DNA of 11,113 nt from Oscillospiraceae bacterium. GTDB lineage: Bacteria; Bacillota; Clostridia; Saccharofermentanales; Saccharofermentanaceae. The DNA lies in the NCBI GenBank assembly GCA_902782985.1, contig CACZPC010000152.1:1-11113 (forward strand). The letters run 5' to 3'. Below the pieces are notes generated by a model. It was not told the DNA's origin, searched no databases, and saw only the letters and a program-made list of their open reading frames with translations. The position numbers were made by a program, and so were the translations under genes. Shown in pieces: positions 1 through 11,113 of the stretch (position 1 is the first letter of the stretch; each line of letters starts with the position of its first letter).

Positions 1-84
1 CTCCTCTTCGCACTGATCATCTTCAGGAGACACAGGATCAGAAGATACGATGACGAGTTCAGGAATAAGAATAAGATGCTTTAA
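1..84 (+). CDS. C-terminal end of a probable membrane protein (partial)
   Basis: Frame 1 is open from the window edge and ends at TAA (82-84), giving the last 27 residues of a protein that begins outside the window. The tail starts with a hydrophobic run (LLFALIIF) followed at once by a strongly basic stretch (RRHRIRRY) and a charged end (NKNKML). That is the usual look of a final transmembrane helix with a positive-inside cytoplasmic tail. The stop lies 3 bases from the stop of the convergent minus-strand gene, so the two genes end back to back with no room for a terminator between them. The function cannot be told from this fragment. The call rests on the composition and the neat fit against the neighbouring stop. 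Confidence 0.55.
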   Translation, partial: LLFALIIFRRHRIRRYDDEFRNKNKML

Positions 85-87
85 TGA

Positions 88-600
88 TCACACCGAAAGC
101 AATCTTTCGATCTCGTCGATTACCCATTTTTTCACAGAACAATACAGTATGGTATAGTCTTCCCTCAATATTCCATGTTCATCATACTTGCCAAAATAAA
201 GATCCCCATCTTTGGGTTCATAAAGATAAAGCCAAAGATCAATTAGATTCTCTTTAATGATAAACTCATCATTTATAGAATCGGTAGCCGCCGGACAAGT
301 AGTCAGATCTTTAAATAAGATAACTGCTTTCAACTTGGATCTTTCAGTTTCTATATTAATCTCTTCCCTTTTACTCAGCTTTTCGAGCGTTTCATTTATC
401 TCATCTATATCATCAGCTGATAAACCGGCAAGATAATCGACTTCAGGGAAAGATACGATCCCCTGTGTACAGACATCAATAGCATATTTGATTATCTCAG
501 ACCTGCATATGAAATACGGGACAGCTAACGAAAGCATGGTCCAAGTAGCTTTAAATCCGCATTCTTCAATATCTATTACTGAAATACTTTTCGTTATCAT
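88..600 (-). CDS. Hypothetical protein, about 170 residues, possibly DUF2247-like
   Basis: I do not recognise this protein with confidence. It is soluble and mostly helical, with no signal peptide or membrane segment. The pattern of a Trp-containing first helix, a 'EIIKYAID' helix, a 'LAGLSADDIDEINETLEKL' segment and a later 'PKDGDLY' recalls the DUF2247 family of small uncharacterised bacterial proteins, but that is from memory only. Two starts are possible. The ATG at 630 lies inside the hairpin that ends the glf transcript and has only an AAAGG 12 bases upstream. The ATG at 600 lies just after the hairpin but has no good ribosome binding site. I chose 600, and the longer version would be 180 residues. 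The gene follows glf but is separated from it by that terminator, and no clear promoter of its own was seen. Confidence 0.65.
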   Translation of the reverse strand: MITKSISVIDIEECGFKATWTMLSLAVPYFICRSEIIKYAIDVCTQGIVSFPEVDYLAGLSADDIDEINETLEKLSKREEINIETERSKLKAVILFKDLTTCPAATDSINDEFIIKENLIDLWLYLYEPKDGDLYFGKYDEHGILREDYTILYCSVKKWVIDEIERLLSV

Positions 601-612
601 AGCTTTACCAAT

Positions 613-647
613 AAAAAAGCTTCTGACCATATAAATCGGAAGCCTTT
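613..647 (-). terminator. Rho-independent terminator after glf
   Basis: On the minus strand, 21 bases after the glf stop, AAAGGCTTC (639-647) can pair with GAAGCTTTT, with one G-U pair and a 15-base loop. The 3' arm runs into six T residues (613-618). The stem is only moderately GC-rich and the loop is long, so this is a plausible rather than a strong terminator. It would close the leuA-glf transcript. Confidence 0.6.
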
Positions 648-667
648 CAGTTCATGAGTTTGAATTA

Positions 668-1765
668 TCAGATTTCCTTTGAAACCACATCAAGTGCTCT
701 TACGACTACGGCATCCATGTCGTAGTACTTATATTCACCGAGACGTCCGCCGAAGATAACATTAGTCTCACCATCAGCAAGCTTCTTATACTCCTGATAG
801 AGCGCTCCGTTCTTATCGTCATTAACGGGATAGTAAGGTTCATCACCTTTCTTCCACTCGGAGCTGTACTCGCGGCTTATTACAGTCTTATCCTGTGTAC
901 CGAACTCGAAGAACTTATGCTCGATAATACGTGTATAAGGTGTCTCAGCATCAGTATAGTTAACTACCGCATTACCCTGGAAGTTGGGCTTATCAAGGAT
1001 CTCAGTCTCGAATCTTACGGATCTGTACTCAAGTGTTCCGAGCTTATAATCAAAGTAAGCATCGACAGGACCCGTGTAAACGATCTTTGTCGCGAGAGAA
1101 GATAACCTTTCACGATCAGCAAGGAAATCAACACCGAGCTTTACCTCGATACCGTCGAGCATATTCTCGATCATCTTCGTATAGCCGCCCATCGGGATAC
1201 CCTGATAGAGAGCATTGAAGTAATTATTATCGAACGTAAACCTTACAGGAAGCCTCTTTATGATAAAGGAAGGAAGCTCGGTACAAGGTCTGCCCCACTG
1301 CTTCTGAGTATATCCCTTTATAAGCTTCTCATAGATATCCGTACCTACAAGGCTTATAGCCTGCTCTTCAAGGTTCTTCGGCTCAGTGATACCTGCCGCC
1401 TTACGCTGCTCCTCGATCTTAGAAGCTGCCTCCTCGGGAGTTACAACGCCCCACATCTTATTGAAAGTATACATATTGAAAGGCAGAGAATACAGTTCAC
1501 CCTTATAGTTAGCTACGGGAGAATTGGTATATCTGTTAAAGTCGGCAAACTTTGTCACATATTCCCAAGCTCTCTTATCGTTAGTATGGAATATATGAGC
1601 ACCGTACTTATGTACATTTATACCTTCTACTTCCTCTGTATAGATATTGCCGGCAACATGGTCTCTCTTATCAATTACAAGTACTTTTTTGCCTGCATCT
1701 GTAAGTTCTCTTGCAAAGATGGCACCATAAAGTCCGGCGCCGACGATCAAATAGTCGTAATTCAT
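668..1765 (-). CDS. glf: UDP-galactopyranose mutase
   Basis: This flavoenzyme interconverts UDP-galactopyranose and UDP-galactofuranose in the cytoplasm, supplying galactofuranose for surface polysaccharides. The 365 residues match the usual bacterial length. The N-terminus is an FAD-binding Rossmann motif (GAGLYG, residues 9-14) followed by the Glu/Asp-containing strand VLVIDKRDHVAGN. The family block HKYGAHIFHT is at 52-61. The substrate-binding arginine block RLPVRFTFDNNYF is at 171-183, the second conserved arginine lies in YTRIIEHK (277-284), and GRLGEYKYYDMD is near the C-terminus. The start at 1765 has AAAGGA 9 bases upstream, and this site overlaps the last codons and stop of leuA, which ends 5 bases away. 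The two genes should therefore be cotranscribed and probably translationally coupled. No other polysaccharide gene is visible here. Confidence 0.97.
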   Translation of the reverse strand: MNYDYLIVGAGLYGAIFARELTDAGKKVLVIDKRDHVAGNIYTEEVEGINVHKYGAHIFHTNDKRAWEYVTKFADFNRYTNSPVANYKGELYSLPFNMYTFNKMWGVVTPEEAASKIEEQRKAAGITEPKNLEEQAISLVGTDIYEKLIKGYTQKQWGRPCTELPSFIIKRLPVRFTFDNNYFNALYQGIPMGGYTKMIENMLDGIEVKLGVDFLADRERLSSLATKIVYTGPVDAYFDYKLGTLEYRSVRFETEILDKPNFQGNAVVNYTDAETPYTRIIEHKFFEFGTQDKTVISREYSSEWKKGDEPYYPVNDDKNGALYQEYKKLADGETNVIFGGRLGEYKYYDMDAVVVRALDVVSKEI

Positions 1766-1770
1766 GTTAT

Positions 1771-3435
1771 TTATTCCTTTATCATGCGATTATATGCACT
1801 TATGATAGCACGAACGGAGCTCTTCGTCACAGAACTTGAAACACCCGCTCCGAGGAATATCTGTCCGTCCGAGCCTCTCTTGATCTCGATATAAGTGATA
1901 GCCGCGGAATCAGTACCGCTCTTCATGGCATGCTCATTATACATATTGATTGAGAAATCGGTTCCCGTGTAAGAAGCGAAAGCATTTACAAATGCATCAA
2001 GAAGACCTTTTCCCATTCCCTTAATGGTCACTTCCTTATCATGATCGGTAATTATCGCCTCTACCTCTGACTTTTTGTCTCCGAGTGCATGTTCACTGAA
2101 TCTGTCAAGTGCATAAGGAGTCATGACATTTATATAGTAATCATCGAAAAGCTCAAATACCTGCTGAGGCAGGAGTTCTGTCTCTCTAGTATCCGTCTCG
2201 TCCTTTACGATCTGCAGGAAATCCTTCTGGAAGTGCTTAGGAAGCTGCAACCCGAAATACTGCTCAAGCACATAGGAAACACCGCCTCTTCCGGACTGAC
2301 TGTTGATCCTGATGATAGGCTCATAATCACGTCCGACATCTGCAGGGTCGATTGGAAGATAAGGAACCTCCCACATCTCCGAATGAGTCTCCAGCATCCT
2401 CTTTTTGCCTTTGTTGATGGCATCCTGATGAGAACCTGAAAAAGCTGTAAAGACAAGTTTCCCTGCCCACGGGTGCCTGGGCTCGACATTCATGCTAGTA
2501 CAATGCTCATATATATCGATACAAGCATTCATATCCGAAAGATCAAGTTCGGGATCGATACCGTGCATCATCATATTGATCGCCAATGTGATGATATCCA
2601 CATTTCCCGTTCTCTCACCGTTTCCGAAAAGCGTTCCCTCTACCCTGTCGGCCCCCGCAAGAAGTCCGAGCTCGGAAGCAGCAACTCCGGTGCCTCTGTC
2701 ATTATGTGTATGAACGGATACAAGGATCGCATCTCTGTATGCAGTATGCGCGCAGAAATATTCGATCATATCCGCATAGACATTAGGTAATGTATATTCG
2801 ACAGTCTCAGGAAGATTGATGATCATCTTCTTATCAGGTGTAGGCTGCCATACTTCGGCTACTGCATCACAGATCTCCACTGCAAAATCAGGTTCCGTCG
2901 ACGAGAAGCTCTCGGGCGAATACTCGAAAGTCCAAACAGTACCACTGTCATCCTGATCAAGGTATTCTTTGATCATCTTAGTACCGGAAACCGCCAGTTC
3001 CTTGCATTCTTCCTTACCGAACCCGAATACGACATCACGCTGCAACGTACTCGTGGAATTATAAAGATGAATAACTACATTCTTCGCTCCATATACTGCA
3101 TCCATAGTCTTTTCGATTATATGAGGACGCGACTGAGTCAATACCTGGATAGCAACATCATCAGGTATCCTGTTACTGTCTATAAGCTCCCTGCAAAAGC
3201 TGTAATCCGTCTCCGATGCCGCTGGAAAACCTATCTCAATGGTCTTAAAGCCTATCTTTACGAGATAATCGAAGAATTCGAGTTTCTGCGTAAGATTCAT
3301 AGGAACCTCAAGAGCCTGATTTCCGTCCCTTAAGTCTACGGAGCACCATATAGGTGCCTTGCTGATTACATTATCGGGCCACTTTCGATCAGTCATTCCG
3401 ATCTCCGGGATCTTCTGATACCTGTGATAATTCAT
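1771..3435 (-). CDS. leuA: 2-isopropylmalate synthase, long (yeast/actinobacterial) type
   Basis: It condenses acetyl-CoA with 2-oxoisovalerate to 2-isopropylmalate, the first committed step of leucine synthesis. The 554 residues, the early motif DLRDGNQA (34-41) and the N-terminal 'QKIPEIGMTDRKWPDN' type of sequence mark the long LeuA class rather than the roughly 510-residue class with LRDGEQ. The metal-binding HTHND is at 242-246. GTLFGNGERTGNVD (267-280) and SGSHQDAINKG (333-343) are also conserved. The C-terminal part, from about residue 440, is the dimerisation and leucine feedback domain (GKGLLDAFVNA, then ITYIEI). The start at 3435 has a strong AGGAGG 8 bases upstream. The gene sits directly behind a T-box leader with a leucine specifier, and glf follows 5 bases after its stop. 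No other leucine pathway gene is in the window. Confidence 0.97.
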   Translation of the reverse strand: MNYHRYQKIPEIGMTDRKWPDNVISKAPIWCSVDLRDGNQALEVPMNLTQKLEFFDYLVKIGFKTIEIGFPAASETDYSFCRELIDSNRIPDDVAIQVLTQSRPHIIEKTMDAVYGAKNVVIHLYNSTSTLQRDVVFGFGKEECKELAVSGTKMIKEYLDQDDSGTVWTFEYSPESFSSTEPDFAVEICDAVAEVWQPTPDKKMIINLPETVEYTLPNVYADMIEYFCAHTAYRDAILVSVHTHNDRGTGVAASELGLLAGADRVEGTLFGNGERTGNVDIITLAINMMMHGIDPELDLSDMNACIDIYEHCTSMNVEPRHPWAGKLVFTAFSGSHQDAINKGKKRMLETHSEMWEVPYLPIDPADVGRDYEPIIRINSQSGRGGVSYVLEQYFGLQLPKHFQKDFLQIVKDETDTRETELLPQQVFELFDDYYINVMTPYALDRFSEHALGDKKSEVEAIITDHDKEVTIKGMGKGLLDAFVNAFASYTGTDFSINMYNEHAMKSGTDSAAITYIEIKRGSDGQIFLGAGVSSSVTKSSVRAIISAYNRMIKE

Positions 3436-3443
3436 GGGACAAA

Positions 3444-3449
3444 CCTCCT
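3444..3449 (-). promoter_or_regulatory. leuA ribosome binding site
   Basis: A perfect AGGAGG lies 8 bases before the leuA ATG, just downstream of the T-box terminator hairpin. The site is outside the hairpin, so control appears to act on transcription termination rather than by hiding this site. Confidence 0.9.
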
Positions 3450-3457
3450 GAAATATT

Positions 3458-3495
3458 AAAATGCCCTTCCATCTTGTTAGAGACGAAAGGGCATT
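3458..3495 (-). terminator. T-box regulated terminator hairpin upstream of leuA
   Basis: On the minus strand AATGCCCTT (3487-3495) pairs perfectly with AAGGGCATT (3460-3468) around an 18-base loop, and a short T run follows. The upstream arm directly abuts the T-box sequence, the standard arrangement in which tRNA-stabilised antiterminator pairing competes with this hairpin. Uncharged leucyl-tRNA would prevent its formation and allow leuA-glf transcription. Confidence 0.93.
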
Positions 3496-3734
3496 CGCGG
3501 TACCACTCTAATTCATCCGATGTCGGATGCACTCTCCGGATACAGGTCTCCTTAGACCGATATCCTGTCCCTGTAACGGTGGACTTCCGTCCGAATCTAC
3601 TTGCATAACTGCTTTCAAAAGGATGCTCCGAGGCGAGTTCCCTATTGTTCTGCTTGCTGCCTTCCACCATCCGCAGCTCTCTGCTAAGCAGGATCGATAA
3701 GTACTATTCCTCATCAACGCAATAATATTCAATT
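3458..3734 (-). promoter_or_regulatory. T-box riboswitch leader, leucine-specific (CUC specifier)
   Basis: All the landmarks of a T-box leader can be read. Stem I is closed by GATG (3712-3715) with CATC (3622-3625). The specifier loop has AGTA (3702-3705) on its 5' side and GAA (3638-3640) on its 3' side, followed at once by CTC (3635-3637), a leucine codon. Above it, CTGCTT (3686-3691) pairs with AAGCAG (3650-3655). An AG-rich bulge and then GCTGC/GCAGC (3673-3677, 3656-3660) cap the arm with the conserved GGATGGTGGAAG loop. The T-box AGAGTGGTACCGCG lies at 3496-3509, and its TGGT can pair with the ACCA end of a tRNA with an A discriminator, as tRNA-Leu has. A terminator follows. Specifier, discriminator and downstream leuA all agree on leucine. 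The 5' end is estimated from the promoter. Confidence 0.95.
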
Positions 3735-3740
3735 AGCTTG

Positions 3741-3769
3741 ATGTTACCAAAAAGTTCAGTCTTGGTCAA
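3741..3769 (-). promoter_or_regulatory. Sigma-A type promoter of the T-box leuA-glf transcript
   Basis: On the minus strand, TTGACC (3764-3769) and TAACAT (3741-3746) are separated by exactly 17 bases, close to the TTGACA/TATAAT consensus. The predicted start near 3734 places T-box Stem I about 20 bases downstream, as expected. The -35 box lies within the final codons of the upstream lipoprotein gene (codons for Gln-Val-Asp-Gln). Confidence 0.7.
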
Positions 3770-4685
3770 CTTGAGCAGGGTCTTCCTTATAAACTGTAAC
3801 AACGGCAGTATCATAATAAAGGAGTTCATCATCTTCATTAAAAAAAGCAATTAGATATTCTCCCGGGACCATATAACCGTGATTATTCATTCGAGCTTCC
3901 TGCTCAATACCATAGATACCTTCTGTACAGCCGGGATCGCTGGTATATAATGTTTCCCCGTTCTTTGAGACAACATAATATACTCCGGATGTATCCACCT
4001 GACCTTCTGAAGTATCTATCTGAAGATCCAGATCGATCTCAGTCGTATTCTCATAAAGATCATTCGTATGGGGTTCACAGAAACACCAGTATCCTCCCGT
4101 CACGGCACCATCAATACTTCTCGGAATCGATACATCAACGTCAAGAAAAGCATATACCGGTGAATATACATCACCGAGATTGGATAATTTCCACTCACCT
4201 TCCTCGTATACGAATGAATATGTAACTCTGAATTCCTTTCGTTCATCCTGAAGCCTGAGTGTACGCATCATTACGGCATAATCCTGTCTGTTATCCGGAT
4301 CATTAAGTACGGATTCGTAATCGATCATGCTGAAATATACATCGACACTTCCGGATCCTTCATACTCAGATGCATCGACCGAACCGCGATCTATGCGATA
4401 AGTAATGGAATCATGTATATAATTAACAACTCTGAGCTTATCTTCCCCAAATGATTCCTGATAATCAAGTTTTGACAGATACGAATGAGTCGATACTTTA
4501 TCATGTTTTTCATCCGACATATCGATAAGAGTATCCGCATCGCCATCAAGAAGTGACTTAGAAAGCTTATCGGCACTTCGAAGGATCTCGTCACAAGACT
4601 TCTTGTCATAACAACCGCACAAAGATGCACTTAATACAATCAACACAAGAAATATGCAGAAACTCTTGAACGAATTCGATCTCAT
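3756..4685 (-). CDS. Putative lipoprotein, 309 residues, function unknown
   Basis: The N-terminus is a clear lipoprotein signal: MRSNSFKS, a hydrophobic stretch (FCIFLVLIVLSASL) and the lipobox LCGC with Cys25 as the acylated residue. The mature protein should be anchored to the outer face of the cytoplasmic membrane. Residues of about 28-165 start with a helix pair (EILRSADKLSKSLLDGDADTLIDMS) and continue into alternating beta strands ending in 'YEEGEWKLSNLGDVY', which looks like the NTF2/DUF4878-like fold common in Clostridia lipoproteins. The rest (about 170-309) is beta-rich and may be a second, Ig-like domain. The start at 4685 has GGAG six bases upstream. No terminator separates its stop from the leuA T-box promoter, which overlaps its end. 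I cannot assign a role or ligand. Confidence 0.88.
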   Translation of the reverse strand: MRSNSFKSFCIFLVLIVLSASLCGCYDKKSCDEILRSADKLSKSLLDGDADTLIDMSDEKHDKVSTHSYLSKLDYQESFGEDKLRVVNYIHDSITYRIDRGSVDASEYEGSGSVDVYFSMIDYESVLNDPDNRQDYAVMMRTLRLQDERKEFRVTYSFVYEEGEWKLSNLGDVYSPVYAFLDVDVSIPRSIDGAVTGGYWCFCEPHTNDLYENTTEIDLDLQIDTSEGQVDTSGVYYVVSKNGETLYTSDPGCTEGIYGIEQEARMNNHGYMVPGEYLIAFFNEDDELLYYDTAVVTVYKEDPAQVDQD

Positions 4686-4714
4686 TTTTATCTCCGAAAT
4701 ATAATATCTACGTA

Positions 4715-4743
4715 ATTCTATCTTTATCTCAGCTTTAATGCAA
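4715..4743 (-). promoter_or_regulatory. Possible promoter of the lipoprotein gene
   Basis: On the minus strand TTGCAT (4738-4743) and TAGAAT (4715-4720) are 17 bases apart. The -10 box is good (5 of 6) but the -35 matches only 3 of 6, so this is tentative. It lies within and beside the 4721-4760 dyad, so a protein bound there would cover it. Confidence 0.35.
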
Positions 4744-4760
4744 ATAAGCTGAGATATAGA
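4721..4760. repeat. Near-perfect inverted repeat between two genes
   Basis: TATCTCAGCTT (4725-4735) pairs perfectly with AAGCTGAGATA (4746-4756) around a 10-base loop. After one mismatch the pairing extends by three more bases (4721-4723 with 4758-4760). No T run follows on either strand, so it is not a standard intrinsic terminator. It may be an operator, an RNA hairpin protecting a transcript end, or a poor terminator of the long upstream gene. Confidence 0.6.
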
Positions 4761-4804
4761 ATATCAGGAGATCATAACAAAAGACCACAAAGATCGAAAT
4801 GACA

Positions 4805-7800
4805 CTAATGCCGATCCGGAGGCGGACCGCCTGTTCGTCCCATCATAGCAAAAAGTTCCTTCATGGAAAGCCTTTCGCCGTTATGAACAAAGCATGCATC
4901 ACAATTATTGATATCAAGATCCTTTCCTGCTGTACCGATGAACGAATCCGAATCATTCTCTACACTGCATACGACTCTGGCATTTTGAGCAGAAAGACTG
5001 CCTTTCTGACTTCGGGTACCATATGCACAACTGTCACCTGAAACATTTACCGTAACAGATGCATTGTCGATCCGAAGCTTAGCATCTCCGTTGTCCTCGA
5101 GGACTCCTATACCGACTGACTCTCTGCAGTTGACAGTGCATTCGATATTCGACTTCGTTATAAAGACATCACTGGAGCTTCCAAGATCTGTACCGATAGC
5201 TACGCCTCTGTTACCCTGAAGCTGCTGCTTCATCGTAATATGATTGATATCGACCTTGGCTTGTCCTGAACCTGATCCTACACCTACACAGTTGGACGTA
5301 TTCGAATCGATAATGACCTTAACATCCGTAAGATCTATCTGAGCATGTCCGCGATATGAGCCTATACCTACGTTATTCTGGCCATTGAGCTTGAAGAAAT
5401 ACTTACCGTCTGAAGTATTGATAATACAGTCTTCCCAGCAGCCTATGCCGACACCCATCATTCCTGTACCGCTAATATGGATCTCACCAGCCATATCCAG
5501 GAATATACCGCCGCACTTGCTCTCATAACCCGCACCAATACCATAGTAATACTTCTTCTCGGCATAGATATAGAGTCTTCCGTCGCCTTCAAATACAACT
5601 CTGGAATCTTCGGAGACATAGATACTTCCGTAACAGGTGCATTCACCTTTGACGGATAAGGTAACATCGCATCCCTCCTCGATCACTATTACGGCATCAT
5701 AACCTATAACCTGACCGAATTCGGCATTTTCAAGAGTTATCTTACCCGAATAGCCGCTGTGAATATGAAGGCCTATCTTTGAATTGAGACTTGGAACACC
5801 GATTATCTCAAAATCATGGAAAGTTGACTCACTGTCATATATATCGATGATATTTATGCTGTTTTGATAAAGCTGTGCAAGCTGTATCCTCGATTCCCTG
5901 CCGGCTACATACACGTTTGCATCTGCGCCTTCTTCCAGTTCTTCATTTATCATTAAGATCTCTTTCTTGATCTCCGGATCGATATCAACGGCGATAATGC
6001 CGTTAGGTCTTGCGGTATAAAAGCCCTGTATAAGATCCGCACCCAGCTCGATCACGGTCCGAAGTTCGGCAGAAGTCTCAACACCTTCTGCAAGAGAGAT
6101 GATATTATTGCTGTGAGCATAGTCAATAACGGACTTTACGAAGAACCTTTTGCTCTCGCTGTTTTCGATCCCGCTCAGCAGCATCCTGTCAATCTTCAGG
6201 TAATTGGGTTTATATCTGAGAAGATTGGCAACATTGGAATAACCTGTGCCATAATCATCCAGAGCAGTCTCCAGATTCAAAGCGGTATATTCCGCCCTGA
6301 GTATACTTATCTCTTCATCAGTGAGTTCAGCCTGCTCAGTAAACTCAATAACGACAGTATCACTGTATCCGTCTACGGCATCGATAAAATCCTGAAGATC
6401 CTTACCGTGGAATTTCTGTCCGGGTATACTGTTGATAAAAAGTTTTCTTGAACCGTCAAATATATCCTTACGATCTCTCATTATCCTAAGAACGTTTTTG
6501 AAAGTAAGCCTTTCGACATCATAAAGCCTGTCAGTATATTCCGCATACTTAAGGATCTTAAGCGGAGATAGATAAGGCGTTATGTCAGCTCGCATCAAAG
6601 CCTCATATGAGAATATCTCCCCGGTCTTGGCATTTACGATAGGCTGGAAATGATATGCAAGAAGGTTATTGTCCAGGATCTCTCCTACGATCTGAGCTTC
6701 AGCCTTTTCCTCCGGAGACAGCTTGGAGAGCGAGCTGTCAGATTTCATCGCCTTTTTCTCGTTTTTCTTGTTGATGACATCATTTACGGCCAGCTCGAGT
6801 TCGGCAGGCGAATTAGGAGTACAGCTGCCGATAGCACTGTAAAGTGCCATCCTTCCGTCCTCACTAACATTTTCATTATAGACATATATCTGATTGATGA
6901 TCTTATCGTATTGAGACTTGATCACATTCTCGGCATTTTCATTAGTAAGCTTAAGAGCCACTATCTCTCCGTTACCCATGCAGAAACAGAATGCACCCGG
7001 GCCGTTAAAGACTTTCTTGACCATATTGGCAAGGGCATTGATCGTATTATCGCCGGATACATGACCGAGCTTGTTATTGATCCCCGACAGATCCTTGATA
7101 TCCACCGTAAGGATACCGATATTCTTACCGAAATTACTGGTCTTGGCAACGATCGATAAAGCCTCGTTTATGAAACCGCTGTAATTGTACATCCCCGTTA
7201 CCGGATCGCGCTTCAGCCTTTCATCTATGATGCTGTTCTTATGTACAAACGAGTCTCTTCTCCTGTACTGCTCAAGACCGAGGATTATATTTCTGATCCA
7301 GGTCCTCTCTTCCTGTCCGGGGACCTTATCGGGATCCGTATAACAAAGAGATACGAATCCGAAGCAAAGCTCCTCGAAATGCATCGGGAAGAAATAATAG
7401 ACTCTGGGCTGATAATAGAAATCGTTTATCTCGGGAAGCATCTCCTTTCGATCATAATACCGCAGGAAATTAAGACTGTCGGAATTACTTCCTTCACTTC
7501 CGCACTGAATGAGATGAAGCATCTTCGGTGTAAATGTCGATCGTTCGATGGTCCAGTCATCATTCAGACAGATATTGAGACTTTGGAAAGGCCGTATCTG
7601 ATAAGTATTCGAAAAGATGGTATTGACCAGACCGTTAAAAGATATCTGCAGGAGCATATCCTCATTCATATGATTATATGCATTATTGACTCTTCCCTGA
7701 CTCATCTCGGTATCCCAGCTCGAACGAAGAGTATACTCAGGCTTGATACTCTCGTTATGGCATCCGCAGGAACTTCCGATAAATAGATCAACATCAGCGA

Positions 7801-8620
7801 CGAAATCAGGCATCTCGGTACCCTCAAGTTCAGATCTCACAAGATCTGCACAATACATGCCGAATTCCCTGCTCGGCAAAGGAGCAGACGTCAGAGGCAC
7901 AGGTGCATGCTGACCTTCATCATTCGTATCATAACCGACGATAGCGATATCATCAGGGATCTTATAACCCTTGGAAGTAAAATATTTGGCAGCACCTATG
8001 GCCATACAATCATTGGCACATGCCAGTGCCTGAGGAAGACCTCTTGTGGACTTGCAAAGTCTCTCGGCTACATTCTCACCGCTGAAATACCAGAAGTCAC
8101 CGTAGAATATCCTGTCCGAATTAACCTGTAGTCCGTGCTCCTCCATCGCTTCCTTGTAAGCATTAAGCCTTAAAACGGAATGTGGATGCCATGATTTGCC
8201 AGTAAGAAATGCTATATCGGTATATCCGTGTTCTTCTATAAGATGCGAGATAAGTTTCTTGACCGGTGAGATATTGTCCTCATAAGCGGATCTGAAACCG
8301 TCGATCTTCTTGTCACATACGATCACGGGACCATCAAATGACTCCCGAAGTCTTGAGACTATCCTGTCTTCGGCACCCGGAGTCTGTATCGTATCTATCA
8401 ATAAAACAAATGCGTCAAAAGACGAATACTCTATAAGATCGAAGATAGAAGAATCACCTGCTTCACGCGCCGGAGAATTCTGATACTTCTGAAACATGGA
8501 AAAGACACAGACATCATAGCCATACTTAAAAGCATGATCAAGAAAACCTTTGGTAAATAACGTCTGACCGCTCTCTTCAACCTGAGCGACCAATAAAGCG
8601 ATCTTCTTTCTGTTGTCCAT
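4805..8620 (-). CDS. LacI-like sensor, degenerate GGDEF, active-type EAL phosphodiesterase with C-terminal beta-helix repeats
   Basis: A 1271-residue protein, predicted to be cytoplasmic since no signal peptide or membrane segment is seen. Residues 1-285 are a LacI/periplasmic-binding-type ligand domain (RLNAYKEAMEEHGL at 151-164, ACANDCMAIGA at 200-210, IPDDIAIVGYDTND at 221-234, then SCGC at 284-287). The helix-turn-helix is absent, and a stop lies in frame just upstream. About 300-460 is a helical, GAF-like linker. About 465-615 is a GGDEF domain whose signature reads GNGEI (549-553), so cyclase activity is unlikely. About 640-890 is an EAL domain with E673, N730, E759, D788, D789, K809, E845 and Q865 all present, so c-di-GMP hydrolysis is expected. 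About 900-1271 is a Gly-rich repeat domain. The start is ATG 8620 with a weak GGTGAGG site. The GH2 gene lies 61 bases upstream. The ligand is unknown. Confidence 0.93.
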   Translation of the reverse strand: MDNRKKIALLVAQVEESGQTLFTKGFLDHAFKYGYDVCVFSMFQKYQNSPAREAGDSSIFDLIEYSSFDAFVLLIDTIQTPGAEDRIVSRLRESFDGPVIVCDKKIDGFRSAYEDNISPVKKLISHLIEEHGYTDIAFLTGKSWHPHSVLRLNAYKEAMEEHGLQVNSDRIFYGDFWYFSGENVAERLCKSTRGLPQALACANDCMAIGAAKYFTSKGYKIPDDIAIVGYDTNDEGQHAPVPLTSAPLPSREFGMYCADLVRSELEGTEMPDFVADVDLFIGSSCGCHNESIKPEYTLRSSWDTEMSQGRVNNAYNHMNEDMLLQISFNGLVNTIFSNTYQIRPFQSLNICLNDDWTIERSTFTPKMLHLIQCGSEGSNSDSLNFLRYYDRKEMLPEINDFYYQPRVYYFFPMHFEELCFGFVSLCYTDPDKVPGQEERTWIRNIILGLEQYRRRDSFVHKNSIIDERLKRDPVTGMYNYSGFINEALSIVAKTSNFGKNIGILTVDIKDLSGINNKLGHVSGDNTINALANMVKKVFNGPGAFCFCMGNGEIVALKLTNENAENVIKSQYDKIINQIYVYNENVSEDGRMALYSAIGSCTPNSPAELELAVNDVINKKNEKKAMKSDSSLSKLSPEEKAEAQIVGEILDNNLLAYHFQPIVNAKTGEIFSYEALMRADITPYLSPLKILKYAEYTDRLYDVERLTFKNVLRIMRDRKDIFDGSRKLFINSIPGQKFHGKDLQDFIDAVDGYSDTVVIEFTEQAELTDEEISILRAEYTALNLETALDDYGTGYSNVANLLRYKPNYLKIDRMLLSGIENSESKRFFVKSVIDYAHSNNIISLAEGVETSAELRTVIELGADLIQGFYTARPNGIIAVDIDPEIKKEILMINEELEEGADANVYVAGRESRIQLAQLYQNSINIIDIYDSESTFHDFEIIGVPSLNSKIGLHIHSGYSGKITLENAEFGQVIGYDAVIVIEEGCDVTLSVKGECTCYGSIYVSEDSRVVFEGDGRLYIYAEKKYYYGIGAGYESKCGGIFLDMAGEIHISGTGMMGVGIGCWEDCIINTSDGKYFFKLNGQNNVGIGSYRGHAQIDLTDVKVIIDSNTSNCVGVGSGSGQAKVDINHITMKQQLQGNRGVAIGTDLGSSSDVFITKSNIECTVNCRESVGIGVLEDNGDAKLRIDNASVTVNVSGDSCAYGTRSQKGSLSAQNARVVCSVENDSDSFIGTAGKDLDINNCDACFVHNGERLSMKELFAMMGRTGGPPPDRH
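4931..5563 (-). repeat. Coding region of about eight 28-residue Gly-Ile-Gly repeats
   Basis: Within the EAL protein, a V/Y-G-I-G type turn recurs with its final Gly at residues 1029, 1060, 1087, 1115, 1143, 1172, 1201 and 1229, a spacing of 27-31 and mostly 28-29. Between turns, alternating hydrophobic strands occur (for example QIDLTDVKVIIDS, KVDINHITM, KLRIDNASVTVNV). This is the pattern of a parallel beta-helix with one turn per repeat, similar in style to Gly-rich repeats of clostridial surface proteins. The repeats are diverged at the DNA level. The last two copies are weaker (YGT, FIG). The fold is inferred. Confidence 0.75.
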
Positions 8621-8644
8621 AACCTCACCAAACCTTAATCAAAC

Positions 8645-8671
8645 ATTATCGTATTCGGTACGTGAGTTCAA
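8645..8671 (-). promoter_or_regulatory. Weak candidate promoter upstream of the EAL gene
   Basis: On the minus strand TTGAAC (8666-8671) is followed after 15 bases by GATAAT (8645-8650). The -10 box is good but the spacing is short. It sits in the 61-base gap after the GH2 gene, where no terminator hairpin is seen, so the EAL gene could also be read through from GH2. Confidence 0.3.
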
Positions 8672-8681
8672 TCTTATAAAG

Positions 8682-11039
8682 TTAAATTATTTTGAATTCG
8701 ATCTCCCGTTCTTCTGCTTTATACGGATAAGGCATCTCAATCCTGATCTTTCCGACACCTTTTTTGCCGATACTCCTGACATAGATACCGCCCATACCGC
8801 CTGATATAAAAGCGTTTTCAGGGCCGATGACTTCGATATCGCCCTCAGATACGATCTTAAGATCGCCGTTGAAGAAAGGTTGAATATTACCGTTTTCGTC
8901 CGTGATCCTTATCCTTATCTCCGCAACATCATATGTCCTGTCATCATGTAAAATATCAGAAGAGATATCCGTTCTTATACATATCCTCTCAAATGCCTTC
9001 TTTACGACAGTCGCGGCAACTTTACCGTCCTTTATCGCTTCGAACCTGAAGACTGTAGCCGTCTCGCCCCATCCGCCTATATATTTGCCGAAGAGCATAT
9101 ACGCATCCTCAAACTTCATATGATAGACAGCCATAGCCTCTGCAAGCTTTAGCATTATCTTTGGCGGCATATTATCCATTCCGTATTTACCGATATAGTT
9201 CAATGCATCCTTGACGATCCTGTTCTGCCTGTCCGTGAAGCCCTGCTCTTCCTTCATCTTATCTCCGATGAAGTCATCTATGAGAATGGGAGGATTCTTC
9301 ATATTCTTATATGCCGAATCACGATGAGTATATTCCTTGATGAAATAATCGTTTTTATACATTCGCACGCTGTCGGCATTGGTAATGATATAGATATCCC
9401 CTCTGTTGCCGGCAGGATGTTCACCGATATCCATTGAAGACGATACTTCGACAAATACTTCATTATTACCGGATGCTGCCTTATAAACATATCCGGCCGG
9501 TTTGAGATTACGAAACATGTCCGTTACGCCATGATAGCAAATACGATCGCCTGAACCGAAATCCTTGTGAGTATTATAGTCAAACATGCACCAGCCGAAG
9601 CTTCCTGCAATATCCCTCTCGCCTGCTACGGCGTCAAGAACGTTAGCGTGACGAAGAAGATGTTCGGTCCTGTGCTCCTCCGGGTCGAAAGGCTTAGTCG
9701 GGAACATATGACCGTTATATTCGCTTATAAGGTAAGCCCTGTCGGGGTCACTCGTTACATTTTTCTTCGGTTCACAGCCTTTATTACGTCCGCTGTGGAC
9801 AAAATCATTATATGTATAGACATCTTCAAGAAAACTGCTCTTCTTAAGATACCTCACACCACCTGTGGGTCTTGAAGGATCAAGCTTTTTGGCCACGCTG
9901 TTGGTAGTGGTATAAAGTGCGTCATCATCTGCGGATTCATTGATCCTTACTCCCCATAATATGATCGAAGGATGATTTCTGTACTGAGTAACCATCTCTC
10001 TTACATTCTGTATTGCCTGCTCTTTCCACTCATCGTCACCGATATGCTGCCAGCCCGGTATCTCAGTAAATACAAGAAGACCGATCTCGTCACATCTGTC
10101 GATGAAATAATGCGACTGAGGATAATGAGATGTCCTGACGGCGTTTACTCCAAGCTCATTCTTTAAGATATCCGCATCCAATGCCTGCATGGATCGGGGC
10201 ATGGCATAACCTACATACGGAAATGACTGATGACGGTTAAGCCCCATTATCCTGACTTTCCTGCCGTTAAGATAATATCCGTCTGTTTTAAATTCCGAAG
10301 TCCTGAATCCTGTTCTTACGATCTTGCTGTCGATTACAGCGTGAGTATCCTTATCGGTCAATCTGACTTCAAAGTCATAAAGAACGGGCGAATCAATGTC
10401 CCAGGGCTTTATACCTTCACAGGAGATCTTTCCTGATGTTTTCAGCTCACCGTCAAATAAGATATCGTCCCTGTCACTACCGCGAAGATATCCGGTGATC
10501 TTCGTGCCGTCCTCCTGCCCCCGCAGGGTGATATCATAAGTAAGAACACCGTTCATATCTCCGGTTACAAATACATCATCGATATAAGTCTTCTCTTTGA
10601 CATCGATATAAACATCCCTGTATATACCGCCGTAAGTCATATAGTCGATAACAAATCCGAAAGGCGGTATATTAAGTGATTCATTGCTGTCCACTTTAAC
10701 ATCGATCACATTTTCTTCCCCGCTCCTCAGATAGCTGCTTATATCAAGAGTAAAGGCCGTATATCCTGATTTGTGCACGCCTGCAAGCTTACCGTTGATC
10801 CTTACCTCACAATAATGAGCAACCCCTTCAAAAGTAAGAAGAATGATCTTATCTTTCCACTCTTCGGGAATAAACAGTTTCCTCATATATCCCGATATCA
10901 TCTGATAGATACTCTCGTCAAAATAATGGAAAGGCGTTACTGCCACAGTATGAGGTATCCTTATCTCATCACCGACCGGAAGCTTATCGTAATCCGTATT
11001 AAAGATCCAGTCGTTATCGATATACAGTCTGTCGATCAT
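8682..11039 (-). CDS. Glycoside hydrolase family 2 enzyme (beta-galactosidase/beta-glucuronidase type)
   Basis: A retaining exo-beta-glycosidase of family GH2, predicted intracellular because no signal peptide is present. Numbering from the ATG at 11039 (785 residues), residues of about 1-145 are the jelly-roll sugar-binding domain (FEGVAHYCEVRINGKLAG, YGGIYRDVYI). About 150-245 is an Ig-like domain ending GFRTSEF. About 250-525 is the TIM barrel with GLNRHQSFPYVG, the acid/base Glu368 in WGVRINE and the nucleophile Glu440 in LISEYNGH. Further Ig-like C-terminal domains follow, the first apparently interrupted by a helical insert of about 80 residues. A GTG two codons upstream (11045) would be only 2 bases from the AGGAGG site, whereas the ATG at 11039 is 8 bases away, so ATG is preferred. 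Substrate within the family cannot be fixed from sequence. The next gene encodes a sugar-sensor phosphodiesterase. Confidence 0.94.
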   Translation of the reverse strand: MIDRLYIDNDWIFNTDYDKLPVGDEIRIPHTVAVTPFHYFDESIYQMISGYMRKLFIPEEWKDKIILLTFEGVAHYCEVRINGKLAGVHKSGYTAFTLDISSYLRSGEENVIDVKVDSNESLNIPPFGFVIDYMTYGGIYRDVYIDVKEKTYIDDVFVTGDMNGVLTYDITLRGQEDGTKITGYLRGSDRDDILFDGELKTSGKISCEGIKPWDIDSPVLYDFEVRLTDKDTHAVIDSKIVRTGFRTSEFKTDGYYLNGRKVRIMGLNRHQSFPYVGYAMPRSMQALDADILKNELGVNAVRTSHYPQSHYFIDRCDEIGLLVFTEIPGWQHIGDDEWKEQAIQNVREMVTQYRNHPSIILWGVRINESADDDALYTTTNSVAKKLDPSRPTGGVRYLKKSSFLEDVYTYNDFVHSGRNKGCEPKKNVTSDPDRAYLISEYNGHMFPTKPFDPEEHRTEHLLRHANVLDAVAGERDIAGSFGWCMFDYNTHKDFGSGDRICYHGVTDMFRNLKPAGYVYKAASGNNEVFVEVSSSMDIGEHPAGNRGDIYIITNADSVRMYKNDYFIKEYTHRDSAYKNMKNPPILIDDFIGDKMKEEQGFTDRQNRIVKDALNYIGKYGMDNMPPKIMLKLAEAMAVYHMKFEDAYMLFGKYIGGWGETATVFRFEAIKDGKVAATVVKKAFERICIRTDISSDILHDDRTYDVAEIRIRITDENGNIQPFFNGDLKIVSEGDIEVIGPENAFISGGMGGIYVRSIGKKGVGKIRIEMPYPYKAEEREIEFKII

Positions 11040-11047
11040 TTGCACGG

Positions 11048-11053
11048 CCTCCT
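11048..11053 (-). promoter_or_regulatory. Ribosome binding site that fixes the GH2 start
   Basis: A perfect AGGAGG lies 8 bases before the ATG at 11039 but only 2 bases before the in-frame GTG at 11045, so translation should begin at the ATG. Upstream, to the window edge, there is an AT-rich TATATAAG (about 11078-11085) that could be a -10 region, but no convincing -35 box was found. Confidence 0.85.
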
Positions 11054-11113
11054 TTTTACACGATGATATCTCGGTCTTATATAGAGTTTTGTAATTGCTA
11101 CACCGTCTCTTGC

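Follow-up and report, generated by a model that had tools for sequence, protein, structure and literature searches.

A LacI-type EAL protein with a predicted C-terminal beta-helix recurs in Clostridia

Domain layout of the gene

What is a Gly-Ile-Gly repeat domain, of a kind expected on secreted or surface proteins, doing at the end of a cytoplasmic c-di-GMP signalling enzyme? An earlier note raised this question for a gene at 4805..8620 of the window, the 11,113-nucleotide stretch of a Saccharofermentanaceae genome that we analysed here. Both the coordinates and the order of domains proposed in that note (LacI-type ligand domain, linker, degenerate GGDEF, intact EAL and beta-helix) were borne out, the latter by Pfam, an alignment of relatives and a structure model. 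The gene lies on the minus strand as an ATG open reading frame of 1271 amino acids with full-length relatives; in the same register, the plus strand over 4805-8620 contains 24 stops.

The N-terminal LacI-type (Peripla_BP) ligand-binding domain occupies residues 1-290 (7751..8620, minus strand) and was recognised by the Pfam families PF13377 and PF00532, with Peripla_BP_3 matching residues 126-271 (E 1.6e-24) and Peripla_BP_1 residues 5-263 (6e-13). The PF13377 score of 87.3 bits against a cut-off of 26.5 establishes the presence of a LacI/GalR-type ligand domain, the best PDB sequence relatives of which are LacI-family regulators (5ysz, AscG, the ribose repressor and CcpA). Pfam reported no profile for the helix-turn-helix of LacI/GalR regulators, and the ligand-domain match already starts at residue 5. 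Neither a signal peptide nor a membrane segment is visible by eye in the 1271-residue sequence. A passage in PMC8846402 treats Periplas_BP as a putative, possibly sugar-binding sensory domain of c-di-GMP proteins, the role of which it describes as not validated. The window protein shares this type of sensor with c-di-GMP enzymes carrying LacI-like Peripla_BP domains, but differs from them in its beta-helix and degenerate GGDEF.

An unassigned linker (residues 291-465; 7226..7750, minus strand) with a mean pairwise identity of 0.39 over 51 proteins leads to the GGDEF domain (residues 471-580; 6881..7210, minus strand), which is a partial Pfam match (E 2e-8). The GG(D/E)EF active-site motif of diguanylate cyclases is absent, its place being taken by GNGEI in the window protein and by GNGE(I/F/M) in the LacI-GGDEF relatives aligned. 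The same genome encodes five LacI-type GGDEF proteins in which the GGDEF/GGDEY motif is intact.

The EAL phosphodiesterase domain follows at residues 649-872 (6005..6676, minus strand; Pfam PF00563, E 7.5e-48, 163.4 bits against a curated cut-off of 31.3). We checked the EAL-motif Glu, Asn, ExxE, DD, Lys, the EGVE Glu and Gln. The Asn, ExxE, DD, Lys and Gln residues have metal-binding or catalytic roles in EAL domains; for the EAL-motif Glu and the EGVE Glu, such roles are described in a passage of PMC12900916. The EAL motifs displayed are retained in 32 of 32 aligned proteins, with ExxE and the remaining motif residues falling in invariant columns of the 29-row alignment A2. The domain thus matches solved EAL phosphodiesterases (PF00563; BlrP1, MucR, YahA and the Vibrio cholerae EAL protein 6ifq) with its motif residues intact; no name among the 31 listed sequences of solved enzymes points to a beta-helix, the comparison being one of names rather than full architectures. 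The protein, like many relatives in bacteria of the rumen and gut, is probably an intracellular enzyme whose breakdown of c-di-GMP responds to a sugar-like ligand.

The C-terminal beta-helix

The roughly 370 residues after the EAL domain (residues 905-1271; 4808..5908, minus strand) are predicted with high confidence to form a right-handed parallel beta-helix, a solenoid in both the model and the structural match; the assignment is based on the predicted model and VIA-align. Residues 890-1271 contain seven [GA][IVLF]G motifs and seven motif pairs spaced 26-32 residues apart, with GIG-type motifs at 1027, 1056/1058, 1085, 1113, 1141 and 1170, and the very C-terminal end is a Gly/Pro-rich tail. 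Of 10,000 shuffles, none had at least as many pairs and 55 had at least as many motifs; the motif itself was picked after the sequence was seen. The Gly-Ile-Gly repeats pointed out in the note are therefore real, and the predicted fold agrees with the beta-helix proposed for them. A frameshift, an assembly join or chance can be set aside, since relatives share a continuous junction at residues 890-900 and the shuffles miss the repeat spacing.

For residues 890-1271, Pfam reported nothing at E 10 except LEA_2 (0.15), which stayed under its cut-off, and neither NCBIfam nor the PDB sequences gave a match at E 1. PF14262, the Cthe_2159-type carbohydrate-binding beta-helix, did not appear in the Pfam results (E 10) of either the window's domain or seven relatives. 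With the domain alone, Foldseek found nothing in the PDB at or below E 0.001 (best 0.15); with a model of EAL plus helix, the 50 matches listed were all EAL proteins. The relative placing of the two domains is uncertain (pTM 0.59). Among the closest known right-handed beta-helices, the binding region of the serine-rich-repeat protein of Lactobacillus reuteri (5ny0), a surface adhesin, has 8% sequence identity to the window's domain.

The beta-helix evolves faster than the EAL domain, with a mean identity of 0.38 versus 0.60. Conservation is highest in the coils nearer the EAL domain, the conserved part covering about residues 936-1045, and poor in the distal ones, although poorer alignment of the distal coils may explain part of this drop. 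Close relatives show purifying selection on the beta-helix (dN/dS 0.053-0.130). Among 44 aligned sequences, Gly and Ile alone form invariant columns; no acidic residue, His, Lys or Arg does so. In the first coils, R911, D936, E964/N965, N994, S1006 and E1011 are conserved polar positions; the acidic positions there are 74-93% conserved (107 rows) and may leave room for a metal, a ligand or even an active site.

Recurrence, descent and surroundings of the fusion

The note had looked to recurrence of the architecture across several genera as a sign of a real system, and the fusion does recur. The beta-helix domain is present in 69 of the 115 genomes of the GTDB family, the window's own genome carrying it a second time, and it follows an EAL domain in all 50 loci from named genomes, the hosts of which comprise Ruminococcus flavefaciens, Saccharofermentans, Mageeibacillus, and Lachnospiraceae and Eubacterium MAGs. 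One such protein is carried by R. flavefaciens ATCC 19208, and many of the hosts are MAGs labelled as coming from ruminant gut compartments. A search with a second subfamily yielded 362 proteins, with EAL in all 120 among the matches listed.

In a tree of EAL domains, 107 of 109 beta-helix proteins fall on one branch, which spans several families and along which the N-terminal sensors vary. The tree was rooted at the midpoint and its sample picked partly by the beta-helix, so that it supports common descent and is no basis for counting losses. Because the beta-helix is retained where LacI and/or GGDEF are absent, the repeat domain belongs to the EAL and not to the LacI sensor. The tree shows the fusion to be old, passed on by descent rather than a recent curiosity. 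Conversely, three LacI-type EAL paralogues of about 905 amino acids (L114, L115/L167 and L168) are intact open frames that lack the beta-helix; hence the beta-helix is not needed for a LacI-type EAL protein.

Among proteins of about 210-670 amino acids and in 391 genomes of the class, searches gave no case for a standalone or non-signalling use of the close form of the domain. The profile search of those proteins (hits reach 691), in which scoring was confined to the 7986 candidates with most words in common, gave four matches, three with EAL and one a fragment on a 939-bp contig. Of the 391 genomes, 36 had hits at E up to 1. Strong hits (E below 1e-40) occur at 16 places in 13 genomes, always in a frame that also carries EAL, and the weaker hits are surface-type or chance. 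The class-wide tally of 230 of 391 obtained with model A4 is not a count of the beta-helix domain, since that model includes EAL columns and finds mostly plain EALs. The one short frame among the family genomes (392 amino acids, G017:C122) is probably cut by the contig end rather than standalone, because its match reaches base 30325 of the 30435 on its contig.

Among all ORFs of the loci and proteins collected, the domain model matched 159, with overlapping loci counted repeatedly, and five of these lack EAL (P0035, L144, L145, L149 and L152). The clearest relative outside EAL proteins is L144, part of a 2477-residue ORF of GIGGG repeats; it matched at E 1e-13 in the search and with hhalign probability 94.9 and E 4.8e-8 over 151 columns. 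Two weaker matches, L146 and L147 (E 2e-5 and 3e-5), have sorting-signal-like tails by eye. The idea that such repeats are normally found on secreted or surface proteins thus stands in part, through this GIGGG-repeat ORF and these tails. The window's domain has profile homology over some 150 columns with the GIG-repeat beta-helix regions of large surface-type proteins, but it is part of a cytoplasmic enzyme in which no secretion signal is visible, and its coils are more divergent.

Upstream of the phosphodiesterase gene, 61 bp before it, lies a Pfam-assigned GH2 glycosidase gene of 787 amino acids (8682..11045, minus strand). A GH2 gene is found in 54 of the 115 family genomes and adjoins the phosphodiesterase gene in seven, a minority of the 69 genomes with the domain; adjacency is exact in the window, L161 and L100 and estimated from partial matches in four more. 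In three genomes (G010, G029 and G063) the GH2 gene shares the contig but lies about 13-20 kb from the phosphodiesterase gene, and in the main clade the phosphodiesterase gene occupies another conserved locus without GH2. In Ruminococcus, a LacI-GGDEF cyclase is the next gene in 6 of 11 loci, which suggests opposed cyclase/phosphodiesterase pairs. Within the flanks seen, the different loci have no conserved partner gene in common, and PilZ was not found in the genome, which is about 73% complete.

Among the matches listed from open-licence PMC papers, we found none on the architecture of the window protein; passages of PMC11264596 and PMC3584217, two papers with both 'beta-helix' and 'EAL domain', mention them apart.

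Possible roles of the beta-helix

Either role that the note considered for the repeat domain, second ligand-binding or scaffolding module, may apply. The explanation that we favour, and hold to be fairly probable, is that the protein is a cytoplasmic, sugar-responsive c-di-GMP phosphodiesterase in which the beta-helix serves as a non-catalytic docking or second-input module. A ligand, probably a small sugar, would be bound by the N-terminal LacI-type receptor, and the signal would pass via the linker and the non-cyclase GGDEF to the EAL active site, which would hydrolyse c-di-GMP. The beta-helix, related to the GIG-repeat surface-type family, would form a rigid module at the EAL end, and would either let the enzyme dock to a partner (or to itself) or modulate the EAL domain through the adjoining coils.

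A clearly less likely alternative is that the beta-helix is a second ligand-binding domain for an intracellular poly- or oligosaccharide, the enzyme integrating a small sugar, sensed by LacI, with a glycan. Many of the solved structures that the beta-helix matches are known to bind polysaccharides or act on them (tailspikes, AlgE, AlgG, polygalacturonases and inulin enzymes), and the conserved polar positions of the first coils, as well as the ruminant-gut labels of many host MAGs, are consistent with such a role. However, a common fold alone shows no function. The loci reveal no candidate cytoplasmic glycan, and the distal coils are poorly conserved.

We regard as rather improbable that the EAL domain functions as a receptor for c-di-GMP, or as a 'trigger' enzyme, with the beta-helix as the output that engages a target at low or high c-di-GMP. 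The attachment of the beta-helix to the EAL domain, its retention when sensors differ and the lack of a PilZ match would suit this, and a passage in PMC5052742 describes trigger phosphodiesterases as a class. The hydrolysis motif residues are nevertheless intact, unlike those of degenerate receptors, and the loci share no conserved partner gene within the flanks seen. LapD and FimX are examples of degenerate EAL receptors.

A reading of the beta-helix as a carbohydrate-active enzyme that works in the cytoplasm, fused to the phosphodiesterase, is very unlikely: the fold is common to many lyases, epimerases and hydrolases, but Gly and Ile are the only invariant residues and the window's domain matches no enzyme family profile in Pfam or NCBIfam. 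The conserved acidic positions of the first coils may nonetheless include catalytic residues. A functionless leftover of fusion is hardly credible given purifying selection in close relatives and retention on one EAL branch across several families, even though some relatives without the beta-helix stay intact open frames.

Returning to the docking or second-input module, a distinctly speculative extension is that these proteins may constitute a new class of c-di-GMP signalling protein of gut and rumen Clostridia. An ancient fusion would have brought a surface-adhesin-type beta-helix into the cytoplasm as a steady partner of EAL, and the phosphodiesterase might be assembled into an ordered scaffold or tied to an intracellular glycan or surface-assembly machine. 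Interchangeable N-terminal sensors, opposed in some genomes by the adjoining LacI-GGDEF cyclase, would then set local c-di-GMP by sugar supply.

Control of c-di-GMP enzymes is usually understood via N-terminal sensors, and a conserved beta-helix on the C-terminal side of a catalytic EAL offers another position from which to exert it. Its attachment to EAL suggests an unstudied way of steering the c-di-GMP signal, in a domain without a Pfam or NCBIfam model that nevertheless occurs in hundreds of proteins. Relatives that have the beta-helix can be compared naturally with those that lack it, and the family opens a way to study how bacteria that degrade fibre link sugars to attachment or motility.

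Domain content of the protein

The gene (4805-8620, minus strand) is an open reading frame of 1271 aa in which Pfam recognises a LacI-type ligand domain, a partial GGDEF domain and a strong EAL domain. Sequence comparison with solved structures matched the N-terminus to LacI-family regulators and the EAL domain to phosphodiesterases, and the displayed EAL motif residues are retained in 32 of 32 aligned proteins; in a 29-row alignment, EAL motif residues stand in invariant columns. Since LacI-GGDEF relatives carry GNGE(I/F/M) at the GGDEF motif position, the altered domain is unlikely to act as a cyclase. This replacement is no proof of cyclase loss, because mildly altered GNDEF and GGDQF domains may stay active, according to a passage in PMC12900916.

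The final 380 residues, which contain the predicted right-handed parallel beta-helix, gave no above-chance Pfam, NCBIfam or PDB sequence family match. A Gly-Pro-Pro-rich tail follows the beta-helix in the window (4808-4850, minus strand) and at the end of the 1501-2688 stretch in L022, a relative's locus; among the rows listed, it is confined to closer relatives of the window protein.

Recurrence and conservation of the EAL-beta-helix pairing

The same genome (G000) encodes the domain a second time, on a 1122-aa LacI-EAL protein that is 38% identical across residues 629-1227. It also has an EAL fragment, located at the end of a contig, with a frame that terminates shortly past the EAL. Within the GTDB family the domain is present in 69 of 115 genomes, 39 of 62 high-quality genomes and two of five genera. 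A scan of named genomes yielded 50 loci, all with an in-frame EAL motif upstream, the frame being interrupted by a contig end in five. The hosts, many of them labelled as from ruminant gut compartments, are Saccharofermentans, Mageeibacillus, Lachnospiraceae and Eubacterium MAGs, Ruminococcaceae bacteria AB4001 and YRB3002, and R. flavefaciens ATCC 19208, Y1 and YL228. EAL also accompanied the domain in 31/31 proteins of the first protein search, at each of 16 strong places in a class-wide sample (13 of 391 genomes; families f1, f28 and f61), and in 120/120 listed matches among the 362 proteins found with the domain of the Ruminococcus-type second subfamily (911 aa).

When 137 EAL domains were placed in a tree, 107 of the 109 rows with a beta-helix fell on one 110-row branch (support 99/94), together with three rows that have no beta-helix; the remaining two, G253 and G474, are placed elsewhere. 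N-termini vary within the beta-helix group (LacI plus GGDEF, LacI alone, short non-LacI and degenerate GGDEF types). Thus, EAL and beta-helix form a lasting unit. Three relatives of ~905 aa (L114, L115/L167 and L168) have a LacI-type front and no beta-helix, and a number of other frames, 892-931 aa long, match this type by length only.

Domain dN/dS was 0.053-0.130 where defined (35 of 37 close pairs of relatives, a sample holding no sufficiently close partner for the window protein), with dS >1 in many. Mean pairwise identity over 51 proteins was 0.38 for the domain versus 0.60 for the EAL, and conservation falls with distance from the EAL (0.50-0.57 for residues 900-1100, 0.42 for 1101-1150 and 0.33-0.35 for 1151-1250). 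Only Gly and Ile form invariant domain columns over 44 rows, and the first coils include acidic positions that 74-93% of 107 rows retain.

Genomic neighbourhoods

Six loci of the window type were compared, namely the window itself, its nearest relatives and L100: the gene sits upstream of leuA in 6/6 and of glf in 5/6, glf not being called in L162. The immediate upstream neighbour is a GH2 glycosidase gene in seven genomes: the window genome, G065, G067, and G024, G030, G040 and G041, the gap in these last four being an estimate from partial matches. Directly 5' of the window's leuA-type 2-isopropylmalate synthase gene is a T-box leader (3476-3726, minus strand; Rfam RF00230, 128 bits). Between the beta-helix gene and leuA, a 309-aa lipoprotein-like protein is encoded (3756-4685, minus strand; LCGC motif by eye), with no Pfam match at E 0.1 and no counterpart called in L161-L164.

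The main clade (L051-L074) occupies another, fixed locus. An oppositely oriented gene, which by eye we take to be exonuclease-III-like, follows the beta-helix gene at 24/24 loci, and at 23/24 the direct upstream neighbour belongs to a single cluster of genes, whose member in L053 is a DUF4236 gene (Pfam). An asparaginase-like gene also follows, with ketosynthase/ACP-like genes further on in most; most of these names were assigned by eye.

Among Ruminococcus-labelled loci, the gene that follows 15-49 bp downstream is of LacI-GGDEF type, its GGDEF motif intact, in 6/11 (L075, L078, L082, L084, L085 and L086; Pfam basis, L085). In L170 (genome G372; stretch 2532-8230), a LacI-less EAL-beta-helix gene has as neighbours a LacI-GGDEF gene, whose motif reads GGDEM, and two genes that by eye look flagellin-like, an arrangement that hints at motility control in that genome.

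Proposed signalling role

The window's own genome has 27 GGDEF matches and five LacI-type GGDEF proteins with an intact motif; PilZ and flagellin had no match in this ~73% complete assembly. EAL proteins of f9 genomes (L125-L130) carry a different long C-terminal tail of ~430 residues, and two HD-type domain matches in that of L125 make a double phosphodiesterase possible.

By analogy with known families, the LacI domain would most likely bind a sugar and signal through the linker and a dead GGDEF domain to an active EAL. A review of c-di-GMP sensing (PMC8846402) regards the LacI-like Periplas_BP domain as a putative sensor whose role lacks validation. Judging from coupling, selection and conservation, the beta-helix would most likely serve the EAL as a rigid module without catalysis of its own, one used in docking, in self-assembly or as a second input; the main rival is that it senses a glycan. 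No description of an EAL-beta-helix fusion appeared among the matches listed in open-licence PMC literature, and the protein is a member of a known enzyme class joined to a conserved, unnamed accessory domain.
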